Shown: piece by piece, positions 1-64,000 of the stretch
How positions within the stretch are numbered: the first letter of the stretch is position 1
Layout: every line of letters starts with the position of its first letter
Assembly: GCF_947492535.1 (NCBI RefSeq)
Contig: NZ_CANLNH010000006.1
Location: 1 to 64,000 of the forward strand
Direction of reading: 5' to 3'
Length of the DNA: 64,000 bases
DNA from: an uncultured Dokdonia sp.
GTDB taxonomy: Bacteria > Bacteroidota > Bacteroidia > Flavobacteriales > Flavobacteriaceae
The notes under the pieces: generated by a model
What the model saw: the letters and a program-made list of their open reading frames with translations, nothing else
The model's database searches: none
Told to the model about the DNA's origin: nothing
Made by a program: the position numbers and the translations under genes

Positions 1-256
1 GCAGATCAGGATCTCATAGAGTTATTTTACCTTTTAGCAAAAGCGTGCGAGTCGCTTATCCTGATGCAGATCAGGATTTCATAGAGTCATTTTACCTTTT
101 GGCAAAAGCGTGTGAGTCGCTTATCCTGATGCAGATCAGGATCTCATAGAGTTATTTTACCTTTTAGCAAAAGCGTGCGAGTCGCTTATCCTGATGCAGA
201 TCAGGATCTCATAGAGTCATTTTGCCTTTTGACAAAAATGTGCGAGTCGCTTATCC
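1..256. repeat. 65-bp tandem repeat, about 3.9 copies
   Basis: Units start at 1, 66, 131 and 196, so the period is exactly 65 bp; the copies differ by only a few substitutions and the fourth fades at about 256. Each unit junction carries the inverted repeat ATCCTGAT-GCAG-ATCAGGAT (8-bp arms, 4-nt loop). The period is not a multiple of three and each frame soon meets a stop, so the repeat is non-coding. It begins at the window edge and probably continues to the left. Its function is unknown. Confidence 0.95.
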
Positions 257-406
257 CAAACGTGTTTTAGAATCTCAGAAATTCAAGGGGCAAATGATAT
301 TGCATCTTTTTATGGGTATTTATTCTGTATACGCTTTCGCGAAAGCGTATAAAAATAGCATCAGTATATAAAGAGAACGTTGCGAGTGGTTTTTTATAAT
401 ATTGAT
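257..406. other. Intergenic stretch between tandem repeat and lipoprotein gene
   Basis: No gene is visible. The stretch holds one copy of the TTTCGCGAAA palindrome (329-350) and AT-rich sequence running to the stop codon of the minus-strand lipoprotein. Confidence 0.6.
329..350. repeat. TTTCGCGAAA palindrome, copy 1
   Basis: Perfect palindrome with core ACGCTTTCGCGAAAGCGT, extended by AT/TA on both sides. It is intergenic, and is one of 13 copies in the window. Confidence 0.95.
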
Positions 407-772
407 TTAATCTCTTACTAAAATAGCATTTAAAGTACCGACATCATTATTTTCAAAATTGGCATCTATTTCATAGGTATAATTGCCTTTACGAATTAAT
501 GATTCTCCAACAAAGTCAATAGGCTGTATGATTAGGGTGTCTTGGTCAATGACTAATTGTACAAACATATATCTATAGGAAGATTCAAAAGTTTGGTACT
601 CAGAAATACTTCCAGCTTCTAAGTCTTCATAGGAAACACCATTTCTGATAATAATGTTTGAGTAATCAAAAGCACTCACATTAGCAAGTCGTAACCGAAC
701 CTCAGTATCATCGTCAGTAGTACAACTAATAGTCAGGATCATTACTAGGATAAAAAGTATCTTATGTTTCAT
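407..772 (-). CDS. Small lipoprotein of unknown function
   Basis: 121 residues. It starts with a short hydrophobic signal ending in the lipobox LTISC, with Cys17 followed by TTDDD; acidic residues just after the lipid Cys are common in Bacteroidota lipoproteins kept in or exported to the outer membrane. The rest looks beta-rich and has no recognised domain. It lies downstream of the hybrid kinase on the same strand (gap about 70 nt), so co-transcription is possible. No function can be assigned. Confidence 0.8.
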   Translation of the reverse strand: MKHKILFILVMILTISCTTDDDTEVRLRLANVSAFDYSNIIIRNGVSYEDLEAGSISEYQTFESSYRYMFVQLVIDQDTLIIQPIDFVGESLIRKGNYTYEIDANFENNDVGTLNAILVRD

Positions 773-842
773 AACATCATTTTTTATGTAGATGTAGAAA
801 AGTAAAAAAGGTTGTGTTAAAATCTATAAAGAATCTTTTAAC

Positions 843-3155
843 TCAATTTATATTCAAGTATTTCTTTATAATCATTTTTAAGGTGTCAAAATCAATAGGT
901 TTTCCTAGAAACTCATCCAGACTATTTTCTGAAGTAAAACTATCACTCTCTGAGGCAACACCAGCAGTGACTGCAATAATGGGGGGTGCAGCTTGGGTTT
1001 TGTACTTTTTTAAGGACTTTATTTGTTTAGCAGCTTCGACACCTCCCATAACCGGCATATTAATATCCATAAGGATAAGGTTATAGGTGTTTTTCTTAAA
1101 TAGGGCAATACCTTCTTTTCCGTTGGATGCAATGTCGCAGCTAATTTTTAGTTGTGATAATAAGCGTTCCAGTACTTTTTGATTGATTTTATTATCCTCA
1201 ACAATAAGCACATGGATGTTTTCAGGGTTATCTGATAACGCTACTTCAATCTTTTTTGATACTTCTTTTCTAATTTTTGACTCTGCTTTTTTAAGCGGTA
1301 AATCAAAATAAAATGTAGTACCATTTCCAAGGCTACTTTCTACACATAATTTACTTCCCATTAGTTTCAATAAGTTATTTGAGAGTGATAATCCTAATCC
1401 CGCTCCATCAAACTTTCTTGTTTTTGAGTTGTCTCCTTGTTCAAAAGATTCAAGCAATCTATCAAAATCACTTTCGTCCATTCCAATTCCAGTATCTTCT
1501 ACAACAAATCGTACTAGTTGAATATCATTTGAAAAATCGAGTTCTTCTATAGTGATAGTAATTTTGCCTGTTTGGGTAAACTTAATCGCGTTTTTCATTA
1601 AGTTAATGAGCACTTGTTGTATACGTAAAGAGTCTACATATACTTTATAATTTGTATCACAGGAATTATGATATTCAAAGTCTAAACTTTTTTCTTTTGC
1701 TTGATATTCAAAAATGCGCATTAGCTGTGTGATATCTTGCTCAAGATTTACAGATCGTTCTTGTATTTCTAAATTTCCAGTCTCTAATCTCGAATGATCT
1801 AAGATCATGGTAATCAAATCTGATAATTGATGCACAGAACGATCAACAATAGCAATATATTCTTCTCGTTTTTGGGGAGATTCGTCAGAAGACCTTAATA
1901 AATGTAGCATTCCTTGAATACCATTAAGGGGAGTTCGCATCTCATGACTCATTTTAGATAGAAATTGCGTCTTGTAATTTGCATTGTCAGTTGCTTTTTT
2001 TGCTGTTACTTCAAGTTCTTCTATGTTGTTTATAAGGGTTTCTTTTAATTTTTGATAACTAGAAAAAAGAGAGTCTATTTCTAAAATAGTATGATCAGAC
2101 TCTATTTCTTGTATATCTTCAAAATCGCTTTCTATAAAGTGGGCAATATCTGTGTTAAGTTTTTGAACTCCTTTGGTGAGGTTTTTAGAAAGATAAAAGA
2201 CAAGTAAAACGAGTATAAAGGCAAATAAGATACTCGTGATAGAAGTGGCTGTTATTTGTGTTGTTTTTTTAGATTCTATCTCTGTACTCGTAGCAACACT
2301 TATATCAGAAAAGTCTTTTTGTATCGTACTATGTAGGGTTGTAATCTGTTTGTGTAATCCACTATTTGAATAATATCCTATTTCATCATTAAGAGATACT
2401 AGTGTTCTAAAATCTTCTTGGTACCCTCTTAATAGAATGCGAGTACTATCTGATAAGCGTGTATTGTTCAGTAACTGACTTGATAAGTAATTGAAATCAC
2501 TGTAATATTGCTTTTCGCCTCGTAATAAGAAATCCTTTTCATAGTTACGAAGCTTTAGAATAGTTGTTTGATCAATAGCATCACTATCAATAAGCAATTG
2601 TGCTTTTTCTTGCATTTTACCTTCTATTCCAAAATTTTTATAGCCTCTTCGCTCCATTTTCGCGACAAGCGTAAGAACTTCTTTGCGTAATGTTTTATAA
2701 TTATCAGTAATTGTTTTTATATCTAATGGGATATCTATACTAGAGGCTTGTGCTTTTATAGTTTCTAATTGCTCGGGTATAGATCGTAAATTAGCTAAAT
2801 AGATATATAATGAACTTGCTTCTGATTTATCATAAAAGGCAGCGTCTCTGTATCCAGTATAAAAAAAGGTGTTATAATTATCAATATTAGCGTTGAATTG
2901 TTTAGAAGTATCAAGAATAGCAATAGATATGGTATCTGAAAGTGTATCTTTTCTATGAATATAAAAATAGGAGGCAGCCCAAACAATTAGAGAGGCTAAA
3001 AAGGTCAAGAAAGAAAGAATTGCTTTAGACCTAAAGGAACGAAAGCGTAGTTTTTTAAAAAATGAATAATAGGGGGCATTATACATCATAATTTTGGTTA
3101 AAATACAGAAAAAATGCGACTGTGTTCTTTTTAACGAAAAAGAAACACCTTTCAT
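843..3155 (-). CDS. Hybrid sensor histidine kinase / response regulator
   Basis: 770 residues. Order: cytoplasmic N-terminus, TM1 (about 45-66), an extracytoplasmic helical sensor (about 67-302), TM2 (about 303-323), coiled linker, HisKA with SHEMRTPLN (phospho-His404), HATPase_c with N-box NLMKNAIKF and G-box DTGIGMD (about 554-560), and a receiver with phospho-Asp697 (LMDINMP), Thr730 and Lys752 (GKPID). The sensor contains LRNYEKDFLLRGE, like the conserved segment of helical-bimodular (HBM) or four-helix sensors; that is inference. Signal transfer is expected from His404 to Asp697 and then to an Hpt or regulator not seen here. A start at Met23 (3089) is an alternative, because the first 22 residues look unlike an N-terminus. 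Confidence 0.93.
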   Translation of the reverse strand: MKGVSFSLKRTQSHFFCILTKIMMYNAPYYSFFKKLRFRSFRSKAILSFLTFLASLIVWAASYFYIHRKDTLSDTISIAILDTSKQFNANIDNYNTFFYTGYRDAAFYDKSEASSLYIYLANLRSIPEQLETIKAQASSIDIPLDIKTITDNYKTLRKEVLTLVAKMERRGYKNFGIEGKMQEKAQLLIDSDAIDQTTILKLRNYEKDFLLRGEKQYYSDFNYLSSQLLNNTRLSDSTRILLRGYQEDFRTLVSLNDEIGYYSNSGLHKQITTLHSTIQKDFSDISVATSTEIESKKTTQITATSITSILFAFILVLLVFYLSKNLTKGVQKLNTDIAHFIESDFEDIQEIESDHTILEIDSLFSSYQKLKETLINNIEELEVTAKKATDNANYKTQFLSKMSHEMRTPLNGIQGMLHLLRSSDESPQKREEYIAIVDRSVHQLSDLITMILDHSRLETGNLEIQERSVNLEQDITQLMRIFEYQAKEKSLDFEYHNSCDTNYKVYVDSLRIQQVLINLMKNAIKFTQTGKITITIEELDFSNDIQLVRFVVEDTGIGMDESDFDRLLESFEQGDNSKTRKFDGAGLGLSLSNNLLKLMGSKLCVESSLGNGTTFYFDLPLKKAESKIRKEVSKKIEVALSDNPENIHVLIVEDNKINQKVLERLLSQLKISCDIASNGKEGIALFKKNTYNLILMDINMPVMGGVEAAKQIKSLKKYKTQAAPPIIAVTAGVASESDSFTSENSLDEFLGKPIDFDTLKMIIKKYLNIN

Positions 3156-3169
3156 ATTCTATTTGATCC

Positions 3170-3199
3170 TTGTGTAGCACTTTAGATTTGTTATTTTTG
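3170..3199 (+). promoter_or_regulatory. Bacteroidota-type promoter of the PPIase operon
   Basis: TTG at 3170-3172, 19-nt spacer, then TATTTTTG at 3192-3199, a perfect match to the Bacteroidota -33/-7 pattern (TTG, TAnnTTTG). It overlaps an upstream in-frame ATG at 3170 and so argues for translation starting at 3218, about 10-13 nt after the expected transcription start. Confidence 0.75.
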
Positions 3200-3217
3200 C
3201 ACACCCTTATATTTGTT

Positions 3218-5173
3218 ATGATAAAATTCCTATATACCTTTTTAGTACTGCTTAGCTTCTCAATGAGCTATGCTCAGAATAATGATGATGTACTCTTGAC
3301 TATCAATGGACAAGATATCACTGTAGAAGAGTTTAAAGCTGTCTATCTTAAAAATATTAGTTTAGTTCAAGACGAAGCTCAAAAAGATCCTAGAGCATAT
3401 TTAGAGTTATTTAAAGAGTATAAGCTAAAAGTACAAGAAGCTTATAAAGAAGGGTTGGATAAAAACCCAGCCTATATTAAGGAGCTTAGTGGTTATAGAT
3501 CACAACTCATTAAAAATTACCTTACTGATGTAGATGTAACAGAGTCTTTAATAAAGGAAGCCTATGACCGAACAGTAACAGAGGTGAAAGCACGTCATAT
3601 ACTTGTGAAAAACAATCCAGGTGCTTTGCCTCAGGATACGTTAAAAGCATACAATAAAATTATAGAAGCTCGAAATCGTATTGCAGCTGGGGAAGATTTT
3701 GAAGTAATCGCAAAAGAGTACAGTGAAGATCCATCTGCACAATCTAATGGAGGAGAACTAGGATGGTTTAAAGCATTTAAAATGGTATATCCATTTGAAA
3801 CAGCTGCATTTACTACAGAAAAAGGAAAAGTATCTAAACCTTTTAAAACACGATTTGGATATCATATAGTTCAAACGACAGATAAACGTCAAGCACGAGG
3901 TGGTATTCAGGTAGCACATATTATGTTAGCCTTAAAACAAAAGGATACAGCATTAGATCCAGCAAAACGTATTAAAGAAATCTATGCGCTATTAGCACAA
4001 GGAGAGTCTTTTGAAAAATTAGCACAAACTCATAGTGATGACAAGAGATCTGCTATAAAAGGAGGGCAACTGGATCGTTTTGAGTCTGGGCAATTGAGCA
4101 GTAAAATATTTGAAGAACAAGTATTTAATATAAAGGAGAAAGGAAGTTATACACAGCCGTTTAAATCGGAGTTTGGATGGCATATAGCAAAACTAATTAA
4201 ACGATTTCCTATAGGTTCATATGATGAAGAACGAGGGGCTTTAGAAGAAAAACTTAAACGAGATATTCGCGCTAAACAAATATCAGATTCACTAGAATCA
4301 AAGTTACGTGCAAGATATGGGATTGTAGAAAATAAAGCACTTCAAACGTATTTTGCTTCTGTTTTTACGGATGCAGATTTCATTTCTAGAAAATGGCAAT
4401 ATAGCCCTAACGATTTTGAAAGAAAAACAGCAGCTCTTACCATAAAAGATACTTCATATACCTATGATGCTTTCGGAAAATATTTAGAACGTTTTCAAAG
4501 AGGAGGAGCGTATACGAACAAAGAACAACTTATCAAGGAACAAGCGTTTGTTTGGACGAATAAAACCATCAAAAAATTTCATGAGGATCATCTTGAAGAT
4601 GTAGATCCTGAATTTAAAGCGCTTATCAGAGAGTATAGAGAAGGATTATTGCTTTTTGAATTACTAGAAACTAAGGTTTGGAAAGTAGCAAAAACAGATA
4701 CTATAGGAATTAAAAAATACTTTGAAGTACATAAAGAATCTTACAGAGTGCCTGAAACTCTGAAGATGACCATGATTACATCTTCTGATAAAAAGACACT
4801 TACAACGGTCAAAAAACTACTGAAAAAAGGAAAAACCCAAGAAGAAATTGAAAAGAAGTTCAATATAAATGAAGAAATAAACGTTTTATTTACAAAACGT
4901 GAGGTCGCTACTAATGATACTACCTATGTAGTATCGGGTTACACACCTAAAATTGGAGTTAGTCCGATATATAGTTTGAATACAGATTATGTTCTTTACC
5001 AAGTAGAAAGCATTATTCCTTCAAAACTACCCACCTTTGAAGAGACAAAAGGAGCTGTTATTAATGATTACCAAAAGCATATAGAAAAGACTTGGTTACA
5101 AGGCCTTAAAGAAAATGCATCAATAGAAGTAAACGAAACTGTCTTAGATCGTTTTGTTAAGACATTGAAGTAA
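3218..5173 (+). CDS. Periplasmic peptidyl-prolyl isomerase with two parvulin domains
   Basis: 651 residues from ATG 3218. Signal peptide 1-20 (ends SMSYAQ). A SurA-like N-terminal helical segment (about 21-120) is followed by two PpiC-type rotamase domains: about 124-223 (ARHILV ... GGELGWF ... FGYHIVQ) and about 231-327 (AHIMLA ... GGQLDRF ... FGWHIAK). A helical C-terminal region of about 320 residues follows. Role by family: folding or quality control of outer-membrane proteins in the periplasm. It is the first gene of a run with two more SurA-like genes; its stop codon directly abuts the next ATG. The in-frame ATG at 3170 is rejected because the promoter covers it. Confidence 0.92.
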   Translation: MIKFLYTFLVLLSFSMSYAQNNDDVLLTINGQDITVEEFKAVYLKNISLVQDEAQKDPRAYLELFKEYKLKVQEAYKEGLDKNPAYIKELSGYRSQLIKNYLTDVDVTESLIKEAYDRTVTEVKARHILVKNNPGALPQDTLKAYNKIIEARNRIAAGEDFEVIAKEYSEDPSAQSNGGELGWFKAFKMVYPFETAAFTTEKGKVSKPFKTRFGYHIVQTTDKRQARGGIQVAHIMLALKQKDTALDPAKRIKEIYALLAQGESFEKLAQTHSDDKRSAIKGGQLDRFESGQLSSKIFEEQVFNIKEKGSYTQPFKSEFGWHIAKLIKRFPIGSYDEERGALEEKLKRDIRAKQISDSLESKLRARYGIVENKALQTYFASVFTDADFISRKWQYSPNDFERKTAALTIKDTSYTYDAFGKYLERFQRGGAYTNKEQLIKEQAFVWTNKTIKKFHEDHLEDVDPEFKALIREYREGLLLFELLETKVWKVAKTDTIGIKKYFEVHKESYRVPETLKMTMITSSDKKTLTTVKKLLKKGKTQEEIEKKFNINEEINVLFTKREVATNDTTYVVSGYTPKIGVSPIYSLNTDYVLYQVESIIPSKLPTFEETKGAVINDYQKHIEKTWLQGLKENASIEVNETVLDRFVKTLK

Positions 5174-6034
5174 ATGAAGCTATCATCATACATATTGCTA
5201 TTTGTAAGTTGCTTACTAATTAGTTCTTGTAACTTTTTTAATAAAACAACTTCAGATCAAAATGCAGTTGCTAGAGTCAATGATTCTTATTTATATACTT
5301 CAGAGATTGAAGAACTCTTTAAAAACACAGATTTTTCTATAGATAGTACTACAATAGTAAATAGTTACATAAATGATTGGGCTACAAATCGATTGTTGTT
5401 AGATGGTGCATTGCTTAATGTATCGAAAGAAGAACAAGATAAGTTTGAGCAGTTAGTACAAGAATATCGCACTGATTTATATATAAAACTATATAAAGAT
5501 AGGTTAATACAACAACGATTAGATAGTGTTGTATCTGATCAGGAAGCACAGCAATTTTATGATCATAATAAAGAAAATTTTAGACTTAATGAAGAGTTAG
5601 TAAAACTACGATACATTCATTTAGCTACAGATTATAATAATGGTAACGAAGTAGCTAAGCTCTTTATAAATTTTAAAGATGAAGACAAAGTAGTATTAGA
5701 TTCTATACGTTTACAGTTTAAGAATTACTTTTTAAATGATTCTATTTGGGTAAAACGCAGTGTAGTTCAAAACAGTATTCATCCTATAGACGCTACAAAT
5801 GCCGATAATTTGTTAAAAAAAACCAATTTCTTACAACTACGAGATTCATTAGGTTTATATTTGATCGCTGTCAAGGAAACGTTATCACGTAATGATATTG
5901 CTCCCTTAACATATGTAAGACCAACCATTGATCAAATTATAAGAAATAAACGAAAGTTAACACTTACAAAGCAACTTGAAAAGGAGATTAAAGATGATGC
6001 TATTAAAAACAAAAAATTTGAAATTTATAATTAG
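5174..6034 (+). CDS. SurA-like lipoprotein lacking a clear parvulin core
   Basis: 286 residues. The ATG follows the preceding TAA with no gap. Lipobox ISSCNFF. The layout resembles the chaperone part of SurA/PpiC proteins: a short strand (VARVNDSYLY), a helix-rich middle, and LRYIHLA where a parvulin domain would begin. The glycine-rich GGxLG signature of active PPIases is missing, so it may be a chaperone-only paralogue. It overlaps the start of the next gene by about 41 nt, which suggests translational coupling. Sandwiched between two isomerases, it probably works with them at the outer membrane; this role is inferred. Confidence 0.85.
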   Translation: MKLSSYILLFVSCLLISSCNFFNKTTSDQNAVARVNDSYLYTSEIEELFKNTDFSIDSTTIVNSYINDWATNRLLLDGALLNVSKEEQDKFEQLVQEYRTDLYIKLYKDRLIQQRLDSVVSDQEAQQFYDHNKENFRLNEELVKLRYIHLATDYNNGNEVAKLFINFKDEDKVVLDSIRLQFKNYFLNDSIWVKRSVVQNSIHPIDATNADNLLKKTNFLQLRDSLGLYLIAVKETLSRNDIAPLTYVRPTIDQIIRNKRKLTLTKQLEKEIKDDAIKNKKFEIYN

Positions 6035-7385
6035 AACCCTTATTGTATTATTTGTATGTCAACCATTATTTGCACAGGATGTGGCTACAAATACTAAAAC
6101 AAAGTTTAAAGTAGATGGTGTTGCTGGAGTAGTAGGTGACTACCTAATTTTAGAAAGTGATATCGATAAATTTTTATTTGATATTAAAAGTCAAGGTCAA
6201 TCTTCTGTAGATATTACGCCTTGTCAAGTCATGGGAAAATTACTAGAAGATAAATTACTAGCACATCATGCGATTCAGGATAGTATTGTTGTAAATGATG
6301 CACAGATAGACTCAGAAGTAGATCAAATTATAGATCGTTTTGCGCAACAATTAGGATCTATTCAGAAAGTTATTGAATACTATAAGAAAGATAATATCGC
6401 AGAACTAAGAGCTGAGTTATTCTCAATACGTAGAGATATTCGTCTATCAGAAAGTATGAATGAAAAGATTATTTCTAGTGTAGATGTTACTCCAGATGAA
6501 GTAAAATCTTTTTTTGAAAGTATTCCTAAAGATGAGTTACCAACGTTTGGTGTAGAACTTGAAATCGCGCAAATTGTAGTAGAACCTAAAGCAACCGATG
6601 CAGAACGTCAACGTGTAATAGATCGTCTTAATAGCTTTAGATCTGATATTATTGATAATGGAAGTAGCTTTGCTACAAAAGCGGTATTATATACAGATGA
6701 TGGAGCTTCTCGTGGAGATGGTGGTTTTATGACTATAAATAGAAAAACACCTCTAGTAAAAGAATTTAGAGATGTTGTATTTGGTTTACAAGAAGGTGAA
6801 GTAAGTGAACCTTTTGAAACAGAATATGGATTCCATATTGCAACACTAGAAAAAATACGAGGCGATAAATTAGAGATTAGACATATCCTTTTAATACCAG
6901 AAGTAGGAAAAGCACAAGAAGAAGAAGCAAAAGATAAGATTGAGCGTATCAAAAAACGTATTGAAGAAGGAGAACTTACGTTTGATGCAGCGGCACGTGA
7001 ATTTTCTGATGAGAAAGAAACAAAATTTGATGGTGGGGTATTAGTAAACCCTGTTACATTAGATAAGCGCTTTGAATTGAATAAATTAGATCCTACCTTG
7101 TACACAAAAGTAAGCAACCTAAAAGATCAAGAAGTATCATTAGTGTTTAATGATCCTAGTCGTACAGGAAAGACGCGTTATAAAATATTGACAGTAAAAA
7201 ATAGATTAGAAGAGCATAAAGCCGACTACTCTAAAGATTACATTAAGATTAAAGATTTAGCACTTAGAGAAAAACAAATTAAAGCAATCTCAGAGTGGCA
7301 AAAGAAAAAAATAGAAGAGACTTATATTAAAGTGAATGGTGATAACCGTGACTGTGAATATGTAAGTAACTGGTTGAAAAAATAA
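5994..7385 (+). CDS. SurA-type peptidyl-prolyl isomerase, two parvulin domains
   Basis: About 463 residues. The start is set at ATG 5994 (or 5997) because AAGGAG sits 13 nt upstream; an in-frame ATG at 5976 lies before that motif. Signal peptide ends near LFAQD. A SurA N-domain (VDGVAGVVGDYLILESDID) is followed by parvulin domains at about 187-290 (GDGGFM ... FGVELEIAQI, YGFHIATLE) and about 293-400 (IRHILL ... FDGGVLV). SurA escorts unfolded outer-membrane proteins across the periplasm. Third gene of the operon; it ends 5 nt before the MoxR gene. Confidence 0.92.
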   Translation: MMLLKTKNLKFIIRTLIVLFVCQPLFAQDVATNTKTKFKVDGVAGVVGDYLILESDIDKFLFDIKSQGQSSVDITPCQVMGKLLEDKLLAHHAIQDSIVVNDAQIDSEVDQIIDRFAQQLGSIQKVIEYYKKDNIAELRAELFSIRRDIRLSESMNEKIISSVDVTPDEVKSFFESIPKDELPTFGVELEIAQIVVEPKATDAERQRVIDRLNSFRSDIIDNGSSFATKAVLYTDDGASRGDGGFMTINRKTPLVKEFRDVVFGLQEGEVSEPFETEYGFHIATLEKIRGDKLEIRHILLIPEVGKAQEEEAKDKIERIKKRIEEGELTFDAAAREFSDEKETKFDGGVLVNPVTLDKRFELNKLDPTLYTKVSNLKDQEVSLVFNDPSRTGKTRYKILTVKNRLEEHKADYSKDYIKIKDLALREKQIKAISEWQKKKIEETYIKVNGDNRDCEYVSNWLKK

Positions 7386-7390
7386 AACAT

Positions 7391-8344
7391 ATGTCAGACG
7401 TAGCTGCTATAAATCAATTAGTAGAAAAACATAAACAACTTAAAGCCGAAATTGCAAAAGTAATTGTAGGACAAGAAAAAGTAATAGATGAGATACTACT
7501 CTCTATATTTTCTGGAGGTCATGCATTACTTATAGGTGTGCCTGGTCTCGCAAAGACATTAATGGTAAATACGATTGCAACGGCATTAGGATTAGATTTT
7601 AAACGTATTCAGTTTACGCCAGATTTAATGCCTAGTGATATTTTAGGATCAGAAATTTTAGATGAATCTCGTCAGTTTAAATTTATAAAAGGGCCTGTTT
7701 TTTCAAACATTATTTTAGCAGACGAAATTAACCGTACACCACCCAAAACACAGGCAGCACTACTTGAAGCGATGCAAGAACGTATTGTAACAGTGGCTGG
7801 AACTAGATATCCATTAAGTTTGCCTTATTTTGTGCTAGCAACGCAAAACCCTATTGAGCAAGAAGGAACCTATCCGTTACCAGAAGCACAATTAGACCGT
7901 TTTATGTTTGCTATCAATCTTGATTATCCCTCGTTTCAAGAAGAAGTAGATGTTGTAAAAGCAACGACTTCAGATAATAAACCAACGGTAAATTCTCTCT
8001 TTTCCGATCAAGAAATTATCAATTTCCAACAATTAATTCGTCGTATCCCTGTAGCAGATAATGTAATAGAATATGCGGTGCAATTAGTTAGTAAAACAAG
8101 ACCTAAGACGGAAGCTGCTGCACAAATCGTAAATGATTATGTAGATTGGGGAGCAGGTCCAAGAGCATCACAAAACCTAATTCTTGGTGCAAAAACACAT
8201 GCTGCTGTAAAAGGCAAATATTCACCAGATATAGAAGATGTACAAGCCGTAGCTACTGGAATTTTACGTCACAGATTAATTAAAAATTATAAAGCAGAAG
8301 CAGAAGGGTTAAGTATTGAAGATATTATTAAGAGTCTCTTTTAA
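7391..8344 (+). CDS. MoxR-family AAA+ ATPase
   Basis: 317 residues. Walker A GVPGLAKT (49-56), Walker B IILADEIN (107-114), sensor-1 ATQNP (150-154), and a C-terminal lid with GAGPRASQ. MoxR ATPases act as chaperones that mature metal or envelope complexes, usually next to DUF58 and VWA (Bat) genes. Here those partners are absent: the next gene is aconitase behind its own promoter, and the upstream neighbours are three PPIases. The link with periplasmic folding genes is seen; a shared function is inferred. Confidence 0.95.
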   Translation: MSDVAAINQLVEKHKQLKAEIAKVIVGQEKVIDEILLSIFSGGHALLIGVPGLAKTLMVNTIATALGLDFKRIQFTPDLMPSDILGSEILDESRQFKFIKGPVFSNIILADEINRTPPKTQAALLEAMQERIVTVAGTRYPLSLPYFVLATQNPIEQEGTYPLPEAQLDRFMFAINLDYPSFQEEVDVVKATTSDNKPTVNSLFSDQEIINFQQLIRRIPVADNVIEYAVQLVSKTRPKTEAAAQIVNDYVDWGAGPRASQNLILGAKTHAAVKGKYSPDIEDVQAVATGILRHRLIKNYKAEAEGLSIEDIIKSLF

Positions 8345-8378
8345 CACTTTTCCTTGATATTATTTCAATGTTTCTGAG

Positions 8379-8399
8379 TACGCTTTCGCGAAAGCGTAT
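8379..8399. repeat. TTTCGCGAAA palindrome, copy 2
   Basis: TACGCTTTCGCGAAAGCGTA, perfect palindrome, 35 nt after the MoxR stop codon. It could form a hairpin but has no following T-run. Confidence 0.95.
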
Positions 8400-8540
8400 A
8401 CAGCATTTATAGTGATTATACCCTCTAAATTGTAGAATCTCTAATTTTGCATACCTGTTTTTGTGATTTTCGTATAAATAAGCATTAATTTTTCCTAAAT
8501 AAGCTGTTGGTTTTTATTGTGGCTGTCGTCTTAGATACTG

Positions 8541-8571
8541 TTGTCTTTGTCGCTATGATTTCGTAATTTCG
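8541..8571 (+). promoter_or_regulatory. Probable aconitase promoter
   Basis: TTG at 8541-8543, 20-nt spacer, TAATTTCG at 8564-8571 (one mismatch to TAnnTTTG), about 57 nt before the aconitase ATG. A second -7-like box, TAATTTTG at 8442-8449, has no well-placed TTG. Confidence 0.5.
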
Positions 8572-8627
8572 CGAGACTGAAAATAACACTTAGTAACCAG
8601 AAAATAACTTAATACACCAAAAAGCAT

Positions 8628-10898
8628 ATGGCATTTGATATTGATATGATCAAGGAAGTCTACGCAAGAATGGCCGAGCGTGTAGATACTGCTCGTGATC
8701 TTGTAGGAAGACCATTAACACTTTCTGAAAAGATTTTATACTCTCATTTATGGGAAGGCAAACCAACAAAAGCCTTTACGAGAGGAAAAAATTATGTAGA
8801 TTTTGCTCCTGATAGAATCGCTTGTCAAGATGCAACAGCTCAAATGGCTTTATTACAGTTTATGCAAGCTGGAAAAGATAAAGTAGCAGTACCTACAACG
8901 GTACATTGTGATCACTTAATCCAAGCAAAAGAAGGTGCGGCAACAGATTTAAAACATGCAAATGATGTAAGTAGTGAAGTATTTAACTTCCTAGAATCTG
9001 TATCTAATAAATATGGAATTGGTTTCTGGAAACCAGGCGCGGGTATTATTCATCAAGTAGTTTTAGAAAATTATGCATTCCCAGGCGGAATGATGATTGG
9101 AACAGATTCTCATACAGTAAATGCTGGAGGATTAGGTATGATTGCTATTGGAGTAGGAGGAGCAGATGCTGTAGATGTAATGGCTGGAATGGCTTGGGAG
9201 CTTAAATTTCCAAAACTCATAGGTGTAAAGCTCACCGGAAAACTAAGCGGATGGACAGCACCAAAAGATGTAATTCTTAAAGTAGCCGAAATTCTTACCG
9301 TAAAAGGAGGAACTGGAGCTGTGGTTGAATATTTTGGACCTGGTGCTACAGCGATGTCATGTACTGGTAAAGGAACTATTTGTAATATGGGAGCTGAAAT
9401 AGGAGCAACAACATCTACTTTTGGATATGATGAATCTATGGAACGCTACCTAAGAGCTACAGAAAGAGCAGATGTAGCAGATGCTGCAAACCAAGTAAAA
9501 GAACACTTAACTGCAGATGCAGAAGTATATGCAAACCCTGAGCAATATTTTGATCAAGTAATAGAAATTAACCTTTCAGAATTAGGCCCATTATTAAATG
9601 GACCTTTTACTCCAGATTTATCTACGGCAGTAGGGGGTGAAATGACTGAAAAAGCAACAGCTAATGAATGGCCACTACAAGTAGAGTGGGGATTAATAGG
9701 ATCTTGTACGAACTCATCGTATGAAGATTTATCAAGAGCCTCTTCTATCGCGCAACAAGCTTTAGACAAAGGAATAAAAATGAAAGCAGAATTAGGAATT
9801 AACCCAGGTTCTGAGCAAGTACGATATACAGCAGAAAGAGATGGTATCTTAGAAGTATTTGAAAACCTAGATGCTAGAATCTTTACAAATGCTTGTGGTC
9901 CATGTATAGGACAATGGGCTCGTTATAATGATCCTAAAAATGCACCAAAAAATAGTATTGTACATTCTTTTAATAGAAACTTTGCTAAGCGTGCCGATGG
10001 AAATCCTAATACACATGCCTTTGTAGCGTCACCAGAATTAACAGCAGCGATTGCGATTGCAGGACGTTTAGATTTTAATCCGCTTACGGACTCATTAATT
10101 AATGAAGAAGGACAAGAAGTGATGTTTGATGAGCCTACAGGATGGGAATTACCTCCAAAAGGTTTTGACGTAAAAGATAATGGATACCTAGCTCCAGAAG
10201 AAGATGGAAGTAAGATTAATGTTGTTGTAAATGAAACTTCAGAACGTTTACAACTATTAACGCCATTTGTACCTTTAGGAGACTCTATTACGGGGGCTAA
10301 ATTATTAATAAAAGCATTTGGTAAGTGTACTACCGATCATATCTCTATGGCTGGACCTTGGTTACGTTTTAGAGGTCACTTAGATAATATTGCAAACAAT
10401 ACCTTAATTGGTGCTGTAAATGCATATAACAAAAAGACAAATTTTGTTAAAAATCAATTGACAGGAGAATATGGTGGTGTACCTGATACACAGAGAGCAT
10501 ACAAAGCAGAAGGAATTAAAACTATAGTGGTGGGAGATCATAACTATGGAGAAGGATCTTCTCGTGAGCATGCTGCAATGCAACCACGTCATTTAGGAGT
10601 TGCCGCTGTAATTGTAAAAAGTTTTGCACGTATACATGAGACCAACCTTAAAAAACAAGGAATGCTTGGACTTACGTTTGCAAACGAAGCAGATTATGAT
10701 TTAATTAAAGAAGATGATACTTTCAACTTTGTAGATTTAAATGAATTTGCTCCTGAAAAGCAATTAACAATTGAAGTTGTTCATGCAGATGGAAGTAAAG
10801 ATACTATCAAAGTAAATCATACGTATAACCAATCACAAATTGATTGGTACAATGAAGGAAGTGCCTTAAACCTTATCAAAAAGGAGAATGCAGCATAA
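8628..10898 (+). CDS. acn: Aconitate hydratase (mitochondrial-type)
   Basis: 756 residues, the usual length of the mitochondrial-type aconitases of Bacteroidota (AcnA and AcnB are longer). It converts citrate to isocitrate through cis-aconitate in the TCA cycle, in the cytoplasm. The [4Fe-4S] ligands are Cys360 (GSCTNSS) and Cys423/Cys426 (ACGPCIGQ). Other landmarks are GTDSHT (about 158-163) and, in the swivel domain, [10 protein letters not shown]. It is transcribed alone, from a promoter near 8541-8571 to a strong hairpin terminator. A Crp/Fnr regulator lies next downstream. Confidence 0.97.
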
Positions 10899-10922
10899 TT
10901 TACTTACTATAGATGTTATAAA

Positions 10923-10953
10923 AGAGCTATCCTCATGGATGGCTCTTTTTTTT
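10923..10953 (+). terminator. Rho-independent terminator after aconitase
   Basis: AGAGCTATCC-TCAT-GGATGGCTCT (10-bp stem with one wobble pair) followed by a run of eight T. Confidence 0.9.
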
Positions 10954-11003
10954 GTAAGCAAGTACTAAAGACCTCGACTTAAAGTGAAACTACTCCCCAC
11001 ACA

Positions 11004-11672
11004 ATGAAAAAAACTTGGTTTCTTGAAGATGTAAATGTTTTTGGGTTGCTATGCCCTCATAAATTAAAACGCTTTAAAAAATCACATAAATTCTCTCAAT
11101 ATAAAAAGAGAGATTATATCTACTCAGAAGATGATAATGCCAACAAAGTATACCTTATTGAAAAAGGAAAAGTAAAACTTGGGTATTATGGTGAAAATGG
11201 AGAAGAGGTTATTAAAGCCATTTTAACTAAAGGAGAACTCTTTGGTGAAAAAGCCATTCTTGGTGTTGAAAACCGAACTGAATTTGCACAATCATTAGAT
11301 CATAACACTTGTATTTGTCCTGTAGCCGTAGAAACGATGCAAGATTTGATGAGAGATAATGAATCTTTTAGCCTTAAGATGTATAAATTTTTAGGTTTTC
11401 GATTTAAAAAACTTGAAAGACGTCTGGAAGTATTACTTTTTAAAGACACAAAAACACGTGTGATAGAATTTATCAAAGAATTGGAAGATGATTACGGGTA
11501 CTGTTGCCCAGAAACAGGAGATATTGTTATAAATCATCCGTATACCCAGAAAGATATTGCGACATTAATAGGAACATCAAGACCTACATTAAACACAATT
11601 CTTAATGAGTTAAAATCGGTGGATAAGCTAGACTTTAATGGGAAAGAAATTCGTTTAAAACAAACTGATTAA
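11004..11672 (+). CDS. Crp/Fnr-family transcriptional regulator
   Basis: 222 residues. The N-terminal cyclic-nucleotide-binding-type beta-roll covers about 30-115 (VYLIEKGKVKLG, KGELFGEKAIL), then a long dimer helix (about 120-160), and a C-terminal winged helix with recognition region DIATLIGTSRPTLNTIL (about 184-200). There is no N-terminal Fnr cysteine cluster, although the segment HNTCICP and a CC pair at 167-168 lie elsewhere. The effector is unknown. The TlpA-like gene starts about 30 nt downstream and may be co-transcribed. Confidence 0.92.
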   Translation: MKKTWFLEDVNVFGLLCPHKLKRFKKSHKFSQYKKRDYIYSEDDNANKVYLIEKGKVKLGYYGENGEEVIKAILTKGELFGEKAILGVENRTEFAQSLDHNTCICPVAVETMQDLMRDNESFSLKMYKFLGFRFKKLERRLEVLLFKDTKTRVIEFIKELEDDYGYCCPETGDIVINHPYTQKDIATLIGTSRPTLNTILNELKSVDKLDFNGKEIRLKQTD

Positions 11673-11704
11673 TATGTATCTTGGTATATAGAATTTACAC
11701 GATT

Positions 11705-12274
11705 ATGAAAAAGAAAAAATTCAGTTTAAAAAATATCTTATTCCTTGTTGTAATTGCATTGTTGATTATTCCGCAAACTAGAACTCCTATTCAGGTGGCG
11801 ATTAATAAACTGAAAGTACAGATATTTTCTCCTTCCGCTTTCGCGAAAGCAGACCAAGCACAATTAGAGCCATTTACCTATAAAGTTTCTTCTATAGATG
11901 GTCTTTCTCGTAATGCTGAAATAGGGCAGGGAAAAGTAACATTTATAAGTTATTGGGCTACTTGGTGCCCTCCCTGTATTGCTGAGTTGCCGAGTATTGA
12001 AAAGTTATATGCCGATTATGGAAATAAAGTAGATTTTGTACTGATTACAAATGAAAAACCAGATAAAGTAAAACGTTTTTTAGAGCGTAAACAACTTAAT
12101 ATTCCAGCAGTTTTCCCAGAAATGGAAACTCCTGAATTACTTTTTGAACGTAGCATACCTACCAATTATATCATTGATAAAACGGGAAAAATCGTTATCA
12201 AAGAAAAAGGCGCCGCCGATTGGAATAGCACAGAAGTGCGTGAGACATTGGATAAGTTGATTGCAACTAATTAA
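11705..12274 (+). CDS. TlpA-type membrane-anchored thioredoxin
   Basis: 189 residues from ATG 11705; a TTG eight codons upstream is less likely. One N-terminal TM anchor (about 10-24) is followed by a periplasmic thioredoxin fold with active site WATWCPPC (Cys88, Cys91) and the cis-Pro region SIPTNYIID. Such proteins reduce or isomerise periplasmic disulfides, often for cytochrome c maturation. The segment SAFAKAD (about 44-50) is encoded by the genome-wide TTTCGCGAAA palindrome, just before the catalytic domain. A second, broken copy of its C-terminus lies at 15944-16048. Confidence 0.9.
   Translation: MKKKKFSLKNILFLVVIALLIIPQTRTPIQVAINKLKVQIFSPSAFAKADQAQLEPFTYKVSSIDGLSRNAEIGQGKVTFISYWATWCPPCIAELPSIEKLYADYGNKVDFVLITNEKPDKVKRFLERKQLNIPAVFPEMETPELLFERSIPTNYIIDKTGKIVIKEKGAADWNSTEVRETLDKLIATN
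11837..11850. repeat. TTTCGCGAAA palindrome, copy 3 (inside the TlpA-like gene)
   Basis: GCTTTCGCGAAAGC in the coding sequence, translated as AFAKA in the linker between the membrane anchor and the thioredoxin fold. Confidence 0.95.
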
Positions 12275-12353
12275 CAGTACAGCCTAAAGAAATAAGAATA
12301 TTAGTCTGCATTTACTTACAGAGTAAATTATACAGGACACTTTTATGTATAGT

Positions 12354-12390
12354 AAAATCCCTATTTATTGCAAATAGGGGTTTCGTTTTA
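12354..12390 (+). terminator. Probable terminator after the TlpA-like gene
   Basis: AAAATCCCTATTT-ATTGC-AAATAGGGGTTT (12-bp stem with one wobble) followed by CGTTTTA. It sits between two converging genes and may serve both. Confidence 0.65.
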
Positions 12391-12417
12391 GTGAGATATT
12401 AATAGAATGGTTAGTGA

Positions 12418-14103
12418 TTACTTTTTGATTACTTTATATGTACTTGTTATTGCTCCTGATCTTGCTGTCATTAAATAAATTCCAGTAGGTAGCCTTCCTA
12501 TAGAAAGCTGAGTATTTGTGGCATTTACTTCTTGCTCTACTACTTTTTGCCCTGTAATGTTATATATAACGACCTGTTCTATAGATTGGGTAGCATTTAT
12601 GTTCAAGATATCTTCTACAGGATTTGGAAAGAAAGAGAACCCTTCTATAGTAGCTTCTTCTGTGCTTAGTAAAGCGTCGCTGTCTATATTTATTGTCTGT
12701 ATTGAAGTAGATGCTTGTGCAAAAGCATAATAGGTTTGATTTGCATCTGCTTCGAAGGATACCTCTAGGTTAAAACCACAAGTATTGGTGCCACTATTAA
12801 CATAAGTAAGATCATCTAACGTAGCGTTTTCATCAGCAGCACTATAAAATATAATAGTTTTATTATCATTATTTGTAGGATCTTCAAAATTTGCAGTTAT
12901 AGTCCCTTCATCAGTTGTTGTAAATTTGTACCATACCGATCTAGTAGTTGTTATGCTACAGCCATTAGAGTTAGTTATTGAATCACCTGTAGCATCTGGA
13001 AAATTTACATTGTTATCTGTATATGGGAATCCTAGCTCATCTACATCTATCGCATTTTCAATAAGGTCGTTAGGTGGAGGAGAAAAATCGTAAGCAGATA
13101 TCATAAATTCTCCAAAACCATTACCTCCAAATTCCCAAACACGTATCAGTACTATTTCTCCAGGCGTACGATCTGTAAGTGAGATTAATGAGAATAATCC
13201 CTCACCGTCATCATCATCACAATCTAATACTTCTGTAAGATCTTCTGTATATAAAGCAATTCCAGAATCTCCTAGAGCAGAATTTTCAGAAAATTGCGAC
13301 TCAACTGTTATAGATCCACTTGCAGGTACAGTAGCAGAAAACCAAACATCACCGCCGTTATAACTGGCACAACCTGGTGCCGGAATTGTTGGATCTACAA
13401 GCTGAGAATCTGATGCAAAATTATTAATACCATCTATCACATTATCTTCAAAAACATCACCTACGGTAAGCATAGTTGCAGTGGCTGGATCATCATTTAC
13501 ACGACAAGTTCCAAAACGTAGATTTGAAACAAAAAGTGCATCACCATTATCTGCATCTTCCAGTTCAATTCTTCCAATTAGTTCTGAAGAATGAATTCCA
13601 AAGAAATCAAAATCTGATACAATGTATGTGATGTCAAAAGTTTCTAGAAGCGTATCATTAGTATCAAAAACTCGAATGATACCATTACCATTGGTATTAG
13701 AAACTCCAAAAATATCAAAAGCTACACGCGTCACAGCTTCTGTAAATGTAACTATAGTGAAGTTTCCTGTATTACCTTCTGCTCCTATAGTAGGAACATC
13801 TTGATTTGATCCTAGTTGTCCTGGAGGAGCATAAAGTATATTTGCGTCATTTTCTATAGTAATTGTAAAACCATCTTCTAGTTCACCGTCAGGAAAACAA
13901 TTACTAGAAACGGTGCTTGATAATTCTGGACCACAAAATGCTACTCCACTAGGAGATCCTTCAAAGTCTTCTGTCGTTAATGGTGTTTCTGTATCACATT
14001 CAGCGAGCCAGTTTGCTTCTACTTGATAGAGAAAAGGTCCTTGCTGCGCAAATGCAGTAAAACTAAATAGCATAAATACAGTTAATAAAGTAATTTTTTT
14101 CAT
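12418..14103 (-). CDS. T9SS-exported protein with type A sorting domain
   Basis: 561 residues. Signal peptide 1-19 (ends TAFAQ). A jelly-roll-like first half has GLY/ASP-rich beta strands; the middle carries repeated pre-peptidase-type segments (NDDPATATMLTVGD and PPNDLIENAIDVDELG begin similar units). The C-terminal 70 residues form a Por-secretion sorting domain (FFPNPVEDILNI ... GQKVVEQEV ... LPTGIYLM ... KVIKK). The cargo is cleaved and attached to the surface or released. A -7-type box (CAAAAATA at 14183-14190, read on the minus strand) lies about 80 nt upstream of the start. The substrate or role of the passenger is not known. Confidence 0.9.
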   Translation of the reverse strand: MKKITLLTVFMLFSFTAFAQQGPFLYQVEANWLAECDTETPLTTEDFEGSPSGVAFCGPELSSTVSSNCFPDGELEDGFTITIENDANILYAPPGQLGSNQDVPTIGAEGNTGNFTIVTFTEAVTRVAFDIFGVSNTNGNGIIRVFDTNDTLLETFDITYIVSDFDFFGIHSSELIGRIELEDADNGDALFVSNLRFGTCRVNDDPATATMLTVGDVFEDNVIDGINNFASDSQLVDPTIPAPGCASYNGGDVWFSATVPASGSITVESQFSENSALGDSGIALYTEDLTEVLDCDDDDGEGLFSLISLTDRTPGEIVLIRVWEFGGNGFGEFMISAYDFSPPPNDLIENAIDVDELGFPYTDNNVNFPDATGDSITNSNGCSITTTRSVWYKFTTTDEGTITANFEDPTNNDNKTIIFYSAADENATLDDLTYVNSGTNTCGFNLEVSFEADANQTYYAFAQASTSIQTINIDSDALLSTEEATIEGFSFFPNPVEDILNINATQSIEQVVIYNITGQKVVEQEVNATNTQLSIGRLPTGIYLMTARSGAITSTYKVIKK

Positions 14104-14467
14104 GTGCTTTTTTAATGTTTAATTAATTACACTGCAATATTACATTGACTTGTAGTTATGGATGTCTCATATCTTTGATAGTCAAAAATATTGGACAACT
14201 TTATAGGTGTTGATTCACATTATGAAATAATAGCAAGAAATGTATAGTTATTATTTTATTTAAAGCATTGTTTATTAGAGTTATATGCTATTTATGTATA
14301 GTAATTAGGATTGATTAATACTTTAGAATTACTTATTTTAAGTATTTATAGATCTTCACTTTATGAATATGAGATTTATAGATTCATTTTATCACTAATT
14401 GACGAAGAGATGTCAAATGAATCAAAATAATTAGTTGTAAATGAATTTCAAAATAATTTTTAATAGA
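14104..14467. other. AT-rich intergenic region with one inverted repeat
   Basis: No open frame of note. It contains a -7-like box for the T9SS gene (14183-14190) and a perfect 9-bp inverted repeat, GATTCATTT at 14381-14389 and AAATGAATC at 14415-14423, with a 25-nt loop, close to the 3-prime end of the AraC gene. The rest shows nothing recognisable. Confidence 0.5.
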
Positions 14468-15604
14468 TTAATTAAGTTGAGATTTTTTATACTGAGTAGG
14501 AGTGATTTGGGTTACTTTTTTAAAGGCGTTGTAAAAACTAGATTTAGAGTTAAATCCGGTTTCTAGTGCAATTGAAAGTATTGTATACTTGTCAAATTCA
14601 GGATCTACTAATAATTGTTTTGCAAGACCTATACGTTGTTGGTTTATATAATCTGTAAAACTATAGTTAGAATGATTATTTACAATCTGTGATAAATAAT
14701 TTGCACTTATGTTTAGTTTAGTAGCTGTATAGTCTAGTGATAATTGTGAATTAAGGTATAGTTTTTCTTCTGTAATGAGTTGCTCAAAATCAGCGTATAG
14801 TTTACTATTTGTTTTCTTTTTTTCTGATTTCGAATTGACTAAAGATTGTGGTTGTATAAAGGACTTTGGTTCAAGTATAGCTACTTTTTTTCTAATTACC
14901 TTTCGCTCTTTGAATAGTTTTGCTTTAAAAATTGCTGCATACGCAATCCAGTATATTAAGAAAGAAATGGTAATCCAAAGTGGGTAATACCTAGTAAAAC
15001 CAGGTAATGTTATGAAGTGATTTCCTAAAACCCAAAACACTATAGTCCCTAATGCTACAAATAATGTTGTTTTTAGCCATGCGGTTTTAATGATTATTTT
15101 ATTACCATCTTGAAGTTTTGATTTCTTTTCATAAATAAATATTGCCCTAAAAATGAGAAACAAGAATAGTATATTAAATATTAAGATGACAATTTCTAAA
15201 TAAGAATTATAAACTCTTTTATAGACTTCTTCTTGAAAAGTAGTATAGGAGATAAATCTAGAGATAGTCGCTATTCCAAATGGTGTAAGTACTAAAGCTA
15301 CTTTTTTAAAGCAGATTTGTTTTTGTAAATATGCATCCACAAATAAATAGAAAAAAGGTCCAATAAGCATTTCAAATAGAAAATATGCTTTTGTTAATAC
15401 GGGTGAATTTTTTAATAATTCTACATCATATAACCAGTACTGTAAATTATTAAGTGATAATGCAAGCACAGTAAGTGCTAAAAAAACATGAAGTTTTGTA
15501 TTGTATTTCTTTCGAAAGAAAATAAAAAAACTAAAAAAAAAACCGTGAATGACACCTACAGCTATAATACTATTGAAAATGTTGAAATGAAATTCTTCTA
15601 TCAA
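14468..15604 (-). CDS. Membrane-anchored AraC-family transcriptional regulator
   Basis: 378 residues. The first 230 are strongly hydrophobic with about seven predicted TM helices (for example around 12-31, 38-56, 73-92, 105-121, 135-155, 175-193, 205-225). A charged linker follows, then a C-terminal AraC-type double HTH (about 275-378: LSLDYTATKLNISANYLSQI; ILSIALETGFNSKSSFYNAF). This 7TM-AraC layout is common in Bacteroidota and suggests sensing in or at the membrane. A -7 box read on the minus strand (CAAAAGTA, 15656-15663) lies about 50 nt upstream. The target genes are unknown. Confidence 0.92.
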   Translation of the reverse strand: MIEEFHFNIFNSIIAVGVIHGFFFSFFIFFRKKYNTKLHVFLALTVLALSLNNLQYWLYDVELLKNSPVLTKAYFLFEMLIGPFFYLFVDAYLQKQICFKKVALVLTPFGIATISRFISYTTFQEEVYKRVYNSYLEIVILIFNILFLFLIFRAIFIYEKKSKLQDGNKIIIKTAWLKTTLFVALGTIVFWVLGNHFITLPGFTRYYPLWITISFLIYWIAYAAIFKAKLFKERKVIRKKVAILEPKSFIQPQSLVNSKSEKKKTNSKLYADFEQLITEEKLYLNSQLSLDYTATKLNISANYLSQIVNNHSNYSFTDYINQQRIGLAKQLLVDPEFDKYTILSIALETGFNSKSSFYNAFKKVTQITPTQYKKSQLN

Positions 15605-15788
15605 GGCAAGGGAAATTATTTAGAATAAAATTTTTATTATTAATACAATATAGTGCAAAAGTAGAGGTAATATTATGTTATTTCTTCTTATTTCTATAAG
15701 TAACATAAAAACGATATTATCTGTTATTTCATCGAAGAATTAGTTATAAAAACTTCTAGTTTTGAAAATCAATTATTTTAACAAGTAA
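15605..15788. other. AT-rich promoter region of the AraC gene
   Basis: Non-coding. It holds the -7-like box at 15656-15663 for the minus-strand AraC gene; nothing else is recognised. Confidence 0.4.
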
Positions 15789-15943
15789 TTAAAACTGCAT
15801 ATGACTTCCAGTTTAGAATCGCTCAGAAATCCCATCTAACGATTCTTCTTGGTTTTGTAGTAAATTAATTTCAATACCTCCAATAATTGTGAATATAGAA
15901 TCACCATTTGCTATTTCTCAAAATGAAATTTATCTAATTTTTT
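15789..15943 (-). pseudogene. Truncated 3-prime tail of a second bestrophin gene
   Basis: The stretch aligns without gaps to the 3-prime end of the intact bestrophin gene nearby (offset 949 bp, stop codons at the same place). Read on the minus strand it gives GGIEINLLQNQEESLDGISE against RGIEIDLRQNLGESLDEIPE in the intact copy, and then meets an in-frame stop. Similarity fades at about 15943, exactly where the TlpA-like fragment begins. It has no start codon and is not expressed as a channel. Confidence 0.85.
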
Positions 15944-16048
15944 TATATCATTGATAAAACAGGAAAAATAGTTATCAAAGAAAAAGGCGCCGCCGATTGG
16001 ATTAGTAAAGAAGTGCGTGAGACATTAGATAAATTAATAGTAGGCTAG
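15944..16048 (+). pseudogene. Truncated 3-prime tail of a second TlpA-like gene
   Basis: It encodes YIIDKTGKIVIKEKGAAD and then WISKEVRETLDKLIVG up to a TAG at 16046-16048, nearly the same as the last 35 residues of the thioredoxin at 11705-12274. There is no start codon, signal or CxxC motif. It lies back to back with the bestrophin relic, both having lost their 5-prime parts at one junction. Confidence 0.9.
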
Positions 16049-16168
16049 GTACTTAATTACTAAATCTAAACAAAATTGATAATTAAATCTACCTATGCTT
16101 ACAGGCATGCTAATCTCGTTGTTTACGAACTTGTTTCAGTATCTAACGGGATCTTAGTTTAATGACTC
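16049..16168. other. Short intergenic region after the relics
   Basis: No gene or clear terminator is seen between the TlpA-like relic and the stop codon of the next minus-strand gene. Confidence 0.4.
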
Positions 16169-16672
16169 TTATTCATCTATAGGAATTACATTTTCATCTT
16201 CTAAGTCTACCCATTTCTTTTCAAAATAAAGAGCCATTGTTCTACCCAGACTATCTGTAGCGATAGTTTCTACAAAATGATCATTGTGACTTTGATATTT
16301 TATACGAAGCTGTGTATATTCATTTAATTCGTAATATGCTCCTAAATCTAAATTAAAAGGATTGTTTTTTACATCATTGGTAAAGACAGATAAAAGAAAT
16401 AGGCGTTTGGATATCGTATCAGGTTGTGCATATCCAAATATTCTATGATCTTTTTTAATAGTAGCATTTAAATATAACATACTGTCAGATACATATGCAT
16501 TTGTAATATGGTCTTCAGCATGAGCAATACTTTTAGCATGTGCTAAGTCCATACTATCTAGTTGAGTTAGCTTTGTATTTACTTTTTTTTCCAAAGCATT
16601 AGAACTAGTTTCTTTACAAGCTATGCATATAATAAATACTAAAATCGATAATGCATATGTTATTTTCTTCAT
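16169..16672 (-). CDS. Lipoprotein of unknown function
   Basis: 167 residues. The hydrophobic start ends in a lipobox (CIACKETS, Cys19). A helical stretch (about 28-55) is followed by beta-strand-rich sequence. No domain was recognised. It lies 65 nt downstream of the bestrophin gene on the same strand, so it may share its transcript. The C-terminus is acidic (DLEDENVIPIDE). Confidence 0.75.
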   Translation of the reverse strand: MKKITYALSILVFIICIACKETSSNALEKKVNTKLTQLDSMDLAHAKSIAHAEDHITNAYVSDSMLYLNATIKKDHRIFGYAQPDTISKRLFLLSVFTNDVKNNPFNLDLGAYYELNEYTQLRIKYQSHNDHFVETIATDSLGRTMALYFEKKWVDLEDENVIPIDE

Positions 16673-16737
16673 AATGAGTCAATATTTGAGGCATACTAAT
16701 AATAGAATTATGTATTACAATGCGTCGTACTTCTATT

Positions 16738-17793
16738 TTAAAACTGTGTATCGTTCCTAACTGGGAACTGCTCAGGAATTTCATCTAACGATTCTCCTAG
16801 ATTCTGTCGTAAATCAATTTCAATACCTCTTGCGATTGTGGAAATAGGAACATCATTTGCTGTTCCTTCAAATGGATTTTCTCCAGTTCTTCCTATACGT
16901 TCCATGGTATGGAATATCCAAGCAACAATTACATAAAATGGAATTGTAAGCCATATGAAGTATGTTCCTATAAATGAGTTTTGATTTGTAATCTCTAGGC
17001 CTATTTCGGCAAATTGAGGGACTAATGCCAATGGTAATAACAAAACAAAAATCCACATAAAGAAGTGATTAAGCGTTGCAAAATGTCTTGGATATGGAAA
17101 GTTTTTGATGTGTTCGCTTTTGCCTTGTAAAGTAAAAAGTTCTTCCAAAACGCCTTCTAATTGTAAGAAGGCGAATTCCCAAATAAGACCTTTTTCTTTT
17201 AATGCTTTTAAGTGATGTGATTGTAGGTATAATAAAGCTGTTTGTTTATTATTTTTACTCATGGTATAGGCGTGATCACTATCTGAGATATACGATTTTA
17301 TATCCTCTTCTACAACGCTTTCTTTTTCTGGAGGGTGCATATTCCACTCGCGATTTGTTCTGTGGTTTGAAGTTGTTTCCCAGGGTTTTGATGCGCGCAT
17401 TGCGTGACGTAAAGCAGTCATCCACCCAATATGTCTATATGTAAGTGTTTTAATCTCTTTGGATAATTCTTCTTCTTTCAGAGGAGATATTGCATGCTCA
17501 TTGGTAATCATATCCTGAAGATACATACCTAATATTCTAGATGTATTTACAATCCCGCCCCATATTTTTCGAGCTTCCCAGATACGGCCATAAGCAGCAT
17601 TATTTTGAAATCCTATCACAAAAGCAACTGCAGTGCCTATAAGTGCTAAGGGTGTCCAAGGTATTTTTAGCCAAGAAAGGTCCAGAAAGAAATAAGCAGT
17701 TACCCAAGCTACTATAATCAATAGAAATAATAATGTTTCAAAACGTGTCCAGACAGCCATTTGAAAGGCTGTGTATCTTTTTTTGGTATGCAT
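16738..17793 (-). CDS. Bestrophin-family anion channel protein
   Basis: 351 residues. It matches the bacterial bestrophin/UPF0187 family: TM helices near the start (about 15-34 and 38-58), the conserved segment GFQNNAAYGRIWEARKIWGG (about 61-80), and two further hydrophobic segments at about 243-263 and 273-292. Family members form pentameric inner-membrane ion channels. The C-terminal tail (RGIEIDLRQNLGESLDEIPE) is typical. A decayed copy of its tail lies about 950 bp further left, at 15789-15943, showing that a second bestrophin gene once stood next to it. Confidence 0.93.
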   Translation of the reverse strand: MHTKKRYTAFQMAVWTRFETLLFLLIIVAWVTAYFFLDLSWLKIPWTPLALIGTAVAFVIGFQNNAAYGRIWEARKIWGGIVNTSRILGMYLQDMITNEHAISPLKEEELSKEIKTLTYRHIGWMTALRHAMRASKPWETTSNHRTNREWNMHPPEKESVVEEDIKSYISDSDHAYTMSKNNKQTALLYLQSHHLKALKEKGLIWEFAFLQLEGVLEELFTLQGKSEHIKNFPYPRHFATLNHFFMWIFVLLLPLALVPQFAEIGLEITNQNSFIGTYFIWLTIPFYVIVAWIFHTMERIGRTGENPFEGTANDVPISTIARGIEIDLRQNLGESLDEIPEQFPVRNDTQF

Positions 17794-17819
17794 AGGTTAA
17801 AGATAATAAATCTGAGTTT

Positions 17820-17833
17820 GCTTTCGCGAAAGC
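17820..17833. repeat. TTTCGCGAAA palindrome, copy 4
   Basis: GCTTTCGCGAAAGC, intergenic, 27 nt upstream of the bestrophin start codon and therefore in its likely 5-prime region. Confidence 0.95.
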
Positions 17834-17864
17834 GTATATGAACTTAAATTATAAAGGAAATAAG

Positions 17865-18356
17865 CTATACATTATAGTCTATATGTACATCTGAATAGAT
17901 AAGTTGTAAGTGTTTATTTCTTTGATACCAGGTATTTGCTTTGATCTCAGAAATTTTACGATCATGACTATCTTCGTCTTTTAAAAGGTCACTTTTTGAT
18001 AAACAAGCATAGTGTATGAGATTACCTATACTATTTTCTTCAATTATATGTAGTTTAAAACGAATTTCAATGACTTCATCTGTAACATCAGAAAACTTAA
18101 AAGATCTCTTGAAAGAGAGCTCATTTTCATAGATGTTTATATATAGATCATCAAACTGTACGACAAATAATTCTTGATTAAACTGTGCTACATAGAAATT
18201 TACCATAGAAATGTCTTTGTAGTGATAAATCATAGCATCTATAGCACTTGCTGTTGTAATAGTATTTTGAGATCCAAATAGGTCAAGGTATTCATATACA
18301 GACGCAATCAATAATTTTGTCATCTTTTCAGAATGTATATCTGCATCTCGATACAT
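17865..18356 (-). CDS. Conserved small protein, unknown function
   Basis: 163 residues, soluble, with no signal peptide. It has alternating helix and strand segments, including ENSIGNLIHYACLSKSD. It starts 2 nt after the stop of the gene upstream (18359-18805), so the two form a tight pair that should be co-translated. No family was recognised. Confidence 0.75.
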   Translation of the reverse strand: MYRDADIHSEKMTKLLIASVYEYLDLFGSQNTITTASAIDAMIYHYKDISMVNFYVAQFNQELFVVQFDDLYINIYENELSFKRSFKFSDVTDEVIEIRFKLHIIEENSIGNLIHYACLSKSDLLKDEDSHDRKISEIKANTWYQRNKHLQLIYSDVHIDYNV

Positions 18357-18358
18357 TA

Positions 18359-18805
18359 TTAGGCTTTTTGTGAGGGAGGTGTGGTGAGTATACCATTATC
18401 AATTTTTTCACAGTCATCAGAAAAGGGTGAGTAATGATCTTCTTCCCAAATTCCATCTCTATAAATAAACTCTATTCTATTAAAACCAGTAGATGTATGA
18501 ATAATTAAATTATCACCTTCTTTAGGATGGTATTCAAAATCAAAGCAATTTCTAGTATTTAATTCTTCAAAGACAAAGTCGGCTGTAAGTCCTTCGTCAA
18601 GTTTGGAGGCAGGTAGTCTATAACGCCCCATTTCTTGTTCTTTTCTAATGCCTACATAAGAGAATAATGTCCATTCATATTCAGCAGTAGTTTTTGCTTT
18701 AGATTGTTTATTTAACTTTTTACGACGCTTTGATTTTTTATGATGTACAATCACCTTTGGGTCATTGCATTTGCAAAGAATAAAACCTTTTGAAAAATCA
18801 CACAT
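18359..18805 (-). CDS. Conserved small protein with Cys-rich start, unknown function
   Basis: 148 residues. The N-terminus MCDFSKGFILCKC carries three Cys in 13 residues and is followed by a very basic stretch (HHKKSKRRKKLNKQSKAK), then a folded acidic region ending TTPPSQKA. No family was recognised; the start could bind a metal or nucleic acid, which is a guess. It pairs with the downstream gene (2-nt gap). Confidence 0.72.
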   Translation of the reverse strand: MCDFSKGFILCKCNDPKVIVHHKKSKRRKKLNKQSKAKTTAEYEWTLFSYVGIRKEQEMGRYRLPASKLDEGLTADFVFEELNTRNCFDFEYHPKEGDNLIIHTSTGFNRIEFIYRDGIWEEDHYSPFSDDCEKIDNGILTTPPSQKA

Positions 18806-18878
18806 AGATTACTGATCATACAATTTATATTGTATAAATGTATTAAAAATACATGTGGTTAGTATCGTTATAATACAA

Positions 18879-18917
18879 ATATAGTGTAGCACTCTATTGT
18901 AGAGTGTTACACTATAT
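18879..18917. repeat. Long hairpin, copy A of a two-copy dispersed repeat
   Basis: 18-bp arms with one mismatch: ATATAGTGTAGCACTCTA, loop TTG, TAGAGTGTTACACTATAT. It lies between the 148-residue gene and the PEBP gene. A clearly related hairpin occurs at 51307-51347. It may also act as a terminator, but only short A/T tracts follow. Confidence 0.85.
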
Positions 18918-18941
18918 TACATAAAAAAGTATCTATACGGC

Positions 18942-19499
18942 CTATTGTTTTTCTCTTTGGTAATATGCTACAATGCTAGCTTTAGCAATCGTATTATTCC
19001 ATAAATAGTATCCAACTACAGCTGGATTTGTATTTTTATTTAAACCTAGTGTGTCTGTCTTTAATGCATATACAGTAATAATGTATTGATGTAGGCCATG
19101 TCCTTCTGGTGGACATGGACCTCCATATCCCATAGCACCATAATCTGTGATACTTTGAATGGTTCCTTGAGGAGTAAGATTTAACTTGATATTTCCTGCA
19201 TCTGTGACTAATTGTGTCGTGGTAGATGGGATATCAAACACGACCCAATGCCACCATCCGCTACCAGTAGGGGCGTCTGGATCATACATTGTAATGGCAA
19301 AACTTTTTGTGCCCTCGGGTGCATTTTTCCAAGATAATTGAGGGGATTGGTTTTTTCCTGTACAACCAAAACCATTAAACTCTTCTTGAATTGTTGTTGC
19401 TCCACCAAGTGTATCACTAGATAATGTAAATGTATTTTGTCCAAATAGAGTGGTAGAGACTGCTAATAAGATTCCTAAAATAAGATGTGTGCTTTTCAT
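18942..19499 (-). CDS. YbhB/YbcL-family (PEBP, Raf-kinase-inhibitor-like) secreted protein
   Basis: 185 residues. Signal peptide 1-20 (ends LFGQ). Typical PEBP motifs: NQSPQLSWKNAP, the ligand-pocket motif YDPDAPTGSGWWHWVVFDIP, and CPPEGHGLHQYIITVYAL. Family members bind phosphate-type or small ligands; the bacterial role is unclear. A -7-type box for it (CAAATCTA on the plus strand, 19524-19531) lies 25 nt upstream of the start. Confidence 0.94.
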   Translation of the reverse strand: MKSTHLILGILLAVSTTLFGQNTFTLSSDTLGGATTIQEEFNGFGCTGKNQSPQLSWKNAPEGTKSFAITMYDPDAPTGSGWWHWVVFDIPSTTTQLVTDAGNIKLNLTPQGTIQSITDYGAMGYGGPCPPEGHGLHQYIITVYALKTDTLGLNKNTNPAVVGYYLWNNTIAKASIVAYYQREKQ

Positions 19500-19587
19500 A
19501 AGATTTGTGTTTTAATTACAGTGCAAATCTATAGCTAGAAGAAGCTTTCTTGGTATCCTATTTAGCTCAAAAAGTATTTGTAAAAGC

Positions 19588-20427
19588 TCAATTTGTTTGG
19601 TATTGTTTTGGTGTCATACCAAATTTTGTTTTAAAAGCTTGAATAAAGTTAGATAAATTTTCATATCCAATTTCTTCAAATATATCTGATGGTCTATTCG
19701 TTGTATTTTTTAATAAAAGAGCAGCTTGTTCTAACCTTTTTTCTTGAAACCACTTACTGGGAGAGCTATTAAAGTGTTTTGTGAATTCTCTTTTGAAAGA
19801 AGAAACACTCATGTTTGATAAAAAAGAAAGCTCTTTAAGTGTAAGTTTATTGAGTTTGTTGGACTCAACTATTTCTATAAAATGCTGAAATTTACTATCG
19901 GTATTATTAATAAGAGAAAAAATAAAATCATTGCCTTTGGTCTCTTTTAAATACAGCATGAGCTCTTCAAATTTTGCTGATAATAAGTGTAGTTGGATTT
20001 CTGTTTTTAGCGTGTTGATATGGACTAAACTGCTTACAAATGTTTGTAAAAAGGCATCGTATTCAAAGGAATAAATAGATGATTGGTTTATCGTTTTAGG
20101 AGTCGATAATTTATATTTTTGAATAAAGTGTATTAATGATTCATTTGAAAAGAAAAATAAAATACTTCTATAAGATTCAAAGGTATTTGCTAATTTTTCT
20201 GTCATTAAGCAATGTCCAGACTTCATCAATAAGAAATTAGAATTTTCGATAGCAATTGTATTCCTGTCTGAAAACACTTCTTTATAGCCTTCTTGTAAAA
20301 AGCTAAACGTATTTAGTTTTAGTGATACCATTTGTTTACGAGATTCCTCAGAAGTATGATAGTCTACTAAATAAAAGGGACGTTTATTTTCAGTGCTAAA
20401 GTGATCTGGTAAATAGATTATATTCAT
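19588..20427 (-). CDS. AraC-family transcriptional regulator
   Basis: 279 residues. The N-terminal 180 residues are a cupin-like or unassigned sensor (DTSKF-type strand/helix mix). The C-terminal AraC HTH pair covers about 190-279 (LTLKELSFLSNMSVSSFKRE; PSDIFEEIGYENLSNFIQAF; FGMTPKQYQ). It lies 13 nt downstream of the DUF3052 gene in the same direction, so they are probably co-transcribed. Confidence 0.92.
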   Translation of the reverse strand: MNIIYLPDHFSTENKRPFYLVDYHTSEESRKQMVSLKLNTFSFLQEGYKEVFSDRNTIAIENSNFLLMKSGHCLMTEKLANTFESYRSILFFFSNESLIHFIQKYKLSTPKTINQSSIYSFEYDAFLQTFVSSLVHINTLKTEIQLHLLSAKFEELMLYLKETKGNDFIFSLINNTDSKFQHFIEIVESNKLNKLTLKELSFLSNMSVSSFKREFTKHFNSSPSKWFQEKRLEQAALLLKNTTNRPSDIFEEIGYENLSNFIQAFKTKFGMTPKQYQTN

Positions 20428-20440
20428 GCTTACTACATTA

Positions 20441-20851
20441 TTAGCGATCTTTCAATCTATACACAAATTTAAGTCCGCTCCAATCTTTATCTATAGCTGC
20501 GACTTTTACATCAACAAGACCTATGCTTAATAGATACTCACGTATAGGTTCTCGTTTTAAATCAGTGGGAATAGAGGAAGCTCCTTTTGGCCAACTTATC
20601 CATAGAAGGCCTTCTTTTTTCAAAGCTTTCTTATAAGTAATTGTATTGTTTTGAAGATCTTCAATTGTTGTGCAGAACATATGAATAAAATCTACGCTCT
20701 CCGGTGTTATTTCTTTTATTATTTTGAGATCATCTGGCATATCAGTAAATAGATCGAAATAATGTTTAGGTTGATTGTAAAGGAGTATGGTGTATCCTTC
20801 TTTAATCCCTAGTTTCTTTGCTAATGGTGTTCCTGAATATCCTGCGGTCAT
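20441..20851 (-). CDS. DUF3052-family protein
   Basis: 136 residues, soluble. It begins AGYSGTPLAKKLGIKEG and contains LWISWPKGAS ... TDLKREPIREYLLSIGLVDVKV and DKDWSGLKFVYR, the known pattern of the DUF3052 family (function unknown, small cytosolic protein). Next genes: a 158-residue protein 21 nt upstream and an AraC regulator 13 nt downstream. Confidence 0.88.
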   Translation of the reverse strand: MTAGYSGTPLAKKLGIKEGYTILLYNQPKHYFDLFTDMPDDLKIIKEITPESVDFIHMFCTTIEDLQNNTITYKKALKKEGLLWISWPKGASSIPTDLKREPIREYLLSIGLVDVKVAAIDKDWSGLKFVYRLKDR

Positions 20852-20872
20852 ACGAATGATTTTAGAGATACA

Positions 20873-21349
20873 TTATTTAGTATCTAGTATTTTTTTATCA
20901 TCCGTCCAATTTACCATAGATTTAATGAGTATATGATAATCTGCTACAGTTAGAAAACTTTCAGGAGCAAAGCGAGCTTTTAATTCATTTCTAGTTTCTA
21001 TTTCGGGAAGATCCTGTTGGTAATCATCTTTAAGATTGAGCATGGTGTCAATCCAAGCGGCATAGTCATCTGCACTTGGGATACTTCCTACAATAAAACG
21101 TTTTAATATGTCCTGTTTCATTGCTGAGATCTTTGGATCAAAATCCTTTTGGAATACAACACTAAGCTCATCTGGAGCCAGCATGGATGCAATGGTACGT
21201 TGTATGTCATTAGACGTTAGCAAACTTCCGTCAAAATATATCTTTAGGATTTCAGAACGACTATAAAAGGAAGAAGGATTATTCATGGTTTGTTGTGTTT
21301 CTAATGCTTTAGAAATTGATATTATATGTTTTGTAGTTTTTATTTCCAA
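20873..21349 (-). CDS. Helical protein of unknown function
   Basis: 158 residues. It contains three similar helical units with the pattern (I/L)KxxFxxGSxxTxxDxxxxIxSM: EILKIYFDGSLLTSNDIQRT, DILKRFIVGSIPSADDYAAW, ELKARFAPESFLTVADYHIL. It is therefore an internal-repeat protein. The function is unknown. Its start overlaps the small gene upstream by 10 nt; Met22 (21286) is an alternative start. Confidence 0.75.
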   Translation of the reverse strand: MEIKTTKHIISISKALETQQTMNNPSSFYSRSEILKIYFDGSLLTSNDIQRTIASMLAPDELSVVFQKDFDPKISAMKQDILKRFIVGSIPSADDYAAWIDTMLNLKDDYQQDLPEIETRNELKARFAPESFLTVADYHILIKSMVNWTDDKKILDTK

Positions 21350-21537
21350 TCAATGTCTTCAGTTGTTTTCTTACAGTAATAACAACCACTCTTTGTTCCA
21401 TCGATGTTATACCATTTGTGTTTGGCTTTAACTAGTTCACAATCCTTTCCTTTACCAGCAATTCCCCAATTTATTAAAAACCAAGGGAGCCTTAATCGCC
21501 ACCATACTCTATTTTCATAGGGATGTTTTTTATTCAT
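21340..21537 (-). CDS. Small Trp/Cys-containing protein
   Basis: 65 residues from ATG 21537 (MNKKHPYENRVWWRL). It is rich in Trp and basic residues and ends with a CYYCKK pair plus an earlier Cys (KDCELV), which might bind zinc. An upstream in-frame ATG (21564) would add nine hydrophobic residues and is judged less likely. It overlaps the downstream gene by 10 nt. Confidence 0.7.
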   Translation of the reverse strand: MNKKHPYENRVWWRLRLPWFLINWGIAGKGKDCELVKAKHKWYNIDGTKSGCYYCKKTTEDIDWK

Positions 21538-21616
21538 TTTTAGTATGTTAAATAAATATATCAAGTAACTTATTGGTCATGAGAATTAGAATGAAGCTAG
21601 TTGTTCTTTAAAACAT

Positions 21617-22048
21617 CTACTCAAATTCTTTCTCAAATGAATCGTCCCATTTGAAGGCATTGATCACCCAACCATATTCATTTTGATAGTATGTAAATAT
21701 AAGGCGAATAGCAGTATTTTGATATCTCACTAAATATGTTTCCCTGATCGCAATATCAGCAATAGTTTCGTTCTTTACTTTTAAAGTTCCAATGGGTTTC
21801 CCGAATCGATCTCTAATGATATTTAAATACTTCATTGTTTTCTCTTCTAAAGATTCAATCTCATTAGATGGCAATGGCCAATAAGGAGTTAACTTTTCAA
21901 AAGATTCTGAGATTTTATTTTCTTTGAATAACGAAACAATATCTTTAGAAAGTTCTTGTGTTTCAGTGACACTTCGTAAATATTTGTCTTGCGCATAGCT
22001 ATTAAAACTTAGGAAAATAAAGAGAGAAGCAATCATTGTTTTTTTCAT
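21617..22048 (-). CDS. Secreted small protein, unknown function
   Basis: 143 residues. Signal peptide 1-19 (ends NSYAQ). The mature part starts with helices, then a beta-sheet half (GTLKVKNETIADIAIRETYL, IRLIFTYYQNEYGWVINAFK), an arrangement like NTF2-type folds such as DUF3887. That family is a suggestion only. Confidence 0.75.
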   Translation of the reverse strand: MKKTMIASLFIFLSFNSYAQDKYLRSVTETQELSKDIVSLFKENKISESFEKLTPYWPLPSNEIESLEEKTMKYLNIIRDRFGKPIGTLKVKNETIADIAIRETYLVRYQNTAIRLIFTYYQNEYGWVINAFKWDDSFEKEFE

Positions 22049-22089
22049 GTATCTATTTGTTATGGTTTGTACTATTAGCGAGTTTTACT

Positions 22090-22929
22090 TTAAAAATCGA
22101 TATCAACATCTACATCCCAATCACCACCACTATCTATACTAAAATAATCGTCAATAGAATCAAACATTTCAGAGATATCTGATAGTAGATCGGAGAATGA
22201 TATATCTGAACCAGTCATAAAATCAATCCAAAACCAATCATCTATAAACTCAGTATTATTACTTTTAGATGTAATTGAGGCTGTTTTTAATTTTTCTAAC
22301 AGTTCAAATTTTAAATTCTTTAATAGAAAAATATTTCCCTTTAAAAATATAACTAACTCCAAAGCCTCATTGGGATTATTTTCAATGAGGTTTGCAATAT
22401 TTTCATCTACTAGGTGTAGATATTCTGCAATATTATTTTTTAATTTTTCTCCTTTTTGATTTGTAGAAATTGAAGAAAAAATAAAAGAAATAAAGCCATT
22501 CTTAAAATGATCATTTAATTTTAGATCTTTAATAATTTCCTTTTTATACTTGTACTCAGATGTGATCTCTTTATAGATCTCTCTTATGTATACTTTTAAT
22601 TGGAAATAAGTATCCTCATCGATTCTCTCTGTGAAGTAGGTTTCAAAACCATTTGGATTATATGTTGCGAAGTTTTTACCTGTCTCGACAATTACATATT
22701 CTCTTAGATGTGGATCTCTAGCATGAGCTCGCTTTAAAACCTTTTTGATGATAAGTACTTGTTTTAGACTTAAATCAAATAATGTCAATTTTAAAAGTTC
22801 AATTAGATCAGTCTTAGTATCTAAAAGTAATTGGGTACCAGCAGGTTTTAATTTGGATAATTGATTAATAACTGTATCATCAAATTTTGTATTAAAATTA
22901 AAAGATACAATGCTGTGAGTGTTTTTCAA
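22090..22929 (-). CDS. Protein of unknown function with acidic tail
   Basis: 279 residues, soluble and mostly helical, with no signal peptide. The last 50 residues are very acidic and low-complexity (DISEMFDSIDDYFS, then GGDWDVDVDIDF). No domain was recognised. It stands 88 nt downstream of the NYN gene on the same strand. Confidence 0.72.
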   Translation of the reverse strand: MKNTHSIVSFNFNTKFDDTVINQLSKLKPAGTQLLLDTKTDLIELLKLTLFDLSLKQVLIIKKVLKRAHARDPHLREYVIVETGKNFATYNPNGFETYFTERIDEDTYFQLKVYIREIYKEITSEYKYKKEIIKDLKLNDHFKNGFISFIFSSISTNQKGEKLKNNIAEYLHLVDENIANLIENNPNEALELVIFLKGNIFLLKNLKFELLEKLKTASITSKSNNTEFIDDWFWIDFMTGSDISFSDLLSDISEMFDSIDDYFSIDSGGDWDVDVDIDF

Positions 22930-23017
22930 AAGTGATGATTAATGGTGTTTTGACATTATATAAGTATAGAATAATTCAAAAATGTTACAAAACCACTATA
23001 CTACAGGCATGTGAATC

Positions 23018-23776
23018 TCATTTTTTCGATTTTGTAGTATGTTTTTCTTTATTCTTTACAAAAATCAACTTATGCTTGCTTTTGGGATTTTCCCTTCGTT
23101 CTAGTTCAAAATTACCAATAGACCTGATTAATGGCGTAAGTTTATCAAATCCATAATTTCTAGAATCAAAATTGGGTTGCTTCTTTTGTAATAAACTCCC
23201 AACATCACCTAGGAAAGCCCAGCCATCATCATCAGAAAGATCAGAAATGGTACTTTTTATGAGATTAATTTCTTTTCTGGTGATCTTATCTATATTGGTT
23301 TTGTCTGCATTTTTATCGTCATCATTTTTCTGTTCCGCTTGATTTTTTAGCACTTCTATATACACAAACTTATCACAAGCAACAATAAAAGGGTTGGGAG
23401 TTTTCTTTTCTCCAATACCAATGACTTGCATGCCCGCCTCTCGTAATCTTGTAGCTAATCGAGTAAAATCACTATCACTCGAAACCAAACAAAATCCATT
23501 CACTTTATTACTGTATAGAATGTCCATGGCATCTATGATCATCGCAGAGTCAGTTGCATTCTTCCCTGTTGTATATCCATATTGTTGAATAGGTGTAATT
23601 GCATTTTCTAACAATAAGTTTTTCCATTTGGTAAGATTAGGTTTTGTCCAATCCCCATAAATTCTCTTTATTGTTGGATTTCCATACTTTGTAATTTCTT
23701 CCATCATTTCCTTTACATGTGCAGAGGGAATATTATCTCCATCTATAAGTACGGCTAAGTTTATATTTGTATTCAT
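23018..23776 (-). CDS. NYN-domain (PIN-like) protein with OST-HTH/LOTUS domain
   Basis: 252 residues from ATG 23776. The N-terminal NYN/LabA-like domain (about 1-140) has the acidic catalytic set AVLIDGDN (Asp11, Asp13), TDSAMIIDAMD and VSSDSDFTRLATRLREAG. The C-terminal OST-HTH (about 165-245: TISDLSDDDGWAFLGDVGSL, NYGFDKLTPLI) is a small RNA-binding fold. Members are predicted Mg-dependent RNases. An earlier in-frame ATG at 23788 adds four residues. The target RNA is unknown. Confidence 0.9.
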   Translation of the reverse strand: MNTNINLAVLIDGDNIPSAHVKEMMEEITKYGNPTIKRIYGDWTKPNLTKWKNLLLENAITPIQQYGYTTGKNATDSAMIIDAMDILYSNKVNGFCLVSSDSDFTRLATRLREAGMQVIGIGEKKTPNPFIVACDKFVYIEVLKNQAEQKNDDDKNADKTNIDKITRKEINLIKSTISDLSDDDGWAFLGDVGSLLQKKQPNFDSRNYGFDKLTPLIRSIGNFELERRENPKSKHKLIFVKNKEKHTTKSKK

Positions 23777-23788
23777 ATTGTTGAGCAT

Positions 23789-24075
23789 TTCAGCAATGCT
23801 ATGTTTTTAATTACTTGTGAACGTGTATAAAGATAGAATTAAATTAAGCACATAGATACTATTGTATTCATAGTCTTGAAAAGATTCGATTTTTAACTCC
23901 AGTATTTCTTGCTTTTTATCTGCCTCAAGAGAACGTCTGTGCATCATAGAGTAATACTTCTTCTAAACCATTATTTTTTAGTGAAGGTATGCTTAATAAA
24001 AAGGGATGTCTGATTTGTTTCCGAAAAGAGATACTATTAATCGTATGGTTTGTTGCAATTAATTTTTACAGTATT
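23789..24075. other. Intergenic region with a possible coding relic
   Basis: Apart from a 47-codon open stretch on the minus strand (listed separately), nothing is recognised. Confidence 0.4.
23925..24068 (-). pseudogene. Possible C-terminal gene remnant
   Basis: An open stretch without ATG, bounded by TAA and TGA, reads LIATNHTINSISFRKQIRHP, then FLLSIPSLKNNGLEEVLLYD, then AQTFS. The composition looks protein-like, but no family was recognised and no start is visible. It may be the tail of a lost gene or chance. Confidence 0.3.
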
Positions 24076-25455
24076 CTACTTACCAGCTCTCACTTTTGCA
24101 ATCTCACTCAATCGTTTAGCAATGGCTTCTCTAGATAACCAGTGTCCTTTTACAAAGATACCCGCAACGTTTTTAAGATATTTTGCATCTTCAAGAGGAT
24201 TATTATCAAGTAATACGAGATCGGCACTTAAATCTTCTTTAATAGCTCCATATTCATCTTCTGCACTAAAGAATTTAGCAGGATTGATGGTACCCGATTG
24301 TAAGATTTGTAAAGGAGTTAGTCCAGCTTTTGTCATCCCATCAATCTCGTGATGTATTGAAAATCCAGGCACATTAAACAATTGTGGCGCATCAGAGCCT
24401 AATAAAATACCATGCCCATCGTCTTGTAATGCTTTAATAAGCTGTTTACGTATATCATTAAACTGTTGCCACTGCGGTTCATTAAAATCAGGATTATCTG
24501 TGGTGTATTGTCCTTTACGAGCTTTCCAGTTGGCTAGGGTAGAAGCAGGCATGTATTTCATTTCTGGATCTTTTAGAAGCTCACTTGCAGTGATAGGAGC
24601 AAACCAACGTTCATACAAACTTTGTGTCGGGACAATCCATATGGTATGCTTTCGCGAAAGCGTAACCAGTTCATTTATCTTCGTCACATCAGCTAGTGGT
24701 GTAAAGTTATAACCAAAAAAGCCATTATCTTCAGGCTTTACATTTGCACTTTCTGGTACTAATCCTTCTAAAAACCCGTCTACGTGATCAATGGCGGCGT
24801 AGTTGCTCTCAATAGCATGACGTACGCCTACAGCTACGGGTACATGTCCTGCAAAAGGAATTCCTACCTCATTTGCTGTGGCAACCACTTGATCAAACAC
24901 CTCACGTTGAATCCCTGGATGAATTTTTAAAAAGTCAAACCCTTCTTTTTGATAGGCTGTTACTTTGGCAATCGCTTCCTCTTTCGTTTTTACTGAATTT
25001 CCGTTTAGCGACGGACTGGCCGTATAAATACGCGGACTTAAGAGATCACCACTTGCTGCTCTTTCGCGTAAGCGTAAATGTTCAGAGTGACCCAGCATAC
25101 CACGTATGGTGGTAATTCCATTAGAGAGGTATAAGAATAGTGTCTCTTCTATATGCGCTGCACTAGAACTAGGAGGGGGAATATGTGCATGCATCTCTGC
25201 AAGTCCAGGAATAAGATATTTCCCCTTTCCATCAATGATTGTTGAGTATGACGTAAGATCTTCCATCTGGGCAGTGATCTTTTTTATTTTACCCGAATCA
25301 ATAACCACATGTTGTGAAGGAAGTTCTTTTCCTGAAACTACATCAATAATAGTAATATCAGTAATTACAGTGGCTGTTGGAGAGACTGATTTTTGTGGTT
25401 GTGCACAGGAAATGCAAAGTATACAAGTAACTAATAATGCATATAATGTTTTCAT
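24076..25455 (-). CDS. Amidohydrolase-family lipoprotein
   Basis: 459 residues from ATG 25455. Lipobox LCISCAQP. Metal-dependent hydrolase (TIM-barrel) landmarks: PGLAEMHAHIP with the metal-binding HxH, Lys in FLKIHPG, His in AGHVPV and in AIDHVDG, and Asp in LLGSDAP. Imidazolonepropionase/prolidase-like members hydrolyse cyclic amides or peptides; the substrate here is unknown. Two palindrome-related sites lie in frame: LVTLSRKHT (perfect core) and LRLRERAAS (degenerate core). Confidence 0.93.
   Translation of the reverse strand: MKTLYALLVTCILCISCAQPQKSVSPTATVITDITIIDVVSGKELPSQHVVIDSGKIKKITAQMEDLTSYSTIIDGKGKYLIPGLAEMHAHIPPPSSSAAHIEETLFLYLSNGITTIRGMLGHSEHLRLRERAASGDLLSPRIYTASPSLNGNSVKTKEEAIAKVTAYQKEGFDFLKIHPGIQREVFDQVVATANEVGIPFAGHVPVAVGVRHAIESNYAAIDHVDGFLEGLVPESANVKPEDNGFFGYNFTPLADVTKINELVTLSRKHTIWIVPTQSLYERWFAPITASELLKDPEMKYMPASTLANWKARKGQYTTDNPDFNEPQWQQFNDIRKQLIKALQDDGHGILLGSDAPQLFNVPGFSIHHEIDGMTKAGLTPLQILQSGTINPAKFFSAEDEYGAIKEDLSADLVLLDNNPLEDAKYLKNVAGIFVKGHWLSREAIAKRLSEIAKVRAGK
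24648..24664. repeat. TTTCGCGAAA palindrome, copy 5 (inside the amidohydrolase gene)
   Basis: GCTTTCGCGAAAGC core, read on the minus strand as TLSRK. A degenerate copy, CTTTCGCGTAAGCG, lies in the same gene at 25071-25084. Confidence 0.95.
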
Positions 25456-25503
25456 AGTCGTAATTTTTTGCATAAAAGTCTAGATAAGTTTATCATATAT
25501 TTA

Positions 25504-26574
25504 TTAAAAATCTCGATTTGCACTTTTTTCTTTTATGCCTTCTTTGATTAATTTTACAGTTTCTTTTTTTTCTTCTTTAGTAATGATTTCTACATCTTTT
25601 TCTTGGCTGCGATTAGATATGTCGATAGAAAAAATAGTGCTTATAGGAAAATGATCAGATCCAATATATTCTAAAACTTTTAATTCATTTAAAAAAATTG
25701 TAGGGCTATGAAAAACCAAATCTAACGGAGCTCTAAAAAACCAATATTTTGCATGATAAGATGCTAGTATACCTCGTCCGCTTCTTCCATCAATCAAACC
25801 ACTATTTTTGATAAATAACTTGGCAATTCGAGACCAGGCTACGGTATTGAAATCTCCAATGACAAGAACAGGGCTCTTGATTTCTTTTGCCCGTTTTGCA
25901 ATACTCATTAAGTCACCATCACGTTCTTTTGAGGTTACTTCTTCTGTAGGGCTTGGTGGCGGTGGGTGTACACTAAAAACTACAAAATCATTTCCATATT
26001 CATCTGTGAAATGAGCTTCAATACTAGGTATATCATTTGAAACAAAATAATGTGTCGTAACTTTTTGAAAGGGAATTTTAGCATATAGATGCATTCCATA
26101 TGTGTTTTCTAAGGTTACTTTTTCTGTATATGGATACTCAGTTTCTAAATTACACATGGCAATCTCCCAATCTTTATTACTTTCAATAGTTATAAAAATA
26201 TCGGGTCTCTCTTTTTTTATCAGATCTTTAAAACGCTCAAATTTTTGATTGTATTGATAAATATTTGCTGAGATTATCTTAATTTTTTTAAAGTCGTTTT
26301 TTGGGGTTAAAGGCTTCTTTTTATAAAATTTCGTAAACTGACTTAATAAATAGGTGTGATATATAATAAAAAGTACTTGAGATCCTATGAGCAACCAAAA
26401 CCAAGAGTTCCTTTCCATGAAAATCAAAAGTCCAATAGAAGCAATGATCTGAAGAAAAAGTAATTGTATTTTAAAAAATTCAGGAACTCGAAAAATCCAA
26501 TGTTGATTTCTTACAAATGGTAATAGACTAAAAATAATAAGTAGTATTGATGCTATTAGAAAAAAATCTTCCAC
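25504..26574 (-). CDS. Membrane-anchored endonuclease/exonuclease/phosphatase (EEP) protein
   Basis: 356 residues. Three hydrophobic N-terminal segments (about 1-20, 35-55, 61-80) are followed by an EEP hydrolase domain from about residue 100: ISANIYQYN, catalytic Glu in FITIESNKDW, SVHPPPPS, GDFNTVAWS and the C-terminal catalytic GSDHFPI. Such proteins cleave phosphodiesters or phospholipids in the periplasm or outside. A charged tail of about 30 residues follows. Substrate unknown. Confidence 0.9.
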   Translation of the reverse strand: MEDFFLIASILLIIFSLLPFVRNQHWIFRVPEFFKIQLLFLQIIASIGLLIFMERNSWFWLLIGSQVLFIIYHTYLLSQFTKFYKKKPLTPKNDFKKIKIISANIYQYNQKFERFKDLIKKERPDIFITIESNKDWEIAMCNLETEYPYTEKVTLENTYGMHLYAKIPFQKVTTHYFVSNDIPSIEAHFTDEYGNDFVVFSVHPPPPSPTEEVTSKERDGDLMSIAKRAKEIKSPVLVIGDFNTVAWSRIAKLFIKNSGLIDGRSGRGILASYHAKYWFFRAPLDLVFHSPTIFLNELKVLEYIGSDHFPISTIFSIDISNRSQEKDVEIITKEEKKETVKLIKEGIKEKSANRDF

Positions 26575-26664
26575 TTTAAGAATGTTTATACATGTATTAA
26601 AATAATATTTTTTTAGTCATGATTACTTACGAAATACTTCTTTTTTAGTTATGTATAAGATCTT

Positions 26665-27705
26665 TTAAAAAGTATCAATGACTAACACCCCTTTATTTTT
26701 AAATTGATTCATCGCGGGAAGCTCTGTAATAGCGTCTTCTAGCGTGATGGTACGTTCTATAAGTTGTTCTGGATGCAATTGCCCGTTTTTAATCATGGCG
26801 AGCATTTCTGGATACCGATGTGCTTGCATGCCATGACTTCCTATGATTTCAAGTTCATCAGAAAGAATGCGATCCATCGGGACTTTTGGGTGTTTATGGT
26901 CACCTGTCATGAGTCCGACTTGAATATGTTTTCCGCGTTTACGTAAACAGGAAATCGAATTAAAACAGGTCACAGCACTTCCCAAAGCATCGACCGATAC
27001 ATGAGCACCTCCTTGTGAAAGTTCTCTGATGTGAGTGACTACGTCAGGATGATTGTGTGCATTTATGGTGTGTGTGGCGCCTACCGCTTTCGCGAAAGCT
27101 AACGATGCCTCATTAATATCTATTGCAATGACTTGTGCTCCTAATGCACGTGCAATCATAATCGCAGAAAGCCCGACACCTCCACAGCCGTGAATAGCCA
27201 CATATTGCCCTCCTTGTACATTGCCTTGATCTACAATCGCTCTGAAAGAGGTGATGAAGCGACAGCCTAAAGTAGCAGCTGTTTCATTACTAATTTCTTC
27301 TGGAAGTTTAACAAGATTTGTCGTAGCATAATCTATCGTAGTATATTCTGCAAACGATCCCCAATGGGTAAAACCAGGTTGTGACTGTGTATCACATACT
27401 TGATGATTTCCAGAAATACATTGTGAGCAACTCCCACATCCACAAACAAATGGCATAGTCACACGATCTCCAATCGTAAATCCTTTTACATTTTTACCCA
27501 TCGCTTCAATAGTTCCTGCCAATTCATGCCCAGGGATATGAGGCAATTTAATGTCTGGATCATGTCCCATCCATCCGTGCCAATCACTTCTACAAAGCCC
27601 TGTAGCTGCTACTTTAATCACAACACCATCTGGCGTAGGCGTAGGGTCAGGGACTTGCTGAATGCTCAATGGCGCTTGAAAATTTTCGTATACCAATGCT
27701 TTCAT
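26665..27705 (-). CDS. Zinc-dependent alcohol dehydrogenase (MDR superfamily)
   Basis: 346 residues. Catalytic zinc ligands Cys38 (GLCRSDWH), His60-Glu61 (GHE) and Cys148; structural zinc Cys90, Cys93, Cys96 and Cys104; Rossmann motif GCGGVG (173-178) followed by IDIN, which favours NAD. It oxidises alcohols or reduces aldehydes in the cytoplasm. The segment LAFAKAVGA (202-210), in the coenzyme-binding fold, is encoded by the TTTCGCGAAA palindrome. Single gene on its strand between unrelated genes. Confidence 0.95.
27086..27099. repeat. TTTCGCGAAA palindrome, copy 6 (inside the alcohol dehydrogenase gene)
   Basis: GCTTTCGCGAAAGC, minus-strand reading AFAKA. Confidence 0.95.
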
Positions 27706-27758
27706 AGGTTTATTCTGTAGTTTTAAGTATCTTTAAGTAAAGTTAAATAGTTCTATTT

Positions 27759-28148
27759 ATGAAAATTATACTAAAAATAGTAGGGGTTCTGTTGGTTTTT
27801 ATATCTTTTCAATCTCACGGACAGCAAACACAGTCTACAGGTTTTATAACGACGAGTACCTATAATTTCAATACAGGAGCTATTCATTCTCCTTCTACCT
27901 TTGCACTTACTTTAGGTAAACAGGGAATATCTAAAGTATTTGATCCAAGTTATGGACTTTCTCGCCATATTGATTTGACAGCAGTTATACATAGCTACAA
28001 ACAAAACTTATTAAGCGATACGTTTGTAGATACTTCTTTTATATATAAAAAAGAAATCCCTGGCACTACTACTAATAGTACACGTCCTCGTAGTACAAAT
28101 CTCGAAAGTTTTATAGTTACAGGTATTATAAACACTATTTTTAATTAA
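27759..28148 (+). CDS. Small secreted protein, first of a related pair
   Basis: 129 residues. Signal peptide 1-21 (ends SHGQ). Ser/Thr/Asn-rich and beta-prone. It ends VTGIINTIFN, echoing LTGVLNLIFD at the end of the next gene. The two genes are 23 nt apart in the same direction and form an isolated plus-strand island. No family was recognised. Confidence 0.75.
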   Translation: MKIILKIVGVLLVFISFQSHGQQTQSTGFITTSTYNFNTGAIHSPSTFALTLGKQGISKVFDPSYGLSRHIDLTAVIHSYKQNLLSDTFVDTSFIYKKEIPGTTTNSTRPRSTNLESFIVTGIINTIFN

Positions 28149-28171
28149 TTTCTTGTTTTAATTTTTATACT

Positions 28172-28564
28172 ATGATTTATCGTTTTTTATTCTTGTCTTT
28201 TTTCTTATTGGGCTCTATGCTTCAAGCACAAGTACAAACATCTACAATTAATGGTTTTTTAGATATAGACGCAAGTAATTTCTTAATTCAGTCTAAACGC
28301 GTTCAAAATATGGATATTAATCTTTCACTACGTTTTAATAGACTTCCTAATATAGACGGTATTAACTCATTTTCACGTTTCAATCCTGTAACTGGTCTGA
28401 ATGATACCTACATTCGTTATCAAGAAAAATATGAATACACAAGCTCTTCGATACTTCTAGAAAATCAACTTCGAATTTCTAAAATAGATTCTTTTAATCC
28501 TAATGGCGCTACCGATATAAAAAGTGCTCTTTTAACAGGCGTATTGAATCTTATTTTTGACTGA
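28172..28564 (+). CDS. Small secreted protein, second of a related pair
   Basis: 130 residues. Signal peptide 1-19 (ends MLQAQ). Beta-prone sequence with FRxxxR-like repeats (LRFNRLPN, SFSRFNPV). Its C-terminus, LTGVLNLIFD, matches that of the preceding gene. It may be a duplicated pair or two parts of one surface complex. Function unknown. Confidence 0.75.
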   Translation: MIYRFLFLSFFLLGSMLQAQVQTSTINGFLDIDASNFLIQSKRVQNMDINLSLRFNRLPNIDGINSFSRFNPVTGLNDTYIRYQEKYEYTSSSILLENQLRISKIDSFNPNGATDIKSALLTGVLNLIFD

Positions 28565-28574
28565 TACGACTATA

Positions 28575-29357
28575 TTATTGGATAGCATCTAAAAACGGTT
28601 TCATTTCTAACAATGTAATATCGTCTCTTTTTCTTAGTTCTCGTAAGAACCACCCTTTATGACTTGCTCCATAAATGATTAAAAATCGTTTCCCTTTATA
28701 ACGGTGTTTTTCTAATGCTTTTTCAATATTCCAGTAATGCGCAATATTTATATTGTCCCAACCACCAAGACCTAATTCAACATTAAATAACTGATTATAG
28801 GTTTGTAATGCTACATCTTGAATGTCATCATATTGATTTGTATGAATGAAATAAGGGTCATTTACTTTTCCTGTGGCTTGGTATAAAGAGTCAGATCGTT
28901 TGTTTGCAGCCCTATATGCTTCCCAATCCTTAATTCGAGATGAGTCTTTGCTAATGGCTCTTAATTTGGCACTGCGTGCTTCTGCCATAGGCCGTGTCCA
29001 ACCCGCAGTAGGAATAATTTCAAAATCTAGTTCTTTAGTCAGCGGAAATACGACATCTACGTATTCAGGAAAACGCATGACACGTGGTTCAGAAACACTA
29101 TCATCTCTTTTAAATCCTTCCATAGCTGCTTCCATACGATCTGGTGGAATTTCTGCAAGGATGAAGTCAGGTTTAATTTCTCTAATTAATTTCTCTAGAT
29201 AGGCCGTATTATACACAGGATCGGTTGTATGTCCTCCATGAATTGCTCCAAGCACAAGAACTTCGTTTTGAGGCCTTGCTTGAATTTCTTTGTTTTTAGT
29301 ATCAGAACAACGTATACTACAAATAGAGACAATGAGAAGAAGTAATTTTAGTTTCAT
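28575..29357 (-). CDS. TraB/EreA-like lipoprotein (probably DUF5694)
   Basis: 260 residues. The N-terminal hydrophobic stretch ends CSIRCSDT; Arg just before Cys is unusual for a lipobox, so lipidation is uncertain. The fold pattern resembles the TraB/ChaN/erythromycin-esterase-like group: LGAIHGGH near the start, FILAEIPPDR, and YGASHKGWFLREL near the end, with conserved His and Glu residues. Activity unknown. It lies about 65 nt downstream of the S41 peptidase gene. Confidence 0.75.
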   Translation of the reverse strand: MKLKLLLLIVSICSIRCSDTKNKEIQARPQNEVLVLGAIHGGHTTDPVYNTAYLEKLIREIKPDFILAEIPPDRMEAAMEGFKRDDSVSEPRVMRFPEYVDVVFPLTKELDFEIIPTAGWTRPMAEARSAKLRAISKDSSRIKDWEAYRAANKRSDSLYQATGKVNDPYFIHTNQYDDIQDVALQTYNQLFNVELGLGGWDNINIAHYWNIEKALEKHRYKGKRFLIIYGASHKGWFLRELRKRDDITLLEMKPFLDAIQ

Positions 29358-29422
29358 AACAGTTTTTGTCGTAGCAATGGTTAGTGCTTTACAAGGTATA
29401 AAATTACGTCTGTATATATATG

Positions 29423-30910
29423 TTAATTTATTGCTTTTCCTTCCAAGATATACGTTAAAGGAGCAGAGATTGCGTTCATATACTCATCTATGGTAGGAAT
29501 TACTTTGTGATGAGGAATAACGCCTCTTCCAAACGGTGATCCAGAAACATTCATATCAAACTTTAAGGCGGGTACTATAACAGTAAGTTTACTATACTTA
29601 AGAGGAATGCCAACACTATATCCACTTGTGTTCCCATAGTATCCGCCACCAGTTTCTTCTCCTACAAAAGTGGCTCTTTTGTTGGTATATACCATATTAG
29701 AAAATTCACTTCCGCCAGAATAGGTTACTGGGCTTATGAGTACAAATAGCTTTCCTGTATACTTAGTATGTGGTTCTTTCTTATAGGCCATTAGTCCAAA
29801 ACCAAATTTTTCAGTTCTACAGTAACCACCATTTTCCATTTTCTTATTGCTAAAAACACGTTCTAAAAACCTAAACGTTTTAAAGGAAATAGGAGTGTCT
29901 ACACCATTATCAAGAGTGGTCTGTTGACTTTTAGCACAAACACTATTATATTTTTGATAATTAGTTCCTATATATGAATACAGTAAATTTTCATTTCCCT
30001 CATTACCACCACCATTATCGCTTACATCTATAATGAGATTTGTAATATTTTTTTCTTCGATTGTTTTAAAGCTGTTTTTTAAAAAACGTTTGTAATTTTT
30101 ATGTACTGTATTTTCTTTATAAGCATCGGTGCTAAATGTATGTACAGCAAGATATGCAGTGGTATCGTTTACAATGTTAAAGATGAGACTTTCATCAGTT
30201 TCGGGTTTCTTTTTTGTATGATACTTTTTAAAGTTAGCTTTACTCTCTTTAGCTAAGAGCGCAGGAATTGTAATTTCTTCTTCCCGATTATTTTCATCTT
30301 TAACCTTTAATGTAAAGGTGTCTATAAAACCATATTGAAGAAAATAATATCTAGAAAAAGAAAAACCATTCAAATCAGAATACTTTACTACTTTTATAAA
30401 CCCATCTGAAGCAAATAAGTTTCCTAGTTCTTCTACGAGTTTAATAGGAGATTTTCCATTAATACTTGTGATTTCTTTTTTTATGAGGTGTGTATACTCA
30501 TCTGAGATTCCTTGATTTGTGATGTACATTTTTTTATCCAAGAAAACGACCCTTAACGGTAAGTACTTCGCTTCATTTTTTAAATAAAGCTCTGTTTCTT
30601 CACTCAGTCTTATATCTGTATGATCTTCTCTAGTAAGCGCTACGATAGGAGCAATGATTTTAAAGAACTCTATTTCATTTAGATCTTCAGTAATTTTAGC
30701 ACGGCCTTTATTTAATGCGACATCTACACTATCTTTTGGCGTATACCAATACATACCCGTATGCTGTTTTTCAAGCGCCTGTTTAAAGATTTCAAAGTCT
30801 AATTGTAATTTGCTTTTAGGAATCTTAGGGAGATTACCGTAATCCTGAGCTATTGATTGAAACACTCCTAGACACACGATAACTAAAAATATAAAATACT
30901 GCTTTTTCAT
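29423..30910 (-). CDS. S41-family (C-terminal processing-like) secreted peptidase
   Basis: 495 residues from ATG 30910 (MKKQYFIFLV...), giving a clear signal peptide ending SIAQ; an ATG ten codons earlier is less likely. The N-terminal part is helical and there is a PDZ-like segment (INGKSPIKLVEEL). The tail-specific protease core holds LIIDVSDNGGGNEGN and the nucleophile region LISPVTYSGGSEF (Ser near 398), with GEETGGGYYG after it. It probably degrades peptides in the periplasm or at the surface. Confidence 0.9.
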   Translation of the reverse strand: MKKQYFIFLVIVCLGVFQSIAQDYGNLPKIPKSKLQLDFEIFKQALEKQHTGMYWYTPKDSVDVALNKGRAKITEDLNEIEFFKIIAPIVALTREDHTDIRLSEETELYLKNEAKYLPLRVVFLDKKMYITNQGISDEYTHLIKKEITSINGKSPIKLVEELGNLFASDGFIKVVKYSDLNGFSFSRYYFLQYGFIDTFTLKVKDENNREEEITIPALLAKESKANFKKYHTKKKPETDESLIFNIVNDTTAYLAVHTFSTDAYKENTVHKNYKRFLKNSFKTIEEKNITNLIIDVSDNGGGNEGNENLLYSYIGTNYQKYNSVCAKSQQTTLDNGVDTPISFKTFRFLERVFSNKKMENGGYCRTEKFGFGLMAYKKEPHTKYTGKLFVLISPVTYSGGSEFSNMVYTNKRATFVGEETGGGYYGNTSGYSVGIPLKYSKLTVIVPALKFDMNVSGSPFGRGVIPHHKVIPTIDEYMNAISAPLTYILEGKAIN

Positions 30911-31003
30911 TGATGACGTTCTTTGTTGATTGTGATACAAAAAGAATCTATTTTGAAAAAAGAGCGTTGTATTATATTGACAATTTAAAAATGATGTTCC
31001 TTT

Positions 31004-31768
31004 TTAGATAAAGTTTTCACAATACATTTTGGGTGAAATCCCAACAAATCGTTTAAAGAATTTAGAAAAATGTGCGATATCCACAAAGTTATAATCATAA
31101 GCCATTTCTTTTAAAATGGTGTGTTTTGTCATATGTGACTTTGCATCAAAGACTTTTTTCATCAACACATAATTGATAGGAGTAAGCCCTGTTGATTTTT
31201 TAAAGTTACGAGCAAAACTGTATTTGTTGATCATAGCAATAGAAGCAAGATCTTCTAAACGTAATGGACTTTTAATACTGTCTTGAATATAGTTTTCTAT
31301 AGCATCCCAATGCTGTAATGGCAGTATAGGCGTATATTCTTGAGTAGCATTTGTTATACTGATGAGTGTATTAATAAACCCATGAATTGCTTGTTGAGTA
31401 ATCTCATTATTTCCAGAAATAAATGCGTTTCTAAGCGTTAAAAACCTCTTTGTTACTTCTTGATGTTGAATAAGTCTATCTGTAAAACAAAGTAGATTTT
31501 TTAGAGGACTATGTGCTTTAAATAATGAAGAGGCTATATAAAAAGTATCAAAAGTCAATGCATTAGAAGCAGAGTATAACGGATTAGCATGTAATTCATA
31601 GGGATGCGTTATGGTAATATCATTCGGGCGACCATAACAAGTTTCGTCTTTTGTTTCTATGACTTCAATACCTTCCCTAATTAGAGAAATACAATACTCT
31701 TTGTGAAAATGCAACGGAAATGGCTTTCTCTGATTTTCAAAAGAAATAAATTTCAACCCTTCTATCAT
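31004..31768 (-). CDS. AraC-family transcriptional regulator
   Basis: 254 residues. The N-terminal AraC ligand-binding cupin-like domain (about 1-140; PFPLHFHKEYCISLI with HFH) is followed by a C-terminal HTH pair (about 165-254: LRLEDLASIAMINKYSFARN; LKEMAYDYNFVDIAHFSKFF; VGISPKMYC). Its start codon overlaps the arginase stop by 4 nt (ATGA), so the two are translationally coupled; it may sense an arginase-related compound. Confidence 0.92.
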   Translation of the reverse strand: MIEGLKFISFENQRKPFPLHFHKEYCISLIREGIEVIETKDETCYGRPNDITITHPYELHANPLYSASNALTFDTFYIASSLFKAHSPLKNLLCFTDRLIQHQEVTKRFLTLRNAFISGNNEITQQAIHGFINTLISITNATQEYTPILPLQHWDAIENYIQDSIKSPLRLEDLASIAMINKYSFARNFKKSTGLTPINYVLMKKVFDAKSHMTKHTILKEMAYDYNFVDIAHFSKFFKRFVGISPKMYCENFI

Positions 31769-32571
31769 CTCATTAATAAATCAATAATAGGAGTGATAGG
31801 CTGTAATTCGTCTTGCGATAGGGTCGTAGATTCTAAAACACTACTTCCAACCACTGTAAAATGGGATTGCAATGCTTCTATGCAAGCTACCGATTCTTTA
31901 ATTGTGACACCATCTGGCACCCGATAATACGTTTTATCATAATCAGTTGGTTCTAAACAATCAAAATCAAAATGAAGATAAAGGTGTGTTATACGCTTTC
32001 GCGAAAGCGTATCCAGCAACTCTTGAATATCTAATTTTTTGGGATGATAAATGTTTCCTTTGTCTAAACGTATTTTCTCTGTAGCATCAATATCTCGTAA
32101 GCCTACATAATGTATTTGATGTTGCTCAATAGTACTAAATAGCAATGCATTCATTTCTGGTTCGCCTTCTCCTAAAAGGGTACGTAAGGGCATCCCATGA
32201 AAATTACAACTTGCAGAATCACAAGGTCTATTAATATCTGCATGTGCATCAAACCAAATGACGCCTAAATTTGGATATGTATGATTGAGGTAGGAGACAG
32301 GTACAATTTCCAAACCACAATCACCACCAATCGTTTGGAGTGTTTTGGGTTGTTGTTCTTCTAACTGCTTTTTAAATCGAGCTAATTGTTCTGTAATTGC
32401 ATCATAGTTATTGATTTGATGCTTTTGTTCTCCATTTGCTCCAGCAGGAACTGTAGATAATGGAATTGCTTTAAAATCTGGATTATTTAAGTAATCCAAT
32501 ACTGTCTTAGCTCCAGCTTCTATGCCTTCACCTATTCCAGCACCTTGCCATTGTGGGAAATAAATTTTCAC
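31765..32571 (-). CDS. Arginase/agmatinase/formiminoglutamase-family protein
   Basis: 268 residues. Mn-binding motifs WFDAHAD (Asp108, His110, Asp112) and HFDFDCLEP (Asp202, Asp204) are intact. The usual GGDHS is GGDCG here (Cys85), so one normally conserved metal-site His is replaced by Cys. It probably hydrolyses a guanidino or formimino substrate, but the substrate is not clear. The segment DTLSRKRI (187-194) is encoded by the palindrome. Coupled with an AraC regulator. Confidence 0.9.
   Translation of the reverse strand: MKIYFPQWQGAGIGEGIEAGAKTVLDYLNNPDFKAIPLSTVPAGANGEQKHQINNYDAITEQLARFKKQLEEQQPKTLQTIGGDCGLEIVPVSYLNHTYPNLGVIWFDAHADINRPCDSASCNFHGMPLRTLLGEGEPEMNALLFSTIEQHQIHYVGLRDIDATEKIRLDKGNIYHPKKLDIQELLDTLSRKRITHLYLHFDFDCLEPTDYDKTYYRVPDGVTIKESVACIEALQSHFTVVGSSVLESTTLSQDELQPITPIIDLLMR
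31991..32012. repeat. TTTCGCGAAA palindrome, copy 7 (inside the arginase-like gene)
   Basis: Extended palindrome with core ACGCTTTCGCGAAAGCGT plus AT/TA ends; minus-strand reading TLSRKR. Confidence 0.95.
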
Positions 32572-32594
32572 ACGCTTATTTTTTTAGTTTGCTA

Positions 32595-34220
32595 TTAAGG
32601 ATTTATCTTTTGTAACTCGACATAAAAATCGTCTGCTATTTTTAAGCTTTTGATTTTATTATCAGACTTATACGTTCGCCATTGTTTAGATGGGTACACC
32701 CATTCTTTTTTTCCATTAATGACAAGCTGTATAGGCATATCAAAACCATTAACAGCATTGATATATCTGAACGTAATTTTATTTCGGTTTTTTTGATATT
32801 CCAGTATCGGAATTTTTGTAGTACGTAGGTACTGGTTAAAAAAAGCGTTTAGATCCTTTTTTAAGGTTCTGCTTAGATAGTTCTCTATTTGTTTTGTCGT
32901 CACTGTTTGATGGCAGAATTTGGTATTTAATCCTCGTAAAGCTGCTCGCCATTGTTCGTCATCTTCTACTAAGGTTCTGAGCATATGGAGCATATTCCCA
33001 CCTTTATAATACATATCAGAGCCACTCCCTGTTTTTCTCACATCATATATACCAATAATAGGTTTGTCATTTTGAATATTTCTTCGTGTTCCTATTACAT
33101 ATTCTGAAGCGGCTTGTTTTCCATAATGGTAGTCTAAAAATAAACTCTCAGAATAATTTGTAAAACTTTCATGAATCCACATATCTGCCACATCTTTTGA
33201 AGTGATGTTATTTGCAAACCACTCATGTCCAGATTCGTGTACGATAATAAAATCAAATTTTAAGCCCCAGTCTGTTCTAGAAAGATCACGCCCTAAATAT
33301 CCATTTTGATACTTATTTCCATAGGTTACTGAACTTTGATGCTCCATTCCTAAGTAGGGAGCTTCTACAAGTTTATAGCTATCTTTATAAAAAGGATAAG
33401 GACCAAACCAATGTTCAAAAGCTTCCATCATCATAGGTGCTTGCTTGAATTGTTCTTTGGCTTTTTCTTCATTTCCTTCAATCACCCAATAATCCATATC
33501 TAATGGACCATTTTCTCCTTGATATACTTCTTTAAAATGGGTGTAAGCTCCTATGTTTAAATTTACCCCATAACTATTAATAGGGTTTTTTACGGTCCAG
33601 TGATAGGTTTTTGTAGAGGCTGTAGAGTCAATACCGATAAGACGCCCATTAGAGACATCTACTAAGTCTTTTGGTACAGTTACGTGCATATCAAGACTAT
33701 CAACTTCATCGTAGTTATGGTCTTTATTTGGCCACCATACACTTGCTCCAATAGCTTGATTTGAAGTTGCTATAAAATGACGTCCTTTTGTATCTTTTTT
33801 CCATGAAAAACCTCCATCCCAAGGCGCATTTTTGGCTTTACGAGGTTTTCCTTCAAAACCTAGTACAAGCGAATTGACAGCACCCTTCTCTTGCTTCTTT
33901 TTAAGCTTGATAAAATGAGCATTACCATCATGACGTACATCTAAAGTGACACCATCTTGAATGATAGACGTAAGCTCCATAGGTGTTTGTAAGTCTATTT
34001 GTAATTCATCGATGCCTTCTTTAAGTACCGTATAGGTGACTTTATTTGTCCCTAAGATGAGTTGTGTATCTGGAAATACATCTACAGAAAGATCATAATG
34101 ATTAAGGTCCCACCAAGCACGCTCAGGTGTTATAGATCCTCGTATGGTATCTTCTCTAGAGAGCTTTTGGCTCAATGCACTCGTGGATATACATAGGAAT
34201 AGAATGATGATGTATTTCAT
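32595..34220 (-). CDS. M1-family (aminopeptidase-like) secreted metallopeptidase
   Basis: 541 residues. Signal peptide 1-17. A beta-sandwich N-domain is followed by the thermolysin-like catalytic domain: substrate-loop GMEHQ (291-295; GAMEN in classic M1), zinc motif HESGHEW (His328, Glu329, His332) and the third ligand Glu351 (WIHESFTNY). It lacks the long C-terminal helical domain of PepN. It probably trims N-terminal residues of peptides outside the cytoplasm, fitting the neighbouring M28 and S41 peptidases. Confidence 0.95.
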   Translation of the reverse strand: MKYIIILFLCISTSALSQKLSREDTIRGSITPERAWWDLNHYDLSVDVFPDTQLILGTNKVTYTVLKEGIDELQIDLQTPMELTSIIQDGVTLDVRHDGNAHFIKLKKKQEKGAVNSLVLGFEGKPRKAKNAPWDGGFSWKKDTKGRHFIATSNQAIGASVWWPNKDHNYDEVDSLDMHVTVPKDLVDVSNGRLIGIDSTASTKTYHWTVKNPINSYGVNLNIGAYTHFKEVYQGENGPLDMDYWVIEGNEEKAKEQFKQAPMMMEAFEHWFGPYPFYKDSYKLVEAPYLGMEHQSSVTYGNKYQNGYLGRDLSRTDWGLKFDFIIVHESGHEWFANNITSKDVADMWIHESFTNYSESLFLDYHYGKQAASEYVIGTRRNIQNDKPIIGIYDVRKTGSGSDMYYKGGNMLHMLRTLVEDDEQWRAALRGLNTKFCHQTVTTKQIENYLSRTLKKDLNAFFNQYLRTTKIPILEYQKNRNKITFRYINAVNGFDMPIQLVINGKKEWVYPSKQWRTYKSDNKIKSLKIADDFYVELQKINP

Positions 34221-34294
34221 TAGGGTGTCCTTTTATGTTTCAGGTTTCAGGTTTACGATTTATATCCTTTTAGATACTTTGAAATTTCAAGTTA

Positions 34295-35662
34295 TTAATT
34301 CCTAATAATACTATTAGGAAACGTAACGAGGCTTTCGTGTCCATCTTTTCCTATGGCTGCAACTCCAAAAAAGAAATTATCTACGACAATACCTTCTAAT
34401 GTATATTCAGTTACATTTCCGACAAGACGTGCGCTATCCCAAGTAGGGGATGTGGTATCTCTCCAATAGATTTTATAGGCTACTGCACCTTCTACAGCGC
34501 TCCATTCAAATTTAGCACTTGGTTGAACAATACCACCTATTCCAACAGTCTTTGGAGATGGTGGTGCCCATGCAATACTTGCTAAGTTGATAGCATTAAC
34601 GGCAGTAAGTTTTGCTGCATAGTCAAAGTTTACGTGTTCAAAAGTATCCCCATAGTTGATGCCATTCTCTGTACGGATATCTTGGTGTTGTTGTGTATAG
34701 TTCTCGTGTGCTTCCATGATTCGGATGCCTGCAAATCCAGCATCGTTAAATGGGCGGTGATGCCCACCACGACCAAAACGATCTAAACGATAAATCATCA
34801 TAGGATTCATCTCAGGCATATATGTTTTTACATTTTTATGGATGTAACGCGCTAATTGACGAGAGATTCCGTCAACTTCACCACCGTAAAAACGACGTGC
34901 ACGGCGTTGTCTTTCTGTTTCGGTAGGAGGTACTGGTTCTGAAAAGATTCGGAAGCTTCGGTTGTCTATTACACCGTCTACTCCCGTGATGTTTCCAATC
35001 ATATCATTGTTTAATATCCCGATGATGTCCCAATTATTAGCTTTCGCGAAAGCGGCCAATCCCTGACCCCCAAACAATCCTTGCTCTTCTCCCGAAAGTC
35101 CTACATAAATAATGCTATTTTCAAATTTGTATTTTGAAAGTACACGCGCAGCTTCTATCGTTCCAGCCATACCACTCGCATTGTCATTAGCACCTGGAGA
35201 ATCTGACGTATAATCTGTAGGATCAGATACACGGCTGTCTATATCACCACTCATGATGATGTAACGATTTGGATATTTGGTACCACGTTGTATCGCTACC
35301 ACATTGACAACTTCTACATCTTTTACAATACGACCATTACGACCTTTTTCAACAAGGTCTTTTTGGTAAAAGACTTCAAGGCAACCATTACAATTTTTTG
35401 ATGTAGCATCAAACTGACCTTTAATCCATCTACGTGCCGCTCCAATACCTCGTGTTTGGGAAACGGTATCACTTAGGGTATGACGTGTACCAAAATCGGC
35501 TAAGGTTTTTACATCATTTTTAATTCTATCGGCAGAAACCGCATCTATAATATCATAGATACGTGTATCTGTTTGCGCAGTTAACGTAAATGATGCTATA
35601 AGGAAAAATAGAAAAGTAAATGAATTGATTGTTTTGGTGTTGATTATTGGTTTGTGTTGCAT
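34295..35662 (-). CDS. M28-family secreted aminopeptidase
   Basis: 455 residues. Signal peptide ends LTAQ (about 30). Zn-peptidase core: GDIDSR (Asp140, Asp142), GANDNASG (Asp160), GEEQG (Glu192-Glu193) and NND (Asp220), with a His downstream (GRGGHHRP). In most M28 enzymes the first motif is HxD; here it is DxD. A C-terminal fibronectin-type-III-like domain (about 370-455; AVAYKIYWRDT) follows. The segment AAFAKANNW is encoded by the palindrome. Confidence 0.94.
   Translation of the reverse strand: MQHKPIINTKTINSFTFLFFLIASFTLTAQTDTRIYDIIDAVSADRIKNDVKTLADFGTRHTLSDTVSQTRGIGAARRWIKGQFDATSKNCNGCLEVFYQKDLVEKGRNGRIVKDVEVVNVVAIQRGTKYPNRYIIMSGDIDSRVSDPTDYTSDSPGANDNASGMAGTIEAARVLSKYKFENSIIYVGLSGEEQGLFGGQGLAAFAKANNWDIIGILNNDMIGNITGVDGVIDNRSFRIFSEPVPPTETERQRRARRFYGGEVDGISRQLARYIHKNVKTYMPEMNPMMIYRLDRFGRGGHHRPFNDAGFAGIRIMEAHENYTQQHQDIRTENGINYGDTFEHVNFDYAAKLTAVNAINLASIAWAPPSPKTVGIGGIVQPSAKFEWSAVEGAVAYKIYWRDTTSPTWDSARLVGNVTEYTLEGIVVDNFFFGVAAIGKDGHESLVTFPNSIIRN
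35040..35054. repeat. TTTCGCGAAA palindrome, copy 8 (inside the M28 gene)
   Basis: GCTTTCGCGAAAGCG, minus-strand reading AFAKA, between the metal ligands of the peptidase. Confidence 0.95.
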
Positions 35663-35743
35663 GGTGATGAGTTTATAATAAAATACCTCCCTAAAATAAG
35701 CGTTAGGAAGGTATTTATGAGTTTTGTAACAAAATTTTAAGAA

Positions 35744-36520
35744 TTATTCAGGTACTTTTTCTGTGAGTTGGATGGTCCCAAAAATACCAGCATCTATCCA
35801 ACCTCTGTTCTTGTCTTCGCCTTCTACGGGTACTGAGCCTATAAAATTCTCACGTTGTTCACTTGCATCATTATCACAATAAGCAAGTGCAAAACCTATT
35901 TTTTGATTAGGCGCTAATATTTTAGATTCGTTTGCAGTATGATCTACATAGGTATCTTCATATACAAAGATTTCACATTCCCATATCATGGTAGTTCCAT
36001 TTGTTTTACGGGCAGAATTGACATGACTATTATACAATGTAGGAACTTCTCCAGGGGCGATATCTACTACATTGCCATCAAGAGCAACATGATAGGCAAA
36101 TGCATTGTGTGTAAATTGATGACCACCCCCCGAATTATCGGCATCTACAAATATTTCTAAGCAATCATCATCCCACCATAAGGTAAGAGGGTCTTCATGC
36201 TGATCATATATGGTGTTATCTTGTATTTCTGCAACGAGGTATAAGGCTTCTGGTGTCCAGGTAAGTTTATAACGTCCAGAAAAATCTTCTTTAGTATACG
36301 CTTCTCCAAGCCATCGCTGATCTAATGGATTCCAAGGAACGTTTTCCCATGCAGGATCATCAACAATACCATCTATAGCGGGTGTAATAATAGCTTTTGA
36401 AACGTGTCTAAGTTGGTGATCTGTTTTAGGTAGGAATACTTCTTCTTCAGGTATTTTTTTGTCATTTTTACAACTTATGAGTATTGTAATACTTAACAAG
36501 AGGATACATATGTTTTTCAT
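35744..36520 (-). CDS. Lipoprotein with CBM9-like carbohydrate-binding domain
   Basis: 258 residues. Lipobox LISCKND. After a short linker the rest is one CBM9-like beta-sandwich (AIDGIVDDPAWENVPW at the start, TWTPEALYLVAEIQD, DDDCLEIFVDADN, FTHNAFAYH, WECEIFVYED, GFALAYCDND, NRGWIDAGIFG). Such domains bind sugars or related ligands at the surface. It starts 10 nt after the TolB-SnoaL gene, so the two are likely co-transcribed. Confidence 0.88.
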   Translation of the reverse strand: MKNICILLLSITILISCKNDKKIPEEEVFLPKTDHQLRHVSKAIITPAIDGIVDDPAWENVPWNPLDQRWLGEAYTKEDFSGRYKLTWTPEALYLVAEIQDNTIYDQHEDPLTLWWDDDCLEIFVDADNSGGGHQFTHNAFAYHVALDGNVVDIAPGEVPTLYNSHVNSARKTNGTTMIWECEIFVYEDTYVDHTANESKILAPNQKIGFALAYCDNDASEQRENFIGSVPVEGEDKNRGWIDAGIFGTIQLTEKVPE

Positions 36521-36530
36521 CAGGTAGGGG

Positions 36531-37706
36531 TTATTGAATAAAAGTTACTTTAGAAATTTTACCGTTTTGCACTTCGTAAATGGCGACAGCACTAAAACTC
36601 CTTCCGTTAGCGGTTACATATTCTTCGTCAATTACTTTATTACCTAAAACTATTCTATTTTTTATTTCGGCATGTAAATCTGGTGTTCTTTTAAAGAATC
36701 CATCAAATAGTGTACGTAGTTCTTCTTTTCCTTCATTTGTTTTATTATTAGGAAAATCAAAAAGCTGTATGTTATTGCTATACGTAGCTAAGAATGCATC
36801 AATATCTCTAGCATTATAGGCGTCTAGTTGTTTTTGAACAATGATTTCTGGAGATACATCAGAAACAATCGCTAGCATTGATGATGTTGGATTTGTAGTA
36901 ACTCTTGTAATATTATATACGTTTGGATCTTGAAAACTTGTGAGTATTTTCCATCGAGTATCTGTTTTAGGGTTAAACGCATAGATGGTATTTCCTTTTG
37001 GCATAAGAATAGTTCCGTTGTTAAGCCAACACATATCTTCTGCTTCTGGAACAGTTTCAATAATTTTTTGTGTTACTCCCGTAATTGGATCTAATGATTT
37101 TATTTGCCATTGCTCGTTTTCTTTACTGATATAACTGATAAGATTAGAATTTGGGATTTTATGAAGGGAGCGTCCAATCTTTTTTTGTTGTGTATAATTA
37201 GTACCGTCTTTTAGATGAGAAACGACAAGATCTAAACCTCCATCGGCAAGTACGGATGAGATGAGAATATTTTCAGAGTACCATGTGTGATAACCAATGA
37301 CTAAATCCTTAACTACTTCTTTGTTTTTACCAGTTTTGAAATCATAACTGTATAAGCGTTGTAAGCCTGTTGTATCTAACCTGATAGCTGATACTGCTTT
37401 TTGGTTTGGAATTTTAGTAGGGGAGTACTCACTCCCGAATCCTGTATCATTTATCCAAGTTACTTTTTTATCTCTTACATTATAACTAGCAATATCGGTT
37501 TGTCCATTACGTGTACTTGCAAATAGCACTTGGTTATCGTTATAAAATGAAGGTTGATTATCATACCCCTCATTATTGGATATGTTTTGCTGATTGGTGA
37601 GTGTTATGGTATTCTCATTTGGAGTAATGGTAAAGAGATACACTTCTGTATTTGATTGTGCCACAGCAAAAAATGGGCACAAAAGAAAGAGTATTAAAAT
37701 GCGCAT
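36531..37706 (-). CDS. TolB-like beta-propeller fused to a SnoaL/NTF2-like domain
   Basis: 391 residues. Signal peptide ends FAVAQ (about 16). Residues about 20-280 form PD40/TolB-type blades (QPSFYNDNQVLFASTRNGQT, YSYDFKTGKN, NNGTILMPKGNTIYAF). From about 283 (EIIVQKQLDAYNARDIDAFL) an NTF2/SnoaL-like domain follows to the C-terminus. The same gene joins a protein-interaction propeller to a small ligand- or catalysis-type fold. The function is unknown. Confidence 0.85.
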   Translation of the reverse strand: MRILILFLLCPFFAVAQSNTEVYLFTITPNENTITLTNQQNISNNEGYDNQPSFYNDNQVLFASTRNGQTDIASYNVRDKKVTWINDTGFGSEYSPTKIPNQKAVSAIRLDTTGLQRLYSYDFKTGKNKEVVKDLVIGYHTWYSENILISSVLADGGLDLVVSHLKDGTNYTQQKKIGRSLHKIPNSNLISYISKENEQWQIKSLDPITGVTQKIIETVPEAEDMCWLNNGTILMPKGNTIYAFNPKTDTRWKILTSFQDPNVYNITRVTTNPTSSMLAIVSDVSPEIIVQKQLDAYNARDIDAFLATYSNNIQLFDFPNNKTNEGKEELRTLFDGFFKRTPDLHAEIKNRIVLGNKVIDEEYVTANGRSFSAVAIYEVQNGKISKVTFIQ

Positions 37707-37738
37707 ACGGTTGGTTTTGCCCTAAAGATAAGGCATCA

Positions 37739-37758
37739 TACGCTTTCGCGAAAGCGTA
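37739..37758. repeat. TTTCGCGAAA palindrome, copy 9
   Basis: TACGCTTTCGCGAAAGCGTA, intergenic between the TolB-SnoaL gene and the T9SS pair. Confidence 0.95.
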
Positions 37759-37787
37759 CTCAGTATTTTACACATAAAGAGTAACTT

Positions 37788-38675
37788 TTATTTTACAATA
37801 AATTTTTGTGTATCAAGGATGACCCCGTTTTGTTCTATTTGATAGAAATAAATACCAGAAGAAGGAAAGTCATTATGATTGATAATTGTAGTAGGAGTGA
37901 TGATTTTTTTCCGATTGATGTATTGCCCTAAGACATTGTAAAAGGAAATGATTGTATTATTCTGAAAATTATTGATGGTTAGTGTAGATTGATCTCTAAT
38001 AGGATTTGGAGTAAGTGATGCTGTTATTTCTGGAACTTCAGAAATATTTAATAAGCTACAATTTCCTTCTTCGCTAAAAGGGAAAAACTCTATTCCATCA
38101 CCAAAACACCCTAAATTGTAACTAGCATCTATTACACTTCTAAATGGATTTATCAAATTTGTGGTAGACCCTATACCTTCAATCCATTGTTCAAAATCAG
38201 AAATAAAAGAATCAGGAGTAGGAACATCAAATGTGATGACTTTACGCATTTCTCCTGCTATAAACTCATTAGTAACTGCTGTTACATCTGCAAGTCCATT
38301 TTGATTTGTGTCTTCTACAGGAATTATAGAGGCGCTATCTCCTACTTCAAGAGTGAAGTCATAGAGTATAGACTCTTCGTCCTGATTTGTACTTAAGATA
38401 TAAATGGTAGATGCTTCTTCTCTTAAATAACTAGAGAACTGCCATTGATTTGTAAAAGTGTTATAAAACTCTATGGTAGTATATGTGATCTCATTTATGA
38501 CTTCTTGGCCATTGGTTCTATAACCTGAAATTTCAAAATCATTACAATCAGGAAGATCTCCACAAAATTGAGTAATCTCAACAGTCCATCGATTCCCTTG
38601 ATCTATCATAGAGAAGTTTTGGGCATTGAATTCAAAAATCGTGAGTAGTAGTGTTACTAGTAATAGTTTTTTCAT
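37788..38675 (-). CDS. T9SS type A sorting-domain protein, copy 2 of a tandem pair
   Basis: 295 residues. Signal peptide ends FNAQ. The middle holds the segment ILYDFTLEVGDSA and ADVTAVTNEFIAGEMRKV, shared with the gene before it. The C-terminal sorting domain (SLTPNPIRDQSTLTINNF, FYNVLGQYIN, SGIYFYQIEQNG, KFIVK) marks it as exported by the type IX system. Gap of 8 nt to the related upstream gene: a recent tandem duplication and one transcript. Confidence 0.92.
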   Translation of the reverse strand: MKKLLLVTLLLTIFEFNAQNFSMIDQGNRWTVEITQFCGDLPDCNDFEISGYRTNGQEVINEITYTTIEFYNTFTNQWQFSSYLREEASTIYILSTNQDEESILYDFTLEVGDSASIIPVEDTNQNGLADVTAVTNEFIAGEMRKVITFDVPTPDSFISDFEQWIEGIGSTTNLINPFRSVIDASYNLGCFGDGIEFFPFSEEGNCSLLNISEVPEITASLTPNPIRDQSTLTINNFQNNTIISFYNVLGQYINRKKIITPTTIINHNDFPSSGIYFYQIEQNGVILDTQKFIVK

Positions 38676-38683
38676 AGCTGTAA

Positions 38684-39568
38684 TTATTTTACAATAAACT
38701 TTTGTGTATCAACGACAATTCCGTCTTGTGCTATTTGATAGAAATAAATACCAGAAGAAGGGAAATCAGAACGATTAACGATTGTAGTATTATTTGTGAG
38801 TTCTTTTTGACGTAAACGTTGTCCTAAAGTATTATAGAAAATGATGGTCGTATTGTTTTGAAAGGTATTGATGGTTAACGTAGATTGTTCTGTAATAGGG
38901 TTTGGAGTTAATTGGGTTGTTATTTCTAAAACCTCAGGAGTACTCAATAATTCATTACATTCTTCTTCAGAAGAAGAAAAAGAAAAGATTTCTTCTCCAT
39001 TATTAAAGCAATCTACTATAAATACAAGATCACAAAGTAAAAAGTCAGGATTCGTAGGTTCATTTGCAGAACCTATGCCTTCAATCCATTGGAGATTGCT
39101 AGAAAAATTTGATCCATATCCAATATCAAAAGTGATCACTTTTCTATCATAACCCGCTATAAACTCTGTAGAGACTTCTATAACATCTGCTAGACCATTA
39201 TTATTTTCGTCATCGACACAAGATGCTTCAGGACCTATTTCTACAGTATCACCTACTTCTAGTGTAAAATCATATAATATACTCTCTTCTTCATTTTCGA
39301 CATATTGATAAACAATACCTTCTTCTTCTCTTATATATAGTTCCTCAAGACCACTTAAAATAGTATACGTGATATTATTTATGAAAATTTCGCCCGTAAT
39401 CTCAGCAGCATACAGACCCGTAGGATTACAACCTGATTCAGGATTAGTATCACAGTGACCATCATACCATCTGACTCCCCATTTATTTCCTTGATCTGTT
39501 ATAGAAAATTCCTGAGCGTGAATCGCTGTCATTACAAAGAGTAGGATGATAAGTAATTTTATTTTCAT
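38684..39568 (-). CDS. T9SS type A sorting-domain protein, copy 1 of a tandem pair
   Basis: 294 residues. Signal peptide ends IHAQ. It shares DQGNKWGV near the start, YIREEEGIVYQY, ILYDFTLEVGDTV and FIAGYDRKVITFD with the downstream copy, and a nearly identical C-terminal sorting domain (LTPNPITEQSTLTI ... FYNTLGQRLR ... SGIYFYQIAQDG). The passenger domain is not recognised. The ILYDF/REExGIVYQY pattern also appears in the secreted protein at 62712-63269. Confidence 0.92.
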   Translation of the reverse strand: MKIKLLIILLFVMTAIHAQEFSITDQGNKWGVRWYDGHCDTNPESGCNPTGLYAAEITGEIFINNITYTILSGLEELYIREEEGIVYQYVENEEESILYDFTLEVGDTVEIGPEASCVDDENNNGLADVIEVSTEFIAGYDRKVITFDIGYGSNFSSNLQWIEGIGSANEPTNPDFLLCDLVFIVDCFNNGEEIFSFSSSEEECNELLSTPEVLEITTQLTPNPITEQSTLTINTFQNNTTIIFYNTLGQRLRQKELTNNTTIVNRSDFPSSGIYFYQIAQDGIVVDTQKFIVK

Positions 39569-39841
39569 AGCATCTTAATTAGATGATTTTAAAGATACTA
39601 AAAAGAATGTAAGCATTCATATTATACACTAATGTTACTTAGTACACTCCTGCCTGCCTGTCAGCAGACAGGTTCACGAAAGCGTACTAATGATGAGAAC
39701 TATTATAATCATATATTATAAAGTGTTCGTTTTTAATTAGTAAGTACTGCCTTAAATTATCTGAAATAGGGTGTTGTTTGTTTTTTCCATAAGGATATAA
39801 TACTACCTTTTGGCATATTAACCATAAAAATATTTGATATT
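39569..39841. other. Intergenic region upstream of the GG-leader peptide gene
   Basis: It contains a hairpin element CCTGTC-AGCA-GACAGG (39657-39672) followed by a half palindrome CACGAAAGCGTAC (39675-39687), and a possible weak promoter (TTG 39778-39780, TACCTTTTG at 39804-39812) for the peptide gene. The rest is AT-rich with nothing recognised. Confidence 0.4.
39649..39687. repeat. CCTGCCTG hairpin abutting a half copy of the genome palindrome
   Basis: CCTGCCTG, then the stem CCTGTC-AGCA-GACAGG, then CACGAAAGCGTAC. The last part equals the right half of the TTTCGCGAAA palindrome with one change, so the left half seems to have been replaced by the hairpin. Confidence 0.6.
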
Positions 39842-40012
39842 ATGTTAAAAAACATTTCAACATTAGGAACCTCATTAAGTAAGAAAGAGCAAGAACAAAT
39901 TCAAGGAGGATTTAACAATGGATTCTGCTGGAGAAATTCAGACTGTTATTGTGAGTTTTTAGGTCCTGGTGATACGTATTGTGGAAGTAATAATTATTGT
40001 CAGTTTTGGTAG
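39842..40012 (+). CDS. Double-glycine-leader, Cys-rich peptide (bacteriocin-like precursor)
   Basis: 56 residues. The leader MLKNISTLGTSLSKKEQEQ ends QIQGG at 23, the double-glycine site used by C39 peptidase/ABC exporters, and resembles the Bacteroidota natural-product leader type (LxxLGxxLSxxEQxxIxGG). The mature part would be 33 residues with five Cys (C29, C35, C37, C47, C53) and three Trp/aromatic clusters (FCWRNSDCYCEF, TYCGSNNYCQFW). There is a terminator right after it, so it is a single-gene transcript. No exporter or modifying enzyme is nearby. It may be a bacteriocin, a signal, or a RiPP precursor; the leader is seen, the function is inferred. Confidence 0.8.
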   Translation: MLKNISTLGTSLSKKEQEQIQGGFNNGFCWRNSDCYCEFLGPGDTYCGSNNYCQFW

Positions 40013-40043
40013 ACAATTCATTCTATGAATAAGAAAAATAAGA

Positions 40044-40080
40044 AAACAGGAGTAACTTACTAGTTATTCTTGTTTTTTTT
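40044..40080 (+). terminator. Rho-independent terminator after the GG-leader peptide
   Basis: AACAGGAGTAACT-TACT-AGTTATTCTTGTT, a 13-bp stem with two wobble pairs, followed by a long T-run. It could also end the minus-strand gene that stops at 40087. Confidence 0.75.
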
Positions 40081-40086
40081 TGCGTA

Positions 40087-40836
40087 TTACATATCTCTAT
40101 ATCGCCTTGTAGAATCATAGCCTGCAGAATCATATGGCGCATCTGTATCCATAGTATTCTTTTTATACATAGGTTGATATGTTTTCATGGTGGATGCATC
40201 CCATAATGGCACCCCTAAAAATTCTGATATAATAATAGCTTCCTTTTGAATAGCTTCATATTTAGCATGATCGACTACATTATAACGGTCACCATCTTCA
40301 AACACAAAGTTTAATTCATAGCTGGTATAGCTACTATTTTTTGATCGAACATATTCAGGGATAATTTGTAATGCGCCAATCGTATCTAATTTGATATGAT
40401 TTTTTGTGTTTGTACGTTGAAGACTATTTACGGGTTTTTTAAAACTCTTGTAAAAATACCCTAGTCTTTTATCTAGGACTATAGGGCGAAAGTGCATGTA
40501 GAGTAAATAAAACCCCACTGCTGGAAAAATTAAAATAAATAAGAAGAAATATTTAGTCTCTCCTTCTGTTTCAAAAAAACCTCCACTAAAAAAGAATACA
40601 ACAAAGATAGAGGGCATTAGTGTAAATACTAAGGCAAATAATAATCCTGCAGTAGATCCTTTATAATGTAATTCTGAAGATGATACTTCTTTTAATGTGC
40701 GTGTTTTAAAATTTGCCCCGCCACTTGCTTGCGGATGCCAAGCTGTTTTATCTGCTAATGGGTCGTCAAACGCAGATACATCAAGTGGTTTAGGCTTCAT
40801 GCTTTTTGTAATACGCTCAAAAAAACTTCGTAACAT
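40087..40836 (-). CDS. Membrane protein of unknown function, linked to uvrA
   Basis: 249 residues. Two TM helices (about 64-83 and 94-113), then a cytoplasmic or periplasmic beta-rich region with ELNFVFEDGDRYNVVDH and a Tyr/Asp-rich tail (APYDSAGYDSTRRYRDM). No family was recognised. It follows uvrA by 4 nt and is surely co-transcribed with it; whether it acts in repair is not known. Confidence 0.8.
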   Translation of the reverse strand: MLRSFFERITKSMKPKPLDVSAFDDPLADKTAWHPQASGGANFKTRTLKEVSSSELHYKGSTAGLLFALVFTLMPSIFVVFFFSGGFFETEGETKYFFLFILIFPAVGFYLLYMHFRPIVLDKRLGYFYKSFKKPVNSLQRTNTKNHIKLDTIGALQIIPEYVRSKNSSYTSYELNFVFEDGDRYNVVDHAKYEAIQKEAIIISEFLGVPLWDASTMKTYQPMYKKNTMDTDAPYDSAGYDSTRRYRDM

Positions 40837-40840
40837 CTGA

Positions 40841-43648
40841 TTATACTTTTTCTTTTAAATACTGACCTGTATATGATTTTTTAGATTTGACAACTTCTTC
40901 CGGAGTACCTTGTGCAATAATATTCCCGCCATGTTTTCCTCCTGTAAGCCCAAGATCAATAACATAATCGGCACATTTTACTAAATCCATATTATGCTCT
41001 ACCACAATAATACTATGCCCTTTTTCTATAAGTGCTTCAAAAGAGGCAACTAATTTATTAATATCGTGAAAGTGCAATCCTGTGGTTGGTTCATCAAATA
41101 TAAATAATGCTTTGTCTTTTGTATTTCCTTTTACAAGGAAAGACGCAAGCTTAATACGTTGGGCTTCGCCTCCAGATAGGGTAGAAGAGCTCTGCCCTAA
41201 AGTCACATACCCTAATCCTACATCTTGAAGCGGTTTTAACTTACGTGTGATTTTTGCTTCATTATGTTCAGAAAAGAAAGCTACGGCGTCATCTATAGTC
41301 ATGGTTAAGATATCATCAATATTTTTATCATTGAAGGTTACCTCTAATACTTCTTTTTTAAATCGTTTTCCTTTACAGTTATCACATTCTAAATGCACAT
41401 CTGCCATAAATTGCATTTCGATAGTGACTTCACCTTCTCCTTTACACGTCTCACAACGACCTCCGTCTACATTAAAAGAAAAATGCTTTGATTTGTAGTT
41501 ACGTATTTTGCTTAGCTTCTGATTTTCATATAATTTTCGGATGTCGTCATACGCTTTTATATAGGTAACAGGATTAGAACGAGACGATCTCCCTATAGGA
41601 TTTTGATCAACAAATTCTACTGTTTTTACAGTATCAAACTTTCCTTTGATTTCTGTAAACTGTCCTGCTTTTTGACCATAACCACCTATTTCTTTTAATA
41701 GCGCAGGATATAGAAGTTTACGAACTAAGGTACTTTTTCCACTACCCGAAACCCCAGTTACTGCTGTAAAGGCTCCTAATGGAAATCGGACATCAATATT
41801 TTTTAAGTTATTTTCTCTAGCGCCTATAATATCTACATAGAAATCTGTTTTTCTACGTGTTGATGGAAGGGCTATTTCTTTAGTGCCATTTAAGTACTGT
41901 GCTGTTAGTGAGTCACTATTAAGAATATCTTGATACGTACCCGTTGCCACTACATGTCCTCCAAAGGTTCCTGCTTCTGGTCCTATATCTATAATCTCAT
42001 CGGCGGCTTTCATGATATCTTCATCATGTTCTACTACAATGACTGTATTACCAAGATCACGTAATGATTTAAGTACTTCTATCAGCTTTTCAGTGTCTTT
42101 CGGATGTAAACCAATACTAGGTTCATCTAAGATATACATAGACCCTACAAGACTACTTCCCAAAGACGTGGCTAGATTAATACGTTGTGATTCACCACCA
42201 GATAACGTATTTGATTTTCGATTCAAGGTTAAATAATCTAATCCTACTTTAGATAAGAATTCAAGTCGGCTATTAATTTCTTTTAAGAGACGCTTAGCTA
42301 CTGTTGTATCATATTCATTTAGTGCTAGATTTTTAAAGTAATCTGCGACATCGTTAAGAGGCAGTGTCACAAGATCAATAATATTCTTATCGCCAACTTT
42401 CACATAGGTCGCTTCTGGTCGTAGGCGTTTTCCTTTACACGTATTACACTTTGTTTTTCCACGATAACGCGATAACATCACACGATTTTGAATCTTATAG
42501 GCTTTAGATTCTAAAAATTCAAAGAATTGGTTAATTCCTTCAAAATGCTCGTTACCATCCCATAATACTTGTTTCTGCTCTTCAGAAAGTTCGAAATAGG
42601 GTTTGTGTATAGGGAAGTCAAATTTGTATGCACTATTAACTAATTGATCTCTATAGTAACTCATACTTTCTCCTCTCCATGGGAATACGCAGTTTTCAAA
42701 TACAGAAAGTCCTGTATTGGGAATTACGAGATCTTCATCAATACCTATGACATCTCCATATCCTTCACAAGTAGGACACGCGCCGTATGGATTGTTAAAA
42801 CTAAATAAATGTACATTGGGTTCTAGGAATAGCATTCCATCCAACTCAAACTTATTTGAGAAATGCCTGAGCGTGTGATCACTGAGTGTTTCTATAAATA
42901 ATTCCCCTTTACCTTCAAAAAATGCAGTTTGAACAGCATCTGCGAGTCGATTACTAAAATCTTCATCGTCAGGATTTGTGACAATTCGATCTACAACCAG
43001 CTGAACATCTGATGCTTTTATTTTCTTTATGGCGTCTAACGCGTCTATACGTTTTACCTCGTCTTTTACTTTTACTCTTGCATATCCTTGTTGTTGGAGT
43101 GCTTTGAGTTTGTCCTGTAATTTGCGGCCTTCTTCTAAGTGCATAGGAGCGAGGAGGAGGAGTTTTTCCGCTTTCGCGAAAGCGTTTACATACCTAACCA
43201 CATCGGTAACCGTATCTTTTTTTACCTGATTGCCAGAAACTGGAGATATTGTTTTTCCAATACGTGCATATAATAACTTTAGGTAATCATAAATCTCTGT
43301 AGAAGTACCCACTGTCGATCTTGGGTTTGTAGAATTTACCTTTTGCTCTATCGCTATAGCAGGAGCAATCCCTTTAATATAATCTACTTTCGGTTTATCC
43401 AAACGCCCTAAAAACTGTCTTGCATAGGAAGAAAGACTTTCTACATAGCGACGTTGTCCTTCTGCATATAATGTATCAAACGCAAGACTGGATTTCCCAG
43501 AACCAGAAAGCCCCGTAATTACCACTAGTTTATTACGCGGAATTACAGCATTTATATTCTTAAGATTATGAAGTTTTGCACCCTTGATAATGATATTATC
43601 TTTCGGATTTACAAGAGAAATGTCTACTGGCATGGTGTTTTTTTGCAT
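40841..43648 (-). CDS. uvrA: Excinuclease ABC subunit A
   Basis: 935 residues, full length. DNA-damage recognition ATPase of nucleotide excision repair, working as a dimer with UvrB. Two ABC cassettes with Walker [10 protein letters not shown] and GVSGSGKST and signatures LSGGESQRI and LSGGEAQRI; zinc modules [16 protein letters not shown] and [25 protein letters not shown] in the first cassette is encoded by the palindrome. A -7-like box (CAAAGATA, 43656-43663, minus strand) is so close to ATG 43648 that translation may start at Met6 (43633). Confidence 0.97.
43169..43184. repeat. TTTCGCGAAA palindrome, copy 10 (inside uvrA)
   Basis: CGCTTTCGCGAAAGCG, minus-strand reading AFAKA. Confidence 0.95.
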
Positions 43649-43655
43649 CTAAAGA

Positions 43656-43663
43656 CAAAGATA
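43656..43663 (-). promoter_or_regulatory. Possible -7 box of uvrA
   Basis: CAAAGATA on the plus strand is TATCTTTG on the minus strand, a perfect TAnnTTTG. No good TTG is found at the -33 spacing. Confidence 0.4.
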
Positions 43664-43730
43664 CTACTTCTGTTTCATACCGAAAACACTAGTGTTTTGG
43701 TATTTTTTTTAAAGAAATCATAAAAAAATT

Positions 43731-43762
43731 TTGTATTTGTCAAAAGAATACTAGTATATTTA
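43731..43762 (+). promoter_or_regulatory. Possible promoter of the sigma-factor gene
   Basis: TTG at 43731-43733, 21-nt spacer, TATATTTA at 43755-43762 (one mismatch to TAnnTTTG). Confidence 0.45.
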
Positions 43763-43871
43763 CAACTCTTAACACAATAAAACAAATTTCTGCCTATAGC
43801 ATATTATTACTTTTTTTAAAATGATGATTGAAAGGATTTATTCCTTCATAGTTAACCTACAAAAGTGTAAT

Positions 43872-44456
43872 ATGAAAACAGTGTTAATAGACGACGCCTC
43901 GCTCGTTAGTAATTACATCAAAGGAGATGAAAACTCACTAACAGTCTTAATTACAAGACACAAACAACGTATTTATAGTTTTATATACTCTAAAGTATAT
44001 GATAGGGATGTATCTGAAGATATTTTTCAAGATACGTTTATCAAAGTCATTAATACACTAAAAAAAGGTCGCTATAATGAAGAAGGTAAATTTCTTCCTT
44101 GGGTAATGCGTATCGCTCATAACTTAGTTATTGATCATTTTAGACGTAACAATCGTATGCCTAAGTTTGATAACGACGGGGAGTTCAGTATATTTTCTGT
44201 ATTGAGTGATAATTGTTTAAATGCTGAAAAACAACTAATTAAAGATCAAGTCGAATGTGATGTAAGACGTCTTATCGAAGAACTTCCAGATGATCAGAAA
44301 GAAGTACTTTATATGAGAGTATATCAAGAGATGAGCTTTAAAGATATTTCAGAAAAAACAGGAGTAAGTATCAATACAGCACTAGGAAGAATGCGTTATG
44401 CACTCATCAATCTTCGTAAGGTAATTGATAAACATAACATTATTTTAACAAATTAA
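43872..44456 (+). CDS. RNA polymerase sigma-70 factor (ECF-like)
   Basis: 194 residues from ATG 43872; an in-frame ATG at 43821 would add an N-terminus not typical for the family. Region 2 holds DVSEDIFQDTFIKVINTL and WVMRIAHNLVIDHFRR; region 4 holds LPDDQKEVLYMRVYQEMSFK and ISEKTGVSINTALGRMRYAL, the HTH that reads the -35 element. No anti-sigma gene is adjacent. A 49-residue protein follows. Confidence 0.93.
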   Translation: MKTVLIDDASLVSNYIKGDENSLTVLITRHKQRIYSFIYSKVYDRDVSEDIFQDTFIKVINTLKKGRYNEEGKFLPWVMRIAHNLVIDHFRRNNRMPKFDNDGEFSIFSVLSDNCLNAEKQLIKDQVECDVRRLIEELPDDQKEVLYMRVYQEMSFKDISEKTGVSINTALGRMRYALINLRKVIDKHNIILTN

Positions 44457-44513
44457 TATAATAATAAGAGTAATTGTACGTTATTGAGGTAATTATAAAC
44501 CAAAATTGCGCAC

Positions 44514-44663
44514 ATGGCAAAAATTTACTCTGAACCATCGCCGGGTAAACAGGCTGAAAATTACGAACCTAAGTCAGAAACTATACAGTTTCTACTTAAT
44601 TATTCTAAGGCTTTAAGTGTTATACATTATAAATCGATGAATTTTGAAGCAGTCATCAACTAA
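44514..44663 (+). CDS. 49-residue protein downstream of the sigma factor
   Basis: ATG 44514 to TAA 44661-44663. It begins MAKIYSEPSPGKQAENYEPK and continues as an amphipathic helix (SETIQFLLNYSKALSVI). It sits 57 nt after the sigma gene and directly before a perfect terminator, so it should share the sigma-factor transcript. Soluble, no signal peptide. It looks like a genuine small gene; a role as a sigma partner is only a guess from position. Confidence 0.75.
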   Translation: MAKIYSEPSPGKQAENYEPKSETIQFLLNYSKALSVIHYKSMNFEAVIN

Positions 44664-44671
44664 ACTTTGTG

Positions 44672-44702
44672 AAAAGCCCAATCGTGAGATTGGGCTTTTT
44701 TT
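44672..44702 (+). terminator. Rho-independent terminator after the 49-residue gene
   Basis: AAAAGCCCAATC-GTGA-GATTGGGCTTTT, a perfect 12-bp stem, followed by T-rich sequence. Confidence 0.95.
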
Positions 44703-44708
44703 ATTGGC

Positions 44709-44792
44709 ACCACCAAAGGGTTTGATACTCCGAGGCTTGCCTCGAAATTAAAATTCAGTTTCGTATAAATGCCTGGTGGGCTTGCCCCGAGG
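44709..44792. repeat. Paired GAGGC/GGGGC hairpin element
   Basis: Perfect CGAGGC-TT-GCCTCG at 44731-44744, and a related CCTGGTGGGCTTGCCCCGAG at 44772-44791; CCACCA (44710-44715) and TGGTGG (44774-44779) could also pair. It resembles a dispersed palindromic element rather than a gene. Confidence 0.6.
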
Positions 44793-44813
44793 TAGTTTAC
44801 TTTTTGTCAAAAA

Positions 44814-45734
44814 TTAGAATACTACATTAGTAGTAGGAAGCTGGTTTTTTATTCTTTCCTGTTCAGCTTTAGAAAATTGATTACCACTTAATTCTAATAC
44901 AGCTAGCTTATTAAACCCACTTATATCAGAAGGGAATTTACTCAAATTATTATTTCTTAATAAAAGAACTTTCAAATTTTGTAACGCACTAGATTTTAGT
45001 GCTAATTCTTCTATTTGAATGAATGGATTATTATCTAAGACTAATCCATTGATTTGTTGCATTAAGTGTACTTCTTGAGGAAGTACAGTAATATTATTAT
45101 TTGATAATACAACTATTTTTAATGCTTGAATTTGAGCTAAATGAGTAAATGCATTGCTTATGTTTAATTCCGGGTTATTAGATAGATGAATCTCTTCTAA
45201 TGCTTTTAGTTTAGAGATATCAGATGGTATTATTGTTAGATTGTTCCCATTCAGATATAAGAAATCTAACTTTTCAATTTTTGATAGTATAGAAATGGTA
45301 TTTTCTATATCCAATTGCGGATTATAAGAGATATCCATTTCTCTTAATTTTGGTAAAAATGTTAATGTTTCAGGAAGTTTTTTAAAAGCATTATTCCTCA
45401 GGTTTATCACTTTAATGTTCTGTAACTGTGATAATGATTTTGGTAATGTATATACCTGATTTCCCTGAATGTTTAAGAGATTTAATTTTTTAAGTGCTCG
45501 TATTTCCTTTGGTAATTTAGTTAATCCACAGTCTGTTATATACAGTGATTTTAAATTTGAGAGAACAGCTATTTTCTTTTGTATGTATGAAGTCTCAGCA
45601 CAATCAAGGTCTAACCATTCTACATTTTCAGGATGTTTCAAGGCTTCTTCAAATGAAACATACTTTTGACTTTTCTGAGCAATGAGTATAGATTGGAATG
45701 CGAATATATAAGTAAATACTAGTAGTTTTTTCAT
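44814..45734 (-). CDS. Secreted leucine-rich-repeat protein
   Basis: 306 residues. Signal peptide ends ILIAQ (about 19). From about 45 to the end it has some ten LRR units with pattern LxxLxxLxLxxNxLxxLP (LNIQGNQVYTLP, INLRNNAFKKLP, LYLNGNNLTIIP, VLSNNNITVLP, LLRNNNLSKFP). It forms a solenoid for protein binding at the surface or in the periplasm. No catalytic domain. The partner is unknown. Confidence 0.93.
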   Translation of the reverse strand: MKKLLVFTYIFAFQSILIAQKSQKYVSFEEALKHPENVEWLDLDCAETSYIQKKIAVLSNLKSLYITDCGLTKLPKEIRALKKLNLLNIQGNQVYTLPKSLSQLQNIKVINLRNNAFKKLPETLTFLPKLREMDISYNPQLDIENTISILSKIEKLDFLYLNGNNLTIIPSDISKLKALEEIHLSNNPELNISNAFTHLAQIQALKIVVLSNNNITVLPQEVHLMQQINGLVLDNNPFIQIEELALKSSALQNLKVLLLRNNNLSKFPSDISGFNKLAVLELSGNQFSKAEQERIKNQLPTTNVVF

Positions 45735-45755
45735 GTTGTTTCTTCTTATAGCAAT

Positions 45756-46433
45756 CTACTTTTTCTTTTTAGCTCGTTTTTCTAATACTTTATAATACTC
45801 ATTAATTACAGTTTTACGACCTATTGTTTTGGTGATGATGTCCTTTTCTAGATCCCATCCTCGTGCCGGAGAGTATTGACGTCCATACCATATAATTTGT
45901 AAATGAAGATCATTCCAGACATGCTCAGGAAATAATCGTTTGGCATCTTTTTCTGTTTGCACTACATTTTTACCGTTTGTAAATCCCCAACGATACATTA
46001 ATCTATGAATATGAGTATCTACTGGGAATGCAGGCGTTCCAAATGCTTGTGAAACTACCACACTCGCTGTTTTATGGCCTACAGCAGGTAACTCTTCTAA
46101 CAATGCAATATCATTTGGAACTTCACCATTGTATTTATCAATTAAGATATGTGAGAGTCCGTGGATTCCCTTTGCTTTCATAGGAGAGAGGCCAACAGGC
46201 TTAATAATTTCTCTAATCTCTTCTACAGTTAGTTTTATCATATCATAGGGATTATCGGCAACTTCAAATAATAAAGGGGTAATTAGATTTACACGTACAT
46301 CGGTACTTTGTGCACTCATTAATACAGCAATCAATAATGTATATGGGTCTTTATGATCTAATGGAATAGGAATTTGAGGATATAATTCTTTTAACGTATC
46401 TATAACGAAATCAACTTTTTCTTGCTTGGTCAT
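45756..46433 (-). CDS. nth: Endonuclease III (lacking the iron-sulfur cluster)
   Basis: 225 residues. It excises oxidised pyrimidines from DNA and cuts abasic sites (base-excision repair). Helix-hairpin-helix LPAVGHKTASVV with catalytic Lys121, and catalytic Asp139 (PVDTHIHRL), both aligned with E. coli Lys120 and Asp138. The C-terminal Cys-X6-Cys-X2-Cys-X5-Cys motif is absent; the protein has no Cys at all. The C-terminus is instead a basic helix ending KRAKKKK. Confidence 0.93.
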   Translation of the reverse strand: MTKQEKVDFVIDTLKELYPQIPIPLDHKDPYTLLIAVLMSAQSTDVRVNLITPLLFEVADNPYDMIKLTVEEIREIIKPVGLSPMKAKGIHGLSHILIDKYNGEVPNDIALLEELPAVGHKTASVVVSQAFGTPAFPVDTHIHRLMYRWGFTNGKNVVQTEKDAKRLFPEHVWNDLHLQIIWYGRQYSPARGWDLEKDIITKTIGRKTVINEYYKVLEKRAKKKK

Positions 46434-46544
46434 TTTGTTTATCTTAGCAGGGTAAATAATTAAACAAAATACATGATGTCTCTTATCAAGTATTTTTATG
46501 ATTAGTACTTATAAAAATGTCAAACCATATTTAAAACGAAGATA

Positions 46545-46994
46545 ATGAATACACTTAAAGTAGGGGATAAAGTACCTGATTTTACAACAACCGATCAAGA
46601 TGGAAATGCGGTATCACTTTCTGATTTTGCAGGAAAAAAACTAATTGTTTTCTTTTACCCTAAAGCATCAACCCCAGGTTGTACTGCCGAAGCATGTAAT
46701 TTACGAGATAATTACCAAGCATTACAAGATCAAGGATATACGCTTTTAGGCGTAAGTGCAGATTCTGAAAAGCGTCAAAAAAACTTTGCTACTAAATACG
46801 AATTTCCATTCCAATTACTTGCCGATGAAGATCATGCAGTGATTAATGCTTTTGGTGTTTGGGGCCTTAAAAAGTTTATGGGGAAAGAATATGATGGTAT
46901 TCACCGTAAAACATTCAAGGTAGATGAACAAGGGATTGTAACTGAAGTGATAGATAAAGTAAAAACCAAAGATCACGCAGCACAGTTACTGTAA
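46545..46994 (+). CDS. bcp: Thioredoxin-dependent thiol peroxidase
   Basis: 149 residues. Bcp/peroxiredoxin Q type: STPGCTAEACNLRD with peroxidatic Cys46 and resolving Cys51, and YPKAS before it. It reduces hydroperoxides in the cytoplasm using thioredoxin. Its 3-prime end overlaps the end of the next convergent gene by 9 bp. Confidence 0.95.
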   Translation: MNTLKVGDKVPDFTTTDQDGNAVSLSDFAGKKLIVFFYPKASTPGCTAEACNLRDNYQALQDQGYTLLGVSADSEKRQKNFATKYEFPFQLLADEDHAVINAFGVWGLKKFMGKEYDGIHRKTFKVDEQGIVTEVIDKVKTKDHAAQLL

Positions 46995-47633
46995 ACTAAT
47001 AGCTTCTTCTTTTGTAAGAAGCGTAGGAGTGATACGTAATTTACTTTTACAATAATTAGAAACAAGCCTCATCTCTTTTTCATCCAGAGAAAGATGTATG
47101 AGGTTTATTTTTGTATCAGTTACATCAAGGATAATGGATTCTGGACTAATTATAATCTCTTTAATATCGGAAAGCAGCACTTCATCATCATGATCTCCAT
47201 CATCGTCATATTCTAACATATGAGTCTCTCTATCTAAAGAAAAACTTGCGCTAGGCATTTTACCATGAAAACTACTATAAATGCTTAAAATAGCATATGT
47301 AATTAAAATGTAGTAGCCATAAACTCCTAAAAAATCTGCTTCAATAAATAGGTACATGGCGATGAAACCCATATAGAACAAAGACGTTAGAATTTCTGGA
47401 ATATCGTTTAAGCGATCATTAGTTGTAGAAAAATATAGATCATCTGGTTTTGCTCCTGTCTTGTATTGAACCTTATGGTAAGTAGAGAGGGCAGTACCTA
47501 CAATGTATAGTAGAATAAAAAAAGTTATTAAGTAAGAACTATCTATCCATAAAAAACGAATTATGATAAGAATGGCTGTAATCGTATAGCCTATGTACTT
47601 ATTATAATATTTTTCAACGAATTTCTTAATCAT
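46986..47633 (-). CDS. Membrane protein of unknown function
   Basis: 215 residues. Four hydrophobic segments in the first 125 residues (about 13-29, 34-50, 81-98, 104-121), then a cytoplasmic domain with acidic stretch EYDDDGDHDDEV. No family was recognised. Its start codon lies directly after the stop of the upstream 482-residue gene, so both are on one transcript. Confidence 0.8.
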   Translation of the reverse strand: MIKKFVEKYYNKYIGYTITAILIIIRFLWIDSSYLITFFILLYIVGTALSTYHKVQYKTGAKPDDLYFSTTNDRLNDIPEILTSLFYMGFIAMYLFIEADFLGVYGYYILITYAILSIYSSFHGKMPSASFSLDRETHMLEYDDDGDHDDEVLLSDIKEIIISPESIILDVTDTKINLIHLSLDEKEMRLVSNYCKSKLRITPTLLTKEEAISLQ

Positions 47634-49082
47634 TTACTCCCCATATTCCACACTCTCATACCCAAATTGTTCTCTAGATTTGATCATTTCGGCAATACCT
47701 TCTGGTAGTAACTCTTCCCAACCTTCTTCACCATCATGAATCATACGTAGTACTTCTCTAGAGAAGATTCCAGAAATGGTAGGATCATAATCCTCAATAT
47801 CTACTACTTTACCATTGTATTTAAAGAACTTGTAAAGCTCTTTCATACGTGGGTGTACTTTTAGGTTTTCACTTGTGGTCAGTTCTCCAGTTTTAGGATT
47901 CTTCATTGGATATAAGTATACCTTAAGGTCCTTAAAGAATAATTTACCAAAGGCTTCTAAGATTCCACCACTTAAATGACGATAATACCCCGCGTCAAAG
48001 ACATCAATAAGATTATTGACTCCCATCACAAGTCCCATACGTTCTTTCGTATAGTTTGAGAAATATTCTACTACTTTATAATACTCTTTAAAGTTAGAGA
48101 TCATTACGGTCTGTCCTAGCGAACATAACAATCGTGCTCTAGCCATGAAATCTTCTTCATCTATTTCTCCTTCGGCACGTAAGTTAGAAAGAGTAATTTC
48201 AAAGATGACTTCTGTTTTCTTTTCATTTACGCGATTTGCATCTAAAAACATGGCGAGTGATTTCTCATACATATCCATGTTTACCTTCGTTACAGGTCTA
48301 AAACTACCACGTAAAGCAAGTACATTCTTTTTATATAGAATAGCAGCTGGTAATACATTATTACCACTTGGATCAAACATAACGGCTTCCGTCATGCCAT
48401 TTCTAACAAGCTGTAAACTCATTAAACGGTTATCTACCCCTTCAAACTGTGGTCCAGAAAAGTTAATCGTATCGATCTCTATTTGATCTTTATCTATATG
48501 ATCATACAGATATTTTAATAACTGTCTAGGATTATCATGCTTATAGAAAGCACCATATATTAAGTTGACACCTAGTGTTCCTAGGGTAAGTTGTTGTAGA
48601 CGTGCGTCATTTTCGTGAAAACGAACGTGTAATATGATTTCATTAAAATCACCTTCTGGTGTAATCTGAAACTTAATTCCTACCCAACCATGTCCTTTGT
48701 ATTTTTTTGCAAAATCTATGGTAGCTACTGTATTTGCGTAGGTGAAGAAGATTTTATTAGGCTCTTTATAACGAGAAATACGATCTTCAATAAGTTGCAT
48801 TTCATGCGTAAGCATCTTTTTAAGACGCTTTTCTGTTACATAACGTCCATCGTCTTCTATACCGTAGATGGCATCACTAAAATCTTTATCATATGCACTC
48901 ATTGCCTTTGCAATAGTGCCACTAGCGCCACCAGCTCTAAAGAAATGACGTACTGTTTCTTGACCAGCGCCTATTTCTGCAAAGGTTCCGTAAATATTAT
49001 CGTTAAGATTTACTCTTAATACTTTGTTCTTTATAGAAGGTACTTTTTCAAATTCCTTATCTCCAAGAATTGTAATAGCCAT
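47634..49082 (-). CDS. Conserved cytosolic protein of unknown function
   Basis: 482 residues, soluble, no signal peptide. Landmarks are EIGAGQETVRHFFRAGGASG (about 37-56), AKAMSAYDKDFSDAIYG and MGVNNLIDVFDAGYYRHLSG. No catalytic motif I can name. It is preceded by a perfect Bacteroidota promoter on the minus strand and is followed without gap by a small membrane protein gene. Confidence 0.85.
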   Translation of the reverse strand: MAITILGDKEFEKVPSIKNKVLRVNLNDNIYGTFAEIGAGQETVRHFFRAGGASGTIAKAMSAYDKDFSDAIYGIEDDGRYVTEKRLKKMLTHEMQLIEDRISRYKEPNKIFFTYANTVATIDFAKKYKGHGWVGIKFQITPEGDFNEIILHVRFHENDARLQQLTLGTLGVNLIYGAFYKHDNPRQLLKYLYDHIDKDQIEIDTINFSGPQFEGVDNRLMSLQLVRNGMTEAVMFDPSGNNVLPAAILYKKNVLALRGSFRPVTKVNMDMYEKSLAMFLDANRVNEKKTEVIFEITLSNLRAEGEIDEEDFMARARLLCSLGQTVMISNFKEYYKVVEYFSNYTKERMGLVMGVNNLIDVFDAGYYRHLSGGILEAFGKLFFKDLKVYLYPMKNPKTGELTTSENLKVHPRMKELYKFFKYNGKVVDIEDYDPTISGIFSREVLRMIHDGEEGWEELLPEGIAEMIKSREQFGYESVEYGE

Positions 49083-49112
49083 AGCTTATTTTTTGCCTTT
49101 TAGTAGGTTGTT

Positions 49113-49141
49113 CAAATATACTAAATAGCTACTGCAAGCAA
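49113..49141 (-). promoter_or_regulatory. Promoter of the 482-residue gene
   Basis: Read on the minus strand: TTG (49139-49141), 18-nt spacer, TATATTTG (49113-49120), a perfect match to the Bacteroidota consensus, about 31 nt from the start codon. Confidence 0.7.
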
Positions 49142-49153
49142 AAAAAATAACTG

Positions 49154-49161
49154 TATTTTTG
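49154..49161 (+). promoter_or_regulatory. -7 box of the MBL-fold gene
   Basis: TATTTTTG, a perfect TAnnTTTG, with CTG instead of TTG 19 nt upstream (49132-49134). It overlaps the region of the divergent promoter. Confidence 0.55.
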
Positions 49162-49204
49162 CATCATAATTTTATACATAGATTACTTGTAATAATTCAC
49201 ACAC

Positions 49205-49999
49205 TTGACAATTACATTTTTAGGCACTGGAACATCACAAGGCATTCCCGTAATAGGAAGCGATCATCCTGTATGTTTAAGCGATGATCCCAGAGATACG
49301 CGTTTACGTGTTTCTGTCCTTATAGAATGGGATACGTATCACTATATTATAGACTGCGGTCCTGATTTTAGAATACAGATGCTTCGTACGCTTTCGCGAA
49401 AGCGTACACCAGAAGGTTCCCTTGTGCCATTGAATGGTATCTTATTTACGCATGAGCACGCAGATCACGTAGCAGGCCTTGATGACATTCGCCCTTTTGT
49501 GTTTAAGCAAGGGGATGTTCCTATATATGCGCATAAGCGAGTTCTGAAGACTTTACAAGAGCGATTTGATTATATTTTTGCCACAGAAAATAGATATCCA
49601 GGGGCTCCGAGCGTGAGTGTGCATGAGGTGATTAATAATCAATCGTTATCCTTAGGAGGCATTGATGTACAACCCATAGAAGGATATCACGGGAATTTAC
49701 AGGTGTTTGGGTATCGATTTGATAACATCGCTTATTTGACAGATATCAAAACGATTGCTCCTGAAGAAATAGAAAAATTACAGGGTCTTGACATACTTGT
49801 GATCAATGCCTTACGTTATGAAGAGCATTACACACATTTAAATGTAGATGAGGCTCTGAAATTGATAGAACACATACAACCAAAACGAACCTATTTTACA
49901 CATATAAGCCATCATATGGGATTTCATGCAGAAGTGGAAGCCAAACTTCCTGCAAATGTGCATCTTGCTTATGATGGATTAATCTTAACGACACCCTAA
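49205..49999 (+). CDS. MBL-fold metallo-hydrolase
   Basis: 264 residues. Starts with TTG (TTG ACA ATT ACA TTT). N-terminal TFLGTGTSQGIP, zinc motif THEHADH (His83, His85, Asp87, His88), and distal HISHHMGFH. It resembles the PhnP/LipB-adjacent type of cytosolic phosphodiesterase-like MBL proteins. The segment RTLSRKRTP (61-69) is encoded by the palindrome. Its stop codon overlaps the next ATG by one base (TAATG). Confidence 0.93.
   Translation: MTITFLGTGTSQGIPVIGSDHPVCLSDDPRDTRLRVSVLIEWDTYHYIIDCGPDFRIQMLRTLSRKRTPEGSLVPLNGILFTHEHADHVAGLDDIRPFVFKQGDVPIYAHKRVLKTLQERFDYIFATENRYPGAPSVSVHEVINNQSLSLGGIDVQPIEGYHGNLQVFGYRFDNIAYLTDIKTIAPEEIEKLQGLDILVINALRYEEHYTHLNVDEALKLIEHIQPKRTYFTHISHHMGFHAEVEAKLPANVHLAYDGLILTTP
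49386..49407. repeat. TTTCGCGAAA palindrome, copy 11 (inside the MBL gene)
   Basis: Extended core GTACGCTTTCG/CGAAAGCGTAC, plus-strand reading TLSRKR. Confidence 0.95.
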
Positions 50000-50490
50000 T
50001 GAAACGTAACATCTTTTTATACCTCTTTTTATTTGCTGCTTTATGGATTGTGTATCAATATGTGCACAATAAAAAGTTCTATGAAAACCAGCAACAGAAG
50101 ATGACAAAGCTGGAAACAAAATATCAAAAATCGATCGATAGTATTGATGCATTGCAACAGCGTATTGCAGAGACTGAGTATTTTGGATTACGAACCAATG
50201 CAAATGCATATGAGTATTACGAAGATAGTCCTAATGAGATTTCTGAAATTATTCAACAAGTCACTGATGGAATTATCTCAAAAAATACCATAGAAGGGAA
50301 TGTATTTGTTCCATATGAAGGTGATGAACGTGCCTATCAAATTAATCAAATTCATTTGTTAAATCACCGCTGGCTCATCGCAGACTTCTCTGATGGAAAT
50401 ACATGGGGAGAGCTTCTTATAGAATACTTTGTCAATGAAGATGCTAGTATTGATTATCGAGTGGTAGAGACCTTGTTGTATCCTCAGTAA
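49999..50490 (+). CDS. Membrane-anchored small protein, unknown function
   Basis: 163 residues. N-terminal TM (about 5-21), then a coiled coil (about 30-58, QQKMTKLETKYQKSIDSIDA), then a folded C-terminal half. It overlaps the MBL gene by one base and is translationally coupled. Its last 22 codons (EYFVNEDASIDYRVVET...) are duplicated in the non-coding DNA that follows. Confidence 0.78.
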   Translation: MKRNIFLYLFLFAALWIVYQYVHNKKFYENQQQKMTKLETKYQKSIDSIDALQQRIAETEYFGLRTNANAYEYYEDSPNEISEIIQQVTDGIISKNTIEGNVFVPYEGDERAYQINQIHLLNHRWLIADFSDGNTWGELLIEYFVNEDASIDYRVVETLLYPQ

Positions 50491-50720
50491 TCCATGTGAA
50501 TGGGGTGGTTGTGTATTGTTTTTTGTAACTTTTTGGTTTACAAAAAAGAATACACTTTCCGTTTCTTGTGTTATTTTGAATACTTTGTCAATGAAGATAC
50601 TAGTATTGATTAACGAGTGGTAGATAGCTTGTTGTATCCTTGATCTTTCCATGAAGGGGTGGTTGTTTCACTTTTTTTGTAACTTTTTGGTGTACAAAAA
50701 AATGAAACTTTCCGTTTCTG
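50422..50720. repeat. 156-bp direct duplication of a gene end plus hairpin
   Basis: The unit starting GAATACTTTGTCAATGAAG at 50422 (the 3-prime end of the gene at 49999) recurs at 50578, a period of 156 bp. Each unit continues into TTTTGTAACTTTTTGG...TTACAAAA, an inverted repeat (TTTTGTAA/TTACAAAA), then CTTTCCGTTTC. The second unit carries an early stop in the gene-end part. Confidence 0.9.
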
Positions 50721-50782
50721 GACTATCGTTTTTGTAAAATGAAAACGACAAAAAATAAATTACTTTCCGTTACCTGCTATAT

Positions 50783-50865
50783 TCTTTTGTAACTTTTTGG
50801 TTTACAAAAAAGAATACACTTTCCGTTTCTCTTTTTGTTTTGAATACTTTGTCAATGAAGATAAC
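50783..50865. repeat. Third copy: hairpin unit followed by gene-end unit
   Basis: TTTTGTAACTTTTTGGTTTA, ACAAAAAAGAATACACTTTC and then GAATACTTTGTCAATGAAG at 50842. It is nearly identical to the junction of the first two units, so the 156-bp block was copied at least twice. Confidence 0.85.
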
Positions 50866-51011
50866 ATTCAAGGTGAACGTATAGTAGAAATCAGAGACTT
50901 TATGTTTCTCCTCTGTCTATATTTCGTCTCATAAAGAAGAGAAATTTTTTGTTAGTGTTATTCAAAATAGAATAGTAATTATTAAAAGAAGCAAAATTCC
51001 TTCTCCTTTGG

Positions 51012-51120
51012 GAGAAGGTTAGAGCTTATGCTGAATTTGTTTTAGTAATGAGGGGTTCTACATTAAAAGCCCTCACCTTAATCCTCTCCCAGAGGGAGAG
51101 GAGACATAATAAATCATCTA
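51012..51120. repeat. CTCTCCC...GGGAGAG palindromic element
   Basis: Two imperfect hairpins about 80 bp apart: CTTCTCCTTTGGGAGAAGG near 50999-51019 and CCTCTCCCAGAGGGAGAGG near 51081-51101, with CCCTCACC before the second. It looks like a dispersed intergenic repeat. Confidence 0.55.
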
Positions 51121-51178
51121 ATAGATACTCAGCTTTTATAAATGAAGATAATAGTATTAATTATTGTTTGTACAGTCA

Positions 51179-51245
51179 TTTCGACGATAGGAGAAATCCC
51201 ACATATTTTGTATTATATGATGCGATTTCTCCCTGTACTTCTTTT
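51179..51245. repeat. GGAGAAATC/GATTTCTCC inverted repeat
   Basis: GGAGAAATC at 51190-51198 and GATTTCTCC at 51224-51232, framed by CATTTCGACGATA and GTACTTCTTTTGAAAT. The arrangement resembles dispersed flavobacterial repeats with GTCATTTCGAC ends. Confidence 0.6.
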
Positions 51246-51306
51246 GAAATTATACTAATTTTCATTTAACGTTTTTTGTATCGGATATTATGTGATATTT
51301 AGTATC

Positions 51307-51347
51307 AAAATAGCGTAGTACTCTAAAATAGAGTGTTACCCTATTTT
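51307..51347. repeat. Long hairpin, copy B of a two-copy dispersed repeat
   Basis: AAAATAGCGTAGTACTCTA, loop AAA, TAGAGTGTTACCCTATTTT (19-bp arms with a few mismatches). It shares the pattern ATAGyGTAGyACTCTA/TAGAGTGTTACmCTAT with the hairpin at 18879-18917. Confidence 0.8.
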
Positions 51348-51474
51348 TAAAAACATTGATAATGAAAAGGGGTGGAGTTCTCTCTTTGAAAGTTTAAAAC
51401 ATATTAACCTATTGATTCATTGGTTGTTATTCTTGTTTTTATTTGGTTACTTTATAAGAAATAACACACGTAAT

Positions 51475-52224
51475 ATGGAAGATCTTAGAAAAGAGTTTGC
51501 AGAACTCAAGAAAAAAGTAGAGGCCGTTGAGAAAAAGGACACTTGGGATAAAGTTAAAATAATAACAGGAATCTTATTGCCTTTAGCGATTGTATATGTA
51601 GGGCAGACGTTTTCTTCTTCTCAGATTGCAGCAGAAAATAGATCCAATGAGAAAATTGCAGTATTACAAACCGATCTCGCTGATAAACAATTTGAATATC
51701 AAAAACAGATTTCAAGTATCAATTCTAAAGTAGGACAAGTAGGTCTTGTGGCTAACTTTTTTGATGCATTGTTAAGTGAAGATCCCGTACGTAAGAAGCT
51801 CGCAATTAAGGCGGTCTTGATTGCCCTTAAAGAAGAAGGTCCTGAGTTAGTAAAAATTGTAGAAGAGTCTGATAATACGAGAGAAATCAAAACCTTTGCA
51901 AAAGCTACATTAGATACTAGAAGAGAGGAACTTGTTGAACAGTTATTTAGTGATGAAAAAGCTGATAGAATAAATGCCTATAATGATATTGTTTCTGGAT
52001 GGAAGAATGATGCCGAAATGGTTAAGGAAATTGTCGCTTATGGTAAATCTCACCCTTCTAATAAAGATGGGGTTTACAATTCGTTAATTACCTTATCTCA
52101 AATGAATAAAAAGGTCTTATCCCCTTATAAAGAGGAAATTATTTCTTTTAGTGAATCTACAGAACGTAATGGAACCAATACCAAGAAAAAGGCTTTGTTG
52201 TTGAGGTCTAGAATTGAGGAATAA
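51475..52224 (+). CDS. Coiled-coil membrane protein with alpha-helical repeats
   Basis: 249 residues from ATG 51475. An N-terminal coiled coil (MEDLRKEFAELKKKVEAVEK), one TM (about 27-45: IITGILLPLAIVYVG), a second coiled coil, and a C-terminal half of short helical units that look HEAT-like (DPVRKKLAIKAVLIALKEEG, ADRINAYNDIVSGW). A TTG 63 nt upstream would add another TM segment and is not excluded. The function is unknown; the helical part suggests protein binding. Confidence 0.75.
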   Translation: MEDLRKEFAELKKKVEAVEKKDTWDKVKIITGILLPLAIVYVGQTFSSSQIAAENRSNEKIAVLQTDLADKQFEYQKQISSINSKVGQVGLVANFFDALLSEDPVRKKLAIKAVLIALKEEGPELVKIVEESDNTREIKTFAKATLDTRREELVEQLFSDEKADRINAYNDIVSGWKNDAEMVKEIVAYGKSHPSNKDGVYNSLITLSQMNKKVLSPYKEEIISFSESTERNGTNTKKKALLLRSRIEE

Positions 52225-52251
52225 AAATGACTAAAAACAATGTGTAAATAT

Positions 52252-52290
52252 AAAATGCCCAAGTAAATCATTTACTTGGGCATTTTATAT
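52252..52290. terminator. Bidirectional terminator between convergent genes
   Basis: AAAATGCCCAAGTAAAT, a one-base centre, then ATTTACTTGGGCATTTT, a perfect inverted repeat with A-run and T-run on both sides; it fits the gene ending at 52224 and the opposite gene ending at 52314. Confidence 0.9.
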
Positions 52291-52313
52291 TTATTGAGTA
52301 GTAAAGAGAGAGA

Positions 52314-53453
52314 TTAACTATCCCCCAACAATTCTGCTATTTTATTTTCTAAGGCTTGTCCTCGTAAGTTTTTAGCAATAATAGTTCCTGATTCATCTAG
52401 TAAGAACGTTGCAGGAATCGCACGTACGCCATAAGATCTTGGGATAGGGTCTTGCCAGAATTGAAGATTAGATACATGGTACCAATCCATTTGGTCTTTT
52501 TCAATGGCTTTGATCCAACGGTTTTTTTGACCTGGTCTATCTAAAGATACACTTATGATGTTTAGTCCTTTATCATGGTATTTATTGTACACACGTACCA
52601 CATTAGGGTTTTCCATACGGCATGGTTTACACCAAGAAGCCCAAAAATCAACTATGGTATATTTTCCTAATGTTTCAGATAATGCGAGTTCTTTCCCTTC
52701 TGGAGTTTGCGCACTAAAGGCTGGTGCTTTATTGCCTACACTTGCAACATTTGAGGCAGCACGTTGTGATTTTAGTTGTGCAATGTAATTTTTGATACTA
52801 GTTCCTATAGTCGACTCACGAATATCTGATGCCAATCCGTTATAATAGTTTTCTGTTTCTTCTATTTCAAGAACTTTGGCATTTATAAGATCTGATAATG
52901 CCATAATAGCGACCATGCTACCTGAGTTTCCTTCTAACACCTCTTTTTTAGTATTGATATACGCTTCATCAAGTGCCTTAATTTGTGATGTGTATTCTGT
53001 TACCATAATACCATCGGTTTCTCTTTTAGCTTGGTTTAATAATTTAGTAAGTTCCGTTTTTTTCTTGTTTAATTGACGACTATTATTCGCATAGGTGTTA
53101 AACAATTCATTTTCTTTACTTCCAGTTACAATAGAGGAAGCAACACTATCTTTATAGAGGGTAATTGTAAGTGGTGCTTGATCTTTAACGAGTAATAATT
53201 GTTGTCTATTTAAAGATGTAGAGAGTATTTGTAAGCCTTGTCCTCCTGCAGTACGAGGTTTTGTAAATGTAAAGTTTTCGGCGGTTACTGTAGCCGTATC
53301 TAATGGGATACGTTTATTGTTTTCTCCTAGCTCTTGTAGGTAGATTTCGGTACCGTTAGGAACCCCTGAGGCAGTCCCTTTTATACTGTAGTTTTCTTTT
53401 TTCGCGCAAGCAAAAACTAAAAGACCTAGAGCGACTATGAATATTCTTCTCAT
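52314..53453 (-). CDS. DUF4369-TlpA thioredoxin lipoprotein
   Basis: 379 residues from ATG 53453. Lipobox LVFACAKK. DUF4369-type N-domain (about 20-110), a helical linker, and a C-terminal TlpA/AhpC-type thioredoxin fold with WASWCKPCR (about residues 275-283) and cis-Pro AIPATF. It exchanges thiols in the periplasm and is a typical Bacteroidota layout. A perfect -7 box (TATTTTTG on the minus strand, 53475-53482) covers the earlier in-frame ATG at 53477, which fixes the start. Confidence 0.93.
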   Translation of the reverse strand: MRRIFIVALGLLVFACAKKENYSIKGTASGVPNGTEIYLQELGENNKRIPLDTATVTAENFTFTKPRTAGGQGLQILSTSLNRQQLLLVKDQAPLTITLYKDSVASSIVTGSKENELFNTYANNSRQLNKKKTELTKLLNQAKRETDGIMVTEYTSQIKALDEAYINTKKEVLEGNSGSMVAIMALSDLINAKVLEIEETENYYNGLASDIRESTIGTSIKNYIAQLKSQRAASNVASVGNKAPAFSAQTPEGKELALSETLGKYTIVDFWASWCKPCRMENPNVVRVYNKYHDKGLNIISVSLDRPGQKNRWIKAIEKDQMDWYHVSNLQFWQDPIPRSYGVRAIPATFLLDESGTIIAKNLRGQALENKIAELLGDS

Positions 53454-53474
53454 AAAATGCGTAAATTTGAGTAA

Positions 53475-53482
53475 CAAAAATA
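53475..53482 (-). promoter_or_regulatory. -7 box of the DUF4369-TlpA gene
   Basis: CAAAAATA on the plus strand, that is TATTTTTG on the minus strand. It overlaps the ATG at 53477, so translation must begin downstream, at 53453. No clear TTG is seen at -33. Confidence 0.5.
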
Positions 53483-53567
53483 CTTATTATCCGTCTAATA
53501 TGCTATGATTGTATTTTGTTTTATGAGTACAACATAGTCGTAAGAAAATAATATACCCAACAAACTC

Positions 53568-55946
53568 ATGGCTTTTTTAGAAGAAGATTTCCCGATGCAG
53601 ATTCACGTTAGCTTTGAGAAGTTAATAGAATCTTATAAAACGTACCTTACTGATGATAGTGATGCATTGCATAAAGAGCGTGCACATCGTGTGATCAGTA
53701 TTGCCGAAGAATACCCAGAACTTATCGAGGGGCTTACTACGATAACACAAGTAGAAGCATTACAACCTCAAATAGATCTACTCTTGGCAGATTTGTTTTC
53801 TGATATTTTACAGCAAAACGAAATTAAAATTGCTTGTCTTCCTTTTAATGAATTTATCATTAAGTCATCTAGACGTTACAAAAAAATCATAACGGACGCT
53901 GGTGATGATTATCAAGTAGAGATCAGTAATTTTGATAAAGACCATATGTACATTATGGGATGTAGCATCATCTTAAAGATGTCTGGCTATAGTATTGATT
54001 TTAGAAGACCTTTCTTTTATGATATTCCTGATGCAGATGGCATTATGAGGTATTATAGAATGTTATATAACGCAGATTATATAACGATTGAAAGGGGGGC
54101 AGATGCTCCTGAAATTACTGATGGTGATGTTGAAGTGTTATTAGATAATTTTGATAATATAGACATGTGGAAAGAAAAATTTCCACCTCGTAGCTGGCAT
54201 TTTAAAGGATTTGTATTAGCAAACTTATACGATGCAACTTCAGATGTTTCATTATCTGAATTTAAGACGAGCCTTTTAAAATATGATAAAAGTGATGTAG
54301 ATTTTATAGAAGGGTTTCATAATATCTTTCAAGCAATATTTAACCTTCCAGAAATTAAAGTAGGGTTTTCTAATTATAATGACGAAGAGCTGACCTTAGA
54401 ACGTGTTCCTTATAATAATGTCGAAAGCTTTGTCTTGAATGCAGAACAGAAGAGAGCTTGTAAGAGTGCATTATGTAGCGGTTCTTTTTATACCATTTTT
54501 ACACAAAAACAATTTTTTGCAGTTTCTGATGTTGAACGTTATTTGAGTTCAGACCCAACAGAACATTTTTATAAAAACCTTTTAGATCAGAATATAAAGA
54601 GTGCCATTTTTGCTCCTATTTCTGATGGAGATAATTTTTTAGGTCTGTTAGAAATTGTGTCTCCTAATAAACGCGAACTTAATAGCATCAATGCAAACAA
54701 GTTACTAGATGTAATGCCATATCTCCTAGATTCGGTGAAGCGTTCTAGAGAACAAATGGAAAATGAATTAGAAATCATTATCCAAAATGAATGTACTTCT
54801 ATACATCCTAGTGTGTATTGGAAATTTAGAAAAGAGGCAAAACGTGTGATGTCAGCTCAAATAGACACGGGAAACTCTGTGGCTTATAGAGATGTTGTGT
54901 TTAAAGATGTCTATCCATTATTTGGGCAAATAGATATCAAAGGATCTTCTCAAGCTAGAAATACAGCCGTTCAAAAGGATTTATTATTACAACTTAAAGA
55001 AATTAAAAAGATTCTTGAGTTTGCTAATGAACCTAAAAAACTGCCTGTTTTTGAAGAATTCTTATTTAGAATAAACACATTTGTAGAAGGAATAAAAGAA
55101 GGGCTACAAGTAGATAGTGAGCGAGGTATTCTTGATTTTTTAAGTTTTGATGTACACCCTCTATTTGACCACTTAAAAAAACAAGAAGGTATTATAGGAT
55201 CTCTTATAGAGGAATATAATGAGCAGTTAGAAGATGGGATGGGACTTATCTATAAGTATCGAAAATCTTATGATGAGTCTGTTATGCTTATCAATAAGCG
55301 CATGGCTTCTGTTTTAGATAAGAAACAAGAAGAGGCACAGCATATGTATCCTCATTTTTATGAGCGATTTAAAACAGATGGTGTAGAGCATAATATGTAT
55401 ATAGGAGAATCTATTACAAGAGAGAATAGTTTCAATAAAATATATCTATATAATCTTAGATTATGGCAATTGCAAGTAATGTGCGAAATGGAAAATGCGC
55501 ACTATAAACTTTCGAAGAAGTTACCGCACCCGCTGGATGTTGCTTCTATGATCTTAGTCTTTAATACGTCCTTGTCTGTTCGTTTTAGAATGGATGAAAA
55601 ACGTTTTGATGTAGATGGCACATACAATGCCCGTTATGAGGTAGTTAAAAAACGTGTTGATAAAGCGTATATAAAAGGCACAAGCGAGCGTGTAACCCAG
55701 CCTGGTAAAATAGCGATAGTATACAGCCAAAAAGATGATGAACGTGAGTATATGCGTTACATCAAGTTTTTACAAGCAAAACAATATCTTGGAGAGAGTG
55801 TGGAAATTGTAGAGTTACAAGATTTACAAGCTGTAACAGGTCTGAAAGCTATACGCGTGGAAGTATTGTATAAGATTCCAACTAAAAAGGACGAAGAAAA
55901 ACAGTATTATACATACGAAGATCTTATAGAAGAGATTCGTTCTTAA
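53568..55946 (+). CDS. Large GAF-domain protein
   Basis: 792 residues, soluble. A GAF-like domain is recognisable at about 290-390 (FLNAEQKRACKSALCSGS, IKSAIFAPISDGDNFLGLLE); the rest is long helical sequence with no catalytic motif. GAF domains bind small ligands such as cyclic nucleotides. It faces the HD-Pycsar-type gene, sharing a terminator region with it (convergent). Function unknown; a link with nucleotide signalling is a hypothesis. Confidence 0.85.
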   Translation: MAFLEEDFPMQIHVSFEKLIESYKTYLTDDSDALHKERAHRVISIAEEYPELIEGLTTITQVEALQPQIDLLLADLFSDILQQNEIKIACLPFNEFIIKSSRRYKKIITDAGDDYQVEISNFDKDHMYIMGCSIILKMSGYSIDFRRPFFYDIPDADGIMRYYRMLYNADYITIERGADAPEITDGDVEVLLDNFDNIDMWKEKFPPRSWHFKGFVLANLYDATSDVSLSEFKTSLLKYDKSDVDFIEGFHNIFQAIFNLPEIKVGFSNYNDEELTLERVPYNNVESFVLNAEQKRACKSALCSGSFYTIFTQKQFFAVSDVERYLSSDPTEHFYKNLLDQNIKSAIFAPISDGDNFLGLLEIVSPNKRELNSINANKLLDVMPYLLDSVKRSREQMENELEIIIQNECTSIHPSVYWKFRKEAKRVMSAQIDTGNSVAYRDVVFKDVYPLFGQIDIKGSSQARNTAVQKDLLLQLKEIKKILEFANEPKKLPVFEEFLFRINTFVEGIKEGLQVDSERGILDFLSFDVHPLFDHLKKQEGIIGSLIEEYNEQLEDGMGLIYKYRKSYDESVMLINKRMASVLDKKQEEAQHMYPHFYERFKTDGVEHNMYIGESITRENSFNKIYLYNLRLWQLQVMCEMENAHYKLSKKLPHPLDVASMILVFNTSLSVRFRMDEKRFDVDGTYNARYEVVKKRVDKAYIKGTSERVTQPGKIAIVYSQKDDEREYMRYIKFLQAKQYLGESVEIVELQDLQAVTGLKAIRVEVLYKIPTKKDEEKQYYTYEDLIEEIRS

Positions 55947-55980
55947 AAAAATGCCTAGTATAATTACTAGGCATTTTTTA
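55945..55980. terminator. Bidirectional terminator between GAF and HD-Pycsar genes
   Basis: ATGCCTAGTA-TAAT-TACTAGGCAT (10-bp perfect stem) with A-run before and T-run after. Confidence 0.92.
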
Positions 55981-55995
55981 TGATTTTATATAAAA

Positions 55996-57189
55996 TTATG
56001 TAAGTACTGTAACAGGTTCTTGCATTTTGAAATAAATTGCAAATGCAATTACAGAGGCGATAATACCTATTATAAATACAGTATACGTAATTCTTAAAAT
56101 ACGATACTTTCTATCTAATACAATTCCTAAGAAATATAAATCTTTCGTAAGTGCAGAATAGATATAATCTTTGTCTTGCATCATTTCATTAATAGCCCAC
56201 TCAAAATCTGTAAGACTCATTTTATGAAAATTACCAAAGAATAATAAGTTTACCTTCTTCTGTTCTACATCTTCTCTGGTAAACTTTCCCATCGTTACAT
56301 TGGGTCGTGTCGCTAATACAGACAAGATCATTGAGATGATACTAAATACGATGAAAACAACGGTAGGAACAATAAGATAAGAGTTTGACGGATTATCTAG
56401 TTTTGGAATTAAATTTGATAACGCCATAGATAAAATAATGGCATTTACTGATAATAAGATGTTAGCCTTTGTATCTGCGATATCACTTAACTTAATATGA
56501 TTACGTAACGTAATACGGAACATTGATTGCACTCCTTTTTCAGGGCTTTCATCTTTGAGTTTTGCTTTTAATTTTTCTTTTTTCTTTGCTTTTTTTAATT
56601 TCTTCTGCTCTTTAAGCATTTCCATAAGATTTGCATCCTTTTTTGGTTTCCAATGTTCTATAGCATACGAAGTATAGTAATGATGTGCAGTTGTAAACAT
56701 TTCTATATTACACTTGCGCCAGTCTTCTAAAGAATTTTCTGCAATACCTTGAATACGAAGTTCTTGTCGTAAATATTCACTCGCTTCTTCAAAGTAGCTT
56801 TTTGCAAAGTGTGATGCATCTGCATCTCGTAAAATTTTATCGAGTTCGCTTTCAGGCGTATTATCCATTTTAGTAGCCATAATGGCTTGTGATATACGGG
56901 CTATTCGATCTTTAGCATGTGCTTCTTCTGTCAGGAAATCTTCGGCTATTTTTACAGAGTTTTCTTCGTGATCATCTCTTCCATATATATATCCAGTGTC
57001 ATGTAGAAGTGCCGCAAGAAGGATATCTTCCTTTTCTTCTTCGGATAAATCACTCTTTTCTATAATTTCTTTAGTACTTTTATAGACACGTTTTGCGTGT
57101 ACATAATTATGGTAAATACATGTCTTTGGAAGCTGCTTTTCTAAAAGATTAGCGACAAAAGCGTCTGTTTTTTCAACTAAAGAAGTCAT
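55996..57189 (-). CDS. HD phosphohydrolase fused to a Pycsar-effector-type membrane domain
   Basis: 397 residues. The N-terminal HD domain (about 20-180) has HNYVHAKRV, the metal pair LLHDTGYIYG (His63-Asp64) and RDADASHF (Asp122/124), as in cyclic-nucleotide or ppGpp-type hydrolases. A Lys-rich charged linker (about 183-213) is followed by a DUF5706/Pycsar-effector TM domain (about 220-397) starting with TLRNHIKLSDIADTKANILL and having three TM helices (about 240-262, 272-294, 369-388). DUF5706 domains are known effectors of the Pycsar phage defence, activated by cCMP or cUMP. No pyrimidine cyclase is in the window. Activity is inferred. Confidence 0.85.
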   Translation of the reverse strand: MTSLVEKTDAFVANLLEKQLPKTCIYHNYVHAKRVYKSTKEIIEKSDLSEEEKEDILLAALLHDTGYIYGRDDHEENSVKIAEDFLTEEAHAKDRIARISQAIMATKMDNTPESELDKILRDADASHFAKSYFEEASEYLRQELRIQGIAENSLEDWRKCNIEMFTTAHHYYTSYAIEHWKPKKDANLMEMLKEQKKLKKAKKKEKLKAKLKDESPEKGVQSMFRITLRNHIKLSDIADTKANILLSVNAIILSMALSNLIPKLDNPSNSYLIVPTVVFIVFSIISMILSVLATRPNVTMGKFTREDVEQKKVNLLFFGNFHKMSLTDFEWAINEMMQDKDYIYSALTKDLYFLGIVLDRKYRILRITYTVFIIGIIASVIAFAIYFKMQEPVTVLT

Positions 57190-57238
57190 ACGTAGAATTT
57201 TGTTTTTCTTAGACCTAAAATTACATGAAAAATTACAT

Positions 57239-60200
57239 ATGAAGATAAAATACCTTTTTGTTTATAGTTTCGTTCTGATTTTTATGTTTGGCTGTGCGAC
57301 CTATGCGCCCCAATTTGCAGAGGTTAATGGGCAAAGTACGCTTTCGCGAAAGCGTGAAAAAGCAACGTCATTTTATTTTATAGGTGATGCTGGTGGTGCT
57401 AAGCAAGGCAAGAGTACCGATGCTTTAAAAGCCCTTAAAAAACTTATTGATACTTCAGATACTAAAGATGATTATACCATTTTTCTAGGAGATAATATCT
57501 ATCCGGATGGATTACCTGCTAAAGGTACTGAAGATAGAGAATTGGCTGCTTATAGATTACAAGCTCAAGTAGATGCCGTTAGTAATTTTAAAGGGGATGT
57601 TGTTTTCATTCCTGGAAATCACGATTGGTATAACGACGGACTTAAAGGTTTAAAGCGTCAAGAAGAATTTATAGAAGAGGCACTTGATGATAATGAAGCT
57701 TTTCAACCAGAAAACGGGTGTCCTATAGAATCTATTTCTATTTCAGAAGAAATAGAACTAATTATTATTGATTCACAATGGTACATAGAAAATTGGGATA
57801 GAAATCCGACGATGAATGATGAATGCGAAATACGAACACGTGCTGATTTTTTTCTAGAAATTGAAAGTGAATTCAAAAAAAATAATGAAAAAACGATTCT
57901 TGTAGCAATGCACCATCCTATGTATACCAATGGGATACATGGAGGGACATTTGCTATCGAAAAGCATTTATTTCCTTTTCAAGCAAAAATACCGTTGCCT
58001 GGTATTGCAAGTTTAGTAACGCAAGTACGTGGTCAGGGAGGTGTTTCCATACAGGACAGAGTTAATAAGCGATATACAGAACTTATGGATAGGCTTGCTA
58101 CACTCTCTTATGATACCAATAAAGTAATCTTTGTTTCTGGTCATGAGCACAGTTTACAGTATATAGAACATGATGGAATTAAACAAATAGTAAGTGGATC
58201 GGGAGCAAAAAAATCTGCAGCGCGTCTTCGTAATGATGGATTATTTGCTTACGGAGGTCAAGGATTTGCTGTTCTAGATGTATATGATGATAGGGCTTCA
58301 GAAGTTCGTTATTATTCAGCTATCGAAGGAAATCCAGAATTGCTTTTTCAAACAAAATTATTTGATAAAGATGTTGAATATGATACTAGTGACCTTCCTA
58401 CAACTTTTGAGCCTTATAAAGAAGCAGCCATCTATACGCAAGAGGATGTTGATAAAAGTGACGGATATGTAAAACTTTGGGGAAATCATTATAGAAATGT
58501 GTATGGAACATCAGTACGAGTACCTGTGCTTACCTTAGATACCTTAAAAGGGGGGATCACCATAGATAGAAAAGGTGGGGGGCACCAAACAAGATCATTG
58601 CGATTAGTAGATAAAGATGGAAGAAATTTTGCCTTACGCGCTGTTAAAAAAAGTGCAGTACAGTTCTTACAGTCTGTTGTATTTAAAGATAATTTTGTTC
58701 AGGAAGAATTTAGAGATACGTTTACAGAAGATGTGATTCTTGATTTTTACACGTCTAGTCATCCCTATGCAACACTTGCAGTAGGGACACTTGCCGATGC
58801 TATTGATGTATATCATACCAATCCGCAATTGGTATGGATGCCTAAGCATCCAACATTAGGAAAGTATAATCAGACCTATGGTGATGAATTATATGTTATT
58901 GAAGAGCGTCCAGATGATGGTTTTCTAGATGTTGCTTCTTTTGGTAAACCAGATAAAATAGAGAGTACGTCAGATTTGTTAGAAAACTTACGAGATGATG
59001 AAGAGTATAAAGTAGACGAGGCTTCCTATATTAGAGCACGTCTTTTTGATATGCTTATTGGAGACTGGGATCGTCATGCAGATCAATGGCGTTGGGCACG
59101 TTTTGATTCTGAAAACAAGAAAGTGTATAAACCTATTCCAAGGGACAGAGATCAAGTATTCTCTAATTATGATGGCACCTTGCTTTCGTTAGCAAAAGCT
59201 TTAATACCGCCAGCAAGACAATTTCAAACATATGGACCAGAACTTAAAAATATTGAATGGATGAACATCGCAGGAAGTAAGTTAGATCATGCATTACTTC
59301 CTAATTCAACCAAAAAAGATTGGATTGCACAAGCTACTTTTATTCAAGAAAACCTTACCGATGAGGCAATAGATAACGCTTTTACAAAATTTCCAGTAGA
59401 AGTCCAAGATGAAGTCCTTGAAGAAGTAAAAAAGTCTCTTAAGTTACGCAGAGGGAATCTTGTAGATATTACAAATGAATATTTTAATCAGCTTTCTAAG
59501 CTGGTTATTATCAAAGGGACTGATAAGGATGATCACTTTGAAATTACAAGAGAAAATAATGGTACACGTATTCAAGTATCACGTATAAAAAAGGGAGAAG
59601 TGATGCCTCCTTTTATAGATCGATTAATAACCTCTAAAGAGACTAAAGAAATATGGGTATATGGTCTTGATGATGACGATACATTTCACGTAAGTGGAAA
59701 AGGGAAAAAACCAATTTTCATGCGTATTATCGGAGGGCAAAACAATGATAGTTATACCATAGATGATGGTAGACGTCTTAAAGTGTATGATCATAAAACA
59801 AAACCGAATACAGTTATTAAACGTGGAGGAGCAAACTTCAAAAGGTCAAATATTTATACCAATAATACGTATGATTTTAATAAAACAATAACTCATGTAA
59901 ATAGTATTCTTCCTTCTGTAGGTTTTAACCCGGATGATGGTATTAGTATAGGCTTGCAAAATACGTATACTGTAAGCGGATTTAAAAATGACCCTTATCA
60001 TAGAAAACATATTTTTAAAGCTGGATATTTCTTTGCAACAAGTGGATTTGACTTAAGCTATGATGGAGAGTTTGCAAACTCAATAGGGGAGTGGAACCTT
60101 AAGATTGGTGCTCGATTTACGAGTGAAAATTTTGCATTGAACTTTTTTGGGCTTGGAAATGAAACTGAAAACTTTGATGATGATTTAGATCTTGATTTTA

Positions 60201-60937
60201 ACCGTGTTAAAACAAGTATTAATGAAGTGCATATTGGAGTTGTAAAAGATAATAATTACGGGAGCAGAATTGGATTTATTGCAAAAGCAGAACGTATTGA
60301 AATAGAAGATACAGATGGACGTTTTATTACACAAGTTTTTGATCAAGATGCCGCAATTTTTGATGCTCAATATTTTGCTGGGGCAGAAGCTTCTTATCAG
60401 TTTTTAAGTGCAAATAATCCTGCAAATCCTTCCAAGGGAATGGAGTTCTTATTAAAAGTAGGTTCTAAAGTGAATCTTGAAGATACGGATCGTATTTATG
60501 GATATATCTCTCCTACGTTAGGATTTTATAATTCGCTTTCGCGAAATAAAAAACTGGTGCTTAAAACAAAGGTACAAGGGCAATTTAATATTGGCGATTC
60601 CTTTGAATTTTATCAGGGCGCAACACTGGGAGCCCGAAATGGATTACGTGGTTTTAGAAATGAACGCTTTACAGGAGAGTCTGCTTTAGCTGGAAGTGCT
60701 GATTTAAGATATAGTTTTAATCAATTTAAAACGGGATTACTCCCTATACAAATTGGTGTTTTTGGAGGAGGAGATCTAGGTCGAGTATGGCTTGATGGAG
60801 AAATAAGCGATACGTGGCACACCTCTATAGGAGGAGGTTTTTGGGTCAATGCCGTCGATATGATTTCAGGCCAATTTGGAGCCTTTAATTCTGATGATGG
60901 ACTCCGTATTAACTTTGGATTTGGATTGCGCTTGTAA
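57239..60937 (+). CDS. Outer-membrane lipoprotein: metallophosphoesterase, kinase-like domain and beta-barrel
   Basis: 1232 residues from ATG 57239. Lipobox FMFGCATY. (1) Calcineurin-type phosphoesterase, about 44-350: GDAGG, FLGDN, GNHDW (126-130), MHHP (225-226), GHEH (301-304). (2) A middle region, about 430-680, with GGGHQT then FALRAVKK (a glycine-rich loop and a Lys), and LIGDWDRHADQW (608-617) then IPRDRDQVF (635-638), like the catalytic and metal loops of FAM20/HipA/CotH-type kinases. (3) A BamA-type beta-barrel over the last 340 residues. A palindrome encodes TLSRKR at 35-39. Fusion of this kind is unusual; the kinase part is inferred. Confidence 0.85.
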   Translation: MKIKYLFVYSFVLIFMFGCATYAPQFAEVNGQSTLSRKREKATSFYFIGDAGGAKQGKSTDALKALKKLIDTSDTKDDYTIFLGDNIYPDGLPAKGTEDRELAAYRLQAQVDAVSNFKGDVVFIPGNHDWYNDGLKGLKRQEEFIEEALDDNEAFQPENGCPIESISISEEIELIIIDSQWYIENWDRNPTMNDECEIRTRADFFLEIESEFKKNNEKTILVAMHHPMYTNGIHGGTFAIEKHLFPFQAKIPLPGIASLVTQVRGQGGVSIQDRVNKRYTELMDRLATLSYDTNKVIFVSGHEHSLQYIEHDGIKQIVSGSGAKKSAARLRNDGLFAYGGQGFAVLDVYDDRASEVRYYSAIEGNPELLFQTKLFDKDVEYDTSDLPTTFEPYKEAAIYTQEDVDKSDGYVKLWGNHYRNVYGTSVRVPVLTLDTLKGGITIDRKGGGHQTRSLRLVDKDGRNFALRAVKKSAVQFLQSVVFKDNFVQEEFRDTFTEDVILDFYTSSHPYATLAVGTLADAIDVYHTNPQLVWMPKHPTLGKYNQTYGDELYVIEERPDDGFLDVASFGKPDKIESTSDLLENLRDDEEYKVDEASYIRARLFDMLIGDWDRHADQWRWARFDSENKKVYKPIPRDRDQVFSNYDGTLLSLAKALIPPARQFQTYGPELKNIEWMNIAGSKLDHALLPNSTKKDWIAQATFIQENLTDEAIDNAFTKFPVEVQDEVLEEVKKSLKLRRGNLVDITNEYFNQLSKLVIIKGTDKDDHFEITRENNGTRIQVSRIKKGEVMPPFIDRLITSKETKEIWVYGLDDDDTFHVSGKGKKPIFMRIIGGQNNDSYTIDDGRRLKVYDHKTKPNTVIKRGGANFKRSNIYTNNTYDFNKTITHVNSILPSVGFNPDDGISIGLQNTYTVSGFKNDPYHRKHIFKAGYFFATSGFDLSYDGEFANSIGEWNLKIGARFTSENFALNFFGLGNETENFDDDLDLDFNRVKTSINEVHIGVVKDNNYGSRIGFIAKAERIEIEDTDGRFITQVFDQDAAIFDAQYFAGAEASYQFLSANNPANPSKGMEFLLKVGSKVNLEDTDRIYGYISPTLGFYNSLSRNKKLVLKTKVQGQFNIGDSFEFYQGATLGARNGLRGFRNERFTGESALAGSADLRYSFNQFKTGLLPIQIGVFGGGDLGRVWLDGEISDTWHTSIGGGFWVNAVDMISGQFGAFNSDDGLRINFGFGLRL
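57338..57355. repeat. TTTCGCGAAA palindrome, copy 12 (inside the phosphoesterase/barrel gene)
   Basis: ACGCTTTCGCGAAAGCGT, plus-strand reading TLSRKR, in the linker between the lipid anchor and the phosphoesterase domain. Confidence 0.95.
60534..60546. repeat. TTTCGCGAAA palindrome, copy 13 (inside the phosphoesterase/barrel gene)
   Basis: CGCTTTCGCGAAA, a core copy without the GCG extension on the right, read as SLSRNK in the barrel region. Confidence 0.85.
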
Positions 60938-60941
60938 TATT

Positions 60942-61484
60942 TTATACTAAGCTATAATCCCTAGTAGTTAGTATATTTATAAGTTCTTTATTTAATTTAA
61001 TTAACGGTTTTAATACATGTGTCCAATTATCAAATTCTAAATGATATTTTGTGGTAAGTATATATTCAGTTTCGGAATTTGTGCCAGAAATTGTTGGTTC
61101 AAAAATACTGTCTTTTGCAATCTTATTTAACTGCTTTAAAGTATCATTATCTTTAAGAAATACACTTAGTTTTTTATGCTTAGATATGATTTTAAATCGA
61201 TTGTTTTTATTGAATGAAAAAAGTGTTGAGAAATGACTTTTAGTTTCTATAGTAAAGTCTGGGGCTTTTATTGCTAAAGGTAACTTGCAAATACATCTTC
61301 CTATATATTGAGTACCTGTTTTATTAGATATGTATATAATATAATCTTTATAGGGTATTTCTAATTGAAACGTCATTTGTGGACTTCTCACACCCCATCC
61401 GATTGCAAGACCTTCATCAGAGAAGTAAAATTTCCCATTTTCTTCAGAGGCGATATTTTTAAATATATCAATATAAAACTTCAT
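60942..61484 (-). CDS. Protein of unknown function
   Basis: 180 residues, soluble, no signal peptide. Strand-rich first half and a mixed second half (LNKIAKDSIFEPTISGTNSE, FDNWTHVLKPLIKLNKELIN). No family was recognised. It is convergent with the phosphoesterase/barrel gene, with only 4 nt between the stop codons. Confidence 0.7.
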   Translation of the reverse strand: MKFYIDIFKNIASEENGKFYFSDEGLAIGWGVRSPQMTFQLEIPYKDYIIYISNKTGTQYIGRCICKLPLAIKAPDFTIETKSHFSTLFSFNKNNRFKIISKHKKLSVFLKDNDTLKQLNKIAKDSIFEPTISGTNSETEYILTTKYHLEFDNWTHVLKPLIKLNKELINILTTRDYSLV

Positions 61485-61555
61485 ATAATATTGGTATACT
61501 GTAGTTGAAAAATGTTACATAAATCCGTGTATTGTTTTGAAATCATTATATTTAA

Positions 61556-61579
61556 AAAACAGGTATAAATACCTGTTTT
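61556..61579. promoter_or_regulatory. Perfect hairpin in a divergent promoter region
   Basis: AAAACAGGTAT-AA-ATACCTGTTTT, 11-bp arms. It lies upstream of both flanking genes (starts at 61484, minus, and 61633, plus), so it is not an ordinary end-of-gene terminator; it could be an operator or a 5-prime-leader structure. Confidence 0.5.
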
Positions 61580-61632
61580 ATTGTGATGGATAGTGTTTAG
61601 ATTGATTTTCTAACCTCTAATCCATACTTTCT

Positions 61633-62445
61633 ATGAAAACGATCCAATTCGTATTGTTTTTTCTATTATTCTTTAGTGCTTATAATTCATTTGGTCAAGT
61701 AGACCAGTCTTCTCCTCAATCTGAAGATAAAGTGATACTTCCAAACAATCTACATGAGTTGGAAGTAGAACGTTTGGAACTCATTTCAAATATGTATGGG
61801 ATGATGTATGAAATTAGTAGTCTTTTTACAGAATTAGAACGATCTGAAAACTTAGAAAAATTAGTAAAAAATTACGAAGAGCTAAAGAAAACTAATTTAG
61901 ATACGACCATGTTTGCTGTAGATCATGAATTACAAGTCAAAAGACTTCATGATATTAAAACGCAAATTATTTTACCCATACTTAGTTCTGATGTTGATGT
62001 AAGTTCTTTAGATGTGGAATCTATGAGTGTTTCTGAAGGCTTTAGACGTATTATAGAAAATAAAGTGCAACATGTTCTTAAAAAGACAGATGAGTTATCA
62101 AGTGTCGGAGCAAAAGTTACTGAACTTAACAATACATCGTATGTAGGACAAAATTTCAAAAAACAAATTAGTTGGTCATTTGCCTTTTTAGTGGGTATTG
62201 TGATTGTAGGCTTCTTTATTATAGCAAATAGGGATGATCAAATACGTAAATCTATTTTTACTGGCGATGCAGGACTACAATTCATTACGATATTTTCTAT
62301 CATTATTGCTATTATCTTATTTGGAATTACAGAGGTTCTTGGTGGAAAAGAAATTTCTGCGCTACTTGGCGGGATTTCAGGATATATTTTAGGGCGTAGT
62401 AGTCTTTCAAAGCCTTTTAAAACCAAAGAAGCTAAAACGGAATGA
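61633..62445 (+). CDS. Exported coiled-coil protein with C-terminal membrane helices
   Basis: 270 residues. Signal peptide 1-21 (ends SFGQ). A helical, coiled-coil-rich region (about 40-170) with LEVERLELISNMYGMMYEIS, then two or three TM helices (about 182-199, 216-234 and 236-252, the last Gly-rich: LGGKEISALLGGISGYILG) and a basic tail. No family was recognised. Confidence 0.75.
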   Translation: MKTIQFVLFFLLFFSAYNSFGQVDQSSPQSEDKVILPNNLHELEVERLELISNMYGMMYEISSLFTELERSENLEKLVKNYEELKKTNLDTTMFAVDHELQVKRLHDIKTQIILPILSSDVDVSSLDVESMSVSEGFRRIIENKVQHVLKKTDELSSVGAKVTELNNTSYVGQNFKKQISWSFAFLVGIVIVGFFIIANRDDQIRKSIFTGDAGLQFITIFSIIIAIILFGITEVLGGKEISALLGGISGYILGRSSLSKPFKTKEAKTE

Positions 62446-62711
62446 TATTCTAATTGAAGAAACTCAATGTTGATAAACCTGTAAGACATTCTCAAGAGTG
62501 TAAATTGAATCTATCTTTGCTTGTAGGTAGACTAATCATGCTGTCTGCTTAACTCATTTCAGTGTCTAGTGAAATCATGCTTAATACCTTGACACTAGAA
62601 TAGATTTCTTTTGTCAGGTCTAAGACTTGTTATTTATTTAATCTTTTATAACAATCCCTAAAAAGATACATAGGGCTGCGTTAAAAAACTAAAATGGATA
62701 TGAAATAGTAG
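62446..62711. other. Intergenic region between convergent genes
   Basis: No gene. It has CTAGTG/CACTAG pairs around 62565-62605 that could fold; nothing else is recognised. Confidence 0.4.
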
Positions 62712-63269
62712 TTATGATTTTATTTTAAACGTAGGAGTTGCGCAAGAAATAAGGGTTTCTTCCATCGTAGCTCCGATATATCCATAGCCTTTTTTATAGT
62801 AGAATTTACAGGCAAAAGCATCAGCTTTGAAAGATATGACAACAAGATTTTTATAATTACAAAATGGTGTGTCAAGATTTCCATTACGTGTTTCGATCGT
62901 ATAGGAAGATAAATTATCAGCTGTTTTCCAAGTATGTCCTTCTTTGAATGAAGGGTCAAAACGAACTGTTTCAGTTTCACAACATTCTTCATATTGGTAT
63001 ACAATACCATTTTCTTCTCTTAAGTATAAATACTCGGTGTTACCCGATTTCCAATTTTGTGCATATTCAATATACTCTTTCCCCTTTTTAATTTTAGTTC
63101 CAACATTCTTTTCAGAGTAGTAGGTATTTTGCCATAAAATCTTTTTGACTGCTATACTTAAAGGAAAATAACTATCCTCGACATATGATTCACAGAAAGT
63201 TTGTCCTTCTTTTTGTGCGTATGAAAAGGAAGTCATTACTAACAAACCAAGCAAAATAAAAATTCTCAT
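62712..63269 (-). CDS. Secreted protein related to the passenger of the T9SS pair
   Basis: 185 residues. Signal peptide 1-18 (ends FSYAQ). Seven Cys. The segment YLYLREENGIVYQYEE closely resembles YIREEEGIVYQY of the T9SS protein at 38684-39568, but there is no sorting domain, so it is exported only to the periplasm or by another route. Function unknown. Confidence 0.75.
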   Translation of the reverse strand: MRIFILLGLLVMTSFSYAQKEGQTFCESYVEDSYFPLSIAVKKILWQNTYYSEKNVGTKIKKGKEYIEYAQNWKSGNTEYLYLREENGIVYQYEECCETETVRFDPSFKEGHTWKTADNLSSYTIETRNGNLDTPFCNYKNLVVISFKADAFACKFYYKKGYGYIGATMEETLISCATPTFKIKS

Positions 63270-63318
63270 ATCTAATATATAGGGTTAGATTATATGCATA
63301 CTAAAATACATTAAATAA

Positions 63319-63747
63319 TTAATGTGTCTTAAATAATTGTAACCCCTTGACAGTAGGAACTTTTGATTCAGAAAAACGAATGAACTGTCTATGAGTATTC
63401 GTTGATTTATTTTTATGAGATTTCTTATGAATACGCGCCTTCGTATTATTAAAATTGATCGTATGATTTATATCTATATCTGTTTCTTTTGCGTAGAATG
63501 AAATTACTTTCTTAGTGCCTTTCCAAGTTCCTTTTCCATAAAAATGTTCTTCTACACATAGATTACAGTTAAGATTTCTGTAGAAATGATATAAAAATGT
63601 ACCGTCTGTATTTAATGAGAGATGCCATTCATAAACTTCTCCACTTTCAGTTTTGTTTTTATTTGAGTATTCTCCTGCATATGTTGTTGTTTGAATAGAT
63701 GCTGCAATAGTACTCGTAACTAATAATAGTGTAAAAATTGACTTCAT
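63319..63747 (-). CDS. Small secreted protein, unknown function
   Basis: 142 residues from ATG 63747 (MKSIFTLLLVTSTIAASIQT). Signal peptide about 1-16. A small beta-barrel-like part with GEVYEWHLSLNTDGTFLYHF and KGTWKG, typical of short secreted lipocalin-like proteins, and a basic, Asn/Lys-rich tail. An upstream ATG at 63786 is less likely. Confidence 0.7.
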   Translation of the reverse strand: MKSIFTLLLVTSTIAASIQTTTYAGEYSNKNKTESGEVYEWHLSLNTDGTFLYHFYRNLNCNLCVEEHFYGKGTWKGTKKVISFYAKETDIDINHTINFNNTKARIHKKSHKNKSTNTHRQFIRFSESKVPTVKGLQLFKTH

Positions 63748-63812
63748 AAAAAGATGGTTATACTGATGATGCATATCCTTCACCAAGAACTAAGCCAAAA
63801 AAATGTTAAATA

Positions 63813-64000
63813 CTACTTCCGAGCTATAAGTAGAGTATGAGTTTCAAACACATCTTTTGTTTTTTTATAAGGAATCATAAGGTGTTCTTTGATTGTAAAA
63901 CCTTGTGATAAAAGAAGTTTCTTAATCTCTTGAGTAGTATGGTAATAGAAATACGTACGGTCACCAGTACTGCCTGTTATAAATCCTGAATCTCTATAAT
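63813..64000 (-). CDS. C-terminus of a probable SAM-dependent methyltransferase (partial)
   Basis: The minus strand is open from the window edge to TAG at 63813-63815 and reads FITGSTGDRTYFYYHTTQEI, then KKLLLSQGFTIKEH, ending THTLLIARK. The spacing of strand, helix and strand (EIKKLLLSQGFTI, ETHTLLIARK) is that of the C-terminal part of class I methyltransferases. The start lies outside the window, so this is tentative. Confidence 0.6.
   Translation of the reverse strand, partial: YRDSGFITGSTGDRTYFYYHTTQEIKKLLLSQGFTIKEHLMIPYKKTKDVFETHTLLIARK

Follow-up and report, generated by a model that had tools for sequence, protein, structure and literature searches.

A small gene at positions 39842..40012 (+) of the window, by which the whole 64,000-nucleotide stretch of Dokdonia DNA analysed is meant, encodes a double-glycine (GG) leader peptide that, with a probability of roughly two in three, is secreted and stabilised by disulfides, being guided by its leader, oxidised by a fusion protein, and cut and exported in trans by a C39-ABC transporter with an HlyD partner. 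Dispersed peptides of this kind seem to share a cutter-exporter and a membrane enzyme encoded elsewhere in the genome, and this enzyme probably makes their disulfides. Disulfide peptides with GG leaders are known, while the distinctive partner enzyme is apparently undescribed. The initial annotation, made from the sequence alone, had already proposed a GG-leader precursor, possibly one whose machinery lies elsewhere; the precursor was confirmed and candidate machinery located, but the annotation had missed both the dispersed family and the recurrent partner enzyme.

The gene starts with ATG and encodes 56 aa (stop included in the coordinates), and it is supported by orthologues and purifying selection, so that the small Cys-rich GG-leader gene initially described is real as a whole. 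No open reading frame of at least 40 aa in the ORF list overlaps it, as had been stated. The GG pair occupies residues 22-23, closing a leader of residues 1-23 (39842..39910, +) that is supported by the family leader profile A1, and the predicted mature peptide of 33 residues with five Cys (39911..40009, +) follows. Moreover, this ORF was the only one in the whole 64-kb window to pass a filter that required GG and four or more Cys. Four of the five Cys were invariant among seven aligned relatives, the exception being the third one, which varied. The invariant four most likely form two disulfides, and the fifth Cys would be free or pair between chains. This odd number of Cys counts against the preferred explanation, and so does the weak structure model of the peptide (pLDDT 69), from which no disulfide pattern could be read. 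The peptide matched no family in Pfam or NCBIfam.

The nearest named orthologue, at 91% identity, was found in Dokdonia pacifica DSM 25597, its locus (L009) being the orthologue among the six loci that the search returned. Two genes outside the system served as synteny anchors: one for a flanking protein of 249 aa with no Pfam match (40087..40836, −), and one for a probable UvrA-like protein (40841..43648, −). The 249-aa protein was present in 14 of the 18 genomes of the genus sample, and in four of these 14 its gene is flanked by the peptide gene on one side and by the uvrA-like gene on the other. The fetched flank beside the 249-aa gene held no such peptide in the other ten; in one of these (L186) the contig breaks off about 385 bases on. 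Pairwise comparison of the four orthologues gave dN values of 0.04-0.18 and dS values from 0.68 to saturation (dN/dS about 0.06-0.15); judged from these codon changes, the gene is under strong purifying selection. In particular, it differs from its counterpart in D. pacifica by 13 synonymous and 6 non-synonymous changes (Fisher p = 1e-7). Furthermore, dN was lower in the core than in the leader in all six orthologue pairs, and such a conserved core would suggest a fixed target or receptor for the peptide.

Upstream of the gene, a stretch of about 30 bases (39752..39781, +; centre AAATTATCTGAAATAGGG at 39754-39771), lying 60-90 bases before the ATG, is kept in four species while its flanks diverge, and it occurs as a single copy in the window's own genome when up to three mismatches are allowed; this conserved element is a possible activator site. 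A candidate Bacteroidota-type promoter (39777..39811, +; TTTG ... TACCTTTT) was located by eye in the four-species alignment, on the general consensus for such promoters. On the other side of the gene, a terminator-like hairpin with a U-run (40040..40079, +; folding energy −20.9 kcal/mol, z −4.8) lies where two genes converge and possibly terminates both, so that the terminator initially assigned to the peptide gene is borne out as a terminator-like structure that the two may share. As separate observations, the gap before the peptide gene contains the inverted repeat GCCTGTCAGCAGACAGG at 39656-39673 (a single site in the whole window and no occurrence in 100 shuffled sequences), and positions 37788-39568 (−) hold two adjoining paralogous proteins, 51% identical, of which the one at 38684-39568 (−) bears a Por_Secre_tail sorting domain.

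The gene belongs to a large family dispersed in its genome (4.86 Mb, 73 contigs). The window leader (39842-39910) matches profile A1 (23 positions, MLKNIS-LG--L-K-EQ--I-GG) with an E of 3e-10, being itself a row of the profile, and independent pairwise matches also link the window peptide to other peptides. Profile A1 was built from 40 leaders chosen by hand out of 87, themselves taken from 100 peptides picked by pattern; it left out lanthipeptide-type and most MKKLMNLK-type leaders, keeping one MKKLMNLK-type row and one MKKLINLK-type row. At least 39 matches were found with it in the own genome at E ≤0.01, with 43 of 62 candidates scored; hence the description of the gene as solitary is right for its own locus, but not genome-wide. 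A search of the same genome with the peptide itself gave 19 matches at E ≤10, self included, mostly over the leader. Among the 37 own-genome leader matches listed, only nine lay within 5 kb of genes for the fusion protein described below, and therefore precursors far from their machinery are the rule here. In a family whose members are so scattered and whose partner enzyme recurs, the missing neighbours of the window gene, which the initial annotation had correctly pointed out (no C39 and no VKOR match in the window, these families being scanned), are usual rather than odd.

Related GG-leader peptides, which the initial annotation had suggested searching for, proved to be widespread, profile A1 having matches in 28 genomes of a family sample of 199, each from a different genus. 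A total of 260 distinct GG-Cys peptides, selected by a filter demanding at least three Cys and 80 nt of upstream sequence, were collected from the fetched loci; 249 of them had at least four Cys (four in 83, five in 28, six in 101 and seven in 30), a range into which the five-Cys core of the window peptide fits. The cores had little in common except the Cys. Scanning 30 family members against Pfam and NCBIfam gave scattered weak matches only, including the bacteriocin-like leader model NF047798 (5 of 30 at E ≤1, the lowest E being 0.019) and TIGR04149, a model of radical-SAM-modified RiPPs (4 of 30 at E up to 1). Both models describe Bacteroidota GG leaders like that of the window peptide, yet the window peptide matched neither in the NCBIfam scan. 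The lanthipeptide leader models NF038153 and NF038158 did not match it either, their matches coming from other scanned members. Apart from this, arrays of similar seven-Cys peptides with an MKKLMNLKGA-type leader were seen near a fusion gene in several species (L024 at about 8640-9900, L071, L073, L086 and L090).

Candidate machinery, which had been suggested to lie elsewhere in the genome, was found outside the window. Five C39 matches were detected in the own genome, corresponding to two peptidase-ABC exporters, each accompanied by an HlyD-type gene, and to three fusion proteins; the suggested search for C39-ABC transporters and RiPP enzymes in the rest of the genome thus returned both. Both exporters retain the three residues expected of an active C39 peptidase (Cys, His and Asp), but one lies beside lanthipeptide dehydratase genes and the other beside grasp-with-spasm genes, which counts against their serving the window peptide. 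The fusion proteins are composed of a C39-like domain, a VKOR domain and a DsbA-like (thioredoxin) domain, with no transporter. VKOR and Thioredoxin_4 exceeded the cut-off in all three own-genome copies, while C39 exceeded it in two of the three proteins (18-31 bits, cut-off 22) and in all three in the DNA search. The CxxC motifs of the VKOR and thioredoxin domains were invariant in 14 of 14 aligned fusion proteins. When the C39-like part is aligned with genuine C39 domains, the match begins past their catalytic Cys (E 3e-8, probability 95%); lacking that region, this part should bind rather than cut. Against this, five of 36 C39-like N-termini have a Cys within the first 60 residues, and some copies, inspected by eye, have a His at the position of the C39 catalytic His. 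In the structure model of the fusion (mean pLDDT 75), the DsbA-like end matches BdbD and ScsC, and the model also matches the peptidase transporter PCAT1 with a low TM-score; furthermore, the HlyB-related model TIGR01846 matches the protein weakly (E 0.0014). Long proteins of another kind were also noted beside fusion genes, namely a CHAT-domain/TPR protein adjoining a fusion gene and GG peptides (L020:8704-11391, −) and proteins of similar look, by eye, in L080 and L084.

The leader and the fusion occur together at three taxonomic levels. Among the 18 genomes of the genus, seven matched the peptide at E ≤0.1 and seven had the fusion, six being common to both sets (p = 0.0025); in the seventh fusion genome (G210) a leader peptide directly adjoins the fusion, and in each of these seven fusion genomes at least one fusion copy has a Cys-rich GG peptide nearby. 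VKOR matches were restricted to 7 of the 18 genomes, all 15 matches listed falling in fusion frames, while the scan gave no match in the other 11. In the family sample, the leader appeared in 28 and the fusion in 29 of the 199 genomes, 23 being common (p = 5e-20, with one genome per genus and uncorrected for genome size or deeper kinship). After removal of the own genome and the two profile-source genomes, 20 of 196 still had both (leader 25, fusion 26; p = 1e-17). In the phylum sample (n = 395), the fusion was present in 41 genomes, the leader in 23 and both in 21, with a p-value (2e-21) that is too small because the sample has many genomes from few genera.

The fusion loci themselves point in the same direction. 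In a survey of 38 loci, covering 39 of the 42 fusion genes and setting aside the three of the own genome, a Cys-rich GG ORF was present in 36, a C39-ABC gene in 26 and an HlyD gene in 24, and the order fusion, peptide, C39-ABC, HlyD was seen, for example, in L200 and L215. The GG filter (at least four Cys) returned 81 ORFs in these loci, a few of them with other leader types, compared to none in the same loci reversed. However, several observations count against the preferred explanation. Within the fetched stretch, 12 of the 38 loci had no C39-ABC gene and 14 no HlyD gene; five genomes of the family sample were leader-positive without the fusion, and six were fusion-positive without the leader, five of the latter having another Cys-rich GG peptide in the fetched stretch. 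Moreover, one genome of 93% assembly completeness (G213) has a relative 50% identical to the window peptide and no fusion or VKOR match. At the window locus nothing ties the peptide to the fusion, the link being the shared leader.

From adjacency and co-occurrence, we infer that the fusion is a disulfide oxidase that docks the leader and oxidises the peptide. According to this mechanism, the 23-residue leader would direct the precursor to the common machinery encoded elsewhere, the C39-like domain without catalytic Cys would dock it, the VKOR and DsbA-like domains of the membrane fusion would form the disulfides, those of the window peptide included, and the C39 peptidase-ABC exporter with its HlyD partner would cleave after GG and export the 33-residue peptide. 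Precedents exist for parts of this arrangement. HlyB is a membrane protein handling an exported substrate, and its N-terminus is a C39-like domain devoid of the catalytic Cys; the fusion shares this fold and this lack, but has VKOR and DsbA-like partners instead of an ABC transporter. In the Gram-positive sublancin cluster, whose product is glycosylated, the Bdb oxidoreductases are encoded by the cluster itself; both peptide systems have their own disulfide enzymes, those of sublancin being separate proteins. In the literature covered, mostly abstracts and with subscription journals poorly represented, no VKOR-C39 fusion with GG peptides was recognised, and the terms sought were absent from a VKOR phylogeny (PMC4555120). 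The partner enzyme has apparently not been described before, such a literature negative being weak evidence of novelty. A broader proposal, which we hold tentatively and at somewhat less than even odds, is that of an undescribed system widespread in Bacteroidota, where the fusion reads a common leader and oxidises a large, diversified and dispersed set of disulfide peptides, many of them controlled by small mRNA pseudoknots of a new class; the window gene would be one of its conserved members, controlled by a promoter of its own.

Regarding the final role, antagonism of other bacteria is most likely, as for the bacteroidetocins, with signalling next likely. Bacteroidetocins, a proposed class IIf, also provide the experimental precedent for the mechanism: according to PMC6671954, they are cleaved after GG and show signs of disulfides, deletion of the thiol oxidoreductase attenuates their activity, and their four-gene cluster encodes the peptide, a C39-ABC transporter, a five-TM protein and mostly a thiol oxidoreductase; their target is BamA (PMC8546649). 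A bacteriocin close to them, killing related Bacteroidota, would be compatible with the preferred explanation, and its chances fall slightly short of an even bet. The likeness comprises the Bacteroidota host, the GG leader, the Cys-rich core and the logic of a C39-type ABC transporter plus thiol oxidase (PMC6671954), together with the weak NF047798 matches mentioned above. In contrast, the leader has 23 residues instead of the 15-16 reported there (PMC6671954), the gene is solitary instead of part of a local four-gene cluster, the oxidase is a C39-like/VKOR/DsbA fusion, and the core is kept across four species rather than changing fast. Besides, no immunity gene was recognised beside the peptide gene, a trait that bacteroidetocins share (PMC6671954).

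A secreted signalling peptide, made in trans and with its own regulator site, is an unlikely but serious alternative. A single gene, a conserved core and an upstream element that is both conserved and unique in the genome would suit it, while inspection of the neighbouring ORFs by eye gave no receptor or two-component partner, and dozens of very different cores have the same leader. Much less probable is a RiPP bearing lanthionine or radical-SAM chemistry on its Cys instead of disulfides, a RiPP precursor having been one of the options initially listed: class I lanthipeptide and grasp-with-spasm genes are present in the genome, but the leader of the peptide adjoining the lanthipeptide genes is of a different type (LTLNKEVISN), the window peptide matches no RiPP model and its leader type tracks the oxidase, leaving this option unsupported here. 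Finally, a frame open or decayed without function, as could be suspected of a short gene standing alone, is hardly credible given the synteny in four genomes, the dN/dS of about 0.06-0.15, the conserved upstream element and the hairpin; a chance ORF was likewise rejected on the codon-change pattern and on the GG-filter result with its reversed-sequence control.

The ATG of 112 of the 260 GG-Cys peptides, from many genera, is preceded by a roughly 35-nt element with two stems that would fold into an H-type pseudoknot (for instance L066:3143-3177, +; L085:4334-4368, +; and L004:1652-1686, −). The controls gave 6 of 1,300 shuffled upstream regions and, for ORFs at least 250 aa long, 8 of 614. Most elements (96 of 112) end 24-31 nt before the ATG, and 11 of the 30 GG peptides in the fetched regions of the own genome carry one. 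Covariation was counted in 55 distinct elements selected by the anchor TGA...TCA, the other 41 being outside this count, and amounted to 78 cells with changes on both sides vs. 30.6 in shuffles, none of 500 shuffles reaching as high; because of the selection by anchor, three of the twelve pairs are invariant by construction. The first stem was out of register in 14 of the 55 elements, which were scored as unpaired, and the signal was lost (0 to 7 cells) on sliding the alignment by 1 to 3 columns. Rfam gave no match to the pseudoknot in the 12 loci searched, 10 of them carrying it. The element is thus a candidate new cis-regulatory RNA, a putative riboswitch or regulator-binding site; it is absent before the window peptide gene, which counts against the preferred explanation, and before four relatives (L009, L041, L042 and L043). 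Other upstream elements were also observed: the known DUF805b RNA (RF02914, E 5e-8; L032:5572-5607, −) immediately precedes a GG-Cys peptide gene, the lanthipeptide-type precursors of L021 and L022 have sequence resembling it by eye ahead of them, and the palindrome TTACGGTNNNACCGTAA, a possible operator, lies upstream of other GG-Cys genes (L003:1704-1720, L007:1425-1441 and L061:1648-1664) in 5 of 225 loci, two being re-fetched copies.

Bacteroides are said to be without general disulfide-bond machinery (PMC6671954), and a leader-linked oxidase, if true, would account for disulfide peptides in such bacteria. The pairing of leader and fusion also gives a rule to find overlooked Cys-rich secreted peptides, including those with genes distant from any cluster (260 distinct in the fetched loci). 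Moreover, the pseudoknot found before many relatives is an immediately testable candidate for a riboswitch or regulator-binding element, and the compact fusion enzyme might be used to produce folded disulfide peptides to order.
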